Positions 1 to 39,435 of a stretch of DNA of 39,435 bases are shown here, piece by piece. Both the position numbers and the translations under genes were made by a program. The stretch is from Accumulibacter sp. (GTDB lineage Bacteria; Pseudomonadota; Gammaproteobacteria; Burkholderiales; Rhodocyclaceae): NCBI RefSeq assembly GCF_023806625.1, contig NZ_JAMTDX010000014.1, forward strand, positions 1-39,435, in the 5' to 3' direction. Below the pieces are notes generated by a model. The model had not been told where the DNA came from. It was given only the letters and a program-made list of their open reading frames with translations, and searched no databases. Numbering within the stretch: the first letter of the stretch is position 1; each line of letters opens with the position of its first letter.

Positions 1-307
1 GACCTCGGCCAGAGCGCGTGATCAGGTTTGCTGAACATTGTGGCTAATCATGAACTGCCATGACAACCGAGTGCGGAGGCCCTGAATCGCGGTCCGGCCC
101 CGATTTCACCCGTGATCCGCCGATCTTCCGATGGCGTTCGTGTGCAGGGCGGCAAGAAAATGGCCAGCCACGGCTTTGCACAAATCGCCAGCTGCTTTCA
201 TACTTGCGTGCTGCCGGCGGATCTTCGGCACCAGCCATGAGCGGATGGATTCAGCCGGACCGGGCGCATTCATTCGGCGAGCAACCTGACGGTACGGAGT
301 GACGCAC
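1..307. other. no recognisable gene (leader of TM2 gene)
   Basis: No ORF here on either strand resembles a known family; the short ones look like chance reading in GC-rich DNA. The last bases hold a GGAG at 296-299 that serves as ribosome binding site for the TM2 gene starting at 308. Confidence 0.5.
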
Positions 308-709
308 ATGCAGCAAAGAGACAATCACAGCAAGCTGATCGGCTACCTGCTCTGGCTTTTCGGCTTTCTCGGCGCCCATCGCTTCTATTACGGCAAGCCG
401 GTGACCGGGACGATCTGGTTCTTCACGCTCGGCCTGCTGGGCGTCGGCTGGCTGATCGACCTCTTCCTGATCCCGGGCATGGACCACGAAGCTGACCTGC
501 GCTTCCGCTCCGGGGCCATCGACTACAACATCGCCTGGCTGCTGCTGACTTTCCTCGGCGTCCTCGGCGTACACCGGATGTATCAGGGCAAATGGCCGAC
601 CGGCATCCTCTACCTGCTTACCGGCGGGCTCTTCCTGGTCGGCGTCCTGTACGATTTCTGGACGATGAACGAGCAGATCTCCCTGCGCAACGCCAGCCAG
701 GCGAACTGA
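308..709 (+). CDS. TM2 domain membrane protein
   Basis: A 133-residue integral membrane protein with two copies of the TM2 motif. The first runs over about residues 9-50 (GFLGAHRFYYGK, then a GLLGVGWLIDLF segment). The second runs over about 75-122 (LGVLGVHRMYQGK, then GGLFLVGVLYDF). Each copy is a pair of hydrophobic helices joined by a short turn with the typical G-x-H-R-F/M-Y pattern. The family is widespread and has no settled biochemical role in bacteria. I chose ATG 308 over GTG 299 because GGAG at 296-299 sits 8 nt before it, whereas the GTG overlaps that site. The next gene starts 7 nt downstream, so the two are probably co-transcribed. Confidence 0.85.
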   Translation: MQQRDNHSKLIGYLLWLFGFLGAHRFYYGKPVTGTIWFFTLGLLGVGWLIDLFLIPGMDHEADLRFRSGAIDYNIAWLLLTFLGVLGVHRMYQGKWPTGILYLLTGGLFLVGVLYDFWTMNEQISLRNASQAN

Positions 710-715
710 TCGGTC

Positions 716-1021
716 ATGAAGCTCAAGGACATCCCTGTCGAGACCCGCTTCGAATACCAGGGCCGCGTCTTCGTCAAGACGGGGCCGATCACCGCGACGG
801 CGGAAGACGGCAGCCAGCGCTTGATCCCACGCTACGCCGATCTCCGGCCGATCGACCCGCTGCCCATCGAAACAGACGGGCGCGCGCGCCGCCAGCTCGA
901 TGAAACGAAGGTGCTGAACGCCTTCGACGCCTTCTACCGCACCTGCCTGCGCACCGCCGACGATTCTTCACGGCCGGAACTGGAGCTTGCGCGGCAGAGG
1001 TTTCTGGCGGAGCTGAAGTAG
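716..1021 (+). CDS. conserved hypothetical protein, small soluble
   Basis: A 101-residue protein that I do not recognise. The N-terminal half reads like a small beta-rich domain (about residues 1-50, with FEYQGRVFVKTGP and RLIPRYADLRPI). The C-terminal half is predicted helical and charged, ending ARQRFLAELK. It has no signal peptide or membrane segment. It begins 7 nt after the TM2 gene without a clear Shine-Dalgarno of its own, which suggests translational coupling. Codon use resembles the neighbours, so it is probably a real gene; function unknown. Confidence 0.65.
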   Translation: MKLKDIPVETRFEYQGRVFVKTGPITATAEDGSQRLIPRYADLRPIDPLPIETDGRARRQLDETKVLNAFDAFYRTCLRTADDSSRPELELARQRFLAELK

Positions 1022-1316
1022 CGCAGACCCATTCCCGCCGTACGAGTGTCCGCGGTCGGAGGTCGTCCATGTTTCGGTTGGCTGCCGCCCGGCGGCAGAT
1101 TGCGGTGAATGGCAGCTTCGCTGTCCGACGAACTCAAGTTTCCAACCCTGAAAAGCCGGCCGTGGCGTCGAAACTTCAGGGTCCGTGATCTCCGTGGCGC
1201 ACTGGCACGACTCGGCCGCCCTCAGGCAGCATGCGGCCACAAGCGACCTTGGCCGATGACCCGGACCGGTCGTCGATACATCGGTCAGGGCTCGTCGCAA
1301 CGATCATCTCGGGTCT
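1022..1316. other. intergenic, nothing recognised
   Basis: No supported gene. On the minus strand this is where the body of the truncated ABC ATPase (1317-1463) should continue, but the sequence no longer resembles one. Either the gene was deleted here or it has drifted beyond recognition by eye. Confidence 0.4.
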
Positions 1317-1463
1317 GCCGAGCAGCGGGCTCTTGCCGCTGCCGCCGGGGCCGTGCAGGAAGACCCGCTCGCCGGCGGTGATTTCGAGATGCTCGACATC
1401 GGGACAGGGAACCCCCTGCCGCGGCCAGCGGAAGACCATGTCGCGAATGGCCAGCGCGCTCAC
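1317..1463 (-). pseudogene. ABC transporter ATPase, N-terminal remnant
   Basis: Minus-strand reading from ATG 1463 gives an ABC ATPase N-terminus (MSALAIRDMVFRWPRQG) followed by a Walker A, GPGGSGKS, at about residues 38-45. Similarity stops about residue 49. No Q-loop, signature motif or Walker B follows in any frame I can see. The residue after Walker A Ser is Pro where Thr is usual, which also suggests decay. It looks like the LolD/MacB-type ATPase that often accompanies DUF2796 genes and FtsX-like permeases; here the permease is missing. It lies 10 nt after the DUF2796 remnant in the same direction. Confidence 0.65.
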
Positions 1464-1473
1464 CGGAGCCGTT

Positions 1474-1695
1474 TCACCAGCTCAGAACCGGCTTGGCGGG
1501 CGTCAGTAACGGCGAGCGCTGGCCGGCGACAGCCTTCCTTTCCCTCTCGTTCCGCGGCGCGCGCTCGAAACCGACGACCGCCTCGAGCGGCAATTCGAGC
1601 TCGATGGTCACCAGGTCATGGTCGATGGCCAGGTCCAGTTGGCCCTGCCCATGGACATGCGCCCGGTTCGTCGCGTGGACGGGACCGGGGAGCAT
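1474..1695 (-). pseudogene. DUF2796 (ZrgA-like) zinc-related protein, truncated
   Basis: The 73-residue reading frame carries the DUF2796 core: AHVHGQGQLDLAIDHD, then LVTIELELPLEAVVGFERAP, then RNERERKAV. Complete family members have a signal peptide, a His-rich middle and a further C-terminal domain; they are zinc-uptake-regulated periplasmic proteins (ZrgA type). Signal peptide, His-rich stretch and C-terminal half are absent, so I call it a fragment. The family assignment is recognition by eye of the GxxxLxxAxxxxxxxxxLExPxxxxxGFExAP pattern. Its position behind the zinc-type binding protein fits a former Zur-controlled operon. Confidence 0.65.
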
Positions 1696-1769
1696 AACGC
1701 TACGCTGATCGCGATCAACGCTCTGAAGGGCTCGTTTCCTCGGCGGAGGGCAGAAGGGCGTGGCCGCGG

Positions 1770-2690
1770 CTAGCGCAACGCCTCGAGCAAGACCCGGGCA
1801 TTGTGGCGCATCATCGCCAGGTAGCTTGCGGCCGGTCCGTCGGTTGGCGAGAGTGCGTCGGAATAGAGCGTTCCTCCGATCCGGACTCCGGTCTCGGCGC
1901 GAATCTGCTCGACGAGCCGCGGATCGGAGATGTTTTCCATGAACACCGCCTGAATCCTTTCACGCTTGATCTGGCGGATCAGCGCCGCGACGCCGGCCGC
2001 GGAGGGCTCCGCGTCGGTACTGAATCCCGTCGGCGAACGGAAGCGCACGTGGTAGGCCTCGGCGAAGTATGCGAAAGCGTCGTGTGAGCTGACCACGGTG
2101 CGTCGCTCGGGTGGCAGGGCGTCCAGTTGGCGGCGGATCTCTGTGTCGAGCGCATCGATTTCGTCGATCAGGCGACTCGCGTTGCCTTCATACTCGCCCT
2201 TGCCGGCCGGATCGATGGTGGCCAGTGCCCGAGCGATGTTGCGCACATAGTGTTTCGCATTGCGCAGATCCTGCCAGGCGTGCGGGTCGACCCCCTCGGC
2301 GTGGGCGTGCGCGTCGCGCCTGCCTGGTGCGTGGCGGTCGGCCTGGCCGCTTGTCGGGAGCGGCGTGATTCCCCGGCTGGCGACGACGACTTCGCCACGG
2401 TACCCGGCCGAGCGGACCAGACGATCGATCCAGCCCTCGAAGCCCAGTCCGTTGACGATGACCACTTTCGCACGCGCCAGTCGTCGGGCGTCCGCTGGAG
2501 TCGGGGAGTAAACGTGCGCGTCCGCGTTGGGGCCGACCAGGGCATGCACCCGGACCCGCTGGCCACCGATCCGCTCGACCAGATCGCCGAGAATGCTGAA
2601 GCTCGCCACGGCCTCCAGCGGTTCGGCGCAGGCCGGAAGGGCAAGCAGGCCGACGAGCAGCGCGACGAGAGAAATCAGTCCCTTGGTCAT
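1770..2690 (-). CDS. zinc/manganese-type ABC transporter substrate-binding protein
   Basis: A 306-residue periplasmic metal-binding protein of the ZnuA/TroA cluster (SBP_bac_9). Residues 1-22 form a signal peptide ending in ACA. Likely metal ligands are His59 (DAHVYSPTPAD), His137 (GVDPHAW), His203 (SSHDAF) and Asp278 (LYSDALS). A His-rich loop at about 119-137 (H120, H128, H130) is typical of zinc-specific members. I placed the start at ATG 2690 because the longer frame upstream lacks a signal peptide. No permease or ATPase of this transporter is adjacent, so it must use partners elsewhere or be an orphan. It diverges from a Fur/Zur regulator across a palindromic operator, which supports zinc control. 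Confidence 0.88.
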   Translation of the reverse strand: MTKGLISLVALLVGLLALPACAEPLEAVASFSILGDLVERIGGQRVRVHALVGPNADAHVYSPTPADARRLARAKVVIVNGLGFEGWIDRLVRSAGYRGEVVVASRGITPLPTSGQADRHAPGRRDAHAHAEGVDPHAWQDLRNAKHYVRNIARALATIDPAGKGEYEGNASRLIDEIDALDTEIRRQLDALPPERRTVVSSHDAFAYFAEAYHVRFRSPTGFSTDAEPSAAGVAALIRQIKRERIQAVFMENISDPRLVEQIRAETGVRIGGTLYSDALSPTDGPAASYLAMMRHNARVLLEALR

Positions 2691-2870
2691 TTCGTTCGCA
2701 TCTCCGATGCCCTTCCTTGGGAGCCGCGGCGGGTGGAAAGTGCGCCAGCCACGCTGCCGGCAATCACCAGCCGGCATCACGAGCGAGCCGCAATGGCTTG
2801 GGCCGGGCCTCTTCGAGCTGCTGTTGCATGCTGAACAAGCGTGCGAAAATTGGAACACAGCGTTCTCGAC

Positions 2871-2889
2871 AATGCAACCGTGTTGCATT
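2871..2889. promoter_or_regulatory. perfect palindrome, probable Zur operator between divergent genes
   Basis: AATGCAAC-CGT-GTTGCATT is a perfect 8-bp inverted repeat with a 3-bp centre. Each arm contains TTGCAT, which could act as a -35 box for one of the divergent genes. On the plus strand TTGCAT 2883-2888 is 17 bp before TTTCAT (2906-2911). On the minus strand TTGCAT (2877-2872) is 17 bp before TCCAAT (2854-2849). A dimeric Fur-family repressor bound here would block both promoters. Palindrome and spacing are visible; the Zur assignment is inferred from the flanking genes. Confidence 0.65.
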
Positions 2890-2917
2890 GGGTCTCGATC
2901 AATGCTTTCATCGAATC

Positions 2918-3388
2918 ATGGAGCGTAGTCACGATTCGTCCCCGGGAGGACAGCTTCGCACAGCGGGTCTGAAGCGGACGCCGGGTCGCCTTCGCGTCCT
3001 CGGTGCCCTGCAGGAAGCTCGCCAGCCGCTCAGTCACGCGGACCTCGAGCGGGTGCTGACTACCGACGCCCACCAGGGACTCGATCGCGTGACGCTCTAT
3101 CGGGTTCTCGATTCGCTCGTCGCCGGTGGTCTGGCGCTCAAGGCCGTCGATGCGCACGGCGTATACCGGTACTCTGCGGCGGACGCACGGCAGCGCCACG
3201 AGGGCCACCTGCATTTCCGCTGCGTCGACTGCGGCGGCGTCTTCTGCCTCGACGAGTTGCCGCCACCGCCACCCAAGCTGCCCAACGGTTTCCGCCTCGA
3301 GGCGGTCGGTCTTGACGTCAGTGGCGTCTGTGCGAAGTGCGATCTGAAGGGCCACCCGAAGAGTGACGAGGATTCGAGCGACCGCTAG
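2918..3388 (+). CDS. zur: Fur family transcriptional regulator, probably Zur
   Basis: A 156-residue Fur-family repressor. The N-terminal winged helix spans about residues 15-85 (GLKRTPGRLRVLGAL, VTLYRVLDSL, GVYRYS). The dimerisation and metal domain follows with HEGHLHFRC (His94, His97, His99) and Cys102, Cys105, Cys110, Cys138 and Cys141. The CxxC pairs (102/105 and 138/141) are the structural zinc site of the family. Zur rather than Fur is inferred from the adjacent zinc-type binding protein and DUF2796 remnant. ATG 2918 fits the family length, but I see no Shine-Dalgarno before it. If the TTTCAT -10 box at 2906-2911 is used, the transcript would start almost at the ATG, so it may be leaderless. 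Autoregulation through the palindrome at 2871-2889 is likely. Confidence 0.85.
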   Translation: MERSHDSSPGGQLRTAGLKRTPGRLRVLGALQEARQPLSHADLERVLTTDAHQGLDRVTLYRVLDSLVAGGLALKAVDAHGVYRYSAADARQRHEGHLHFRCVDCGGVFCLDELPPPPPKLPNGFRLEAVGLDVSGVCAKCDLKGHPKSDEDSSDR

Positions 3389-3414
3389 TTGCCGAGGAGT
3401 CCCCGGCAGTCCGC

Positions 3415-4212
3415 TTACCGCCGCGCCTCGATCCAGCCGGCGATCCGTTCCGCCGCCGATCGCCAGTGGGCGTCGAGCATCAGCGTGTGCCCGGCGCGAG
3501 GAATCACGGCCACCTCGCCCCCCCAGCGCGCGGCGATGAAGTCGAGTCCAGAGGCCGGAAAGAGCGCGTCGGCCTCGCCGCCGACGACGAGTACCGGCAG
3601 GGCCGGCAGACGCCAGGCGAAGCGCATCGGCAGCAGCGTCAGGTCGAGCAGTGCGCGGCGCGACTCGACGCCGAAGAGCGTCGCGAAACGGAGCACGTCC
3701 TCGGCGCTGGTCTCCGGCGAGTAATAGACGCGGCGCAGCGTCTCGACCGCTTCCGGCGTGACTTCGCCGTCGAGTGCGCGCGCGTGCTGGCTGAAGAACC
3801 CGGGGCTGGTCAGCGCGGTTCTCGCCGTCGCACCGAAAATTCCCGTCGCAGGAACCGGCGCGGTGAGAACCGCTGCCCGCGCCCGGCGCACTTTGAGGCA
3901 GCGTTCGACGACCACGCTGCCCATCGAGTGACCGATCAGCACGGGCGCTTCGTCGAGGGCATCGACGACCTGGCCGACGTCCTCGACGTAGTCGTCGAGG
4001 CCGAAGGCGTCGAGCCGCTCGCCGCCTTCGCTGTCGCCGTGGCCCGAGAGATCGGGCGCGTGGCAGTCGAAACCGCGTGCGCTGAACCAGGGGAGAAAGT
4101 GTACATCCCAGCACGCCGACGAAGCGTAGCCGCCGTGCACGAAAACGAGCGGCGGCAGCCTCGTCGATCCGACTGCCTCGCGGCGCCGGACATGGATTCG
4201 GCGAGCGCTCAT
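3415..4212 (-). CDS. alpha/beta hydrolase
   Basis: A 265-residue cytoplasmic alpha/beta-hydrolase-fold enzyme. The oxyanion region is FVHGGY (about 24-29), the nucleophile elbow is GHSMGS with Ser96, and the likely catalytic acid and His are Asp215 (GEADALFP) and His242 (AGHTLML). A lid region lies at about 125-200. These features fit esterases, lipases and related hydrolases; the substrate cannot be read from sequence. It converges on the zur gene, whose end is 26 nt away. The cyclopropane synthase upstream on the same strand ends 97 nt before its start, so the two may share a transcript. Confidence 0.85.
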   Translation of the reverse strand: MSARRIHVRRREAVGSTRLPPLVFVHGGYASSACWDVHFLPWFSARGFDCHAPDLSGHGDSEGGERLDAFGLDDYVEDVGQVVDALDEAPVLIGHSMGSVVVERCLKVRRARAAVLTAPVPATGIFGATARTALTSPGFFSQHARALDGEVTPEAVETLRRVYYSPETSAEDVLRFATLFGVESRRALLDLTLLPMRFAWRLPALPVLVVGGEADALFPASGLDFIAARWGGEVAVIPRAGHTLMLDAHWRSAAERIAGWIEARR

Positions 4213-4309
4213 CTCGCTGCACGACGACGGCCGGCTCGCCCGACGCGTGGCCGGCGTCTGCCGGTTTCAGATCCCTGTGACAGACCAGCGCCCTGCTGGC
4301 GCACTGCGG

Positions 4310-5554
4310 TCACGTCGTCGCCTTGACCCTTGCCGGGGCAGTCGTCGCCGCCGGGTCGTAAATGTGCTCGCGGGTCCAGGGTGCGACGCTTTGCCCCCCT
4401 TCCGGGGGCTTCTGCGCGAGGATCTGATGGATGTTGATCCACCCGTGGTCGAAGGCCCAGGCACAGCCCGCGAGGTAGAGCCGCCAGATCCGGTAGCGCT
4501 TCGTTCCCGCCTGCGCCTCGGCCCGGGCCTGATGCGCCTCGAGACGCGATGCCCAGTGCCAGAGAGTCTGCGCGTAGTGCGGGCGCAGCGATTCGACGTC
4601 GGTGACCTCGAGTCCCTGGCGGCTGATTTCGCGGATGGCCAGCGAGAGATGCGGCAGTTCACCATCCGGGAAGACGTGGCGGCGAATGAATTCGCCGGCG
4701 CCGCTGGACAGCTCGCGGCTGTCGGGATCGCTCGAGGTGATCCCGTGGTTGAGCACCCAGCCGCCCGGGCGCAGCAGGCGCTGGATCACCGAGAAATACG
4801 CCGGCAGCTTGGCCAGTCCGACGTGCTCGAACATGCCGATGCTGGCAATCCTGTCGAAGACTTCGTGGCCGGGGACGTCGCGGTAGTCCTGCAGCCGGAT
4901 GTCCACGCGGCCGGCGAGCCCCTCGTCGTCGACCCGGGCGCGAGCGTAGTCGTGCTGATTGCGCGACAGCGTGCTTCCGGTCACCTGTGCGCCGTAGTGA
5001 CGCGCCGCCCAGATGGCCAGCGCGCCCCAGCCGCAGCCGATGTCGAGCAGGCGATCGCCGGGACGAAGCATCAGCTTGCGGCAGATGTGCTCGAGCTTCT
5101 GTTCCTGGGCGGTATCGATGTCTTCCTCGCCGGTCCGGAAATAGGCGCAGGAGTAGACGAGCTGTCGGTCGAGCCAGAGGCCATAGAAGTCGTTCGACAC
5201 GTCGTAGTGGTAGCCGATGGCCCGGGCGTCGGCCCGCCGGGTGTGCCGCAGGTGGCGCCACATGGGCAGCCGTCCGTGACGGTGGCGACCGTGGAAGGTG
5301 AGCTGGTCGGCGACGTGGATGACGTCGCCGAGCCTGCCGTCGATCTCGATCAGTCCGTCGAAGTAGGCCTCGGCGAGGCGGTTGAGACTCGGCGCGACGA
5401 GCGCGGGAATCGCCGCCGGCGAAGACAGGCGGAGCGTCACCCGTGGCTCCGGTCCGAGGACCACTTCCTGGCCGTTCCACAACTGCAGCCGCAAGGGGAT
5501 TTCCTGCGACTGCCGTTGCTGCAGGAAATGGGTCAGGCGAGCTTCAAGGAGCAT
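4310..5554 (-). CDS. cfa: cyclopropane-fatty-acyl-phospholipid synthase
   Basis: A 414-residue SAM-dependent enzyme that would add a methylene bridge to unsaturated acyl chains of membrane phospholipids. Residues 116-129 (HYDVSNDFYGLWLD) and YSCAYF at 134-139 are the family's substrate-site signatures. LLDIGCGWG at about 169-177 is the SAM-binding motif I, and GMFEHVG follows in the core. Length and order match Cfa-type synthases. ATG 5554 is chosen because GGAGG lies 7-8 nt upstream (in GTGTGGAGGGGGATAC). The frame extends 16 codons further upstream without such a site. Cfa activity commonly supports acid and osmotic stress tolerance, which fits the ion-homeostasis genes nearby. Confidence 0.9.
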   Translation of the reverse strand: MLLEARLTHFLQQRQSQEIPLRLQLWNGQEVVLGPEPRVTLRLSSPAAIPALVAPSLNRLAEAYFDGLIEIDGRLGDVIHVADQLTFHGRHRHGRLPMWRHLRHTRRADARAIGYHYDVSNDFYGLWLDRQLVYSCAYFRTGEEDIDTAQEQKLEHICRKLMLRPGDRLLDIGCGWGALAIWAARHYGAQVTGSTLSRNQHDYARARVDDEGLAGRVDIRLQDYRDVPGHEVFDRIASIGMFEHVGLAKLPAYFSVIQRLLRPGGWVLNHGITSSDPDSRELSSGAGEFIRRHVFPDGELPHLSLAIREISRQGLEVTDVESLRPHYAQTLWHWASRLEAHQARAEAQAGTKRYRIWRLYLAGCAWAFDHGWINIHQILAQKPPEGGQSVAPWTREHIYDPAATTAPARVKATT

Positions 5555-5721
5555 GTATCCCCCTCCACACAGAGCAAAGAGTGCAACATGAACAGGGGCC
5601 ATTTCAGTTTAGCATGGACTCCTCGCGCTTCGCCGCTGACCAGCCATGACTCGGGAGCTTGAGTTAGAATCGGCATGGCGCCCGCGAAACGACGGGTCGG
5701 CGCGTGCACACGGAGGAGACG

Positions 5722-5907
5722 ATGCTACGGCAACCATTCGATCTGAACGACATCATCCACGAGCCGTCCGACGAACAACTCGACGAACTGATGGAAGCGG
5801 TCGCCGAAGAAGCGCGGAAGCACTCGGAGGTCGCGCGAACACAGTTGATGCTCCGCCTGCGCGCCGAACTCACGGCGATCCGGCCACCGCCGCGACCCGA
5901 GGCATGA
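5722..5907 (+). CDS. small acidic protein, possible antitoxin partner of zeta-like kinase
   Basis: A 61-residue protein that starts at ATG 5722 with GGAGGA at 5712-5717 in front of it. It is predicted almost wholly helical and acidic in the middle (SDEQLDELMEAVAEEARKHSEVA), with a basic helix afterwards. I do not recognise a named family. Its stop overlaps the start of the zeta-like gene as ATGA (5904-5907), the arrangement expected of antitoxin-toxin pairs, where the small gene comes first. The antitoxin role is inferred from that arrangement only. A TAGAAT at 5665-5670 could be the -10 box. Confidence 0.65.
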   Translation: MLRQPFDLNDIIHEPSDEQLDELMEAVAEEARKHSEVARTQLMLRLRAELTAIRPPPRPEA

Positions 5908-6596
5908 ACAATGGGACGCGCCCGCGGCTGATCGTCGTCGCCGGGCCGAACGGTTCCGGCAAGACATCGATCACCCAGCAACTCCTGATGCACGAGTGGA
6001 TGGGCGGCTGCGTCTATGTCAATCCGGACTTCATCGCGCGCGACGAATTCGGCGACTGGAACTCGCCGCAAGCGGTCGTCCAGGCTGCACGGCGGGCGAC
6101 CGAGATCCGCGAGCACTGTCTCGAAAACCGCCTGAGCCTCGCTTTCGAGACGGTGCTCTCGGCGCCGGACAAGATCGACTTCATCCGCCGCGCGCACGAC
6201 GCCGGCTTCTTCATCCGCCTGTTCTTCGTCGGCACCGACGATCCGTCGATCAACGCCAAGCGCGTCGCCATGCGCGTGATGGAGGGCGGACACGACGTGC
6301 CGATTCCGAAGATCATCTCCCGCTACACCCGGTCGCTCGCCTGCTGCTATTTCGTCGCCTGGCTCGCCGACCGGACCTACGTCTACGACAACTCGGTCGA
6401 TAACGCGCGTGCCCGGCTGCTTTTCCGCGCCTCGGAGGGACGGCTGGTCAAGGTGTACGGCGAGATCAACCTGTGGGCTCGCGAAATCGCGCAGCGTCTG
6501 CTGCCGCCGCTGTCCAACGACCTGCCGACGGTTGCCGCGGCGCTCGCGCCGGAACCGGGAACAGAATTCTCGGCCCGCCTGTGCGGCGAGACCTGA
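5904..6596 (+). CDS. zeta toxin family P-loop kinase
   Basis: A 230-residue kinase-like protein of the zeta toxin family. Walker A is GPNGSGKT at residues 14-21. VNPDFIARDEF (about 39-49) holds the conserved Asp of the substrate site, and LAFETVLS (79-86) matches the FE(T) motif. R120 and R124 (AKRVAMRV) and R140 (IISRYTRS) match the arginines that grip ATP phosphates. Known zeta toxins phosphorylate UDP-N-acetylglucosamine and poison cell-wall synthesis, but chromosomal relatives of this short type are largely untested. It overlaps a small upstream gene by ATGA, suggesting a two-gene toxin-antitoxin unit. Confidence 0.85.
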   Translation: MNNGTRPRLIVVAGPNGSGKTSITQQLLMHEWMGGCVYVNPDFIARDEFGDWNSPQAVVQAARRATEIREHCLENRLSLAFETVLSAPDKIDFIRRAHDAGFFIRLFFVGTDDPSINAKRVAMRVMEGGHDVPIPKIISRYTRSLACCYFVAWLADRTYVYDNSVDNARARLLFRASEGRLVKVYGEINLWAREIAQRLLPPLSNDLPTVAAALAPEPGTEFSARLCGET

Positions 6597-6796
6597 TCTA
6601 CGCCGGCGCGACGCGTCGCACCCTGCAGCGCTGCGACGTCGCCCTGTCAGAGCGCCAATCGGACCAAGACACCCGGCCTGATCCGACTCTGGCTCGCCCA
6701 TCTTCGCCTCGTCAAGTCGCGCATGGGCCGCTCGGCCACGGAGATCATCGACGGCAGTCCGTGGTCGGCGACCCGCCGGGTCGACCGGCCCGCCGG

Positions 6797-7222
6797 CTAC
6801 CTGACTATGGTCACCGGAATGTGGGCGAAGTGAAGAACCTTCGTGGTCACTGAACCGAGGAGCAGGCCGGCGATCGCCGAGACGCCCCGGCTGCCCATGA
6901 TGATCTGGTCGCAACCGATTTCCTCCGCGCGCCTGGCGATCGTTCGTCCGATGTCGCCGACCAGCACCTCGGCCGTATAACGGATTCCGGCGGCGTCGAG
7001 CCGCCTTCTGGCCGCCTGCAGGACGTCCTCACCCTCCGAGAGCTGCAGCGCCGAGATTTCCTCGGGGGTCAGCACCCGCCGAACTTCCCAGGAATCGATC
7101 GGCTCGCGCACGTGAAGCAGATGGAGATCGATCGCTTGCTGATCGCGGATCAGTGCGACGACGTGGTCGACGGCGTGCAGTGCGTTTTCCGAGCCGTCGA
7201 ACGGGACGAGAGTCTTGAGCAT
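6797..7222 (-). CDS. universal stress protein (UspA family)
   Basis: A 141-residue single Usp domain. It starts with the usual KTLVPFDGSENAL strand-turn-helix and ends with the ATP-binding signature G-S-R-G-x9-G-S-V-T (GSRGVSAIAGLLLGSVT) and a final IPVTIVR strand. This class binds ATP and dimerises; its cellular targets vary. It lies 12 nt after the NhaD-type antiporter on the same strand, so they are almost certainly one operon, and the Usp may monitor or modulate transport. The 200 bases between its stop and the zeta-like gene contain no gene I can support. Confidence 0.92.
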   Translation of the reverse strand: MLKTLVPFDGSENALHAVDHVVALIRDQQAIDLHLLHVREPIDSWEVRRVLTPEEISALQLSEGEDVLQAARRRLDAAGIRYTAEVLVGDIGRTIARRAEEIGCDQIIMGSRGVSAIAGLLLGSVTTKVLHFAHIPVTIVR

Positions 7223-7234
7223 GGCTTTCCCTGG

Positions 7235-8662
7235 TCAGCTGAACGGCGAGGTGGCGAGCATCGGACGCGGAGCGACCGTCGACGGACCCGGAGAACTCGG
7301 CCCGTTCGGCCGGGCGACTAACCTGGCCTCGGTCGGCGCGCTCAGCTTCGCCTTGTGCGGTGGGCGAGGCTGCCAGCCGACGATCAGCAGCAGCGCGATG
7401 AAGCCGAGCACATAGGCGACGGTCACGTGCCACCCGTGGACCAGCCAGCGGCCGGCCGACCGGGCCTCCGGGAACATGTTCGCCAGCGCGACGCCGGCCG
7501 ACGAGCCGAACCAGATCATCGAGCCACCGAAGCCGACTGCGTAGGCGAGCATGCCCCAGTCGTAGCCGCCCTGGGCGAGGGCCAGCGCGGTCAGCGGGAT
7601 GTTGTCGAAGACCGCCGAAACGAAGCCGAGCCCCAGCGCAGTCTGCCATGAAGCCTGCGGGAGCTTCTCGACGGGCATCAGCGACGCACAGAGGACCAGC
7701 GAGAGCAGGAAGACGCTGCCCTTGAGCGCTTCGGGGAGCAGCCGCCACTCCGGCCGACGCACGGGTGCGGCGAGGAGCAGGGCCACCCACACCGCGGCGC
7801 CGAGGAAAGGGAAGCGGTCCGAGGCCGCGGCAAAGAAGACGTTGACCGTCACGTTGGTGGCCACCGCGGCGACCAGGATGAAGCCGACGATCAGCACGCG
7901 CGGCCAGTCGACCGGCTCGTTCCGCCCATCGGGTGCGGCGATCGGCGCGTAGCGGTGCTGCTGCAGCGCGGCGACGATGCCGCTGACCAGCAGTGCGGTT
8001 CCGGCGGCGACGTAGGCATGGGTGACGTCGAGCGGACTCACGCCATCGATCCACATCATCGTCGTCGTCGTATCGCCGACGACGCTGCCCGAGCCGCCGG
8101 CGTTCGACGCGGCGACGATCGCTGCCAGGTAGCCGATGTGGATCCGGTGCCGGAAGACGATGCGCGCGATCGTGCCGCCGATCAGCGCAGCGGCGATGTT
8201 GTCGAGAAAGCTCGACAGCACGAAGATCATCGCCAGCAGCATGAAGCCGCCGAGCCAGCCGGCCGGCAGGTACCGAGGCAGGGCTTCGGGTACCCGGCTG
8301 TCCTCGAAATGACGTGCGAGCAGGGCGAAGCCGAGCAGCAGGCCGAGCAGGTTGCTGAGCATCACCCATTCGTGTTGCAGATGCACGGCGAGTCCGGTGA
8401 GCCCCGGCCCGGCGGCGAACCCGGTGAAGGCGAGCTTGTAAATGCCGATCGTGATCAGCCCGGTCAGCGCGACCTGCAGCGTGTGGTGATGGAACAGGGC
8501 GACGCCGAGCAGCGTCAGCGCGAAGAGGACGAAGTCGACCGGAATCCCGAGCACCTGCGGTCCTTCACCGGCGCTGCCGGTCGCGGCCTCGGCGCTGCCG
8601 GCGGAAAAGATCAGTACCAGCCAGAGTGCTGGTCCGAGGCGATGGGCGAGCTTGCGGAGCAT
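7235..8662 (-). CDS. nhaD: Na+/H+ antiporter, NhaD/ArsB-CitM superfamily
   Basis: A 475-residue inner-membrane protein with about 12-13 hydrophobic segments and a cleavable-looking N-terminal segment (residues 1-26, ending SAEAA). The core motifs are SSFLDNIAAALIGGTIA (about 165-182), the SNAGGSGSVVGDTTTTMMW stretch and, in the second half, SAVFDNIPLTALAL and WFGSSAGVALANMFPEARS. The paired DN-containing re-entrant motifs are those of the NhaD Na+/H+ antiporters and CitMHS relatives. Other substrates in the superfamily (citrate, arsenite) cannot be ruled out, but length and motifs favour NhaD. It precedes a universal stress protein in one operon. Confidence 0.82.
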   Translation of the reverse strand: MLRKLAHRLGPALWLVLIFSAGSAEAATGSAGEGPQVLGIPVDFVLFALTLLGVALFHHHTLQVALTGLITIGIYKLAFTGFAAGPGLTGLAVHLQHEWVMLSNLLGLLLGFALLARHFEDSRVPEALPRYLPAGWLGGFMLLAMIFVLSSFLDNIAAALIGGTIARIVFRHRIHIGYLAAIVAASNAGGSGSVVGDTTTTMMWIDGVSPLDVTHAYVAAGTALLVSGIVAALQQHRYAPIAAPDGRNEPVDWPRVLIVGFILVAAVATNVTVNVFFAAASDRFPFLGAAVWVALLLAAPVRRPEWRLLPEALKGSVFLLSLVLCASLMPVEKLPQASWQTALGLGFVSAVFDNIPLTALALAQGGYDWGMLAYAVGFGGSMIWFGSSAGVALANMFPEARSAGRWLVHGWHVTVAYVLGFIALLLIVGWQPRPPHKAKLSAPTEARLVARPNGPSSPGPSTVAPRPMLATSPFS

Positions 8663-8979
8663 GAGCCGGGCTTTGCGGAGTTCGACTGCTCGCGATTGTA
8701 GTCGAAAGTTTCCGGCGAGCTCGAGTGGTCGGTGCCGTGCCAGGCGCAGGGCCTGCCGCGCAGCCCGGAATTCGTCCGAGCCTTTCCGTGAGGCAGCGAG
8801 CGAAACGCCCGGGTCGTCGATCCACGGCGGGTTGGTGATCTGGCAGGCGCCGGAAATCGGCGCTAGGTTTGCCGGAATCTTGCGTGCGTCAGGATGCTCG
8901 GCCGGCGGATCGTTCGGCCCGCTCAGCGGGTCTTCCGGGCGATCCGCGTCCGGCGCTTCGCGAAGTTTCGCCGGGGCGC

Positions 8980-9099
8980 GCGGTGGAGTACGCGCGCGAG
9001 ATTCCCAAGCCCGGTACGACGCTGGCGATCGAGGGGATCCGTTTCACGATCCCGCGCGCGACGCCGCAAGCGATCCAGGAGGCGCAGATTTGCTGGTGA
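8980..9099 (+). pseudogene. possible C-terminal remnant of a CorC/HlyC-type protein
   Basis: The 494-base gap between nhaD and trkH holds no intact gene. Near its right end a plus-strand frame reads VEYAREIPKPGTTLAIEGIR, then FTIPRATPQAIQEAQI, then stop at 9097-9099. This resembles the end of the CorC/HlyC transporter-associated domain (PxxGxxxxxxGxRFTVxxAxxxxI). The sequence upstream in all three frames does not extend the similarity, so if genuine it is a relic. The match is by eye and weak. Confidence 0.3.
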
Positions 9100-9156
9100 G
9101 CGCGTCGCGCTCTGCTCGTCTCCGGGCCTCGTACCGGGGCCTACCGCCGGCCGACC

Positions 9157-10653
9157 TCAGTGCCGCCAGAAGGCCGGCGTCAGAACGACCAGCAGCGTGA
9201 AGATCTCGAGTCGGCCGAGGAGCATCGCCCAGCAGCACACCCAGGTCTGGAAATCGCTGAGCACGGCGTACGTCGTCGTCGGTCCGACGAGGTTGAGCCC
9301 CGGCCCGGTGTTGTTGATACAGGCCACGATCGCCGAGAAGGCAGTGATGGCGTCGAGCCGCGTGGCGATCAGCAGCAGGGTCAGCGAGACGATGCTGACC
9401 ACGTAGATGAACAGGAATCCGAGGATCGCGTGCAGCACGTGGTCGGGCATGACCACGTCACCGAAACGGACGTTGTGCAGGCCGCGCGGGTGCATCGCGC
9501 GCAGCAACTCGCGGAAGACCTGCTTGTAGAGCACGACGGCGCGGATCATCTTGATGCCCCCGCCGGCCGATCCCGAACAGGCGACGAAGCTGCCGAGAAA
9601 GAGAATCCACAGTTGGGCAAAAAGCGGCCACTGCGCGTAGTCGGTGATCGCGAAGCCGAGCGAAGTGGCCAGGGACACCGAGTGGAAGGCGACGTAGCGG
9701 AAGGTGGTCAGGAAGTCGTCGTAGATCCCCTCCGGGAGCAGGTAGATGGTCAGCGCGACGCTGCTCAGCGCGAGGAAGCCGAGGAAATAATGCGCTTCGC
9801 GGTCGGATCGGTATGGACGCAGCGAGCGCTTCGCAAAAGCCAGGAAGTGGGTGCTGAAGTTGATCCCGGCGAGCAGAGCGAAGAAGACGACGACGAGTTC
9901 GATTTCGAGGCTGTCGAAATGGCCGAGGCTGCCGTCCTTGGTCGAAAAGCCGCCGAGGCCCATGATCGAGAAGGCATGCATCAGCGCGTCCCACGCGGGC
10001 ATGCCGGCGTAGTGCAGGGCGAGCGCGCAGGCGATCGTCAGGATCACGTAGACGACCCAGAGGCCCTTGGCCGTCTCGGTGATCCGCGGAGTGACCTTCG
10101 AGTCCTTCATCGGACCCGGCGTTTCAGCCTTGAACATGCCCCGGCCACCAAAGCCGAGTAGCGGCAGGATGGCCACGGCGAGGACGACGACGCCGAGTCC
10201 GCCGACCCAGTGCATGAACGTGCGCCAGAAATTGATCGACAGCGGCAGCTCGTCGAGCCCCGAGAGCACCGTCGCTCCGGTCGCGGTGAGCCCAGAGACG
10301 GCTTCGAAGTAGGCGTCGGTCCACGACAGTCCGGCAATCTGCAGGTACAGCGGTAGCGCACCGAAGGCGGGGAGCAGCGACCAGATCAGCGCGACGAGCA
10401 GAAAGCTCTCGCGCACGCGCATCTCACGCTGGTGTCGGCGAACCGACAGCGAAAGCAGCGCTCCGCAGGTCAGGGTGATCAGGACCGCCTCGTCGTACGC
10501 GCTGTGTGCGCCGTCGTCGGTCAGCCACGAGACGCTCAGCGGGATGAGCATCAGCGCGCCGAAGCCGGCGACGAGGATGCCGAGAATGTACAGGACCGGT
10601 GCAAAACGGCTGATCATCGGTGGTCGGGCGTCAGGGTTGGAGTTTGCCGGCAT
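9157..10653 (-). CDS. trkH: TrkH family potassium uptake protein
   Basis: A 498-residue inner-membrane K+ transporter subunit with the four pore-loop repeats of the Trk/Ktr/HKT superfamily. The filter regions are VSGLTATGATVLSG (about 118-131), FSIMGLGGFST, SLATSLGFAITDY and NNTGPGLNLVG. The conserved ACSGSAGGGIKMIRAVVLYKQ segment before the last pore is also present. The third filter reads TSLG where TTTG is common. TrkH normally works with the cytoplasmic gating protein TrkA, which is not in this window. An internal Met at codon 13 (10617) is an alternative start. Neither start has a strong Shine-Dalgarno. Confidence 0.92.
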   Translation of the reverse strand: MPANSNPDARPPMISRFAPVLYILGILVAGFGALMLIPLSVSWLTDDGAHSAYDEAVLITLTCGALLSLSVRRHQREMRVRESFLLVALIWSLLPAFGALPLYLQIAGLSWTDAYFEAVSGLTATGATVLSGLDELPLSINFWRTFMHWVGGLGVVVLAVAILPLLGFGGRGMFKAETPGPMKDSKVTPRITETAKGLWVVYVILTIACALALHYAGMPAWDALMHAFSIMGLGGFSTKDGSLGHFDSLEIELVVVFFALLAGINFSTHFLAFAKRSLRPYRSDREAHYFLGFLALSSVALTIYLLPEGIYDDFLTTFRYVAFHSVSLATSLGFAITDYAQWPLFAQLWILFLGSFVACSGSAGGGIKMIRAVVLYKQVFRELLRAMHPRGLHNVRFGDVVMPDHVLHAILGFLFIYVVSIVSLTLLLIATRLDAITAFSAIVACINNTGPGLNLVGPTTTYAVLSDFQTWVCCWAMLLGRLEIFTLLVVLTPAFWRH

Positions 10654-11058
10654 CGTCCCGCGCCTGGCGGCCGCTCTCCCGCCCGGCCCGAACCGTGGGC
10701 CGCGGCGACGACCATCGGGTGTCGTCGAGGTGGGGGCGTATGGACTTGCCGGGGATTTGCCGGTAACATATTTTTACATGAACCAGGCAAGTATCGCCGT
10801 TTGCTGCCAGAGGCGTCAATCCGGCCCCCCGCACGACGGAGCGAAGGCGCTCCCACCGGTGTGCGTCCAAGGAGTCGGCAAACTGGACGCTGCCGATCGC
10901 GGTCGGCACGACTCTGGTCGGTCGCCAGGCCGTCGCCGGGCAATCCGGCGTCGGGTGGCGAGGGTCGATGGGTGGGCTCGTGCCCGTTCGAGCGAGGCGT
11001 GGGCGCCAGGGGCGCCAAGCCCGGGAGCGCTCGTCACGGGCTTCAGCCCCGAAGGCGG
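10654..11058. other. divergent intergenic region, trkH / DUF1538
   Basis: About 400 bases between two divergent transport genes. No gene is supported on either strand. It contains a distinctly AT-rich patch at 10764-10786 (TAACATATTTTTACATG), the likeliest place for the trkH and DUF1538 promoters. I could not assign clean -35/-10 pairs. Confidence 0.5.
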
Positions 11059-12567
11059 ATGATGCTCGGCTCGGTCTCCCGTGTCGCGCGCGAACTGCTC
11101 CACGAGGCGTCGCGCGACCTTGCACCGACGCTGATCGTCGTCGCCCTCTTCCAGGCTTTCTTCATCCAGCGCCTGCCCGACAGCCCCGGCGGACTGATCG
11201 GCGGCTTCGCCGTCGTGCTGGTCGGTCTCGCGCTGTTCGTCAAGGGCCTCGACGCGGCGATCTTCCCGGCCGGCGAGACGATGGCTTTCGACTTCGCACG
11301 GCGCGGCTCCTTCGTCTGGCTGATGCTCTTCGCTTTCTGCATCAGCTTCGCTTCGGTCGCCGCCGAACCGGCGCTGATGGCCGTCGCCTACAAGGCCGAG
11401 GTGGTTTCGGGGGGCAGCATGGGCGCGCTGACGCTGCGTCTCGTCGCCGGGCTCGGCGTCGGCCTGGCGGTCGTCGGCGGAGTCTGGCGGATCGTCGCCG
11501 GCGACTCGATCGGCAGCTACCTCGTCCCGGGCTATCTGGTGGTCATCGCGCTGACCTGGTTGGCGCCGCCGCAACTGGTCGGCCTGGCCTTCGATTCGGG
11601 CGGTGTCGTCGCGTCCACGGTCACCGCGCCGCTGCTCACCGCGCTCGGCGTCGGGCTGGCGACGAGCATCCGCGGCCGCAATCCGCTGCTCGACGGCTTC
11701 GGGCTGATCGCCTTCGGTGCCCTGGCGCCGATGGTCATCATCCAGCTCTACGGAATCGTTTTCTTCGAGCCTCCGGCGGCCGGCACGCCGGTGGTCATGA
11801 TGCCCAGCGACGACCAGCATCAGTACGTCGCCGTCGAGATGCTGATCGACTTCCTGATCATGGTCAGGAACCTGCTGCCGATCATCGCGGTCGTGCTGTT
11901 CTCGAGTTTCGTGATCCTCAGACGGCCGCTCGCCGATCCGAAAGGACTGGCGGTGGGCATGGTGCTCGTGGCGGTCGGTCTTTTCCTCTTCGACGAAGGG
12001 TTGCAGGTCGGCCTCTTCCCGCTCGGCGACGAGATGACCAACGGGCTGATGCGCGACGGCGTGGCGATCTGGGCGATCCACCTGTACGGTTTCCTGATCG
12101 GCTTCGCGACGACGATGGCCGAGCCGGCGCTGATCGCCCTGTCGATCAAGGCCGACGAGGTCAGCCTCGGTCAACTCGACGGCTTCTGGCTGCGCTGCCT
12201 GGTGTCGATCGGCGTCGGCATCGGCATCGTCATCGGCTGCGCGCGGATCCTCCACGGTACGAACATCGCCTACTGGCTGATTCCGGGCTACCTGCTCGTG
12301 CTGGCGATGGCCGTCGTCGCTCCGCGCTTCATCGTGCCGATCGCCTTCGACTGCGGGGGGGTGACGACGTCGACGGTGACCGTCCCGCTGGTCACTGCGC
12401 TCGGCGTCGGTCTGGCCGAGCGGACCCCGGGGCGGGACCCGATGATCGACGGCTTCGGGCTGATCGCCTTCGCTTCGCTGCTGCCGATGATCATCGTCAT
12501 GGCCTATGGCATGCTGGCCACCTGGATGCTGCGCACACGAAGAACTGCTGGGGAGGAGGGAGAATGA
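11059..12567 (+). CDS. DUF1538 domain membrane protein, internally duplicated
   Basis: A polytopic membrane protein of about 501 residues made of two DUF1538 repeats in the same orientation. Each half contains an AEPAL motif (about residues 101-105 and 353-357, counted from Met 11062) in the context FA-x3-AEPAL-x4-IKA/YKA. Each half also has a glycine/serine/threonine-rich motif, AFDxGGVxxSTVTxPLxTALGVGLA (from about 176 and 428), followed by DGFGLIAF. Such duplicated glycine-rich membrane loops resemble substrate-binding hairpins of ion transporters, but no substrate is established for the family to my knowledge. Two adjacent ATGs (11059, 11062) are possible; GAAGG at 11051-11055 best suits 11062. 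Its stop overlaps the PII-like gene by ATGA. Confidence 0.88.
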   Translation: MMLGSVSRVARELLHEASRDLAPTLIVVALFQAFFIQRLPDSPGGLIGGFAVVLVGLALFVKGLDAAIFPAGETMAFDFARRGSFVWLMLFAFCISFASVAAEPALMAVAYKAEVVSGGSMGALTLRLVAGLGVGLAVVGGVWRIVAGDSIGSYLVPGYLVVIALTWLAPPQLVGLAFDSGGVVASTVTAPLLTALGVGLATSIRGRNPLLDGFGLIAFGALAPMVIIQLYGIVFFEPPAAGTPVVMMPSDDQHQYVAVEMLIDFLIMVRNLLPIIAVVLFSSFVILRRPLADPKGLAVGMVLVAVGLFLFDEGLQVGLFPLGDEMTNGLMRDGVAIWAIHLYGFLIGFATTMAEPALIALSIKADEVSLGQLDGFWLRCLVSIGVGIGIVIGCARILHGTNIAYWLIPGYLLVLAMAVVAPRFIVPIAFDCGGVTTSTVTVPLVTALGVGLAERTPGRDPMIDGFGLIAFASLLPMIIVMAYGMLATWMLRTRRTAGEEGE

Positions 12568-12911
12568 AGTTTTCGGCGGTAGTGGTCATCGTTCCGGAAG
12601 AAGACGAGAACCGGGCGGTCGAGATCGTCAAGCAGGCCGGGGCGACCGGAATCACCATCCTCAAGAGCAAGGGACTGCGCCACAACGAGCGCAAGACCTT
12701 CCTCGGGCTTGGGCTGGAGCGCAAGGAATCGGTCCTCGTCTGCGTCGTCGAGAAACAGCTGGCGATGCGTATCCTCCGGGCGGTCAAGATCGAGATGAAG
12801 CTCGATCTGCCGGGCGGAGGGCTGGCTTTCTCGCTGCCGGTCGGCAGCGTCGTCGGCATCGGGCTCGAACAGATGGAGGCCTTCCGGCGCGAAGTCGAGG
12901 GGGAACTGTGA
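12564..12911 (+). CDS. PII-like signalling protein
   Basis: A 115-residue protein with the PII/GlnB ferredoxin-like fold: FSAVVVIVPEEDENRAVEIV, AGATGITILKSKGL, then VLVCVVEKQLAMRILRAV and a Gly-rich LDLPGGGLAFSLPVGSVVGI near the C-terminus. In classical PII proteins the stretch after KGxG is a long T-loop with a modified Tyr (YRGAEY). Here it is GLRHNERKTFLGLGLERKES, with no such Tyr, so uridylylation in the GlnD manner is unlikely. PII-like proteins bind nucleotides and regulate a partner, often a membrane transporter. GGAGGAGGG precedes the ATG, and the start overlaps the DUF1538 stop, so the DUF1538 protein is the obvious partner. Confidence 0.85.
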   Translation: MKFSAVVVIVPEEDENRAVEIVKQAGATGITILKSKGLRHNERKTFLGLGLERKESVLVCVVEKQLAMRILRAVKIEMKLDLPGGGLAFSLPVGSVVGIGLEQMEAFRREVEGEL

Positions 12912-13009
12912 GCGGGGGTCCGCGCCCGGACCCGCCGCCGAGACGAGCAGCCGGGTCGACAACCTGGCCGCACGACCGATTGACTGACAGAGTTTGAGGA
13001 TCCATTGCC

Positions 13010-13405
13010 ATGCTGGTTGCCGGAATCATGAAGCGCAAGGTGGTCACGATCAGCCCGCTGGCCACCGTCCGCGAGGCGTTGATGCTGATGAAGGAGCGCG
13101 GCGTCAAGTCGCTGGTCGTCGAGAAGCGTCACGCCGGCGACGCGTACGGGCTGATCGCCTACCGCGACGTCGCCCGGGCGGTGATCGCCGACGATGGCGA
13201 CATCGACCTGCTCAACGTCTACGACATCGCCCAGAAGCCGGCATTGCAGGTCTCGCAACATCTCGAGGTGCGCTATCTGGCTCGCCTGATGATCCAGTAC
13301 TCGGTGAAGAGCGTGTTGGTCATCGACAACAACGAACTGCAGGGCTTCGTGTCGGATACCGACGTCGTCGGCAGCCTGATCGAGCGGGCGATCAGCGGAC
13401 GCTAG
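13010..13405 (+). CDS. tandem CBS domain protein
   Basis: A 131-residue stand-alone CBS pair (Bateman module). CBS1 spans about residues 5-62 (IMKRKVVTISPLATVREALMLM, KSLVVEK, YGLIAYRDV). CBS2 spans about 75-127 (LEVRYLARLMIQYSVKSVLVID, LQGFVSDTDVVGSLI). Such modules usually bind adenosine nucleotides or SAM and gate transporters or enzymes. It lies 98 nt after the PII-like gene in the same direction and 12 nt before the next gene. With PII it gives the DUF1538 protein two potential ligand sensors. Confidence 0.9.
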   Translation: MLVAGIMKRKVVTISPLATVREALMLMKERGVKSLVVEKRHAGDAYGLIAYRDVARAVIADDGDIDLLNVYDIAQKPALQVSQHLEVRYLARLMIQYSVKSVLVIDNNELQGFVSDTDVVGSLIERAISGR

Positions 13406-13417
13406 GAAAGAGTTCGG

Positions 13418-13855
13418 GTGGACAGGATCGTTCGTCGTTATTCGGCGTATTTTCCGCGCTGGTGCCAGGCCTTCGGAGATCACCAGCCGGATCCGGGCGG
13501 CGAGGGCCGGGCCGTCGAGTGGCTCGTCGGTAGCGAGAGCGTCGGCGTGATCCTCCTGCCGGAGGTCCGTCACCGGCTGATGCGCGAACTGCTCGCCGAG
13601 CGCAAGCCCGACATCGAATTCCGGCCGCAATCGATCCGTCTCAACGGCCGCGAGTTCAGCGAGGCGGGCGTGCTCAGACACGCCGGTTATGCAGCGCTGA
13701 GGGAGTTGCTCCTGTCCAGAGAAGAAGTGCACATGTTCCTGAGCTATCACCTGATCTACCCGAGCGGAACGCGGATCCTCACCGCTTCGAGCCGGCCACC
13801 GCTGCCGCTGCTCTACAAGGAGATGGCAGCGCTGCAGATCGCCGTCTACGAGTAA
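13418..13855 (+). CDS. hypothetical protein, last gene of the DUF1538 set
   Basis: A 145-residue soluble protein starting at GTG 13418, 12 nt after the CBS gene. I do not recognise it. The middle has VEWLVGSESVGVILLPEVRH, then a charged stretch (LLAERKPDIEFRPQSIRLNG), then helical segments (AALRELLLSREEVHMFLSYHLIYP). It has no membrane segment or signal peptide. Tight spacing suggests translation from the same mRNA and a role linked to the CBS/PII/DUF1538 proteins. Confidence 0.7.
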   Translation: MDRIVRRYSAYFPRWCQAFGDHQPDPGGEGRAVEWLVGSESVGVILLPEVRHRLMRELLAERKPDIEFRPQSIRLNGREFSEAGVLRHAGYAALRELLLSREEVHMFLSYHLIYPSGTRILTASSRPPLPLLYKEMAALQIAVYE

Positions 13856-13858
13856 ACG

Positions 13859-13876
13859 CCGGCGGGCGATCGCCGG
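13859..13876. terminator. hairpin between convergent genes
   Basis: CCGGCG-GGCGAT-CGCCGG forms a 6-bp GC stem with a 6-nt loop right after the stop at 13855. There is no T-tract, so any terminator role is tentative; its place between converging genes is the main support. Confidence 0.35.
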
Positions 13877-13909
13877 TCCCGGGCAAGGGGAACGGGAAAC
13901 GGTGCGTGG

Positions 13910-14986
13910 TCAGCGCGTCGGCGGTGCTTCCCGTGGCTCGGTGAGCCGCTCGATCATTGCCCGGACGGCGCTGATCTGTCGGCCGTCGCGGGTCGCGTAA
14001 TCCTCACCCGAATAACCCCACCAGTCCCAGCAGGCGAAGGGGTTGCTCAGCCATTTCCAGGAGCCGATCGCTGGTCCGTAGCGCGCCGTCGTCTGCGGGT
14101 AGAGGACGATCAACCGGTTGTGGTCGGCCCAGTTGTTGTAACCGGCGCCGTCGACGAAGCGCCTGCCGATCTGCCCGGCGCTCTGGCGGCAGCCGTGAAA
14201 GACGACATGCACGCGGCAGCTCGCGCTGCGGCAGACGGTCGGGACATAGACGTAGCCGTCGTCAGCGAGGCTGGCGTCGATCGCCTTGCCTTTGACGAAC
14301 GGTCGCTGGTCGAAGGCGATCGTCTCGCCGGTCGGATCGGCGACGCGTGGCTGTAACCGGCCGAGCATCCAGGCGAGCATCTGGCCGGCCGCGTCGAGGT
14401 CGCCGCAGCGGTTGATGTACGGCGCCTGGAGCTGGTCGCAGGCCGTGGCCAGCGGATCGGCGACCGAGATCATCGCGTGTGCGGCGTCGGCGACGTGCAG
14501 CGACTCGATCGATCGGGGTGGCAGCCATTCGGCGTAGAACGCCGCGAGGCGGTCGACGACCTCAGGCGCGACCGTCCGGTCCCTGCCTCCCGAGAGCAGC
14601 CAGACCCGATCGTCGCGCAGGTCGTCGAGCGGGTCGATCCGTCGTCCGCGGGCCAGCGCTTCGGCGTTTGCGCGCAGCTCGGCCACCGTCGGCAGCGGTG
14701 CCCAGGAAGAAGGCGCCATGCAGCTCGTCAGTGCCCGCCAGATCGAGCCACCGGCACAGCCGTAGGGTCCGCCGGCGATGATCCCGGCGCCGGAGACGAG
14801 CCGCGAGTGGGCGACCTGGAACTGGACGGCCAGGTAGGCGCCCGAGGACACGCCCGAGACGGTCAGACCGCGCGGGTCGGCAGCCAGCGCGGGCAGCGCC
14901 GGAGCGGCGCTGGCCAGTCCGTGGCTCAGGCAGAGGGCCGCGAGCACGATGCGCGCGCTCGCCGGACAGCGGTTGGCCGGGCTCAT
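13910..14986 (-). CDS. PHB depolymerase family esterase, exported
   Basis: A 358-residue protein with an N-terminal signal peptide (about 1-28, ending ASAAP). The lipase box is GVSSG at 45-49 with Ser47 as nucleophile. Asp136 (GGRDRTV) and His170 (VADAAHAM) are candidate triad members. HVVFHGCRQS in the second half looks like an oxyanion-hole strand. The N-terminal lipase box and overall layout resemble the periplasmic short-chain-PHB depolymerases of the Rhodospirillum rubrum type rather than secreted enzymes with substrate-binding domains, which are lacking. Likely role: hydrolysis of exported or extracellular 3-hydroxybutyrate oligomers or polymer. It is transcribed towards the DUF1538 gene set and diverges from the aminotransferase. 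Confidence 0.82.
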   Translation of the reverse strand: MSPANRCPASARIVLAALCLSHGLASAAPALPALAADPRGLTVSGVSSGAYLAVQFQVAHSRLVSGAGIIAGGPYGCAGGSIWRALTSCMAPSSWAPLPTVAELRANAEALARGRRIDPLDDLRDDRVWLLSGGRDRTVAPEVVDRLAAFYAEWLPPRSIESLHVADAAHAMISVADPLATACDQLQAPYINRCGDLDAAGQMLAWMLGRLQPRVADPTGETIAFDQRPFVKGKAIDASLADDGYVYVPTVCRSASCRVHVVFHGCRQSAGQIGRRFVDGAGYNNWADHNRLIVLYPQTTARYGPAIGSWKWLSNPFACWDWWGYSGEDYATRDGRQISAVRAMIERLTEPREAPPTR

Positions 14987-15128
14987 GTCGGGTTGCCGTG
15001 ACGCGGCAGGCAGGTAAGACGAGATCAGCGGATGATGCTAGCAGACTTTGCGCACCGCTGCGCCTTGTTTCGCCGGCCGCTGCTCCCTAAACTGCCGCTT
15101 CCCATTGACCGCTGCGAAAAGGCCCGCC

Positions 15129-16286
15129 ATGTACACGTCCACCGTCGCCATCGACTCGAAGCTCCCGTGGGTCGGGACGACCATCTTCACGGTCATGTCC
15201 AAGCTCGCCGCCGACTGCGGGGCAATCAACCTCTCGCAAGGTTTCCCGGACTTTCAGGCCGAGCCGTCGCTGTTCGACGCCGCAGCGCGGGCGATGCGCG
15301 AAGGCAGGAACCAGTATCCGCCGATGGCCGGAGTCCCCGAGCTGCGCCTGGCGATCGCTGCCAAGGTGGCCGCGCTGTACGGGGCCGCCTATGATCCGGA
15401 GAGCGAGATCACCGTCACCGCCGGGGCGACTCAGGCGATCTTCACGGCGATCGCCGCCTTCGTTCGTCCCGGCGACGAAGTGATCGTCTTCGAGCCGGTC
15501 TACGACAGCTACGTCCCGGCGATCGAGACGGTTGGCGGGCGCGCGGTCCATACACGCCTGCGCTTTCCCGAGTATCGGCCCGACTGGGAGGAAGTGGCCG
15601 CGCTGATCGGCCCGCGCACGCGGATGATCGTCGTCAATTCGCCGCACAATCCGACCGGCAGTCTGCTCGACGCTACAGACCTGGCGCGGCTCGCCGATCT
15701 GACCCGCGACACGGACATCGTCGTCCTCGCCGACGAGGTGTACGAACACATCGTCTTCGACGGCGCCGTGCATCGGAGCGTCGCCGGCAATCCGGAGCTG
15801 GCGGCGAGGAGCCTCGTCGTCTCGTCGTTCGGAAAGACCTATCACATCACCGGCTGGAAGGTCGGCTACGTGCTCGGCGCTGCCGAGCTGACCAGCGAGT
15901 TCCGCAAGGTTCACCAGTTCAACGTGTTCACGGTCAACACGCCGTGCCAGGTGGCGATCGCCGAGTACATGGGCGACGCGTCGCGCCATCTCGCGCTGGC
16001 CGCGTTCTACGAAGCGAGACGTGAGTGCTTCCGCCGCGAACTCGGCGGCTCGCGCTTCACCTGTCTGCCCTGCCGCGGAACCTACTTTCAGCTGGCCAGC
16101 TACCGCCGTATAGCCGATCTGCCCGACCGCGAATTCGTCCGCTGGCTGGCCTGCGAGGCCGGGGTCGCGGCGATCCCGGTCTCGGCCTTCTACCACGACG
16201 GTCACGACGAGCGCGTCGTGCGCTTCTGTTTCGCCAAGCAGGAAGCGACGCTCGCCGCAGCCGGTGAGCGACTGCGCAGGGTGTAG
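15129..16286 (+). CDS. class I/II pyridoxal-phosphate aminotransferase, methionine-type
   Basis: A 385-residue fold-type I aminotransferase. INLSQGFPDF (33-42), NQYPPMAGVPELR (61-73), the cofactor-site NSPHNPTG (170-177), ADEVYEHIVF (201-210) and the Schiff-base lysine K236 in SSFGKTYHITGWKVGY are all present. A C-terminal R-F/V-x-F-AK element also fits. The NLSQGFPDF start is characteristic of the YbdL/methionine aminotransferase and kynurenine aminotransferase group, suggesting that it regenerates methionine from the 2-oxo acid. Start ATG 15129 gives the family N-terminus (MYTSTVAIDSKLPWVGTTIF). The frame continues upstream but without similarity. Confidence 0.88.
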   Translation: MYTSTVAIDSKLPWVGTTIFTVMSKLAADCGAINLSQGFPDFQAEPSLFDAAARAMREGRNQYPPMAGVPELRLAIAAKVAALYGAAYDPESEITVTAGATQAIFTAIAAFVRPGDEVIVFEPVYDSYVPAIETVGGRAVHTRLRFPEYRPDWEEVAALIGPRTRMIVVNSPHNPTGSLLDATDLARLADLTRDTDIVVLADEVYEHIVFDGAVHRSVAGNPELAARSLVVSSFGKTYHITGWKVGYVLGAAELTSEFRKVHQFNVFTVNTPCQVAIAEYMGDASRHLALAAFYEARRECFRRELGGSRFTCLPCRGTYFQLASYRRIADLPDREFVRWLACEAGVAAIPVSAFYHDGHDERVVRFCFAKQEATLAAAGERLRRV

Positions 16287-16300
16287 GCGACCGTTCCCGC

Positions 16301-16330
16301 TTCACAGTCGGCGGGGACTGCTCCTATAAT
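16301..16330 (+). promoter_or_regulatory. sigma-70 type promoter of mscL
   Basis: TTCACA (16301-16306, one mismatch to TTGACA) is followed after 18 bp by a perfect TATAAT at 16325-16330. The expected transcription start is about 50 nt before the mscL ATG. Confidence 0.65.
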
Positions 16331-16385
16331 CGGCCAAGGATCCCCATCCCACCCCAACTCGAGCACACCGAAAGCGAGGAAGACG

Positions 16386-16826
16386 ATGAGCATGCTGCAG
16401 GAATTCAAGGAATTTGCCATGAAGGGCAACGTCATGGATCTCGCCGTCGGCGTGATCATCGGCGGGGCCTTCGGAAGGATCGTCGAGTCGGTCGTCGGCG
16501 ACCTGATCATGCCGTTCATCGCCTGGATCATGGGCGGCAGGCTCGACTTTTCCGGGATGTTTCTGGTCCTCGGGACGATTCCCGAGGGCACGGCGAGGAC
16601 GCTCGACGCGCTGAGGAAAGCCCAGGTGCCGGTCTTTGCCTATGGCAATTTCCTGACCATCCTGGTCAACTTCGTGATCCTCGCGTTCATCATCTTCATC
16701 ATGGTCAAGCAGGTCAATCGGCTCAGGAAGAGCGAGGCCGCCGCGCCGCCGGCTCCGGAGCCGGAACCCCAACCCGCCGAGGAAGTCCTGCTCCTGCGCG
16801 AGATCCGCGACAGTCTGAAGAAGTAG
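16386..16826 (+). CDS. mscL: large-conductance mechanosensitive channel MscL
   Basis: A 146-residue inner-membrane channel that opens under high membrane tension to release solutes on osmotic downshock. The N-terminal amphipathic helix and pore helix ([20 protein letters not shown], then [20 protein letters not shown]) are canonical. TM2 ([20 protein letters not shown]) and a charged C-terminal helix ([12 protein letters not shown]) follow. The linker between TM2 and the C-terminal helix is Pro/Glu-rich ([12 protein letters not shown]), usual in the family. It has its own promoter and converges on the M16 peptidase gene. Confidence 0.96.
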
Positions 16827-16859
16827 CCGACGCGCCGCGTGCCAGCGTCTGCGGCAGGC

Positions 16860-16882
16860 GACGCGGGGCCAGGGGCCGCGTC
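16860..16882. terminator. GC hairpin between converging mscL and M16 peptidase genes
   Basis: GACGCGG (16860-16866) and CCGCGTC (16876-16882) pair around a 9-nt loop. The right arm overlaps the stop codon of the peptidase gene on the minus strand. There is no T-tract; the terminator role is tentative. Confidence 0.35.
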
Positions 16883-19616
16883 AGTCCGCCTGTCGCTTGC
16901 CCGGATCGGCGGCGATGACCACCGTCAGCCGGTCGGAGTCGATGTACTTGCGGAAGGCGGCATTGACCTGCTCGGGGCGGGTGGCCAGCAACCGGGCTTC
17001 GCGCTCCCTGGCCAGTTCCCAGGTCCGCCCGAGGTCGAGTAGGGAAGTCCAGCGCGAGGCGACGGTGCTGTCGTCGGCGCGCGCGATCGCTCGCGCGTCG
17101 ACGATGCTCTTCTTGGCCTGGGCGATCTCCTCGGCCGTGAAGCCGTCGCGACGCGCGCGCTGCAGCTCCTCGAAGATCGCCTTCTCGGCGCGCGCGGCAT
17201 TCTGCGGTGCGACCATCGCCGCCAGCGTCCAGGTCGACAACCGCTGCCGCGACCCGAGGCTGAGGCTCGACCCGACGCTGTAACTCAGCCCGTCCTTCTG
17301 GCGCAGCCGGTCCATCAGCCGGTTGGTCAGCCCACCGCTGCCGCCAAAGACGTGGTTGGCGAGCAGCAGCGCCGGCATATCCTCGTCGTCGTCGCGCAGC
17401 GGCAGGTCGATCCGGGCGCGAATGATCGCGCTCTCCTTGTCCGGGGTGTCGATGACCATCCGCGCCGCCGGGACCTCGCGGTACGCGCGTTCGACGCGTC
17501 CATACGCCGACGGCGAAGGCTGGCTGGCGAAAAGCCGGCGGATCTCGTCGACTACCGGGGCCTCGTCGAAGTCGCCGACGATGGCGATCTCGCCACGCGC
17601 CGTGCCGATCAGCTCGCGCCGGTAGGCGAGCACGTCGTCGAGACTGACGCTGCGCAACTGCGCGATCCGCTCGTCGAGCGGAGTGTAGTGGCGCGGATCG
17701 CCGGGTGGGTAGGTGTTGAAGTGGGTGAGCAATGCGTCGGCCGAGAGGTCCTCCGGGCTGTCGAGTTGCGCCTGAAGCGCGGTCAGAGTCTGCCGGCGGA
17801 GTTCATCGAACTCGGCCGGCGGAAAGCTCGCCTCGTGGTAGATATGGGCGACGAGGCGGAGCGCCTCGGGCAGCTTCTCGCGAGTCGTTTCGAACTGCGT
17901 CAGCCCGCCGCGCATCTTCAGACGGATGATCTCGTCGGCGATCTGCTGGCGACTCAGTTGCCGGGTCCCGCGGCTGAGCATCGCCACCGCGAGGCTGCCG
18001 CTGAGGCCGCGGCTGCTCAGCGAGCGCTCGTCGCCCCAGCGAAAGCTGATCGCCACGTTGACCGTCTGGCCACGGTTCCTTTTCGGCAGCAGGGCGAGTT
18101 TCAGGTCGCCGATCGTCTCGATGCGTGTCCGCCGGTCGAGGTTCTCGTACGACGAGTCGAAAGCCTCGCCCGAGTCGCCCTTTTCGTTGGCCCTGAAGCC
18201 AGCGAGCCGTTCGGCCGGCGCCGGGGCGACCGGGACGACAGCGCGCCGGGGGGAGTCGTCGGGGATGAAGCTGCCGAGCACGCGATTGTCGCGGACGAAG
18301 TAGCGGCCGACTGCTGCGTCGAGCTGCTCGGGCCGGATCCGTTCGAGCTGCTCGCGGGCGAGGAAGAAAAGTCGCCAGTCGCCGAGTGCGATGTACTCGG
18401 AGAGCAGGATGGCGAAATCCTCAGGATCGGCCAGCGCACGTTCGTGCGCCGTCCGCGCTTCGTCGACCACCCGCGCCAGTTCGCTGGCCGTCACCGGCTC
18501 ACGCGCGAAGTCATCTTCGACCACCTCGATCAGGCGCTCGCGTACTCGTTCGATCGACTCGCCCTTGCCAACGATCGCTCCGAAGACCGCGAAGCCGGGC
18601 TCCCTGGCGTCGACGTTGTAGGCAAAGACATGGCTGGCCAGCCCGGGTTTGACGAGCGCGTGGTAGAGGCGCCCGTTCGGCGTGTCACCAAGCACTTGGC
18701 TGGCCATTTCAAGTGCTTCTGCATCGGGGTGGAGGCCCGACGGCGTCCGGTAGCCGACGGCGACGATCTGCACCTCGCCCTTGCGCCGGACGACGAACTG
18801 GCGCTCACCGTCGGCGGTCGGTTCGACCGTCCACTGCGGGATCAGGCTGCGGACCGGTCGCGGGATTCTTCCGAAGGCGGCGACGACCCAGCGCAGGGCC
18901 TTTGCTTCGTCGAAGCGGCCGGCCACCGTCAGTACGGCGTTGTCCGGCTGGTAATACCTGCGGTAGAAGGCCTGGAGGTTCTCGATGCGCACGTTCTCGA
19001 TGTCGCTGCGCGCCCCGATCGTCGCGTTGCCGTAGTTGTGCCAGTCGAAGAGCAGCGACTGCATACGCTTCTGCATGACGCTTCCCGGGTCGTTCTCGGC
19101 GATCTCGAACTCGTTGCGCACGACGCTCATCTCGCTGTCGAGGTCCTTGCGCGCGATGAACGAGTTGACCATCGCGTCGGCGGTCCAGGCCAGCGCCCAG
19201 CGCAACTTCTCGTCGCTGGCCGTGAAGCTCAGGTAATAGTTCGTCCGGTCGAGCCAGGTCGTGCCGTTGACGTGGAATCCGCCAGCCTCGAAGTCCTTGT
19301 CCGGGTTGGGGAAACGCTTCGAACCCTTGAACAGCAGGTGCTCGAGCAGATGCGCCATGCCGGTCTCGCCGTAGTTCTCGTGACGCGATCCGACGAGATA
19401 GGTGATGTTCACCGTCGCGGTCGGTCGGCTCGAGTCCGGGAACAGGATCACCCGGAGCCCGTTGGCCAGGCGGTACTCGGTGATGCCCTCGACGGTGGTG
19501 ACCCGGGTCACGCCGGTCGGCGGCGTCGTCGACGCCTGAGCGCTCGCCGACGCCGGAGCGAAGGCCAGCACAAGCCAGGTCAGCAGCCAGCCCAGGACGT
19601 TGATCGACTGGTTCAT
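16881..19616 (-). CDS. M16 family zinc metallopeptidase, two-domain (pitrilysin-like)
   Basis: A 911-residue exported protease with a signal peptide (about 1-28, ending ASASAQA). The first M16 half carries the inverted zinc motif HLLEH (His89, Glu92, His93) and the later ENDPGS helix region with the third ligand. The second half (from about 450) lacks HxxEH, as in other two-half M16 proteins that form a closed clam-shell. It probably degrades peptides in the periplasm. ATG 19616 is preferred to GTG 19628 because the GTG abuts the only GGAG (in CCGGAGTG), leaving no spacing for a ribosome site. Confidence 0.9.
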   Translation of the reverse strand: MNQSINVLGWLLTWLVLAFAPASASAQASTTPPTGVTRVTTVEGITEYRLANGLRVILFPDSSRPTATVNITYLVGSRHENYGETGMAHLLEHLLFKGSKRFPNPDKDFEAGGFHVNGTTWLDRTNYYLSFTASDEKLRWALAWTADAMVNSFIARKDLDSEMSVVRNEFEIAENDPGSVMQKRMQSLLFDWHNYGNATIGARSDIENVRIENLQAFYRRYYQPDNAVLTVAGRFDEAKALRWVVAAFGRIPRPVRSLIPQWTVEPTADGERQFVVRRKGEVQIVAVGYRTPSGLHPDAEALEMASQVLGDTPNGRLYHALVKPGLASHVFAYNVDAREPGFAVFGAIVGKGESIERVRERLIEVVEDDFAREPVTASELARVVDEARTAHERALADPEDFAILLSEYIALGDWRLFFLAREQLERIRPEQLDAAVGRYFVRDNRVLGSFIPDDSPRRAVVPVAPAPAERLAGFRANEKGDSGEAFDSSYENLDRRTRIETIGDLKLALLPKRNRGQTVNVAISFRWGDERSLSSRGLSGSLAVAMLSRGTRQLSRQQIADEIIRLKMRGGLTQFETTREKLPEALRLVAHIYHEASFPPAEFDELRRQTLTALQAQLDSPEDLSADALLTHFNTYPPGDPRHYTPLDERIAQLRSVSLDDVLAYRRELIGTARGEIAIVGDFDEAPVVDEIRRLFASQPSPSAYGRVERAYREVPAARMVIDTPDKESAIIRARIDLPLRDDDEDMPALLLANHVFGGSGGLTNRLMDRLRQKDGLSYSVGSSLSLGSRQRLSTWTLAAMVAPQNAARAEKAIFEELQRARRDGFTAEEIAQAKKSIVDARAIARADDSTVASRWTSLLDLGRTWELAREREARLLATRPEQVNAAFRKYIDSDRLTVVIAADPGKRQAD

Positions 19617-20083
19617 CGCGCGGCACACTCCGGAAGAGCGGTCGTGGGTCCCGATCGGGAGGAGCCGGGGACGAAGCCCGGCAGGGGCAGAAAGAGAACG
19701 GCCCGCTCAGAGGGAGGGGCTGGGCGGGCCGGGTGCTGCCGTCAGTGCCAAGCAGAGGAGGGGGGATAGCCTGGCAGAGACGGGACGAATTCTAGCCAGC
19801 GGCAGCCGACCGGTCTGTTGTCTTTGTGTAACGGCGTGTGCTTGCCTGGTGCACGCGTTGCTGCCGGCATTCCGCACGAGCCGCCAGCCAGCGAACTGGC
19901 CGCATCCGGACTCCCGCCGGATGGTCCTCGGCCGCGCAGCTCCGACCGACGCCCGGCCTGGTTTCGGCCATCCATCCGCTGCCCCGGCCTTTGTGGCATC
20001 ATTGGCCGCTCGGGCCCGCGCCCGCCAGACCGGCGGAGCCGCTGCGTCCCGGAGCCATCGTCATTGAGGAAAGGAATCTTGCC
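19617..20083. other. divergent intergenic region with inverted repeat
   Basis: No gene is supported here. It contains CGGCCCGC (19699-19706) and its exact complement GCGGGCCG (19724-19731) around a 17-nt purine-rich loop, lying in the leader of the M16 peptidase gene. It could be a transcript hairpin or a protein site; nothing decides between them. A strong ribosome site (GAGGAAAGGA, 20066-20075) for the next plus-strand gene is at the right end. Confidence 0.4.
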
Positions 20084-20368
20084 ATGAGTCAGCAAACCCG
20101 GGATCAGGAGGTCGGCATCGCGACAGTCCTTCTGCAGCGGATGGAAAAGGAGCGGCTGCCCAGGGCCCTCGATCTGAAGGCCAAGGTCGACGCCGGCGGG
20201 TGCCTGGACGACCTTGATATTGCCTTCCTCGAGCGCGTCTTCGCCGACACCCAGGAGATCACTCCCTTCCTCGAACGCCACCCCGAGTACCAGGAGGTGG
20301 TCTCGAAGATGGCCACCCTCTACCAGGAGATCACCGCCCGGGCGCTCGAGAACGAGAAGTCGGGCTGA
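20084..20368 (+). CDS. small helical protein of unknown function
   Basis: A 94-residue acidic, fully helical-looking protein with no membrane segment. It begins MSQQTRDQEVGIATVLLQRM and includes a middle section around DAGGCLDDLDIAFLERVFAD. I do not recognise a family. The start is well supported by GAGGAAAGGA 8 nt upstream, and codon use matches neighbours. It converges on ackA with 22 nt between the stops, so it is a single-gene unit. Confidence 0.7.
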   Translation: MSQQTRDQEVGIATVLLQRMEKERLPRALDLKAKVDAGGCLDDLDIAFLERVFADTQEITPFLERHPEYQEVVSKMATLYQEITARALENEKSG

Positions 20369-20390
20369 TCGGCACCCCGCGGCTGCCGCG

Positions 20391-21575
20391 TCAGAGCCCG
20401 AGCAAGCGGCGCGTGTGCCGCGCGATCATCAGTTCCTCGTTGGTCGGCACGACCCACACCGAGCAGCGACTGTCGGCGCGGGTGATCCGCGCGTCGCCCC
20501 GCTCGTTGGCCGCTTCGTCGAGCTCGATGCCCAGCCAGCGTGCCTTATCGCAGACGAGCTGGCGGATCCGCGCGCTGTTTTCACCGATCCCGGCGGTGAA
20601 CACCAGCGCGTCGAGTCCGCCGAGCACCGCGGCCAGCGCGCCGAGCTCGCGGTTGATGCGGTAGACGAAGTGCTCGATCGCCAGCCTTGCGCGCGGCGCG
20701 TCGCTGGCCAGCAGCACGCGCATGTCGTTGCCGATTCCCGAGAGGCCGAGCAGGCCTGAACGCTTGTAGAGCAGGTCTTCGATCTGCTTCGCCGAGAGAC
20801 CCTCCTGCTGCAGCAGGTAGAGGACGATTCCCGGGTCGATGTTGCCGGGTCTTGTGCCCATCATCAGCCCGTCGAGCGCGGTGAAGCCCATCGAGCTGCC
20901 GACGCTGTGCCCGTGATCGAGCGCGCACATGCTCGCGCCGCTGCCGAGGTGCGCGACGACGACGCGGCCGTCGGCGACTTCGGGAGCGACTGCCGGCAGC
21001 GTCGCGGCGATGTATTCGTACGACAGGCCGTGGAAGCCGTACCGGCGGACGCCGCGCTCGTAGTACTCCCAGGGCAGGCCGTAGAGTTGACCGACCGTGT
21101 CCTGCGTGCGGTGGAACGCCGTGTCGAAACAGGCGACCTGCGGCAGGTCGGGTTGAACCTCCTGGACGGCGCGGATCGCCGCGAGGTTGTGCGGCTGATG
21201 CAGCGGCGCCAGCGGCACGAAGGCTTCGAGCCGGCTGATCACCGCTTCGCTGATCAGCGCCGGCGCCGAGTAATCGGCGCCGCCATGGACGACGCGATGC
21301 CCGACTCCGGCGAGCATCCCGCCGTCGAAACGCGAGCGCAGCAACTCGGCGATTCGCTGCAGCGCCTGCGCATGGGTCGCCACCTCGCTGGTGTCCCATG
21401 ACTTTTCGGCGATGCTCTGGCCGCTGCCGTCTCTGGCCTTGAGCCGCGGTGCGGTGCCCAGTCCCTCGACCTGACCGCTGGCGATCGCGCGCAGCTCGCC
21501 CGCTTCGGGAACCACGAAAATCGAGAACTTGATGCTCGACGACCCCGCGTTGAGAACCAGTATCGCCTTGTCCAT
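20391..21575 (-). CDS. ackA: acetate kinase
   Basis: A 394-residue ASKHA-fold kinase that interconverts acetyl phosphate plus ADP with acetate plus ATP. AILVLNAGSSSIKFSIF at residues 3-19 is the N-terminal phosphate/metal site. VVVAHLGSGASMCAL is the central ATP-site motif, and GFTALDGLMMGTRPGNIDPG is typical of acetate rather than butyrate kinases. FTAGIGENSARIR completes the adenosine site. ATG 21575 follows the stop of the phosphotransacetylase fusion gene by one base, with GGAGG just upstream inside that gene. The two are therefore translationally coupled. Confidence 0.95.
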   Translation of the reverse strand: MDKAILVLNAGSSSIKFSIFVVPEAGELRAIASGQVEGLGTAPRLKARDGSGQSIAEKSWDTSEVATHAQALQRIAELLRSRFDGGMLAGVGHRVVHGGADYSAPALISEAVISRLEAFVPLAPLHQPHNLAAIRAVQEVQPDLPQVACFDTAFHRTQDTVGQLYGLPWEYYERGVRRYGFHGLSYEYIAATLPAVAPEVADGRVVVAHLGSGASMCALDHGHSVGSSMGFTALDGLMMGTRPGNIDPGIVLYLLQQEGLSAKQIEDLLYKRSGLLGLSGIGNDMRVLLASDAPRARLAIEHFVYRINRELGALAAVLGGLDALVFTAGIGENSARIRQLVCDKARWLGIELDEAANERGDARITRADSRCSVWVVPTNEELMIARHTRRLLGL

Positions 21576-21576
21576 T

Positions 21577-22980
21577 TCAGCCTCCGCTCTTCGTCTGGAT
21601 CGGCGCACTGGCCATCAGACAGGCGACCGCGCACGAGGCGAGCCTGGTCCGCCGGTTGTCGGCCCGGCTGGTCAGGATGATCGGCACGCGAGCGCCAAGG
21701 ACGATCCCGGCACCGTCGGCGTAGCTCATGAAGGTGAGTTGCTTGGCGAGGATGTTGCCGGCGGCGAGGTCGGGGACGACGACGATGTCCGGGTCGCCGG
21801 CGACGACCGAGTCGATCTTCTTGATCCGTGCTGCTTCGCTGCTGATCGCGTTGTCCAGGGCCAGCGGGCCGTCAAGGATCGCCCCGCTGATCTGCCCGCG
21901 ATCGGCCATCTTGCACAGCGACGCGGCGTCGGTCGTGCAGATCATCCGCGAGTTGATCACTTCGACCGCGCAGATGATCGCCACCTTCGGTCTTTCGACT
22001 CCGAGGACGTGGGCCAGGTCGATCGCGTTCTGGCAGATGTCGCGCTTGGTGTCGAGGTCGGGGGCGATGTTGATCGCCGCATCGGTGACGATCAACGGCT
22101 TGTGATAGGTCGGGACATCCATCAGGAAAGCGTGGGTGATCCGCCGCTCGGTGCGCAGACCGGTCTCGCGGCTGACCACTTCGGCCATCAGCTCGTCGGT
22201 ATGCAGGCTGCCCTTCATCAGCGCCGCCGCCTTCCCCTGGCGAACGAGTTCGACGGCACGGAAGGCCGCCGCGTGGCTGTGCGGAACGTCTTCGATCGCT
22301 GCCCCCGACAGGTCGAGTCCGTACTGCCCGGCGATCGCGCGCAGCCTGGCCTCCGGAGCGACGAGGATCGGCGTGATCAGCCCCTCGCGCGCGGCTTCGA
22401 GCGCCGCACCGAGAGACGACTCGTCGCAGGGATGCGCGACGGCGACCGACACCGGCGGCAGTTTCTGGCAGAGTTCGACGAAGCTCGCGAAGCGGTCGTG
22501 GCTCTGGATCGACACCTGAGCCGCGTCGGGCCGAGTCATGGTGACTTTGGTGTCCGGAGCGACGACCCGCGCCGTGCCGGTCATGATCGTCTCGCCGCGT
22601 CCGTTGACGCCGCGGCAGGCGAAGGTCACGCGCCGGCCCGCGGCTTCCTTCGCGGTCACCGTGACGGTGATCGTCACCGTTTCACCGATCGGCACCGGGG
22701 CGAGCAGATCGAGGTCCTGCCCGGCGTGGACCGTTCCCGGCCCGGGGATCTGGTTGCCGAGCAGGCCCGAGATCTGCGCTCCGAGCCACATGCTCTGCGC
22801 GCCGAGGTCCGCCGGGCCAATCTGCCGGTCGAGCTCGCTGTCCAGGTAGGTCGGATTGATGTCGCCGGAAACGGCAGCGAACAACTGGACGTCGCGCAGC
22901 GTCAGCGTGTGCGTGACGCTGGCGCTGTCGCCGATGGCGATCTCGTCGAAGGGGCGGTTGTGGAGGGTTTCGCTACTCAT
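21577..22980 (-). CDS. MaoC-like / phosphate acetyltransferase fusion protein
   Basis: A 467-residue fusion. Residues about 8-135 are a MaoC/hot-dog domain with LFAAVSGDINPTYLD at 33-47. Residues about 150-460 are a phosphate acetyl/butyryl-transferase domain (VAVAHPCDESSLGAALEAAR, ALMKGSLHTDELM, ADGAGIVLGARVPIILTSRA). The standard MaoC hydratase site is D-x-N-P-x-H; Asp40 and Asn42 are present, but the His position is Tyr45. The hydratase half may therefore be inactive or only bind acyl-CoA. The transferase half converts acyl-CoA to acyl phosphate, which the adjacent kinase turns into ATP. It overlaps operonically with ackA. Confidence 0.9.
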   Translation of the reverse strand: MSSETLHNRPFDEIAIGDSASVTHTLTLRDVQLFAAVSGDINPTYLDSELDRQIGPADLGAQSMWLGAQISGLLGNQIPGPGTVHAGQDLDLLAPVPIGETVTITVTVTAKEAAGRRVTFACRGVNGRGETIMTGTARVVAPDTKVTMTRPDAAQVSIQSHDRFASFVELCQKLPPVSVAVAHPCDESSLGAALEAAREGLITPILVAPEARLRAIAGQYGLDLSGAAIEDVPHSHAAAFRAVELVRQGKAAALMKGSLHTDELMAEVVSRETGLRTERRITHAFLMDVPTYHKPLIVTDAAINIAPDLDTKRDICQNAIDLAHVLGVERPKVAIICAVEVINSRMICTTDAASLCKMADRGQISGAILDGPLALDNAISSEAARIKKIDSVVAGDPDIVVVPDLAAGNILAKQLTFMSYADGAGIVLGARVPIILTSRADNRRTRLASCAVACLMASAPIQTKSGG

Positions 22981-23073
22981 CGTGAACTCCGCGAAAGGGT
23001 TGCGGGAGCTGGGTTGCCGGTCTGCCTGGAGATCGGCCTCCGCGGCAGGTTCCGGCGGCAAACGCCCCGGATT

Positions 23074-24804
23074 TTACTCTCCTCGCCGCTCGTCCTCCAC
23101 TTCCTCGGCAGTCGCCACCTCGTCGCGGCCGCGCCACTGGCGGATCGCCTGGCGCATCGTCGGATACGCCCGTTGGCGCAGCGACTCGTCGGGATGGCCG
23201 GTCGTCTCGAGCCAGCGCTCGAACTCGATCTGGCGGCCGGCGAGCGTCATGGTGATCCCCCGCGCGGCGAGTTCGGCGTCGAGCCGCTCGAGCGTGTCGA
23301 TTCCGGTGATGTCGATGCTGGTCATCGGCACGAGGTCGAGCACGACGCGTTCGACCGGCGCTTTCTGCCGGGCGATCGCGTGATGGACCTCGCTGCGGAA
23401 ATGGCTGGCGTTGAAGAAGACGAGCGGTCCGCAGAAGCGCAGCAGCAGCAGGCCGTCGATCGGTGCAGCATCGGGGAAGAGGTGGCGGGCGTAGAGCCCG
23501 GCGCGCCCCGGGACATTGACGAGTTCCTCGCAGCTCGGGCGGGCGACGCGGCGGATGAACATCAGCAAGGCGAGCACGACGGCCAGGACGATCGCCTTGA
23601 TCGCGCCGAAGGCGAGGACACCGAACATGGTGATCGCGCCGAGGATCAGTGCCGCGCGCTCGACCTGGTGGTAGCGGCGGAAGACCTGCATGTCGAGCAG
23701 CGACCACGAGGCGAAGAGCAGCACGACGCCGAGCGCCGGAATCGGCAGCCAGGCGAGCGAACCGGTGCCCACGAGTAGCAGCAGGCTGATCGTCACGGCG
23801 GCGACGATGCCGACCATCTGCGTGCGGCCGCCGTTGGCGTCGCTGACCGCGGTTCGCGAGTCCGCACCGGTCACCGCGAAGCCCTGGCTCAGCGCGGAGG
23901 CGATGTTCGCCAGCCCGAAGGCGGCGAATTCGCGGTCGACGTCGATGTCGTAGCCGTTTCGTTCGGCGAAGCTGCGCGCGGTGAGCATGCCGCTGGTGAA
24001 CAGGACGAGAGCGAGACCCGCGGCCGCACCGGCGAGGTCGCCGATCTCGTGCAGCGGCAGGTCTGGCCACTCGAGATCGGGGAGCCCACCGGCGACTGGG
24101 CCGATCAATGCCACGCCCATCTCGTCGAGGCGCAGCAGCCAGGCCGCCAGCCCGGCGAGGATCATCGTCACCAGCGAAGCCGGCACACGCTTCGACAACC
24201 GCGGGACGACGAGCATCACGACCACGCAACCCGCCGAGAGGAGAACCGTCGGCACGTGGGCCCCGATGATCAGTTGGGGAAGTTCGACGAGCTGGCGGAA
24301 GAAGCGGGTCGCTTCGGGCTTGCTGCCGAGAACCTTGCCCGCCTGGCCGATCATGATCGAGATCGAGACGCCGTTGAGCAGCCCGACGAGGATCGGTCGG
24401 GCGAGGAAGTCGGCGAGCCCGCCGAGGCGCAGGAAGCTCGCCGCGACGCAGAAGACTCCGGTGAGCAGCGTCAGGGCAATGGTCAGCGACAGGTAGAGGC
24501 CGCTGTTGCCGGAGGCGAGCGGGGTGACCACCGTCGCGATCATCGCGCAGGTCGCCGCGTCGGGGCCGATGACCAGCTGCCGTGAGGTGCCCGCGAAAGC
24601 ATAGACGATCATCGGCAGGATCGACGCGTAGAGGCCGGTCGACGGGCTGAAACCGGCGAGTTCGGCGTAGGCGATGGCCACCGGAATGGCCACCGCGGCG
24701 ACCGACAGGCCGGCCCTGAGGTCGTGCGGCCAGTCGGCCGGGCGGTAGTCGAGCAGCGGCTGGAGGCCAGGGAGCAGGCGGCCGATCTGGCTGAAAACGG
24801 GCAT
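23074..24804 (-). CDS. SulP family anion transporter with STAS domain
   Basis: A 576-residue inner-membrane SLC26/SulP transporter. It begins with the DLRAGLSVAAVAIPVAIAYAELAGFSP segment and the GLYASILPMIVYAFAGTSRQ region, and contains the VIGPDAATCAMIA motif. A STAS domain follows at about 440-560 (GLLLLRFCGPLVFFNASHFR, RVVLDLVPMTSIDITGIDTL). Sulfate is the common substrate, but bicarbonate, dicarboxylates and others occur in the family; no neighbour decides. It is upstream of the MaoC-Pta/ackA pair on the same strand with a 93-nt gap. Confidence 0.9.
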   Translation of the reverse strand: MPVFSQIGRLLPGLQPLLDYRPADWPHDLRAGLSVAAVAIPVAIAYAELAGFSPSTGLYASILPMIVYAFAGTSRQLVIGPDAATCAMIATVVTPLASGNSGLYLSLTIALTLLTGVFCVAASFLRLGGLADFLARPILVGLLNGVSISIMIGQAGKVLGSKPEATRFFRQLVELPQLIIGAHVPTVLLSAGCVVVMLVVPRLSKRVPASLVTMILAGLAAWLLRLDEMGVALIGPVAGGLPDLEWPDLPLHEIGDLAGAAAGLALVLFTSGMLTARSFAERNGYDIDVDREFAAFGLANIASALSQGFAVTGADSRTAVSDANGGRTQMVGIVAAVTISLLLLVGTGSLAWLPIPALGVVLLFASWSLLDMQVFRRYHQVERAALILGAITMFGVLAFGAIKAIVLAVVLALLMFIRRVARPSCEELVNVPGRAGLYARHLFPDAAPIDGLLLLRFCGPLVFFNASHFRSEVHHAIARQKAPVERVVLDLVPMTSIDITGIDTLERLDAELAARGITMTLAGRQIEFERWLETTGHPDESLRQRAYPTMRQAIRQWRGRDEVATAEEVEDERRGE

Positions 24805-24951
24805 TCGGATCCTCCGGGAGTTTCGGCGCGCGCCGGTCGTCGCCCGCGAGGCGAAGCGGGCGCGCAGATTCTAGGTCAAACTCCGCGGTGAAGGAACGCG
24901 GGGGAGGGGAGCGCTGCAGAGGCGACGAGGACGTCGGGTTCAGCGGAGACG

Positions 24952-24990
24952 CGGCGAAATCCCGGCAGCGCTCTTGCCGGGATTTCGCCG
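24952..24990 (-). terminator. long perfect hairpin after pilY1
   Basis: A 16-bp perfect inverted repeat (24952-24967 with 24975-24990, core GGCGAAATCCCGGCA) around a 7-nt loop, 37 nt beyond the pilY1 stop. It is the likely terminator of the minor pilin operon, although no long T-tract follows on the minus strand. Confidence 0.65.
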
Positions 24991-25018
24991 GACGGAAACC
25001 GCGCTAGCGGCTTCCGTC
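24991..25018 (-). terminator. second hairpin after pilY1
   Basis: GACGGAAACCGC (24991-25002) pairs with GCGGCTTCCGTC (25007-25018) with one mismatch around GCTA. It lies directly between the pilY1 stop and the long hairpin, so transcripts of the operon would meet two stem-loops in a row. Confidence 0.5.
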
Positions 25019-25026
25019 TGTCGGGG

Positions 25027-28000
25027 CTATTCGGTGACCAGCTCGCGCCAGGAAATCCGGCGCGTAGTGAACAGCGTCGAGGCGGTCGGGATGGGCAGCG
25101 TCACTGTGCTCGGCACGTCGGTGCGCACCAGATCGCGGATCGTGCCGTCGGCCAGACGAACGATGCTCGGGGCGCTGGCCAGGAAGTGGCCGAGCAGGAC
25201 GCCGGCCAGGCCGTTCGTGCCCTGGACGAAGGAGCCGCTCCGGTAGTCGAGAAAATACGCCCGGCTGTCGGCGATCGGCACGCAGGCGCCCAGCGTCGGC
25301 GTGTTCGTGTGGAAGGCCAGCGTGCCGAGTTGCAGGCGCAGGTCGGTGTTCACGCGTTCGCCGGCGAGCGGGAAATCCGCGTACCAGCCGCCATGTATGG
25401 AGAGATCGACCGGGTTGTTGCTGGCGGTGACGATCGGGTCACCGGCCGTGCAGTACGGGTTGCCCGTCGGGCAGGTACTCGCCGTGAGCGTCTGCTGGAC
25501 GAAGGAATCGCTGCCGGTCGCCGTGCGCGGGTTTCCGTAGTCCGGGGTCAGGTCGTCGAGCTTGTCCTTGATCCCGTAGACGGTCTGCCTCTGCGTCGAC
25601 AGCAGGTCGTTGAGTCCGAGCAGTTGCCCGGTAGCGACGAAGACCATCGAGTAGCTGTCTACCTTGCCGAGTTCGGGCCGCGCGGTGACCGGCTGGCTGG
25701 CGCCGCTCGTGTCCTTCAGCTGGGCGAGCCGCTGCGCGTCGTAGGCGACCGGCGCGCCGATTGGCGTGATGTCGCCATTGACGTCGAAGCGCCAGACGTT
25801 GCCGATCTGGTCACCGCCATAGACGCGCTGGGTCGTGTTGTTCTGGTCCGGGAAATTGGCCCAGGCCGCGATGCGCGCCAGTCCGCTCGGCGTCGTCGTG
25901 CTGCCGACGTTGGTCGGAATCGTCCGGATCAGCGAGCCGGTGTTCGCGTTCAGCACGTACAGGTAACCCTTGCCGTCGCCGAGGTTGATGTTGTTGTAGC
26001 CGGAGGTGAACATGACCACCCACGTGCCATTCTTGAGCTTGCTGATCACCGGGTTGCCGTACGTGTACCCGAGGTTGGCGTCGTCGGCTTCGCTGAACTC
26101 CCAGAGCGCCTTGGGCGCCGCCGGATTGGTGATGTCCAGCGCGTAGTAGCCGCGTCCGCCGTTGTTCAGACCGCCGACGAGGATCGTCTTCCAGACTGCC
26201 GGGCCAGCCGCCGGAGACGTGCAGTTGCTGACGCAGATGTCGCCGGCCACCGGCGTGCCGTCGACGGTGAACTGATGGACGCCCTGCATGCTGTAGGTCT
26301 TGTCGGCGAGACGGAACAGGCGGCCCATGACCATCGACGGCACGTACGCCCACGACTCGTTGCCGGTGGCCGCATCGAGTGCGTGGAGCATGCCGTCGTT
26401 GGCCGCGACATAGACCATCGCGGTCCGCGTCTGGTTCGCCGTCTTGAAGCTGCCATAGCCGAAATCGGCGTAGTTGAACTGCGGCTCCTTGACATAAACG
26501 GCTTCCGAACCGACGATGTCGCCGAGCAGGTGCGTACGCTGGCGATAGTAGGTCGACGCATTCAGCATCTGACCCTCGTTGCTCTTGTCGCCGCGCAGGA
26601 AGTTGACGAGTGGCTGGCCGCTTGCCGCGGTCTGCGTCGCCGATGCCAGGCACATTCCACCGACGCCGGTGCAGAACTGGGCCAGCGAGTTGATGTACGG
26701 CTTCGTGAAATACGCCTGCTGATTGGGACAGAGGTTGGCCCAGAGGAATGGCTTGAGGTTGTCCGCCGTCGCCGGCTGTACCGCCGGGCATGGGCCCGAC
26801 GGCGGGTTGTAGGTGTAGATCGTCCGCGCCAGGTGACCGTTGGGCGCGTTGCCGACCAGGTTGTCGAGTTGCTGCTGGGCGGACCATGCCGGTGTCGGGG
26901 AGAGGGCTCCGGTGGTTCCGTTGATCGTCCGCTTGACCACCTCGCCCGACCAGTCGCCGACCGTGAAGGACACTTCGAAGAAGTCGTTGGCTCCGGCGGC
27001 GAGGTTCGGGCTGGTGACCGTGACCGCGGCGAGAGCGCCGGCCTTGACGGTGATCGCCGTCAGCGCGCCACTGATGCCCGAGGACAGCGACAGCGGATCG
27101 GTCGCACTGAAGTAGACGCCTCGGCCGTTGACCGCGGCATGCCAGAGGTCGTCGATGTTGGTCTGCGCGTTGCTCGCCGGCGCTGGCCAGTTGCACGCCC
27201 CCGAGGTCTGCCACGGACAGATTGCGGCGGCCGGGTTGGCCGTCTGACCGGTGCTGACGCTGTAGAAGTCGCCTTTCGTCGCCGTCAGATAGTCGCTGCG
27301 GTACTGCATGAAGCCCGAAGCGCCGAGGCCCAGCGTGTAGGTGCTCATGTACTGGCGCGGAGCGAGCGGGTCGTTGGTGCACACGTTGTTCTGCACGCCG
27401 GCGACGACAGCGCCGGAGCAATTGCTCAGCGCCGGGTCGCGCAGGTCGGTTTTCCAGTAATACTGCGCGACGTCGGACAACGTGTCGGGAGTCGCTCCGC
27501 CGTCGAGCTGGGGCCGGACCTCGCCGCTCGACGGTCCGTCCTGATCGCCGACGGCCGTCGAACCATCGAGCTTGAAGCCGGGGCCGGTGTTCCAGTAGCC
27601 GTCGGTCGACAGGATCGTCACGTTGGCCTGGCAGTAGTACTGCACAGGATCGTTGACCTGGACGCCGTTGAACGTCTGGCCGTTCAGCTTGCCCGCGTAG
27701 ATCCGCCCGGCGTTGGCCAGAGCGGCGCGCAGCGGCGTGTTGTTGTTCGGTTCGGCGGCGAACAGCTTGTCGTACCAGCCCTTCTTCTGCGCGCCGGTGA
27801 ACGAGTCGATGTTCTGGAAGTCGGTTCCCGTATTGTTGTTGATGCTCATGTAGCCGACCCGGAAGGTGCTGCCGATCGTTTCGAAGGCCTGGCTCGATGC
27901 GGTCTTCATGGTCTGCATGCGCGTCCGGTAATAGGCCCACCAGTTCGCGAAGTTGGTCATTTCCTCACTGTAGGTGCACGGACTCGCCGCGCAGTCGCTG

Positions 28001-29088
28001 CGCGTCGACGCTGCCGGCGGCAGGGGGAGCGCCGGATCGATCACCGTCAGAGCGATCTCGCCCGGGGCCTGATTGGTGGCGGGTTTGGCGAAGGCCGTGG
28101 GGGTGATGGTCATCGCATTCGCCGGCGACTGGGCCGTGGTTACCGCCGGAGTCCCGGTCACGGTCTTGCTCGGCGCCATGATCGTGACCGTCGACCCTGT
28201 GACCGCCGCGCGGTAGCCGCCGACCTGGCACTTGCCGGTCTTGCCCCCGGTGCAGTCGTTGATCCGGTCCCTGATTCCCTGCGCGAGCAACGAGGAATTG
28301 GTCGTACTCGACGCCGGAGCGTTACCGGAAAGGATCTCGGTGCCGTTGATCTTGACGCTGGTCACTTGGGTCGACTTCGAGCCGCCGATCGTCAGTGTGG
28401 CCTGGCGTGCCGCAGGCATCCTCGCGTTCGTGAAGGTGACCGTCGCCGGCGACTGGATCCGCGTTGCCTGACACGCCCCGGCCGGCGGGACGGCGGCACT
28501 CGCGTCAGACGCCGTCTTGCACCAGCGAAGTTTCGCGGCGATCGGGTACTGCGGGCTCGGCGCGGTCTGCGCGTTGCAGGTCTGCAGTCGCTCGTCGGTA
28601 CAGTATTCGCCCGCTTCGGTCGTCACGTAATAGGCGTTGCCGACGAGGTTGCACTTGTAAGTGGCCGAACTGCAGTAGCCGATCGTTATGTCCACGCTCT
28701 GCTGCTTGTAGCCATCGTAGAGGACCTGCGTCCAGCCGGTGGTGACCGCCGAGGTCTGGACCGGGTACGTCGTCGTGTCGGGCTGGCCGCTGGCGGTGAA
28801 GTATTTCGGCGGTGTATAGGTCAGTGCCGGGTTGTAGGCGACGCCGTTGTAGCTCGCGTTGCGCAGCTGAGTGAAGTCGGTCGGTGCGGTTGCCCAGTCG
28901 GGCAGGTAAGCCCAGTCCATGCTGCCCGAGTCGTCGAGGACGAACAGGATGTTCGGCGGGATCGGGACCGACGAAGCGCTCGATAGCGGCGAGTCGGCCA
29001 GCTGGGTGGGCGCTCCGCGGACGCTCGCGGCAAGCACGAGGAGGGCCAGCGAGGCGATCGACAGGGTGGGGCGTGGGCGGCTGGACAT
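25027..29088 (-). CDS. pilY1: PilY1-type type IV pilus tip/biogenesis protein
   Basis: A 1353-residue exported protein with a signal peptide (about 1-25). A von Willebrand-like start follows at about 45-60 (PNILFVLDDSGSMDW; MIDAS residues Asp52, Ser54, Ser56). The C-terminal third is the PilY1 beta-propeller, with GMLHALDAATGNESWAYVPS, then GGRGYYALDITNP and RVYGGDQIGNVWRFDVNGD. PilY1 caps the pilus together with minor pilins, controls retraction and can act as adhesin or surface sensor. It is the last gene of the minor pilin operon, with GGAG 6-7 nt before ATG 29088, and is followed by two hairpins. Confidence 0.93.
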   Translation of the reverse strand: MSSRPRPTLSIASLALLVLAASVRGAPTQLADSPLSSASSVPIPPNILFVLDDSGSMDWAYLPDWATAPTDFTQLRNASYNGVAYNPALTYTPPKYFTASGQPDTTTYPVQTSAVTTGWTQVLYDGYKQQSVDITIGYCSSATYKCNLVGNAYYVTTEAGEYCTDERLQTCNAQTAPSPQYPIAAKLRWCKTASDASAAVPPAGACQATRIQSPATVTFTNARMPAARQATLTIGGSKSTQVTSVKINGTEILSGNAPASSTTNSSLLAQGIRDRINDCTGGKTGKCQVGGYRAAVTGSTVTIMAPSKTVTGTPAVTTAQSPANAMTITPTAFAKPATNQAPGEIALTVIDPALPLPPAASTRSDCAASPCTYSEEMTNFANWWAYYRTRMQTMKTASSQAFETIGSTFRVGYMSINNNTGTDFQNIDSFTGAQKKGWYDKLFAAEPNNNTPLRAALANAGRIYAGKLNGQTFNGVQVNDPVQYYCQANVTILSTDGYWNTGPGFKLDGSTAVGDQDGPSSGEVRPQLDGGATPDTLSDVAQYYWKTDLRDPALSNCSGAVVAGVQNNVCTNDPLAPRQYMSTYTLGLGASGFMQYRSDYLTATKGDFYSVSTGQTANPAAAICPWQTSGACNWPAPASNAQTNIDDLWHAAVNGRGVYFSATDPLSLSSGISGALTAITVKAGALAAVTVTSPNLAAGANDFFEVSFTVGDWSGEVVKRTINGTTGALSPTPAWSAQQQLDNLVGNAPNGHLARTIYTYNPPSGPCPAVQPATADNLKPFLWANLCPNQQAYFTKPYINSLAQFCTGVGGMCLASATQTAASGQPLVNFLRGDKSNEGQMLNASTYYRQRTHLLGDIVGSEAVYVKEPQFNYADFGYGSFKTANQTRTAMVYVAANDGMLHALDAATGNESWAYVPSMVMGRLFRLADKTYSMQGVHQFTVDGTPVAGDICVSNCTSPAAGPAVWKTILVGGLNNGGRGYYALDITNPAAPKALWEFSEADDANLGYTYGNPVISKLKNGTWVVMFTSGYNNINLGDGKGYLYVLNANTGSLIRTIPTNVGSTTTPSGLARIAAWANFPDQNNTTQRVYGGDQIGNVWRFDVNGDITPIGAPVAYDAQRLAQLKDTSGASQPVTARPELGKVDSYSMVFVATGQLLGLNDLLSTQRQTVYGIKDKLDDLTPDYGNPRTATGSDSFVQQTLTASTCPTGNPYCTAGDPIVTASNNPVDLSIHGGWYADFPLAGERVNTDLRLQLGTLAFHTNTPTLGACVPIADSRAYFLDYRSGSFVQGTNGLAGVLLGHFLASAPSIVRLADGTIRDLVRTDVPSTVTLPIPTASTLFTTRRISWRELVTE

Positions 29089-29118
29089 GGCGGACTCCTT
29101 CGGGAAACTCGTGCCGCT

Positions 29119-29754
29119 CTACAGGGCGACGATCGTCTGGATGTAGGCGACCGTCCTGCGCGGACCGGCAATGCGCGTCGTGATCCGGTAATAGACCTGG
29201 TTGTTGGCCAGCGGCGGGACGCCTCCGGCACTCTGGCTGCCGCCGACGTTGAGGCTCGCCGGCGCCTTGGTGCAGTTGGCCAGGTACGGCGCCCCGGCGT
29301 TCTGACAGAGCCGGTGGACGAAGTACTGGACCGTGTTGCCGGCGGCGTCGGCGGCGATCGTCACCGGCACACGGCCGGCAGCCAGCTGGGCGTTCCAGAA
29401 GGCGTCCCACGAAGCGGCCCCGGTCGCCGCGGGCGAGGCCAGCGTCAGCCCGTTGGCGATGTACCAGGCCGCAACCGGACCCGGCCAATTCTGGTGCAGC
29501 GTCGTGTTGCCGACGACGTTGTTCGGCAGCAGGAAGTTGGTCACCGCAAGCTCGGTGCTCCGTTCGCCCGAGTGGATCGCCGACTGATGGAACGACAGGT
29601 TGCCGGCGACGACGTTGGCGGTGTCGACCGAACGCATCACCGCGATGCCGGCGAGCGTCAGCGCGACGAGGATGATCAGCGCGACGAGCAGAACCACGCC
29701 GCGCTGGCTGCGGGCGACGCCGACTCGAGGCACGGGGCACGATTTCAGGAGCAT
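29119..29754 (-). CDS. pilX: minor pilin PilX
   Basis: A 211-residue pseudopilin-like protein. Its prepilin leader ends SQRG at about residue 19, and the hydrophobic helix is VVLLVALIILVALTLAGIAV. PilX-type proteins often lack the Glu5 of major pilins, as here. The middle holds the usual HQSAIHSGERSTELAV segment. ATG 29754 overlaps the end of pilW by 10 nt. It lies between pilW and pilY1 as in other minor pilin operons, and would form part of the priming complex at the pilus tip. Confidence 0.88.
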   Translation of the reverse strand: MLLKSCPVPRVGVARSQRGVVLLVALIILVALTLAGIAVMRSVDTANVVAGNLSFHQSAIHSGERSTELAVTNFLLPNNVVGNTTLHQNWPGPVAAWYIANGLTLASPAATGAASWDAFWNAQLAAGRVPVTIAADAAGNTVQYFVHRLCQNAGAPYLANCTKAPASLNVGGSQSAGGVPPLANNQVYYRITTRIAGPRRTVAYIQTIVAL

Positions 29755-30815
29755 GCGGGCATCCAGGGCAGGTTGCGCAGCGGGATGACCGTTTCCGATA
29801 CCCGGTAACGGTAGTTCTGCCAGTTGGCCAGTCCGGAGAGGTTGATCGGCGCCGTGGCGCTGCCTTCCCAGGTCGGTGCCGCCGCGGTCAGGATGTCCCG
29901 GCTGAACTGCGTGTTGCGCGCGACGACGGCGATGCGCACGGCCAGTGTTCGCGCCCACCGGCAGGCGAAGGCTTCCTGATCGGGTGGGACGAGCTGCTGC
30001 GGGGTCGTCTGATCCCAGACGTCGATGTTCCCGTCCATTCCCGGGGCCGTGGTGTCGCGGCCGTACTGGGCACGCAGGCTGACGATGTCGCTGGCGATCG
30101 GCACCCAGATCGCCGGGTTGCCGGTATTGGCCGCGATGCTGCAGTCGTTCTGCAGGTAGTCGCAGACGGTCAGGTCGCCGCCGCGGACCGCGTAGGCGAA
30201 CACCCGCGGGGCGAAGCCGAGATTGAACAGCGTGTCCCCGTCGTTGGCGCCCCCCGCTGCCGACGTCGTGACGATCGGCGGGGCGACCGCCGTAACCGTC
30301 AGCGTCGTCAGAGCGCAGCCGATCGTCGGCGCCGACGGAGCGACCATCACCCGCTCATTGACGTTGAAACTCGCCGCGGTGTCGACGCCGAGCGCAGCGC
30401 CCATCGCCAGGGTGATCACGGCGCCTTCGGGCGACCCGTCGCCGCTGCCGTAGGCGATCAGCAGGCGGTCGGTATTCGCGTCGCCTGCCGGCACATCCGG
30501 TGGGTTGATGATCACCGGCGCGAGTTGCGACAACGTGTGGCCCGACGGCGCCGGCAGCGTCAGCGGGCAGGCCAGCGCATTCAGCGCGTTGAAGCCGAAG
30601 CCCGCCTGACGGATGTCGCGCTGCAGGATGTAGAGGGCCATCGCGCCGTTGCTCTGGGCATCGCCAGTGCCCGTCGTCGCTCGCCGCTGCGCTTCGGAGG
30701 TGGTGAACACCTGCATCATGATGATCACGCCGATCATCCCGATGACCATCGCGACGAGCACTTCGACGAGCGTGAAGCCGCGGCGCTTGACGACCGGTGC
30801 GGGGAGCCGTTTCAT
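29745..30815 (-). CDS. pilW: minor pilin PilW
   Basis: A 356-residue minor pilin with leader MKRLPAPVVKRRG, then F-T-L-V-E and the helix VLVAMVIGMIGVIIMMQVFT; Gly-1 and Glu5 are intact. The large C-terminal domain has two Cys-containing segments (VCDYLQNDCSI and the final PWMPACS). PilW with PilV, PilX, FimT/FimU and PilE primes pilus assembly and carries PilY1. It starts 10 nt after pilV and its end overlaps pilX. Confidence 0.9.
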   Translation of the reverse strand: MKRLPAPVVKRRGFTLVEVLVAMVIGMIGVIIMMQVFTTSEAQRRATTGTGDAQSNGAMALYILQRDIRQAGFGFNALNALACPLTLPAPSGHTLSQLAPVIINPPDVPAGDANTDRLLIAYGSGDGSPEGAVITLAMGAALGVDTAASFNVNERVMVAPSAPTIGCALTTLTVTAVAPPIVTTSAAGGANDGDTLFNLGFAPRVFAYAVRGGDLTVCDYLQNDCSIAANTGNPAIWVPIASDIVSLRAQYGRDTTAPGMDGNIDVWDQTTPQQLVPPDQEAFACRWARTLAVRIAVVARNTQFSRDILTAAAPTWEGSATAPINLSGLANWQNYRYRVSETVIPLRNLPWMPACS

Positions 30816-30825
30816 GTCTTTTCCG

Positions 30826-31305
30826 CTAGTTCCTGACGATCTGCGAGACGACGGTGTGCTGGTGTCCCGGGGCGTTGAGCGGCATCTCCGGGGTGCGCCA
30901 GAAGAGGACGATGGTCACCTGGCTCGAGTTGGCCGCGGTCGGCACGACGGTGACCGTCGGCAGCGTCGATACGACGCCGGCCCCCGCGGCGACGACACCC
31001 GGCAGACCGTCCCTGCCCGAGACGTCGGCGAGCCAGCCCTGATAGGCCGCTCCGGGTGGGGTCGACTGAAACGCGACCTGCAGCTGAGCGGGCGTCAGGT
31101 AGCCGCTGGTCCACATCTGCCCGATCAGCCGGTTGGCCAGCAGCGTCGCGTCGGTCCGGTACCTGGCGTCGCTGGTCAGCTGGACCGCTGTCGCCTGCAG
31201 GGCGACGAGGGCCAGGATCCCGAGCGAGAAGATCAGGATGCCGATCAGCGCTTCGAGAAGCATCACCCCCTGCTGTGCCCGGGCAATTCGCGAACGCGGT
31301 TTCAT
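30826..31305 (-). CDS. pilV: minor pilin PilV
   Basis: A 159-residue minor pilin. The leader [13 protein letters not shown] is followed by VMLLEALIGILIFSLGILAL, with the prepilin Glu5 present. The remainder (DARYRTDATLLANRLIGQMW and the VTIVLFWRTPE segment) is typical of PilV. Its ATG at 31305 shares one base with the TGA of fimT (TGATG), so the genes are translationally coupled. Confidence 0.9.
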   Translation of the reverse strand: MKPRSRIARAQQGVMLLEALIGILIFSLGILALVALQATAVQLTSDARYRTDATLLANRLIGQMWTSGYLTPAQLQVAFQSTPPGAAYQGWLADVSGRDGLPGVVAAGAGVVSTLPTVTVVPTAANSSQVTIVLFWRTPEMPLNAPGHQHTVVSQIVRN

Positions 31306-31889
31306 CAGCAGGCCTGCGTGTCGGTGACCGGAAGCGCCGGGTCGCACATCCGGATCAGGCCGTTGGTCGACACGACGACGCGCAGACAGCGCACCGGACC
31401 GCCATTGACGAGACACGCCGCACCGGTCGAGCTCGACACGTCGACGGTGACGTTGCCGCCGGCGGGGACCGGTACGACGCGACCGAGACCGTTGAAGACC
31501 ACCGCCGTCTGGCTGGCGGCGATCGTCGTCGAGGCCGAGCCCTCGGCTGCGCTGCGCACCTGGACGATCCTCGGCGCGACGGTGTCCGACGGCGCCGCAT
31601 TGCACTGGCCGGCGGGGTTGTCGCCGCTGACCACCCAGTTCGGCCCGGCGACGTTCAGCGCGCAGCCGCCGGCGAGCGTGTCGACGAGATAGAAGCCGAT
31701 CCGCTCGTTGCGCCGCACGGCGTCGGCCCGGGCGAGTTGCAGCCCGTTCTGGAACGACTCGGCGGCGGTGCGCACGCGCGTGTTGCGCAGCCAGTCGGTG
31801 AATACCGGGATCGCCACGCTCATCAGGACGCCGGTGATGATCAGCGCGACGAGCAGTTCGATCAGGCTGAAGCCGCGTGCAGGTCTCAA
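31305..31889 (-). CDS. fimT: minor pseudopilin FimT/GspH family
   Basis: A 194-residue GspH/FimT-type minor pilin: short leader, then [21 protein letters not shown], then the [20 protein letters not shown] region that marks the family, and a C-terminal beta domain with paired Cys. I place the start at TTG 31889, not GTG 31919. GGGAGG lies just upstream of the TTG, the resulting leader (MRPARG) has normal length, and TTG overlaps the TGA of pilE as TTGA. Confidence 0.85.
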
Positions 31890-32344
31890 CAGCCGCCTCC
31901 CTTGCTGGTCACCCAGCACTGCACCGGAGGCGTGCCCCAGCCGGCCTTGACGGCGGTCGTCTGCCGGACATTGGCCTGGTTGACGGTGTAGGTGAATCCG
32001 GCCATCGAGCTCTTGCCGGTCGCGGTCAGCGTGTAGGTCGTCGCCGTCGGCGCCGGGCAGGAGAAGTTGAAATAGGCGCTCGACGTCGTGTCGGTGACCG
32101 CCGGGTCGCAGACCGGCGAGGCGATCTGCGGGTTGCCGCCGGCGGCCGCCTGGAAGTAGAGGTGATTGTCCTGGAAGAACTGCTCGAGACGCGCCCGCCG
32201 CTCGGCGAGCCCCGACGTCGCCTGCGTGATCCGCGAGCGGATCAGGTGATCGGTGTAGTTGGGAATCGCGATGGCCGCGAGGATGCCGATGACCACCACG
32301 ACGACCATGACCTCGATCAGGGTGAAGCCGTTCTGCCTGTTCAC
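31886..32344 (-). CDS. pilE: type IV pilin-like protein PilE
   Basis: A 152-residue type IVa pilin. It starts at GTG 32344 with GAGGAG 9-14 nt upstream, giving the short leader M-NRQNG before [20 protein letters not shown]. The globular domain has Cys pairs ([28 protein letters not shown]). Position at the head of the minor pilin operon, and the [16 protein letters not shown] segment, match the PilE minor pilins of beta- and gammaproteobacteria. It is the first gene of the operon. Confidence 0.88.
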
Positions 32345-32433
32345 CAATTCGGGCTCCTCAGGTACAAGAGTACAAGACCTTCCGTACAGGATCCGGATTC
32401 GCTGTCCGCGAGAAGCGCTGCCGGTACGAGCTG

Positions 32434-32461
32434 TATCATAGACGGCCGCGTGCGCGCGGCA
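32434..32461 (-). promoter_or_regulatory. candidate promoter of the minor pilin operon
   Basis: On the minus strand TTGCCG (32461-32456) and TATGAT (32439-32434) are 16 bp apart, about 90 nt before the pilE GTG. TATGAT has one mismatch to the -10 consensus. It is the best pair I can see in the gap. Confidence 0.45.
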
Positions 32462-32525
32462 AGCATCCGGCGACGGGCGGCAGCCTGCGGCGGACGAGTG
32501 GCGCATCGTCCGCCAGCTCGGGCGC

Positions 32526-32531
32526 TACAAT
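32526..32531 (+). promoter_or_regulatory. candidate -10 box of TonB-like gene
   Basis: TACAAT at 32526-32531 lies 48 nt before the GTG at 32580. No convincing -35 box is seen, so this is only a candidate. Confidence 0.3.
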
Positions 32532-32579
32532 CAGCGCTCCGCCGGTTTCGGTTTCCTCGCGGGGTGGCCCGCATCGACA

Positions 32580-33266
32580 GTGATCTTCTCCGGCAATCCT
32601 GTGCTCGAAGGCCAGCGCGCCCTGTTCGGGGCGCTGGCCGTTTCGCTGCTCGTGCATCTCGCGCCGGCGGCTGCCGTCGCTCGCTGGTGGGCCGGTGCAG
32701 CGAGCGAGGCGACGCCGGCAGTGCGCGGGTCGGCGCTGGTCGCGGTGTTCGCTGCGGCCGACGATGCTCGCCCAGCGCCGGCGCGCAACAACGCCGCGGT
32801 ACCGTTGCGGCAGCCCCCGACAGCAGATCGTCCGGCGACGACACGCTGGCCGGATCTTCCCGTGGACGCCGCCACCGCCGGTGGCTGGCGGCGGCTGCTC
32901 GCCGATCCACCGGACGACCTGGCGCGGCCCGCCGGTCCGCCAGACGATCGCTGGTATTTCCCGCGCGCGGAACTCACCGTCGCGCCGCGGCTCATCGAAG
33001 ACCCGGTGATCGACTGGCCCCTGGCGCGGCCGGGGGAGACGCCGTCCTCCGGGACGATCGTCCTGCGCGTCCTCGTCGGCTTCGACGGCGTCGTGGACGG
33101 TGTCGAAGCGACCGGCGGCGACCTCCCTGTCGCTTATCAGGAATCGGCGGCCGCCGGTTTCGCCCGTGCGCGCTTCGTACCTGGTGAGATCGCCGGCGTG
33201 GCGGTGACCAGCGAACTGCGTTTCGAGGTCTTCTTCGACCCCGGAGTTCAGCGAAGAAGCCAGTAG
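32580..33266 (+). CDS. TonB C-terminal-like domain protein
   Basis: A 228-residue protein with one N-terminal membrane anchor (about 12-36, ALFGALAVSLLVHLAPAAAV). A Pro/Ala-rich middle follows, then a TonB-like C-terminal domain at about 155-220 (GTIVLRVLVGFDGVVDGVEA, FARARFVPGEIAG, LRFEVFFDP). The pattern G-x-V-x-L-x-V-x-x-x-G-x-V ... A-x-x-x-x-F-x-P-x-x-x-x-G fits TonB family energy transducers. No ExbB/ExbD or receptor is adjacent. Start GTG 32580 has no clear Shine-Dalgarno. It diverges from the pilin operon, and a decayed transposase element begins 18 nt after its stop. Confidence 0.65.
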   Translation: MIFSGNPVLEGQRALFGALAVSLLVHLAPAAAVARWWAGAASEATPAVRGSALVAVFAAADDARPAPARNNAAVPLRQPPTADRPATTRWPDLPVDAATAGGWRRLLADPPDDLARPAGPPDDRWYFPRAELTVAPRLIEDPVIDWPLARPGETPSSGTIVLRVLVGFDGVVDGVEATGGDLPVAYQESAAAGFARARFVPGEIAGVAVTSELRFEVFFDPGVQRRSQ

Positions 33267-33283
33267 GCAGATCCGCAAGCGAC

Positions 33284-33929
33284 GGGGTCAGGTCTTGACT
33301 TTTGCCTTGCTCGGCGTAGAGTGCCCGGCAAGGCCAGCCCTCTTTGTCTCGAATACGCCGGCGCTCTCCATGATCTCGCCGCCAGGGGCGGCGGACGGGA
33401 AGGCATCTTCCTGAACGACGGCGACCGGCGGCATTTCCTGGCTCTTCTCGGCCAGGTCAGGGCTCGCTGCAACTGTGCGGTCCGTGCCTGCTGCCTGATG
33501 AACAGAACCATTACCAGCCGCTCGTCGAGACGCCGGATGCCGATCTGGCGCGGGATGCGCCGGCTCGACGGGGCCTCCACGCAAGACTCCAATCGCACGC
33601 AGGATCGGCCAGGCACGTCTTTCAGGGGCGCGACAAGGCGATCCGTCGTCGAGAGAGAGGCCTACGCTTTTCGAACTGGCGGGTTACGTGGTGCTCAATC
33701 CGGTCCGGGCGGGGCTCGACACCGCCCCGCCCCCCGGCCGCTCACGGAAAGCGCCAGCCGGTTCGTCGACCGGGATCGTCCGATCGCGGCTGCCTACGCC
33801 AAAGGCGAATACACGATGAAGGAAATCGGCGAGCATTTCGCCCTGCAGCGCTCGAGGGTGAACCGAATCGTCGGTCTTGCCGACCGCGCCGCGCCGGACC
33901 CACCGGGGGCACGAGTCAAGACCTGACCC
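33284..33929 (+). mobile_element. decayed REP-type transposase element, copy 1
   Basis: This 646-bp element starts with the same 21-bp end (GGGGTCAGG...) as the intact copy at 34950. It ends with the complementary AGTCAAGACCTGACCC (33914-33929). It is shorter than the 930-bp intact copy because an internal segment is missing at about 33720, where the sequence jumps from the NPVRAGL region to the PRPL region of the transposase. Confidence 0.8.
33321..33926 (+). pseudogene. REP-associated tyrosine transposase, frameshifted and internally deleted
   Basis: Compared with the intact transposase at 34996, this copy keeps the N-terminus (LCLEYAGALHDLAARGGGRE) and C-terminus (YTMKEIGEHFALQRSRVNRI). 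A 2-nt insertion after CLMN at about 33505 destroys the HxH metal motif. Further frame changes follow, and about 280 bp of the middle is deleted near 33720. The original ATG is also replaced (GGCAAGG where the intact copy has GGCATGG). It cannot encode an active enzyme. Confidence 0.85.
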
Positions 33930-33943
33930 TTTAGCCTTTTTTC

Positions 33944-33962
33944 GTGTCAGCGAACTTTACAC
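33944..33962. promoter_or_regulatory. imperfect palindrome, possible activator site
   Basis: GTGTCAG-CGAAC-TTTACAC has matching GTGT/ACAC outer arms and partial inner symmetry. It lies about 65 nt upstream of the sigma-54-like promoter, where an enhancer-binding activator would be expected. The assignment rests on position and weak symmetry only. Confidence 0.25.
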
Positions 33963-34025
33963 ATGGGCGCCGACGAGTCCGGAGCCAAAAAAACATTCTG
34001 GCTTAAATCCGACGCTTGGAATTTG

Positions 34026-34041
34026 TGGCACGAACCATGCT
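34026..34041 (+). promoter_or_regulatory. sigma-54 (RpoN) type promoter of PEP-CTERM gene
   Basis: TGGCACG-AACC-ATGCT matches the -24/-12 consensus TGGCACGNNNNTTGCW with one mismatch and keeps the GG-N10-GC spacing. It is 82 nt before the ATG at 34123. A TTGACA at 34075-34080 could alternatively be a sigma-70 -35 box, but no good -10 lies at the right distance. Confidence 0.65.
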
Positions 34042-34122
34042 TATCGATGTGCAGCCGACCTGGTGTCGGCCAATTTGACAGACTTGCGCATTGTGCTAAT
34101 CTTTGATCACGGAGAAAGAAAC

Positions 34123-34866
34123 ATGAAACCAGGACTCAAGCCGATCGTCGCCGCCATCGCTCTGGCGTGTGGAATGACTGTCGCCCAAGCGCAGCCGAAC
34201 ACCGCCCTCTACCTGACGATGGACGGATCCGGCAGCATCAGCGTTGCCGACTTCACGACCCAGATCACCTCGTACGTGAACGCTCTGAATAACGTCTTCA
34301 CCGCCAACCCGTCGCTCTATGGCCAGGTGGCCATCGGCGGTGGCATCTTCGGCGCAAACTTCTACGAATTCTTCCTCCCGACAGCGATTACCAACTCCAC
34401 GATCCTGGGCAACCTCACGACCGCGATCTCCAGTCTCGATCCCGGAAGAGCCGGCATCGACACCACCGGGACCGCGATCGGCGACGCCGTCACGGCCTCC
34501 GCCCTCAGCCTCGTTGCCTACAAGAACAGCCAAGGCGAAAACACCATGGAACTGGTGATCGACGTGACCACCGACGGGCAGAACAACGTCGGTGCCGATC
34601 CGGCCACGGTCGTAGCTAGTCTCGTTCCCCCTCCCACCAAGCCCTTGACCGCAGTAAACTGCCTCGGCATCGGCGTCAACGCAGACTGCACGTGGGTTAC
34701 CGGCTACGGGACCAATTTCGGGAGCCCAAGCTTCCCGCAGTTTCAGGCAGCTCTCTCGAACAAGCTCACTCAGGAGTTCAAGACGCCAGAACCCGGCACG
34801 CTCGCGCTCGCCGGTCTGGCGATGACCGGTCTGTTCGGCCTGCGCCGCCGCAGCACCGCCGCCTGA
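34123..34866 (+). CDS. PEP-CTERM sorted DUF1194/von Willebrand-like protein
   Basis: A 247-residue exported protein. Its signal peptide covers about 1-24 (ending VAQAQ). A DUF1194-type von Willebrand domain follows: MIDAS DGSGS (Asp34, Ser36, Ser38), TTGTAIGDAV, ELVIDVTTDGQNNVGADP and NCLGIG. The C-terminus is a PEP-CTERM signal, PEPGTLALAGLAMTGLFG with LRRR after it, the substrate of exosortase EpsH. Such proteins are delivered to the outer surface in exopolysaccharide-producing bacteria and are linked to floc formation. ATG 34123 has GGAGA 7 nt upstream. It has its own sigma-54-like promoter and a strong terminator, so it is a self-contained unit between two copies of one transposase element. 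Confidence 0.9.
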   Translation: MKPGLKPIVAAIALACGMTVAQAQPNTALYLTMDGSGSISVADFTTQITSYVNALNNVFTANPSLYGQVAIGGGIFGANFYEFFLPTAITNSTILGNLTTAISSLDPGRAGIDTTGTAIGDAVTASALSLVAYKNSQGENTMELVIDVTTDGQNNVGADPATVVASLVPPPTKPLTAVNCLGIGVNADCTWVTGYGTNFGSPSFPQFQAALSNKLTQEFKTPEPGTLALAGLAMTGLFGLRRRSTAA

Positions 34867-34906
34867 ACGTCGCTTGCAGCCAGGACCTTTCCTGGCCGAG
34901 AATCGG

Positions 34907-34939
34907 GGCCACCGGATCCGTCCGGTGGCCCTTTTCTTT
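34907..34939 (+). terminator. intrinsic terminator of PEP-CTERM gene
   Basis: GGCCACCGGA-TCCG-TCCGGTGGCC is a perfect 10-bp stem with a 4-nt loop followed by CTTTTCTTT (34931-34939): a textbook rho-independent terminator 41 nt after the stop. Confidence 0.92.
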
Positions 34940-34949
34940 GGCACCCAAT

Positions 34950-34970
34950 GGGGTCAGGTCTTGACTTTTG
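34950..34970 (+). repeat. left inverted repeat of the intact element
   Basis: Begins GGGGTCAGGTCTTGAC and is the exact reverse complement of 35859-35879. The same 21-bp sequence occurs in direct orientation at 33284-33304 in the decayed copy. Confidence 0.9.
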
Positions 34971-34995
34971 CCAGGCCTGGCGTAGAGTGCCCGGC

Positions 34996-35892
34996 ATGGT
35001 CAGACCCCTGCGTCTCGAATACACCGGCGCGCTCTATCACCTCACCGCCAGGGGCGACGGGCGCGAAGACGTCTTCCTCAATGACGCCGACCGGCAGCAT
35101 TTCCTCGTCCTTCTCGGCAAGGTCAGGGCTCGCTTCAACTGGGCGATCCATGCCTACTGCCTGATGAACAACCATTACCACCTGCTCGTCGAGACGCCCG
35201 ATGCCAACCTGGCGCGCGGGATGCGGCAACTCAACGGGGTCTACACGCAGGACTTCAACCGCACGCACGATCGCGTCGGGCACGTCTTTCAGGGACGCTA
35301 CAAAGCGATCGTCGTCGAGAAGGAGTCCTACCTGGTCGAACTCGCCCGCTACGTGGTGCTCAATCCGGTTCGCGCGGGGCTCGTCGGCGATCCGGGCGAG
35401 TGGCCGTGGAGCAGTTACCGGGCGACGGTCGGCGCTCCCGAACAGGCGCCGGACTGGCTCGAGAGGCAGTGGATCCTGTCGGCCTTCGGCGAGACGGAGG
35501 GCGAGGCGATCGCCGCCTACGTCGGCTTCGTCGCCGACGGCATCGGGCGATCGGCACCGTGGAAACAGCTGAGGCATCAGCTGCTGCTCGGCTCCGACGG
35601 CTTCGTCGATGCGCTCCGCAGCAAGGTTCCGGCCGGGGTCGACCTGAGCGAGGTTCCGCAGGCCCGACAGCGGCCTACCCCGCGCCCGCTCGCGGAAATC
35701 GCCAGCCGGTTCGCCGACCGGGATCGCGCGATCGCCGCGGCCTACGCCAGCGGCGGGTACACGATGAAGGAAATCGGCGAGCACTTCGGCCTGCACTACT
35801 CGAGGGTCAGCCGGATCGTCCGCCTGGCCGACCAGGCCCCCGCCGAACCCGCCAGCAGCAAAAGTCAAGACCTGACCCCGGAGTCTGCATGA
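34996..35892 (+). CDS. REP-associated tyrosine transposase (Y1/TnpA-REP family)
   Basis: A 298-residue transposase of the single-tyrosine HUH type. The N-terminal MVRPLRLEYTGALYHLTARG and the HUH metal motif NNHYHLLVE (His60, His62) are intact. The candidate nucleophile is Tyr119 in ELARYVVLNPVRAG. A C-terminal helix-turn-helix-like region (about 254-278, YTMKEIGEHFGLHYSRVSRI) extends beyond the minimal REP transposase. The final residues are encoded by the element's own inverted repeat, and the stop TGA overlaps the ATG of the next gene (ATGA, 35889-35892). Confidence 0.92.
   Translation: MVRPLRLEYTGALYHLTARGDGREDVFLNDADRQHFLVLLGKVRARFNWAIHAYCLMNNHYHLLVETPDANLARGMRQLNGVYTQDFNRTHDRVGHVFQGRYKAIVVEKESYLVELARYVVLNPVRAGLVGDPGEWPWSSYRATVGAPEQAPDWLERQWILSAFGETEGEAIAAYVGFVADGIGRSAPWKQLRHQLLLGSDGFVDALRSKVPAGVDLSEVPQARQRPTPRPLAEIASRFADRDRAIAAAYASGGYTMKEIGEHFGLHYSRVSRIVRLADQAPAEPASSKSQDLTPESA
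35859..35879 (-). repeat. right inverted repeat of the intact element
   Basis: Ends GTCAAGACCTGACCCC. It encodes the SKSQDLTP tail of the transposase. A 16-bp version is at 33914-33929 in the decayed copy. Confidence 0.9.
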
Positions 35893-36677
35893 GAATCCTG
35901 CGCTCATCGACCGTTGCCGCGTTGTTTCTGCTCACTGCCGCCGGTGCGCTTGCCGAGGGCGCCTGGAAGCCTGACGTCGCGAGAGCGCAGGCGGCGCTCG
36001 AGAAGGAGACCGGCGTACCGCTACGCGCGGGTTTCCGGATCGAGCCGACGGTCTTCGCCGGCTACTATGCGCTGCGTTCGGGTGCCCCCGGCGGTCCGGT
36101 GGCCTATTTCCGCGACGACATGGTGTGGACCGGCAATCTCCGGGCGCCGGGCTGGACGGTCCGCTCGGCTGCCGAAAACAGTCCCGAGGGCCGGATTCAA
36201 TGGCTCCGCGAGCGGGTCGGCCAGGTGCCGCTCGACCGGCTGGTCTTCGTCAGGCGGACCAGTCGACCAGCGGTGATCATCTGGTCGGCGCCCGACTGCC
36301 CGTTCTGTCGACGGCTCGAGGCCTTCCTCGAGCAGCAGGGCGTATCGGCCTACGTCGCTCCGGTCGGTCTTTCCGAGGACGGCTTCCGGCAGGCCGCGGC
36401 CGCGTATTGCAGCAGGGAGCCGGGCAGGGCGTGGACGGAGGCGATGCACGGCAGACCGGTGTCCGGCGCGCCGCGACCTTCGTGCGCCTACCCGCGTGAG
36501 TTGCTCGGCGACATCGGTTTCTTCTTCGGTCAGGGTCGCGTGGCGACGCCGATCGTCGTCTTCGCCGATGGTTCGACGATCAGTGGCTGGGACGACCAGA
36601 AAGGCCCGGCGCGGCTGCGCGAGAAGCTCGCCCAGGGGGTCTTCTTCCCGGCGCCCGGGGCCGCCGCGGTGAAGTGA
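35889..36677 (+). CDS. exported thioredoxin-fold protein, DsbC/DsbG-like
   Basis: A 262-residue periplasmic protein with a signal peptide (about 1-22, ending GALA). A small N-terminal region precedes a thioredoxin fold with the active site CPFC (Cys137, Cys140, in IWSAPDCPFCRRLEAFL). The cis-Pro segment VATPIVVFADG and two further Cys (AAYCSRE, PSCAYP) follow. Layout resembles the disulfide isomerases DsbC/DsbG, although the dimerisation domain is not clearly matched. A GGAG at 35880-35883 touches the right repeat of the transposase element. The native promoter has therefore probably been displaced, and expression may depend on transcripts from the element. Confidence 0.82.
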   Translation: MRILRSSTVAALFLLTAAGALAEGAWKPDVARAQAALEKETGVPLRAGFRIEPTVFAGYYALRSGAPGGPVAYFRDDMVWTGNLRAPGWTVRSAAENSPEGRIQWLRERVGQVPLDRLVFVRRTSRPAVIIWSAPDCPFCRRLEAFLEQQGVSAYVAPVGLSEDGFRQAAAAYCSREPGRAWTEAMHGRPVSGAPRPSCAYPRELLGDIGFFFGQGRVATPIVVFADGSTISGWDDQKGPARLREKLAQGVFFPAPGAAAVK

Positions 36678-36855
36678 GCCGAGGCGCGCGGCCGCTCGGG
36701 CAAGGGCTGCGGGCCTGTCCGGTCGCCGGCCGCCTGGCGGCCAGAGTGTCGGATTCTTTTACACCGGGCGGCCGCGGACGTAGACATTCGGTGAACCCGT
36801 AGGCGCAGTCGGATCGTGAACGGCGGCGCCAGCGACAGAGGTTGAACCGGGAGTT

Positions 36856-37199
36856 CGCGTCGTCCGCGGGATGGGGCGCGATGTCTTTGCTGAGCGGGAT
36901 GGGCTTTCGGGTGTGGCATTTCTTGCCACGGCCAGCGGGGTGACCGAGCGTGATCCAGTTGGCGGCGTGCTGGCCGGTGCACTGATGCCAGGGTGTATTG
37001 ACAAAGGTTTGGGGCAGCGCGGGGTGGTAGCCCTGGCGCGCCAGCCGGTCATTGGGCGGTCGTCGATGAGCCAGCGAGAGAATCCTGGAGGCCAGACCGC
37101 TGGACGGGATCCAGAGCAGAATCGAGAAGCGGGCGTCATGACCACGAGGTCTCGATTCCGCTGTCGCCCGTCGTCCCGCCAGTCGAACAACACGCAGAC
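36856..37199 (-). pseudogene. DruA-like (DUF4338) protein remnant
   Basis: Two minus-strand frames join at about 37137. FDWRDDGRQRNRDLVV (37199-37140 region) is followed, after a frameshift, by ARFSILLWIPSSGLASRIL, RRPPNDRLARQGYHPALPQT, the FVNTP element, then GQHAANWITLGHPAGRGKK and LSKDI. This is the pattern of DUF4338 proteins (NARFLILPW, LASHxL, GYRPxLxETFVD, CYxAANW, GxTxGRGK). DUF4338 occurs in the Druantia defence protein DruA and in many mobile-element-associated proteins. Only a piece is present and it is frameshifted; recognition is by eye. Confidence 0.6.
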
Positions 37200-37224
37200 C
37201 CCGCGCGAGATCCGTGCGCGGCGT

Positions 37225-37344
37225 GCGTTGGCCTGGCTCGGCGACGTCGTGGTCCATCGCCACCTCGGAGCGGTCGACGAACACCGGCGGGTCCGACCAG
37301 TGTCTCTGCAGGCTTTGCAGCACCTTTCCGGCCGGGCCCTCGAG
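37225..37344 (-). pseudogene. IS66-type transposase fragment
   Basis: The reading LEGPAGKVLQSLQRHWSDPP then VFVDRSEVAMDHDVAEPGQR resembles the DDE-domain end of IS66 transposases (L-x-RHWxGLTVFVDxPxVxMDNNxAERxxR). Key residues have drifted (DHD for DNN, EPG for ERx). It lies directly between the Old Yellow Enzyme remnant and the DruA-like remnant. Confidence 0.6.
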
Positions 37345-37355
37345 CGTGTTGGGCA

Positions 37356-37790
37356 CTTCAGTGCCTCGGCGCGGTCGAGGGTGTAGCGGCCGGCGAAGAC
37401 CAGAACGCCGGGATAGCGCTCGCGCAATCGGGCGCGAAACCGCCCGGTCGGCTTCGGGCCACCGATCCAGTCGGGCTCTGCGAGGCGCAGGGTGGGGAAG
37501 CCCGCGCGTCGAACTGCGTCGCCAGGCGGTAGGCCATCGCTTCGGCCTCGCTGTCGCTAGTGTCGTTGAACGTGCCGAACGGCGAGATGCGGATCCCGTG
37601 CGCCCGGCACCCATTTTCGGCGATCAGCGCGTCGAAGACTTCGATCGTCAGCCGGGCAGGGTTGCCGACGCTGCCGCCGCAGGCGCCGCTGGGCCGGTTC
37701 GTCGCGGTGCTCTCTCTGGAACGGGTCGAACAGAGTGCCGTTCGCCGCGTGGCTGGCGACGAGAGCGAAGCCCGCAGCCATCGCCCGGCG
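37356..37790 (-). pseudogene. Old Yellow Enzyme (NADH:flavin oxidoreductase) remnant
   Basis: Pieces in three frames follow the order of NemA-type enzymes. AAGFALVASHAANGTLFDPF is seen first. GGSVGNPARLTIEVFDALIA and RISPFGTFNDTSDSEAEAMA come next. RERYPGVLVFAGRYTLDRAE is last. The N-terminal half and the extreme C-terminus are missing and at least two frameshifts separate the pieces. The 3' end runs into the IS66 fragment, suggesting that insertion of a mobile element broke the gene. Confidence 0.75.
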
Positions 37791-37818
37791 GCGCGCCCGG
37801 CGGGTGCGGGCCCGAAGG

Positions 37819-39330
37819 TCACGCGTCTTCCGCGTACCCGAAGTATTCGATGAACGGCCGCAACAGCCCGAGGACGGGGGCGAGTTCCCGTTCGTAGCGT
37901 CGCCAACGGTACCTGGCATGCCGGTAGAGAGGCTGGGTGACCTGGTGATAGCTGGGCGTAGTGATCACTGCCTTTTCCCGTGCATGGCGGGTGTGGTCGA
38001 GCACCGCGTCGTCCCAGCGCACGCCCAGGAAGGAGAGCAGCCTCCCGGCCTCCGCCTCGAAGTCCGTGACCAGGTCCTCGTAGCGGATGCGGTGGGTGCG
38101 CAGCGGCAGGCGTTCCGCGAACTCGCGCCAGGCGCCCATGACCTGGGCGTAGATCTCCGCCACGCCTTCCAGGCTGATGAATCCGGCCATCGCCTCGTTG
38201 GGCCCGAAACTCTGCATCAGACAGCTCAGAGTCACGTCGCAGGGATGGCGGATGGCCAAAATGAAACGGGCCTCAGGGAAAACTCGCCAGAGGAGCGGAA
38301 CCCTTACCGTGTTGAGTGGCAGCTTGTCCACCAGTCGAACATCCGGCCGCAGGGTGACATGCCGCCCGGCCTCTTCCCAGTAGGCTTGGCGCAGCGCCAG
38401 GACCTGCTCCCCGGAGAGGTCCGCCAGCGCCGCCGGACCTCCATCAGTCAGGGCGAGGAAGGTCTGCTCCATGACCGCGGCGCAGGGCTTCTCGTCGAGG
38501 GTCTGCAAGGCCGGGTGGCTGTCCAGGACCTGCTCCAGGAGCGTGGTGCCGGAGCGGGGGAAGCCGATCAGGAAGATCGGGCTGTCTGGCGACGGCGGAA
38601 GGGCGCCGGCCGAGTCCGGCAGCCGGGCGCTCGCCCAGGCGCGGGAGGCGTCGATCTTGGCCAGGAAGCGGCGCTGTCCGGCGCCCTCCGGATCGGCGGC
38701 CGCGGCCGTGCGCCGCTTGCCTTCGACCAGATGGGCGAGAACCCGCTCCGTCATGCCGAGCCGATCGTAGATCTGCCCCAGAAGCAGATGGATCTCCCCG
38801 CGCGTGCTCTCGGACATGGACCTGACCAAGGTGGCCTCGAGCCGCGCCGCGGCCTCGGCGTGGCGGCCCTCGCGGCGGTCAATGCGGGCGGTGACCAGGT
38901 TGAGGAGGGGGTGCTCCGGGTCGAGAGCGAGACCGCGTGCCAGGGAGTCCCGGGCCTCATCGAGGCGGCCGGCCTTTTCCAGCAGCTCGGCCTGCTTGGC
39001 GAGCACATCGGGCGAATCCGGGCGGGCCGTCAGGGCACGTTGGTAGAGTTGCAGCGCCTGCTCCACCTGCTCGTCCAGCTCGAGCAGGTTCGCGAGGTTG
39101 GCGAGCACCTCCGGCGAATCGGGACGCAACCCGAGGGCCTGCTGCAAGACGGCCGGCGCCTCCGAAACCCGCCCCATCATCAACAGCACCGCTCCCAGAT
39201 CGCTCAGCGCCTCGAAGAAGCCCGGACGCAGGCGCAGCGCCTGGCGCAGGCTGGCCTCGGCCGCGTGCAACTGACCGGTCTCCATCAGGGGTGCGGATTT
39301 CACGCAAAGTGACCGGTCATTTCGCGTCAT
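37819..39330 (-). CDS. TPR-repeat sulfotransferase, N-terminus probably truncated
   Basis: A protein of 503 residues (488 if it begins at ATG 39285). Residues about 16-210 are tetratricopeptide repeats (AEASLRQALRLRPG, APAVLQQALGLRPDSPEVLA, ALQLYQRALTARPDSPDVLA). Residues about 250-500 are a PAPS-dependent sulfotransferase domain with the 5'-phosphosulfate loop GFPRSGTTLLEQ (256-267) and the 3'-phosphate region FPEARFILAIRHPCDVTLSC. It would transfer sulfate from PAPS to an unknown acceptor. The first 15 codons lie inside the repeat cluster at 39296-39340, and the first TPR begins abruptly, so the original 5' end is probably lost. The more natural surviving start is Met16 (39285). Confidence 0.85.
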   Translation of the reverse strand: MTRNDRSLCVKSAPLMETGQLHAAEASLRQALRLRPGFFEALSDLGAVLLMMGRVSEAPAVLQQALGLRPDSPEVLANLANLLELDEQVEQALQLYQRALTARPDSPDVLAKQAELLEKAGRLDEARDSLARGLALDPEHPLLNLVTARIDRREGRHAEAAARLEATLVRSMSESTRGEIHLLLGQIYDRLGMTERVLAHLVEGKRRTAAAADPEGAGQRRFLAKIDASRAWASARLPDSAGALPPSPDSPIFLIGFPRSGTTLLEQVLDSHPALQTLDEKPCAAVMEQTFLALTDGGPAALADLSGEQVLALRQAYWEEAGRHVTLRPDVRLVDKLPLNTVRVPLLWRVFPEARFILAIRHPCDVTLSCLMQSFGPNEAMAGFISLEGVAEIYAQVMGAWREFAERLPLRTHRIRYEDLVTDFEAEAGRLLSFLGVRWDDAVLDHTRHAREKAVITTPSYHQVTQPLYRHARYRWRRYERELAPVLGLLRPFIEYFGYAEDA

Positions 39331-39435
39331 CGTGACCGACGGAGTGATGCTGCATGAATAGGCTCTGATGATACCTCAACCGGTCACGCTTTTCGTGAAA
39401 CGGCGGTCACGCATTTGTGAAATCGCGGTCACGAT
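39296..39435. repeat. facing clusters of 22-23 bp repeats, possible IS ends
   Basis: Five related units share GATTTCACG-N4-GCGTGACCG. Two are in plus orientation (39296-39317, 39318-39340; GTGACCG 23 bp apart). Two and a half are inverted (39380-39401, 39403-39424, 39425 to the window edge; CGGTCAC 23 and 22 bp apart). A 39-bp unique spacer separates them. Multiple same-direction repeats at an end are typical of IS21-like elements, so these may be ends of one or two elements. The element body is not in the window. Confidence 0.6.

Follow-up and report, generated by a model that had tools for sequence, protein, structure and literature searches.

In most of the sampled genera that carry the DUF1538 antiporter family, the antiporter gene is followed directly by a gene for a PII-like protein and often, after that, by one for a pair of CBS domains, an arrangement that suggests metabolic gating of the pump; cells may thus gate DUF1538-type transport by their metabolic state. 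Here, we describe one such unit from Candidatus Accumulibacter, and consider it reasonably probable that its products make up a regulated cation/proton antiporter, in which a PII-like protein would dock on and throttle the transporter, a CBS protein would act as a second sensor and a fourth protein, ORF4, would be an accessory. Among the literature matches listed, no paper links DUF1538 or UmpAB with PII.

Gene order in the Accumulibacter lineage

Four open reading frames were verified between positions 11059 and 13855 of the window, that is, of the whole 39,435-nucleotide stretch that was analysed (Table 1). The first begins with ATGATG, so that its start may be the ATG at 11059 or that at 11062. 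The earlier note had described the four as a unit read in one direction, with the DUF1538 gene coupled to the PII-like gene by an ATGA overlap, and both statements stand. All four genes are matched, in this order, in 21 of 21 close loci (L003-L023, of which 19 are titled Accumulibacter, L003 'Pseudomonadota bacterium' and L014 'Dechloromonas'), and the order is therefore not due to chance. The distance from the end of umpAB to the start of the PII-like gene is -4 bases in 17 of these loci and +5 in three, and is unmeasurable in L022, where the matches to both genes are partial; the gap between the CBS gene and ORF4 is 11-19 bases throughout. A promoter and terminator scan of positions 10650-13950 found no terminator-like site between the PII-like and CBS genes, with three sites on the + strand, two of them at the start of ORF4 (shuffle mean 1.1, sd 1.2). 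On the - strand, it gave a single promoter-like site (shuffle mean 0.4).

Table 1. Features of the four-gene unit and its divergent neighbour, in window coordinates
Feature	Position	Strand	Description
trkH, divergent neighbour outside the unit	9157..10653	-	PF02386, E 3.9e-68
umpAB-type gene (fused DUF1538)	11059..12567	+	502 aa, two DUF1538 domains, homologous to UmpA + UmpB
First DUF1538 domain (UmpA-like half)	11131..11760	+	E 1.3e-55
Second DUF1538 domain (UmpB-like half)	11881..12516	+	E 5.3e-64
ATGA overlap	12564..12567	+	umpAB stop (TGA) within start of PII-like gene
PII-like gene	12564..12911	+	115 aa, DUF1538-linked PII group, PF00543
PII T-loop region, residues 37-55	12672..12728	+	KTF(F/L)GL motif at residues 44-49
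PII B-loop equivalent PGGGLAF, residues 83-89	12810..12830	+	hydrophobic at the GlnB/GlnK Lys90 place
CBS-domain pair, stand-alone	13010..13405	+	131 aa, PF00571 in two stretches, E 5.2e-18
ORF4, unnamed family	13418..13855	+	145 aa, GTG start

The flanks are less constant. The names trkH and mscL given by the earlier note are sound (PF02386 and PF01741, respectively), whereas its 'nhaD' is only a weak relative, scoring 63 bits with TIGR00775 against a cut-off of 577 and matching no Pfam family at E up to 1. A divergent trkH lies upstream in seven of the 21 close loci, and nhaD-like and mscL genes in one each, counts that include loci with short flanks such as L016 and L019. The placing of nhaD and mscL in the layout was accordingly abandoned, each being found in just one locus of 21.

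The fourth gene had been thought to look new, and ORF4 indeed has no match in Pfam or NCBIfam at E up to 1. Its best PDB match had an E of 0.28 when the single sequence was searched and of 0.8 when the profile was used, and 22 ORF4 members searched against Pfam at E up to 10 gave four families, each matched by one to four of the 22 (best E 0.015); all of these were judged to be chance. On these searches, ORF4 is a new small family, although it is a conserved one with relatives elsewhere: of the 368 other genomes sampled from the class, 10 carry it, and these belong to seven other genera. That it is an unrelated hitch-hiker outside the device is a possibility we would put a little short of even. 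ORF4 adjoins umpAB in none of the 10 genomes outside the genus, a second copy in G008 sits beside PhoU/PhoR-type genes, and in G009 it is intact although the native umpAB and CBS genes are fragmentary. Set against this, ORF4 in G009 adjoins another umpAB-PII-CBS set, and 22 of 24 genus mates carry both ORF4 and DUF1538 while the remaining two carry neither, which may reflect a single loss of linked genes. Outside the genus, DUF1538 occurs in nine of the 10 ORF4 genomes (one of the nine, G703, by a partial match) as compared with 115 of the 358 genomes that lack ORF4 (one-sided p 3e-4), and at the level of genera in the same genome for six of the seven with ORF4 (p 0.0088).

Spread of the arrangement

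A gene-neighbourhood survey was run over 43 genera, each represented by one locus from listed places, with other loci of the same genera uncounted and one genus (g162) represented by a contig-end fragment of DUF1538. DUF1538 usually occurs with PII: umpAB is followed immediately by the PII-like gene in 39 of the 43 genera, and by PII and then CBS in 27. This conserved pairing of transporter and PII, often with CBS, bears out the ion transporter unit suggested by the earlier note, and runs counter to the case named there as refuting it, DUF1538 mostly lacking PII or CBS; its statement on substrate is outdated (see below). Three of the four exceptions, all from one family, keep a PII-CBS pair elsewhere in the genome (L184-L186); in genus g182, no PII is found within the 1.2 kb remaining on the contig and the genome has a weak PII match. 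The pairing with PII also holds in seven of seven fetched plasmid-collection loci, including five from Bacillota, in each of which a fused DUF1538 gene is accompanied by a double PII. In one genome (L091), fused and split umpAB genes share a single row with two PIIs and one CBS. As CBS is missing from 16 of the 43 genera and from all seven plasmid-collection loci, it is not obligatory. PII thus travels with the antiporter both in Pseudomonadota, often with CBS, and in Bacillota loci, with double PII and without CBS.

Co-occurrence was counted in a phylogenetically uneven genome sample, in which family f51 has a large share: DUF1538 is present in 100 of the 105 genomes that match this PII group strongly and in 26 of the 293 others, and of the five strong-PII genomes without a DUF1538 match one (G062) is 99% complete. 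A weaker PII match accompanies DUF1538 in 21 genomes, and the two are adjacent in all three in which adjacency was looked at (G045, G058 and G208).

The PII-like, CBS and DUF1538 proteins

The PII-like protein scores 28.8 bits with PF00543 (cut-off 25), and a profile of its group matches solved PII chains with a best E of 5.5e-6. The underlying alignment, A1, holds 45 PIIs, with only four Accumulibacter-type rows, and omits L026-L028, the second PIIs of L111/L121 and the double or divergent PIIs of L126-L132 and L143-L145. Within it, the T-loop is strongly conserved (F46 in 44/45, G48 in 45/45, L49 in 44/45), as are glycines G26, G29 and G37 (45/45) and G86 (44/45), which we take to line the PII cleft. 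The place of Lys90 is occupied by I, V, L or M and that of Arg101 by Gly in all 45, Tyr51, Lys90 and Arg101/Arg103 being, on our assumption, positions in canonical GlnB/GlnK numbering. The T-loop of the window protein reads KTFFGL, a hydrophobic stretch without the uridylylation tyrosine of the Tyr51 type. KTFFGL was also considered as the sole mark of docking on UmpAB and rejected, as PII paralogues not adjoining DUF1538 keep much of it; given such paralogues, and the five of 105 genomes without DUF1538, the motif is not specific to UmpAB.

The protein differs from canonical PIIs and from SbtB and, in its gene neighbours, from PII-NG. It lacks the Tyr51 T-loop, Lys90 and Arg101/Arg103 of canonical GlnB/GlnK; it adjoins DUF1538 and has no C-terminal CGPxGC motif, setting it apart from SbtB; and it is coupled to genes for DUF1538 and CBS proteins, where PII-NG clusters with czcABC. 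In the tree, the Accumulibacter-type PII lies in a separate clade with other fused-type PIIs (97/93, bootstrap not settled). Twelve loci bear an 'sh3' label in this tree, and an SH3_3 neighbour was found in four of 10 neighbour proteins scanned. The same Accumulibacter genome has separate GlnB/GlnK-type PII genes at L237 and L238, distinct from the DUF1538-linked PII, and a separate pair of SbtA-like and PII-like genes at L239.

With the Lys90 and Arg101 places, canonical positions of triphosphate contact, lost and a Tyr51-type T-loop absent, the ligand of this PII cannot be assumed, and the energy control by adenine nucleotides suggested by the earlier note stays hypothetical. The same three features would fit a PII that senses something other than an adenine nucleotide, such as an ion, a metal (as has been proposed for CutA/PII-NG), bicarbonate or a cyclic nucleotide, leaving CBS alone to carry the nucleotide signal, and passages of PMC7726332 discuss PII-NG beside CzcABC as a metal sensor. 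We regard this as rather unlikely, since SbtB, itself a non-canonical PII, binds adenyl nucleotides according to passages of PMC8352866 and PMC10991534, and since the four glycines are kept. The CBS protein scores 65.6 bits with PF00571 over two stretches, and Y69, K74 and P75 are invariant in 33 of 33 CBS proteins linked to the DUF1538-linked PII group.

The fused DUF1538 protein matches PF07556 in two domains at 392.5 bits (gathering score 22.6; E 4.5e-118). It scores 410.9 bits with NCBIfam UmpA (NF041627) and 338.3 with UmpB (NF041628), below the equivalog cut-offs of 490 and 500 bits, and is hence a homologue rather than an equivalog; ten of ten other UmpA-type proteins tested likewise fall below the NCBIfam cut-off. 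Among PDB sequences, it matched 14 chains, all of antibodies, at E 0.025 or worse, which was judged to be chance. The view that DUF1538 had no assigned substrate is outdated: UmpAB of Halomonas zhaodongensis was shown in 2017 to be a DUF1538 Na+(Li+,K+)/H+ antiporter (PMC5484666), and this study is the functional work on the family that our literature search identified. DUF1538 also figures among the features used by a model that estimates optimal growth pH from genomes, in the passages available from PMC13255231.

UmpA and UmpB have six common charged residues, three R, two D and one E (PMC5484666). The same set is invariant in both halves among ten half-sequences aligned here, presumably at the same positions, and nine charged or polar positions in all are invariant across the ten, both window-protein halves included; in this alignment, A2, all Vibrio halves fell on the second half, so that conservation in the N-half describes Accumulibacter-type rows only. 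The Accumulibacter protein is therefore probably, on homology, a Na+/K+-H+ antiporter. A main substrate unlike that of Halomonas UmpAB, for example K+/H+ exchange only or another solute, is unlikely. The fused chain with its scores below the NCBIfam cut-offs, the separate PII clade of the fused types and the trkH neighbour in the window and seven close loci would favour it, but the nine invariant positions are present in both window halves, and Halomonas UmpAB itself takes K+, with a K0.5 of 0.41 mM (PMC5484666).

A regulated antiporter and its known counterparts

We propose the following working model. Judging from its Halomonas relative, the single-chain UmpAB would take up external H+ in return for Na+ and/or K+ from the cytoplasm. 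The PII-like protein would be translated from the same mRNA and assemble into a trimer; its conserved hydrophobic T-loop would bind the antiporter from the cytoplasmic side and thereby slow transport in one metabolic state. SbtB may be taken as an analogue for such gating: the T-loop of SbtB blocks SbtA, and that of GlnK blocks AmtB (passages of PMC8352866 and PMC10710835). The CBS protein would be a second sensor, relaying a signal of the adenine-nucleotide type to either the PII or the antiporter, and ORF4 an accessory that tends to occur with DUF1538 and joined the operon in the Accumulibacter lineage. Inhibition is the likelier sign of PII action, because the umpAB subclones from Halomonas had no PII gene and nonetheless gave transport in E. 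coli vesicles (PMC5484666, in which neither PII nor P-II occurs). Counting against docking on UmpAB, PII targets so far described in passages of PMC10710835 act as trimers, whereas UmpAB is reported to be a hetero-dimer. The wider proposition, of an unreported and widespread UmpAB-PII-CBS exchanger that is gated by a PII trimer without the canonical contacts, has CBS as co-sensor and has gained ORF4 in one lineage as a third regulator, we advance only tentatively.

That PII and CBS instead signal the state of ions or pH to targets other than the antiporter (enzymes, transcription), the operon providing co-expression only, is quite improbable: the PII-CBS pair apart from umpAB in one family, the same-group PII paralogues beside other genes and the activity of umpAB in E. 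coli without a PII gene (PMC5484666) would agree with it, but a direct partner is the better fit both to the 100/105 co-occurrence and to an adjacency that hardly varies across Pseudomonadota and the five Bacillota loci, and SbtB and GlnK bind their own transporters directly in the passages available.

The transporters on which PII proteins are known to act include those for ammonium and bicarbonate and some of the ABC type (passages of PMC10710835). If the regulated antiporter proposed here is correct, PII control would extend, through a DUF1538-type cation/proton antiporter, to pH and ion homeostasis, tying both to metabolic state, and the DUF1538-linked PII offers a directly testable partner for a little-studied transporter family. 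The polyphosphate cycle of Accumulibacter moves K+, and in this organism the unit might tie cation balance to the energy state of the cell.

Halomonas UmpAB shares with the window protein two DUF1538 halves with equal counts of conserved charged residues per half, and differs in that here there is one fused chain scoring under the equivalog cut-offs. The SbtA-SbtB system (a Na+/HCO3- symporter) likewise joins a secondary transporter and a PII-like protein in one operon, and the structured, hydrophobic T-loop contacts described for SbtB recall the conserved hydrophobic T-loop here; its transporter belongs, however, to Sbt_1 rather than DUF1538, some SbtBs have the CGPxGC motif, and no CBS partner is mentioned for it in the passages available from PMC8352866. 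AmtB-GlnK is also a transporter and PII pair, but with a canonical PII (Tyr51, Lys90/Arg101/Arg103) and ammonium as the transported species. PII-NG and CzcABC (passages of PMC7726332, citing Sant'Anna 2009) similarly cluster a PII-type protein with a proton-driven exporter, in that case a proton/metal pump, PII-NG being set apart by its gene neighbours alone. Finally, CorB, MgtE and an osmoregulated ABC importer have tandem CBS domains that serve transport as sensors of the nucleotide type; in the passages available from PMC10710835, these domains belong to the transporter or its ATPase, whereas here they form a separate small protein.

The conserved unit and its UmpAB homologue

The window derives from a Candidatus Accumulibacter genome, as judged from its closest relatives (contig C14 of its own assembly), and its fused DUF1538 gene (umpAB), PII-like gene, CBS pair and ORF4 form a coding unit that is conserved and whose PII and CBS proteins each belong to a distinct group. 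All four genes were matched in identical order in 21/21 close loci (19 titled Accumulibacter, one 'Pseudomonadota bacterium' and one 'Dechloromonas'), the umpAB and PII matches of locus L022 being partial. At the junction of umpAB and PII the offset is -4 in 17 of these loci and +5 in three, L022 not being measurable; PII and CBS are separated by 51-74 bases, compared with 98 in the window, and CBS and ORF4 by 11-19.

Features of the unit and of one flanking gene in the window
Feature	Position	Strand	Remark
Fused DUF1538 gene (umpAB)	11059-12567	+	First of four consecutive genes
PII-like gene	12564-12911	+	ATGA overlap with DUF1538 gene
CBS pair	13010-13405	+	
ORF4	13418-13855	+	
Membrane protein, earlier called nhaD	7235-8662	-	Weak NhaD-model match, no Pfam family

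DUF1538, for which the earlier note knew of no assigned substrate, already has a known function. According to PMC5484666, the paired DUF1538 proteins UmpA and UmpB from Halomonas zhaodongensis confer salt and alkali tolerance on E. coli KNabc, exchanging Na+, Li+ and K+ for H+ with an optimum at pH 9.0 and K0.5 values of 0.26, 0.46 and 0.41 mM, respectively. The cloned fragment is described there as comprising umpA and umpB together with an MFS gene and part of a citrate-transporter gene, and on this description the transporter's own PII is therefore dispensable for transport. The same source gives three R, two D and one E as common to UmpA and UmpB homologues, and exactly this set is invariant across ten half-sequences, both halves of the window protein included. 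Because the window protein falls short of the NCBIfam UmpA/UmpB equivalog cut-offs, likewise unmet by ten other UmpA-type proteins tested, we name it a UmpAB homologue. DUF1538 is also listed in the feature table of a genome-based model for optimal growth pH (PMC13255231). The flanking gene labelled nhaD has only a weak match to NhaD models and none to a Pfam family, and may represent a separate transporter family.

A second, divergent DUF1538 gene (open frame 572-623 aa) occurs in 7/24 genus mates (G001, G009, G011, G015, G017, G022 and G023); in the one case examined, G023 (L244:1360-3949), the ORF that comes next encodes 228 aa and matches PII weakly. Genome G012 has a divergent DUF1538 gene alone, at a contig start.

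Linkage of DUF1538 to PII and CBS genes

The association of DUF1538 with PII and CBS genes noticed in the window proved to be common in a neighbourhood survey of 398 genomes (213 genera) across the phylum, where DUF1538 occurs in 126 genomes and 43 genera. Taking one locus per genus, PII lies directly downstream of DUF1538 in 39/43 genera, and PII then CBS in 27/43. Three of the four exceptions to PII adjacency belong to a single family (f71) and carry a PII-CBS pair elsewhere in their genomes, one of them being judged from a DUF1538 fragment at the end of a contig. The fourth, genus g182, has no PII in the 1.2 kb that remain of its contig, and its genome matches PII only weakly. The window's own genome has four PF00543 places, and the likelihood of a PII neighbour by chance is therefore estimated at about one in a thousand. 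At genome level, where counts are non-independent because much of the sample comes from a single family (f51), 105 genomes strongly match (E below 1e-25) the module PII group, meaning the PIIs linked to DUF1538, and 100 of them have DUF1538. Another 26 DUF1538 genomes lack such a match; 21 have a weaker one, and in all three of these checked for adjacency PII is next to DUF1538.

Five Vibrio loci have the order umpA-umpB-PII-CBS. A plasmid collection yielded nine records with a match, of which seven loci were examined, the other two being additional records from the same species; PII adjoins DUF1538 in 7/7, five Bacillota loci with fused DUF1538 and a double PII and two from Alphaproteobacteria, and a CBS gene is present at 0/7. 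At one locus, L091:496-4714 (G177), fused umpAB is followed on the same strand by PII, CBS, another PII, umpA and umpB, so that an apparent operon combines two sets of antiporter genes with a single CBS gene.

In the 33 CBS proteins linked to the module PII group, Y69, K74 and P75 occur without exception, with K37 retained in 31/33, D42 in 32/33 and G45 in 33/33; they constitute a single group of orthologues as opposed to random CBS genes.

Distribution of ORF4

Family-model and structure-sequence searches with ORF4 found no family, solved structure or shared weak match. It is present in 22/24 genus mates; the remaining two, 99 and 100% complete, are also the only ones to lack DUF1538, and a single loss of linked genes may account for this. 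A profile search placed ORF4 in 10/368 other genomes of the class (seven genera), with DUF1538 in 9/10 of these, one match (G703) being partial only, versus 115/358 of those lacking ORF4 (one-sided Fisher p 3.3e-4). At genus level, the two share a genome in 6/7 (p 0.009), or 7/7 if another genome of the genus counts. ORF4 is, however, adjacent to umpAB in 0/10 of these class genomes, where its neighbours include NnrS and CitMHS genes; thus ORF4 tends to co-occur with DUF1538 by genome and is not tied to the umpAB-PII-CBS operon. In G009 (L241:2975-6989), native umpAB and CBS are fragmentary and ORF4 is intact, adjoined by a split, Vibrio-type umpA-umpB-PII-CBS set.

Two further arrangements were seen: in G012 (L243:2-662) only fragments of the native CBS remain next to ORF4, which is intact, and in G008 (L242:4867-8413) a second ORF4 copy adjoins PhoU and a PhoR-like histidine kinase.

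The PII protein and possible control of transport

G26, G29, T31, G37, G48 and G98 never vary across an alignment of 45 module PIIs, F46 and L49 each occur in 44/45, and the T-loop reads KTF(F/L)GL in most. Aligned with two GlnB/GlnK-type PIIs from the window's own genome as canonical references, module PIIs lack the T-loop tyrosine, and the positions we take to be canonical Lys90 and Arg101 are I/V/L/M and Gly, respectively, in 45/45. In a tree, the window PII groups with the other PIIs of fused UmpAB loci in a single clade (97/93; bootstrap unsettled).

In the mechanism that we consider most likely, the DUF1538 pair would swap Na+/K+ for H+, as shown for Halomonas UmpAB (PMC5484666), PII would dock on the antiporter by its T-loop and throttle transport, and the CBS protein would supply a nucleotide-type input. 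Inhibition is the favoured effect of PII because UmpAB is active without it. Two observations count against a simple form of this docking: much of the motif is retained in PII paralogues away from DUF1538, and no DUF1538 match occurs in five of the 105 genomes that match PII strongly, including the 99% complete G062. SH3_3-domain proteins adjoin four PII paralogues (L177, L181, L187 and L189) in stretches from which DUF1538 is absent, and are perhaps a second partner of the group.

No paper joining DUF1538 or UmpAB with PII was found in the open-access literature, subscription papers not being covered; there, DUF1538 occurs in five papers and the string UmpAB in nine, two of which have titles on unrelated subjects. 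The available parts of two DUF1538/UmpAB papers (PMC5484666, PMC12093952) contain neither PII nor P-II, and that of PMC10030654 no P-II; PMC10710835, a transporter-modulation review, is not among papers matching DUF1538 or UmpAB. Neighbour genes of DUF1538 are already labelled by automatic annotation. By analogy, the umpAB-PII-CBS unit would belong among PII-regulated transporters, a known kind: according to PMC8352866 and PMC10710835, SbtB acts in the proposed way on SbtA and GlnK on AmtB, the in vivo role of SbtB being noted as unsettled (PMC8352866). A useful pair for comparison lies in the window's own genome (L239:400-1788), where a PII-like gene immediately follows that of an SbtA-like transporter (Sbt_1, 390.7 bits).
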